Source: Candidatus Zhuqueibacterota bacterium
Lineage (GTDB): Bacteria; SM23-31
Assembly (NCBI GenBank): GCA_022562855.1
Contig: JADFON010000167.1
Span: forward strand, 1-5,308
Length of the DNA: 5,308 bases
Direction: 5' to 3'
Shown: positions 1 through 5,308 of the stretch, piece after piece
Layout of the letters: each line of letters begins with the position of its first letter
Position numbering within the stretch: the first letter of the stretch is position 1
The notes under the pieces: generated by a model
The model's input: only the letters and a program-made list of their open reading frames with translations
Told to the model about the DNA's origin: nothing
Database searches by the model: none
Translations under genes and position numbers: made by a program

Positions 1-270
1 CCTAAACCGCTTATAACTATGAGTCCAAAAGATGCACAAGACCGGTCAATTGAATCCGGCGATAAGGTAAAAATATATAATGATCGTGGCATTCTGAATT
101 TTGAAGCATTCGTGGATTTCAGCATAAAAGACGGATGTGTTTCAGTGACGAACGGCTGGTGGATATCAGAAGGAGGCACCGTTAATTTTCTGTCTGCAGG
201 ACGGGAAACCGACATGGGATACGGAGCCGCTTTTCATGACAATCTGGTCGAAGTCGAAAAGGTTTCATGA
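1..270 (+). CDS. Molybdopterin oxidoreductase (DMSO reductase family) catalytic subunit, C-terminal end, partial
   Basis: The frame is open from the first base, so this is the 3' end of a longer gene that starts outside the window; the internal ATG at 19 is not its start. The 89 visible residues resemble the C-terminal molybdopterin-dinucleotide-binding domain of DMSO-reductase-family enzymes. Visible landmarks are PKDAQDRSIESGDKVKIYND near the start (the usual 'position-of-Asp, G-D-x-V, N-D-R-G' pattern), then NGWW, then VNFLSAGRETDMGYGAAFHD close to the end. In the family this domain contacts the bis-MGD cofactor, and the enzyme reduces an S-oxide, N-oxide or similar acceptor, or oxidises a substrate. 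The substrate cannot be told from this fragment. Its TGA (268-270) overlaps the ATG of the next gene (267-269), and that gene encodes the matching electron-transfer and anchor module, so the two are almost certainly co-translated subunits of one complex. Confidence 0.88.
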   Translation, partial: PKPLITMSPKDAQDRSIESGDKVKIYNDRGILNFEAFVDFSIKDGCVSVTNGWWISEGGTVNFLSAGRETDMGYGAAFHDNLVEVEKVS

Positions 271-1664
271 TGCAGAAATCATTCATTTTCGACTTAAACA
301 AATGTACCGGCTGTCAGGCGTGCCAATTCGCATGTGAGATCGAGAATCAAACAGTTCCGGGTGAATCGTGGCGCACGATCAATACTTTTAATCCCCAGCA
401 TCATCCCGGTGTTCCGGTTTTTCATTATTCAATGGCTTGTAATCACTGTTTAGATGCCCCATGCATGAAATACTGCCCAGCGCTTGCAATATCGAAGGAT
501 TCTGAAACGGGCGCTGTGAATATAGATCCCTCGAAATGCATCGGTTGTAAGTATTGCTCCTGGGTATGTCCATATGACGCCCCAAAATTCAACACATCTT
601 CCCATATAATGGAAAAATGTACGTTTTGCTCACACCGTTTAAAAGAAAACAGAGACCCCGCTTGTGTTTCCGGGTGCCCTACCGGGGCATTGGGATTTGG
701 CAATTATGAGCAAAAATCATTGTCAAATAACGAATTTTTGCCCGGCTTCCCGGAGACAGGAATCAAACCTGCGATAAAACTTGTTAAGCTGCGCAAGGAT
801 AACGAATACCCACAATTGACATCTTCGAATAGTTCTATTTTAAGTAGTGAACATCAAAAGAAATACATTACCGGTAATGCGAGAAAGATTTCGTTGAAAA
901 ATGAGTGGCCGCTTGCAGTATTTACGCTTGCAGCTTCGGTTTTAGTCGCTCTGCTTTGTGCAGCAATGTTATCCGGTATAACTGTCAATCCGGTCTATTT
1001 CCTGATATCAGGATTTGTGGGCATGAATATAAGCGCCATGCATCTCGGAAAAAAAATAAGGGCGCTTAGGGCGGTGCTCAACTGGAAAAGATCCTGGATC
1101 AGCAGGGAAATCATTCTATTTTCAACCTTTTTGATTTTAGGATTCTTGTATCTTTTGCCTGTTGCATACCTGGGAAACTCCGGATGGATTATAACTGTAA
1201 TCGGTTATGGTGCATTGTTTTCTATGGATAAGGTGTATGATATCCGGGGAAGACTCGGATGGAAAAAATTGCATAGTAGTGGTGTTTTACTCACTTCTTT
1301 GTATTTAGCAGGGGTGTTTTCAGGAACATGGGTAATGATAGGATGGTTTGGATTTTGGAAAATGTTCTTTTATACCATTCGAAAAAACTATTGGAAGAAA
1401 ACAGGCGAAAATCCAAGAATTGTCCTAAGTGTAATACGACTCTTTCTTGGCTTTATATTCCCGATAATCCTATACCAGTTAACAGGAACGAATTATGTAT
1501 TGTTCATTTTTCTTAGCGTACTATCGGGAGAACTGATCGACCGGAGTGAATTTTATCATGAATTTGAATTGCTGACGCCGGAAGTACAAATAAGAAATGA
1601 TCTTGAAATAATGCTAAAAAAAGAATCAAAAAACAGGGGGCGAATGGACCCGGTAATCAGATAA
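267..1664 (+). CDS. Fused DmsB-like four-[4Fe-4S] electron-transfer and DmsC-like membrane-anchor subunit
   Basis: This 465-residue protein combines two subunits that are separate in E. coli DMSO reductase. Residues 1-145 carry 16 cysteines in four groups: 13/16/19/23, 58/61/66/70, 91/94/97/101 and 118/121/133/137. This is the DmsB pattern for four [4Fe-4S] clusters, and none is missing. A linker follows with PGFPETGIKPAIK at 159-171, also typical of DmsB C-termini. From about 214 the protein has roughly eight hydrophobic segments (near 214-234, 240-258, 280-301, 305-320, 336-354, 355-370, 386-404, 408-422). It contains the DmsC-like stretch MHLGKKIRALRAVLNWKRSW (258-277) and DRSEFY (425-430). 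By family knowledge the anchor oxidises quinol and the clusters relay electrons to the molybdenum subunit encoded just upstream. The start is set by the ATGA overlap; a second ATG follows directly at 270. The 3' end overlaps the end of dinB by 8 bp. The cluster-bearing domain should face the same side as the catalytic subunit, but no export signal is visible here. Confidence 0.92.
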   Translation: MMQKSFIFDLNKCTGCQACQFACEIENQTVPGESWRTINTFNPQHHPGVPVFHYSMACNHCLDAPCMKYCPALAISKDSETGAVNIDPSKCIGCKYCSWVCPYDAPKFNTSSHIMEKCTFCSHRLKENRDPACVSGCPTGALGFGNYEQKSLSNNEFLPGFPETGIKPAIKLVKLRKDNEYPQLTSSNSSILSSEHQKKYITGNARKISLKNEWPLAVFTLAASVLVALLCAAMLSGITVNPVYFLISGFVGMNISAMHLGKKIRALRAVLNWKRSWISREIILFSTFLILGFLYLLPVAYLGNSGWIITVIGYGALFSMDKVYDIRGRLGWKKLHSSGVLLTSLYLAGVFSGTWVMIGWFGFWKMFFYTIRKNYWKKTGENPRIVLSVIRLFLGFIFPIILYQLTGTNYVLFIFLSVLSGELIDRSEFYHEFELLTPEVQIRNDLEIMLKKESKNRGRMDPVIR

Positions 1665-2928
1665 CTCCACTAAACCTTGATATAATTTTTTCGCCATATT
1701 TATTTCTTAAACTATCCATTACCGGGAGTATTTCATTTTTTCGATAAGGTTCGTTAAACAAATCTTCCTGGTGAGACGTCAATATGGAATCAAATTGTAA
1801 TGGATATAGTTTTGAGACCGATAACCCTATCAACCTTATCGGTCTGTTTTTTTTATACATTTGCTTGAAAAGTAATTTACCTTCTTCAAAAATTTCCCGG
1901 TCATCCCATATTAAATGCGGGAGAGTTTCCCTGTGTGTATGTGTTTCAAAATCGGAATATCTCAATTTAAAAGTAACTGTTTTGCCTCCAAACCCCCTTT
2001 TCCTCATTCTCCTTCCAACTTTTTGGGACAGTTTCATTAGCATCTTAAAAAAAGTATCATCCTCTCTGACATCTTTTCCAAAGGTGTGCTCATGACCGAT
2101 GGATTTTTCGTTTTCTCTTTGATTTACCGGTATGACTGTAGCAGCGCTTTCTCCACGGGCAATTTTTTTCCAATGTTCCCCATTTTTCCCGAAACATTTC
2201 TTTAAAACATTATCCTTGTCAACTGCTAAATCACCAATCGTATATATCCCGATTTTATGTAATATTTCAGCGGTCTTTTCTCCTATTCCCCATAATTTCT
2301 CAACAGGAAGAGGATATACTTTTTCTTCAATATTAACTTTTGAAATTATCGTTAGACCATCGGGCTTATCCATCCCGGAAGCAAGTTTAGCAAATATCCT
2401 GCTATACGCAATTCCAATCGAACAATTTAAATTTAGTTGTTTGAATATTTGTTTTTTTAATTCCCTGGCTAAATTTATCTCATTACCGTATTTTTGCACC
2501 ACATTCGTTATATCAAGATAAGCTTCATCAATGCTTACCGGTTCAACAACAGGGGTAAAAGTATGAAATATTTCTAATAATTGAACTGCAGCGTAGGTAT
2601 ATTTTTTTCCGTGGGCTTTCAAGTAAATGCCATGAGGGCAACGGCGTTCTGCTTCTGCTATCGGCATTCCGGAGTGTATTCCATACTCCCGTGCTTCATA
2701 TGAACAGGTCGAGACGACTCCCCTTCCTCCCGGTATCCCTCCCACTATAACCGGTTTTCCCTTGAGCAGCGGGTTATCTCTTTGTTCGATTGCTGCAAAA
2801 AAGGCATCCATGTCGATGTGCATTATCAGGCGTACATGTGTATTGTGTTTCTTCCGCGTTTTGTTATTCTCTGCCCCTTTTTTTGCCGGCTCGATATTTT
2901 TTACTGCTTCCGGTGGATGCCATGTCAT
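1657..2928 (-). CDS. dinB: DNA polymerase IV (Y-family translesion polymerase)
   Basis: The 423-residue ORF matches Pol IV over its whole length. The catalytic palm has HIDMDAFF at 37-44 (D39 matches E. coli D8, F44 the steric-gate position) and SIDEAYLD at 132-139 (D134 and E135 match D103 and E104). The little-finger region includes KTVTFKLRYSDF at 316-327. QEDLF at 387-391 fits the QxxLF beta-clamp-binding motif, with 32 residues after it. The enzyme copies past damaged bases with low fidelity and is commonly SOS-induced. The start is uncertain. ATG at 2928 adds about 31 Lys/Asn-rich residues before the usual N-terminus, and the codon aligned with the normal first Met (V32) is GTA, not a start. 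The next ATG is M36 (2823), only three residues before D39. Neither has a strong ribosome-binding site, and a TAA lies in frame 24 nt upstream of the first ATG. It is the last gene of the lexA-led cluster, 37 bp after the small ORF. Parts are very AT-rich (14 G+C in 60 bases at 2401-2460). Confidence 0.95.
   Translation of the reverse strand: MTWHPPEAVKNIEPAKKGAENNKTRKKHNTHVRLIMHIDMDAFFAAIEQRDNPLLKGKPVIVGGIPGGRGVVSTCSYEAREYGIHSGMPIAEAERRCPHGIYLKAHGKKYTYAAVQLLEIFHTFTPVVEPVSIDEAYLDITNVVQKYGNEINLARELKKQIFKQLNLNCSIGIAYSRIFAKLASGMDKPDGLTIISKVNIEEKVYPLPVEKLWGIGEKTAEILHKIGIYTIGDLAVDKDNVLKKCFGKNGEHWKKIARGESAATVIPVNQRENEKSIGHEHTFGKDVREDDTFFKMLMKLSQKVGRRMRKRGFGGKTVTFKLRYSDFETHTHRETLPHLIWDDREIFEEGKLLFKQMYKKNRPIRLIGLSVSKLYPLQFDSILTSHQEDLFNEPYRKNEILPVMDSLRNKYGEKIISRFSGVI
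1815..1854 (+). terminator. Intrinsic terminator of the molybdoenzyme operon, inside the 3' part of dinB
   Basis: AGACCGATAA (1815-1824) pairs perfectly with TTATCGGTCT (1836-1845) across an 11-nt loop. One G and then eight T (1847-1854) follow on the + strand. A 10-bp stem with a T tract is a classic Rho-independent terminator, and it reads only in the + direction because no T tract follows on the - strand. It sits 150 bp past the stop of the anchor-subunit gene and within codons 362-372 of dinB. Sequence support is strong; use in the cell is inferred. Confidence 0.8.
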
Positions 2929-2965
2929 GGTGTTTATAACGTTAATTTCTTACAATACTTTCTAT

Positions 2966-3112
2966 TTATCTTCTATCTTGATTCATGTCATTATTTTGAG
3001 ACTCTTCATGTGTTATTGTTCTGATAGTTACCGTGCTCGATGCTTCTACGGTCACCATCCGATTCCCCAATTTGAAAGAGTGCCGGAATATTTTTTTATC
3101 TATTTTTTTCAT
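2966..3112 (-). CDS. Small 48-residue protein of unknown function, coupled to the upstream gene
   Basis: I do not recognise this protein. The ATG (3112-3110) overlaps the TGA of the upstream 84-residue gene (3111-3109) as ATGA, and the frame runs to TAA at 2968-2966. The N-terminus is strongly basic (MKKIDKKIFRHSFKLGNR, 1-18). A beta-like, Val/Thr-rich stretch follows (MVTVEASSTVTIRTITHEE, 19-37), then a polar tail rich in Asn, Asp and Arg. No cysteine, signal peptide or membrane segment is visible. An internal ATG at residue 19 has a GGGGA five bases before it and could be an alternative start. The main support is the stop-start overlap, the same kind of junction as in the molybdoenzyme operon, and the fit of the frame to nearly all of an otherwise empty 180-bp gap before dinB. 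It may assist its coupled partner or Pol IV, but that is only guilt by association. The main alternative is a chance ORF. Confidence 0.5.
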   Translation of the reverse strand: MKKIDKKIFRHSFKLGNRMVTVEASSTVTIRTITHEESQNNDMNQDRR

Positions 3113-3363
3113 CCGTCCATACAGACGCGGGAAAGCTCCCACGACATATTACTCAAATCGAAAGTCAATTCAAAACAGTCGGGACCGTCTGCCATTACAG
3201 AGAAATGGTAGAACCGGTTTGTTCCCTCATCGCTGACCCAACCGCTGTTGATCTTTGAAACTTTGTATGCGCGTTCATTCCATTTGAACCGCAGCGGCTG
3301 TATTTTACCATGCTGGAACAGCGTAATGACCTCTATCGGCTGAAATACATCTTCGTACATCAT
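3109..3363 (-). CDS. Conserved-looking 84-residue hypothetical protein in the lexA-dinB cluster
   Basis: This is a small soluble protein without signal peptide, membrane segment or cysteine pairs. It reads as a compact, mostly beta fold with many aromatic residues: PIEVITLFQHGKIQPLRFKW (9-28), then a W-N-x-R-x-Y-K-V pattern, then INSGW and TNRFYHFSVMADGPDCFELT (48-67). The arrangement 'P-L-R-F-x-W-x-x-R-x-Y-x-V-x-x-I' followed by W and F/Y-rich strands reminds me of small DUF6504-type proteins, some of which sit near Y-family polymerase genes. That is from memory and not certain. The start is well bounded: ATG at 3363 or the adjacent ATG at 3360, with a TAA in frame four codons further up. 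No clear Shine-Dalgarno is seen, so translation may rely on coupling from the SRPBCC gene 62 bp upstream. The TGA overlaps the ATG of the 48-residue ORF. Confidence 0.78.
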   Translation of the reverse strand: MMYEDVFQPIEVITLFQHGKIQPLRFKWNERAYKVSKINSGWVSDEGTNRFYHFSVMADGPDCFELTFDLSNMSWELSRVCMDG

Positions 3364-3425
3364 GATTGGTACATGTTAACGCGGTGAAACAAAAGAAACT
3401 GTTCATTCCCGGTTTTCAATTATTG

Positions 3426-3818
3426 TTAATTCGAAAATTCTCTTTTCAGGTTTTCAAATTCCCGCAAGAGGGATTCATATTGTCCCTGGAACTCTCCATC
3501 ACTCAAGTCCGGAGGCTGAAACATCGTGAATTGCACAAAACTGTTTCCTCCGGGAAGCTCCAAAACCCTTATAGGGAAAACGCCCATTTGATCTTCCGCA
3601 GGTCCTGCAAACATGTCAACAACCCCGGTATCGTTGTCCGCTTTAATTCGGAAGAACATTTCACCCATTGGCGTAACGACTTTATACTTTCCGCTAACCT
3701 GTTTCAATTCTCTGCAGAATTCAGTCACCCATTTCGGCAAATTTTCAACATCCGATAAATAGGAAAATACCTTCTCTTTCGACGCCGTCAGAACTAATGA
3801 TGCCGTTTTCGAATTCAT
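3426..3818 (-). CDS. SRPBCC/START-fold family protein (polyketide cyclase-like), 130 residues
   Basis: The protein has the SRPBCC layout. An opening strand (SKTASLVLTASKEKVFSYLS) leads into a helix and the family-typical 'V-F-x-Y-L-x-D-x-x-N-L-P-K-W' signature at about 17-30. Central beta strands follow (YKVVTPMGEMFFRIKAD, then VVDMFAGPAEDQMGVFPIRV), and it ends in a long helix (QYESLLREFENLKREF) that would cap the ligand cavity. This fold binds hydrophobic ligands or acts as a cyclase, lyase or chaperone-like domain; no catalytic set identifies a reaction here. I chose the ATG at 3818 over the longer frame starting at 3872 because GGAGGA (3831-3826) lies seven bases before it and the family signature begins just after it. 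It is 107 bp downstream of lexA in the same direction with no terminator visible between them. A link to DNA repair is suggested by context only. Confidence 0.85.
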   Translation of the reverse strand: MNSKTASLVLTASKEKVFSYLSDVENLPKWVTEFCRELKQVSGKYKVVTPMGEMFFRIKADNDTGVVDMFAGPAEDQMGVFPIRVLELPGGNSFVQFTMFQPPDLSDGEFQGQYESLLREFENLKREFSN

Positions 3819-3825
3819 ACTTATT

Positions 3826-3831
3826 TCCTCC
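3826..3831 (-). promoter_or_regulatory. Ribosome-binding site deciding the start of the SRPBCC gene
   Basis: The - strand reads GGAGGA followed by seven bases (AATAAGT) and ATG at 3818. This strong Shine-Dalgarno match favours the 130-residue protein over an 18-residue longer version. Confidence 0.85.
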
Positions 3832-3925
3832 ATATCCTCTGTTTCGCACATACCGGTTCCATCTATCGGCATCGGCAGAATGCCAAGTTTGATCGTTTTA
3901 ATTGTGAGTGTCCTATCGGGGAATC

Positions 3926-4558
3926 TTACATTTTTCGCATGACGGCAACGATTTTTCCTGCAACGCGAAAATCATCGAGGTCTTTCTCTACGATGATAGG
4001 ACCGAATGCCGGATTTGCGGGTTCCAGGCGGACACGGTCGCCTTCGGGGTAATACCGCTTGACCGTGGCTTCATCGCCGATAATTGCGGCAACAATATCG
4101 CCGGGAAAATACTGAGAAGCCGGTTTGCCGAGAACGTAGTCGCCGTGGAATATACCGGCATCTTTCATGCTGTCACCGGTAACGACCAATGCAAATACGC
4201 CGTCAGCTTGAACAAAAGTCGTATCGACGGCAAGGTACCCGTCCAGGTTCTCCTCCGCAAGGATAGGAACGCCGGCTGCAATCCTCCCGACAATAGGGAC
4301 TTTCCGTATGTTGCGGATAATCGAAGCATCTTCTGCCCCGGCAAGCGGGGTCAGTTCAATGCCGCGGGCAAGACCCGGGTCCCGGTTGATATAGCCCTTT
4401 TTCTCCAGGGCATCCAAATGAACTTTCACCCCATTGGTGGATTTAATGCCAAAATTGGATGCAATCTCGCGAAAACTCGGCGGATAACCGCGTCTCACTA
4501 TCTCATCCTTGATAAAATCGAGTACTGCCCGCTGACGGTTTGTCAATCCTATTGTCAT
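3926..4558 (-). CDS. lexA: LexA repressor (SOS regulator, self-cleaving)
   Basis: The 210-residue protein is a complete LexA. The N-terminal winged helix-turn-helix spans about 5-70, with TNRQRAVLDFI (6-16), PPSFREIASNFGI (26-38) and the recognition helix region STNGVKVHLDALEKKGYI (40-57). The C-terminal S24-type peptidase domain has the scissile Ala95-Gly96 in GRIAAGVP, the nucleophile Ser130 in VTGDSM and the general base Lys167 in ATVKRY. The 35- and 37-residue spacings between these sites equal those in E. coli LexA (A84, S119, K156). By family knowledge it represses DNA-damage genes as a dimer and cleaves itself when stimulated by RecA filaments. The start is supported by GGGAGG seven bases upstream. 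It heads a same-strand cluster ending in dinB. The HTH differs from the E. coli type (PSFREIASNFGIKS rather than the P-T-R-A-E-I type), so its operator may be different. The gene is GC-richer than dinB (38 G+C in 60 bases at 4021-4080). Confidence 0.97.
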   Translation of the reverse strand: MTIGLTNRQRAVLDFIKDEIVRRGYPPSFREIASNFGIKSTNGVKVHLDALEKKGYINRDPGLARGIELTPLAGAEDASIIRNIRKVPIVGRIAAGVPILAEENLDGYLAVDTTFVQADGVFALVVTGDSMKDAGIFHGDYVLGKPASQYFPGDIVAAIIGDEATVKRYYPEGDRVRLEPANPAFGPIIVEKDLDDFRVAGKIVAVMRKM

Positions 4559-4565
4559 TGTATTA

Positions 4566-4571
4566 CCTCCC
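4566..4571 (-). promoter_or_regulatory. Ribosome-binding site of lexA
   Basis: The - strand reads GGGAGG with a seven-base spacer before ATG at 4558, which fixes the LexA start. Confidence 0.88.
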
Positions 4572-4584
4572 TTTTAAAGATTGT

Positions 4585-4599
4585 CGGTAAAAAAAACCG
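4585..4599 (-). repeat. Short inverted repeat CGGT-N7-ACCG in the lexA leader
   Basis: CGGT (4585-4588) and ACCG (4596-4599) flank seven A's, or T's on the lexA strand. It lies about 14 bases before the lexA ribosome-binding site. It could be a small leader hairpin or a protein site, but four-base arms are weak evidence. Confidence 0.35.
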
Positions 4600-4618
4600 G
4601 ATTGTTTTTTTAATTTGC

Positions 4619-4657
4619 GAGGTGCCGCGTAGCGGTGGCTACGCCAAAAAACACCTC
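4619..4657 (-). repeat. GC-rich two-part stem-loop in the lexA leader
   Basis: Outer arms GAGGTG (4619-4624) and CACCTC (4652-4657) enclose inner arms GCGTAGC (4627-4633) and GCTACGC (4638-4644) with a four-base loop. All 13 pairs are perfect. The element stands out as GC-rich in an AT-rich intergenic region, and it lies inside the predicted lexA 5' leader. No T tract follows directly on either strand, so it is not an ordinary terminator. It may be a regulatory leader structure or a copy of a dispersed palindromic (REP-like) repeat; no second copy occurs in the window. Confidence 0.6.
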
Positions 4658-4676
4658 ACCAAGCACACTAAACGAA

Positions 4677-4706
4677 CGGTTTCAACAAGATTGTTCAGGT
4701 AAACCG
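4677..4706. repeat. Nested inverted repeat upstream of lexA
   Basis: Outer arms CGGTTT (4677-4682) and AAACCG (4701-4706) enclose inner arms AACAA (4684-4688) and TTGTT (4691-4695), separated by GA. The inner spacing of two bases suits a DNA-binding protein site better than an RNA loop. It lies just downstream of the predicted lexA transcription start. A role as operator is inference. Confidence 0.4.
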
Positions 4707-4767
4707 ATTGTATTTGTTCATATATAAATGATTATTCGGGTATCATAATATACTGTGCTTATGTTCA
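4692..4767. promoter_or_regulatory. Three TGTTCA words across the lexA promoter region (candidate LexA half-sites)
   Basis: TGTTCA occurs at 4692-4697, 4715-4720 and 4762-4767 on the + strand; the first two are TTGTTCA. Starts are 23 and 47 bases apart. The last lies between the -35 and -10 of the lexA promoter. GTTC/GAAC words form the core of LexA boxes in several phyla (GAAC-N4-GTTC in Firmicutes, GTTC-N7-GTTC in Alphaproteobacteria), but neither full pattern is present, so this is only a candidate for autoregulation. Confidence 0.35.
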
Positions 4768-4775
4768 CTTGTCAA
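4747..4775 (-). promoter_or_regulatory. Sigma70-type promoter for lexA
   Basis: On the - strand, TTGACA (4775-4770) is a perfect -35 and TATATT (4752-4747) a close -10 match, with the ideal 17-base spacer. Transcription would start near 4740, giving a leader of about 180 nt before the lexA ATG. The spacer contains TGAACATAAGCAC, in which GTG and CAC face each other eight bases apart. Confidence 0.75.
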
Positions 4776-4779
4776 GAAA

Positions 4780-4793
4780 AAAATGTACATTTT
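4780..4793. promoter_or_regulatory. Perfect 14-bp palindrome AAAATGTACATTTT beside the lexA -35
   Basis: The two 7-base arms match exactly, four bases upstream of the lexA -35. An overlapping pair ATGTA (4783-4787) and TACAT (4796-4800) adds a second symmetric arrangement. It lies between the divergent genes and could be an operator for either. AT-rich palindromes also arise by chance. Confidence 0.4.
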
Positions 4794-4800
4794 GTTACAT

Positions 4801-4917
4801 TACGGCATAAATATTTTTACATTCACCATAATTAGACACCGTAAATTAAAGTCCGGGAACAAATTGGATGAAACTATAGTGAGGAGACATAGCAAACTGT
4901 AATAAAGGATGTCAATC
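4801..4917 (+). other. Remainder of the divergent intergenic region, without a convincing promoter
   Basis: This AT-rich stretch must carry the promoter of the rightward gene, but I see no good -35/-10 pair. TTTACA and TAAATT are 20 bases apart, which is too long. The only clear signal is AAAGGA (4904-4909), a ribosome-binding site eight bases before the ATG at 4918. No coding or RNA gene is evident. Confidence 0.5.
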
Positions 4918-5308
4918 ATGAAATTACCAGGTGCATATAAGGCACTATTAATTAACACATCTTCGGTACAACACGTATTTTTTATGCTAATCGCAATTAC
5001 ATTTGTGCTCCTCTCCTCCGGCGCTGCAACCGCCCAGGAAGCACAGTTAAAACCGATTGCAAATCCTAAACTTGAAATCTCCGGAGAAATAGAGGAAACA
5101 ACCGATTTTTTTGGGAGAAAACGATTTATCGGAAAGATCATTAATAAGGAAAACAAAAGAATTGACTTCATAAAAATCGAAGTTACATTACGCGACCGTG
5201 AGGGCAACGTACTGGAAACTAAGTCGGTTTATATTAAAGGGCAGTTTCACCGTTTTCGTGACCGCCAGATCAGCACAAGCAGTCTCGATTCCGGGAAAAT
5301 CGGGACAT
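4918..5308 (+). CDS. Secreted protein with FxLYD-like domain, partial (N-terminal 130 residues)
   Basis: The frame is open from ATG 4918 to the window end, so the C-terminus is missing. It begins with a Sec-type signal: a 19-residue n-region with two Lys, a hydrophobic core at about 20-32 (VFFMLIAITFVLL) and a likely cut after A-T-A (39|40, before QEAQ). The mature part, from about residue 50, has the alternating strands of an FxLYD-like immunoglobulin-type domain: LEISGEI, then RKRFIGKIINKENKRIDFIK, then VTLRDREGNVLETKSVYIKG, ending SLDSGKIGT where the family usually has 'L-x-P-G-x-x-x-x-F'. Such domains occur in small exported proteins of unknown role. The start is backed by AAAGGA eight bases upstream. 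Met23 would give a more usual signal length but lacks a ribosome-binding site. It diverges from lexA, and nothing visible ties it to the SOS genes. Confidence 0.8.
   Translation, partial: MKLPGAYKALLINTSSVQHVFFMLIAITFVLLSSGAATAQEAQLKPIANPKLEISGEIEETTDFFGRKRFIGKIINKENKRIDFIKIEVTLRDREGNVLETKSVYIKGQFHRFRDRQISTSSLDSGKIGT

Follow-up and report, generated by a model that had tools for sequence, protein, structure and literature searches.

In Geobacter sulfurreducens, the genes lexA, imuB-C and polY are damage-induced and expressed as a single transcript (PMC6511836). In a survey published in 2026, the combination of PolY, ImuB-C and RecA is listed as an association module and has been modelled (PMC12926913), and in Deinococcus a related gene order, lexA-imuY-imuB-C-dnaE2, has been described (PMC8072749). 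We analysed a stretch of 5,308 nucleotides from a Candidatus Zhuqueibacterota bacterium (contig JADFON010000167.1; hereafter, the window), in which a cluster led by lexA ends in dinB, and we conclude that this cluster is very probably an SOS operon of the published lexA-imuB-C-polY type. An earlier, sequence-only reading of the same DNA had regarded the arrangement as unfamiliar; the lexA-imuB-C-polY order has already been published (PMC3765255, PMC6511836, PMC12926913), and the arrangement is therefore not new.

On the minus strand, in the order of transcription, the cluster consists of lexA, an SRPBCC-type open reading frame (ORF), an 84-aa ORF, a 48-aa ORF and dinB (Table 1). The sequence-only reading had described five genes on one strand, with gaps of 107, 62, -4 and 37 bp and no strong terminator between them. 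The one-strand cluster and all four gaps were confirmed, and the intergenic gaps contain 0 terminator-like sites (5 such sites were counted in the whole window, against a chance expectation of 5.6). Of the five genes, four hold up, whereas the 48-residue ORF has neither a coding signal nor a relative. The lexA product scored 212 bits against TIGR00498, for which the cut-off is 111, and the dinB product matched the Pfam families IMS (7.6e-50) and IMS_C (1.7e-28). For the SRPBCC ORF, GGAGG precedes the ATG at 3818, and the start of the longest ORF is at 3872. At the edges of the cluster, the stop of dinB overlaps, at 1657-1664, the convergent stop of a gene for a DmsB/DmsC-like iron-sulfur membrane protein (267-1664), and this overlap is also kept in genome G002 (L032:7918-7934); a divergent ORF at 4909-5307, which is open at the window end, matches the FxLYD domain weakly, and its N-terminus is signal-like.

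Table 1. Features of the lexA-dinB cluster and of the region upstream of it (positions in the window)
Feature	Position	Strand	Assignment and basis
dinB/Pol IV-type Y-family polymerase, 423 aa	1657-2928	minus	Pfam IMS + IMS_C
48-aa ORF	2966-3112	minus	ATGA overlap with 84-aa ORF; probably no gene
84-aa ORF (p84)	3109-3363	minus	Standalone ImuB-C, DUF6504-type; family profiles, neighbourhood, beta model
SRPBCC/Bet v1-fold ORF, 130 aa	3426-3818	minus	Probable lineage-specific insertion
lexA	3926-4558	minus	SOS repressor; LexA_DNA_bind + Peptidase_S24 (Pfam); TIGR00498 equivalog
Best promoter-like site 5' of lexA	4747-4775	minus	TTGACA-17-TATATT, 11 of 12

The closest described system is the Geobacter sulfurreducens operon (GeoPolY-like; PMC6511836, PMC3765255), with which the window shares the order of lexA, an ImuB-C of about 84 aa and an active-looking Y-family polymerase; in both, no ImuA was found and the polymerase carries a RecA-NT-like tail. 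The window differs from this operon in the SRPBCC-fold gene that lies between lexA and imuB-C, and its polymerase differs from the Geobacter type by an extended N-terminus and by the absence of the C-terminal ISPAWRP tail, which is found in a group resembling the polymerase of Geobacter plasmid pSD. In the ImuA-ImuB-DnaE2 mutasome, the C-terminal domain of ImuB is homologous to the 84-aa protein; in contrast to that system, neither ImuA nor a fused ImuB was found here, ImuB-C is standalone and has an active-type Pol IV as its neighbour, and a DnaE2-type gene is located elsewhere in the genome. The Deinococcus type is likewise led by lexA and combines an 80-aa standalone ImuB-C with a Y-family partner, but the window operon contains no DnaE2, and its adjacent Y-family protein, which is without an ImuB-C domain, keeps the catalytic DE pair. 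Bacillus YqjW-YqjX (YolD) and Pol V (UmuD'2C) resemble the predicted system in pairing a Y-family polymerase with a small beta-protein under SOS control, whereas the 84-aa protein belongs to a different family and its model has no clear match in the Protein Data Bank (PDB).

We identify the 84-aa protein (p84) as an ImuB-C of the standalone kind (Pfam DUF6504); in ImuB, this small domain lies at the C-terminus. When p84 alone was compared with DUF6504, it scored 17.2 bits, under the cut-off of 24.2; two weak standalone members of the p84 family scored over the cut-off. The same Pfam model matched the C-terminal domain in three of five ImuB proteins (plasmid records), over the cut-off in those of Bosea and Caulobacter, and the annotation of the Bosea ImuB already names DUF6504. 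Alignment of the p84 family with ImuB C-termini by hhalign gave an E-value of 1.6e-4 across most of the domain, with a probability of 50%. The p84-family profile (A3) detected, with an E-value of 3e-28, an 84-aa protein of the Geobacter anodireducens plasmid pSD, whose gene is flanked by lexA and a polY ORF; this protein was compared in place of the named prototype GSU0042. Near its C-terminal end, p84 carries a tryptophan, W75, that at least 90% of 60 sequences share.

The AlphaFold2 model of p84 (pLDDT 94.3) is all beta, with six strands. A mostly beta structure has also been published for ImuB-C, and the published barrel was reported to be distinct from the SH3 type. Comparison of the p84 model with the PDB yielded no clear match (best Foldseek E-value, 0.08; best VIA-align Z, 5.4), and a PDB profile search with p84 returned chance-level matches only. 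The missing match does not imply a new fold; it agrees with the published remark that ImuB-C is without a close solved relative (PMC12926913). Two other assignments were dismissed: a YolD/UmuD-type subunit, since neither Pfam nor NCBIfam gave a match to such a family, and a fusion of p84 to other proteins, where the long ORFs look like open frames extending upstream of the small gene. A search of genome contigs with the single p84 protein found no relative, and a search with a three-sequence p84 alignment found five loci in metagenome-assembled genomes. Among named records, the nearest belong to unclassified bacteria assembled from metagenomes, and the source lineage is probably uncultured.

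Relatives of p84 with 49-77% identity were found in five other genomes (G002, G004, G005, G056 and G006), all of which carry lexA, p84 and dinB on one strand, with about 2.8 kb between lexA and p84 in G006. By profile search, the family is present in 68 of 386 genomes. When up to about 10 kb was fetched around each match, a same-strand Y-family polymerase gene was present at 53 of the 60 strong loci, and in 41 of those 53 cases it starts downstream of the p84 gene, less than 200 bp away. Same-strand lexA was found at 32 of the 60 strong loci, and lexA together with a Y-family gene at 27; the 7 strong loci without a polymerase gene include several on short contigs. Among weak-scoring loci, which served as an internal control, one of nine had a Y-family gene within 5 kb. 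These relatives show that the clustering of lexA, p84 and dinB exceeds chance. The sequence-only reading had pointed to the neighbourhoods of two of its small proteins: the 84-residue protein does lie near lexA and dinB in relatives, but the SRPBCC protein is absent from the operon of the nearest relative.

Other arrangements were observed in the fetched regions. Two tandem LexA-like genes lie upstream of imuB-C and of a PolY with the motif SLDDAY at L104 and L105 (genomes G078 and G219). At L038:5504-7536, an ImuB-C-like 92-aa gene overlaps a UmuD-like gene, and umuC comes next. A second DUF6504-like standalone group (L103:15189-15449, L097, L101 and L102) has no Y-family polymerase gene within 5 kb.

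The DinB protein of the window and its nearest relative have in common the N-terminal extension MTWHPPE. The window protein contains a catalytic-type motif, SIDEAY, a clamp-like motif, QEDLF, and a RecA-NT-like tail, VMDSLRNKYGEKIISRF. The pattern of this tail was found in 49 of 54 ImuB-C-linked polymerases, with a mean of 2.4 after shuffling; this count is a description and not an independent test, because the pattern was composed from these very tails. With the RecA model, the own genome (about 80% complete) gave a single RecA-family match, which is the true RecA, and no match for ImuA was obtained in that genome or in the operon.

The gene identities, the family to which p84 belongs, the conserved neighbourhood and the tail motif are results of this analysis; for an operon of the lexA-imuB-C-polY type, we infer co-transcription, SOS control, complex formation and function along the following lines. 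LexA would repress its own promoter; DNA damage would give rise to RecA filaments and thereby to self-cleavage of LexA; and lexA, the ImuB-C protein and the active Pol IV-type polymerase would then be produced together. The polymerase probably contacts the sliding clamp via its QEDLF-like motif and RecA via its RecA-NT-like tail, and ImuB-C, a small beta protein, may enter the polymerase complex as the counterpart of the C-terminal domain of ImuB and support lesion bypass. The SRPBCC gene would be a later insertion outside this mechanism. The sequence-only reading had suggested that the small proteins may be damage-response accessories of Pol IV. For the 84-residue protein, this suggestion is well supported by its ImuB-C family and its conserved lexA and dinB neighbours, and p84 is probably such an accessory; it did not hold for the other two small proteins, as described below.

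Control by LexA was considered at the best promoter-like site upstream of lexA. The spacer of this promoter contains GTGAACATAAGCACAG (GAACATAAGCAC), a possible degenerate LexA box that aligns with TTGAACATTTGTTCAG (GAACATTTGTTC) at the equivalent promoter position in the relative L036. Two-mismatch GAAC-N4-GTTC sites occur in the window at chance level (24 found, 23 expected), so that it is position that points to this candidate, and LexA autoregulation is therefore treated as a prediction. Upstream of lexA in L033 and L034, an AT-rich TTTTATCAT/TTTTGATAAC repeat array replaces the GAAC-type box, and this array may be a different LexA operator.

The genes could instead be mere neighbours, with lexA autonomous and p84-dinB expressed separately and constitutively. 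No operator was shown downstream of lexA, and there would be room for promoters in the 107- and 62-bp gaps; we nevertheless regard separate expression as very unlikely, given that the lexA-imuB-C-polY order recurs across many unrelated families, often with overlapping genes, and that a single transcript spans the Geobacter operon (PMC6511836). Relatives whose genes overlap nevertheless offer a firmer case for a single transcript than the SOS operon that we prefer here, which has the SRPBCC insertion and a 180-bp gap before dinB.

The SRPBCC fold assignment itself is sound: the protein matched 2qpv by phmmer with an E-value of 0.0011, and its model, although of moderate confidence (pLDDT 63), matched 2qpv_A by Foldseek with an E-value of 4e-8. 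The gene was found in its own genome only, of 60 searched, with two weak partial matches elsewhere, and in the nearest relative, the same-family genome G002, it is absent and lexA and imuB-C are separated by a gap of 29 bp. This restricted distribution and the absence from the G002 operon led us to treat the gene as a lineage-specific insertion, probably a passenger that is apparently unrelated to the operon; it was also rejected as a conserved operon member. A functional contribution to the damage response of this lineage, with the SRPBCC protein as a fifth member that would, for example, bind a ligand or a damaged base and modulate LexA or ImuB-C, is unlikely in the face of this distribution, even though the ORF lies on the same strand with the two gaps given above, has a good ribosome-binding site and shows an in-frame coding signal. 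The proposed part of this protein as a Pol IV accessory is accordingly not upheld.

The same applies to the 48-aa ORF, which was also proposed as a Pol IV accessory. Its in-frame codon score was reached by 24% of shuffles, as against 0.3% for the 84-aa ORF, and an ORF like it was present in 3.4% of shuffled gaps. No relatives were detected in about 70 regions examined, and the nearest relative has no counterpart in the gap at this place. The missing relatives and missing codon signal rule it out as a conserved gene; it was therefore not counted as a gene, and it probably is none.

The own genome also encodes a second candidate translesion machine. On a contig unlinked to the window (C163 of G000; L132:711-5076), the gene for a 405-aa polymerase, PolY2, overlaps that for a second DnaE of 1061 aa, and PolY2 has the motif SLDDAY where SIDEA is usual (E-to-D). 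PolY2 relatives with 45-69% identity are neighbours of DnaE in five genomes, one of them the own genome; a further three genomes (G348, G078 and G219) have such a relative beside imuB-C, and imuB-C, polY and dnaE are clustered together in L071, L072, L073, L075 and L081. The PolY2 relatives beside imuB-C and the three-gene clusters suggest that p84 might also serve PolY2-DnaE2 in trans. One ImuB-C would then serve two translesion machines, the neighbouring DinB and the unlinked PolY2-DnaE2, and p84 would supply the third part that a split ImuB still lacks, a proposal that is compatible with the operon explanation and competes with it on the main role of p84. We consider such sharing possible but doubtful. 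It is in line with the single p84-family match that the own genome gave and with published models that set ImuB-C against the PHP domain of DnaE2 (PMC12926913); the physical separation of p84 from PolY2-DnaE2 in this genome weighs against it, and a second imuB-C may exist, because completeness of the genome is about 80% and contig C163 ends 429 bp upstream of polY2, where an adjacent imuB-C could be cut off. If sharing is true, one LexA-controlled small subunit would switch on two translesion machines, in a three-way split of ImuB function.

With the cluster read as an SOS operon of the lexA-imuB-C-polY type, a little-studied type of mutasome is now extended to an apparently uncultured lineage, and Pfam DUF6504 is explicitly linked to ImuB-C. 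The locus offers a clean test case for the partner of a standalone ImuB-C, which may be an active Y-family polymerase, DnaE2, or both.
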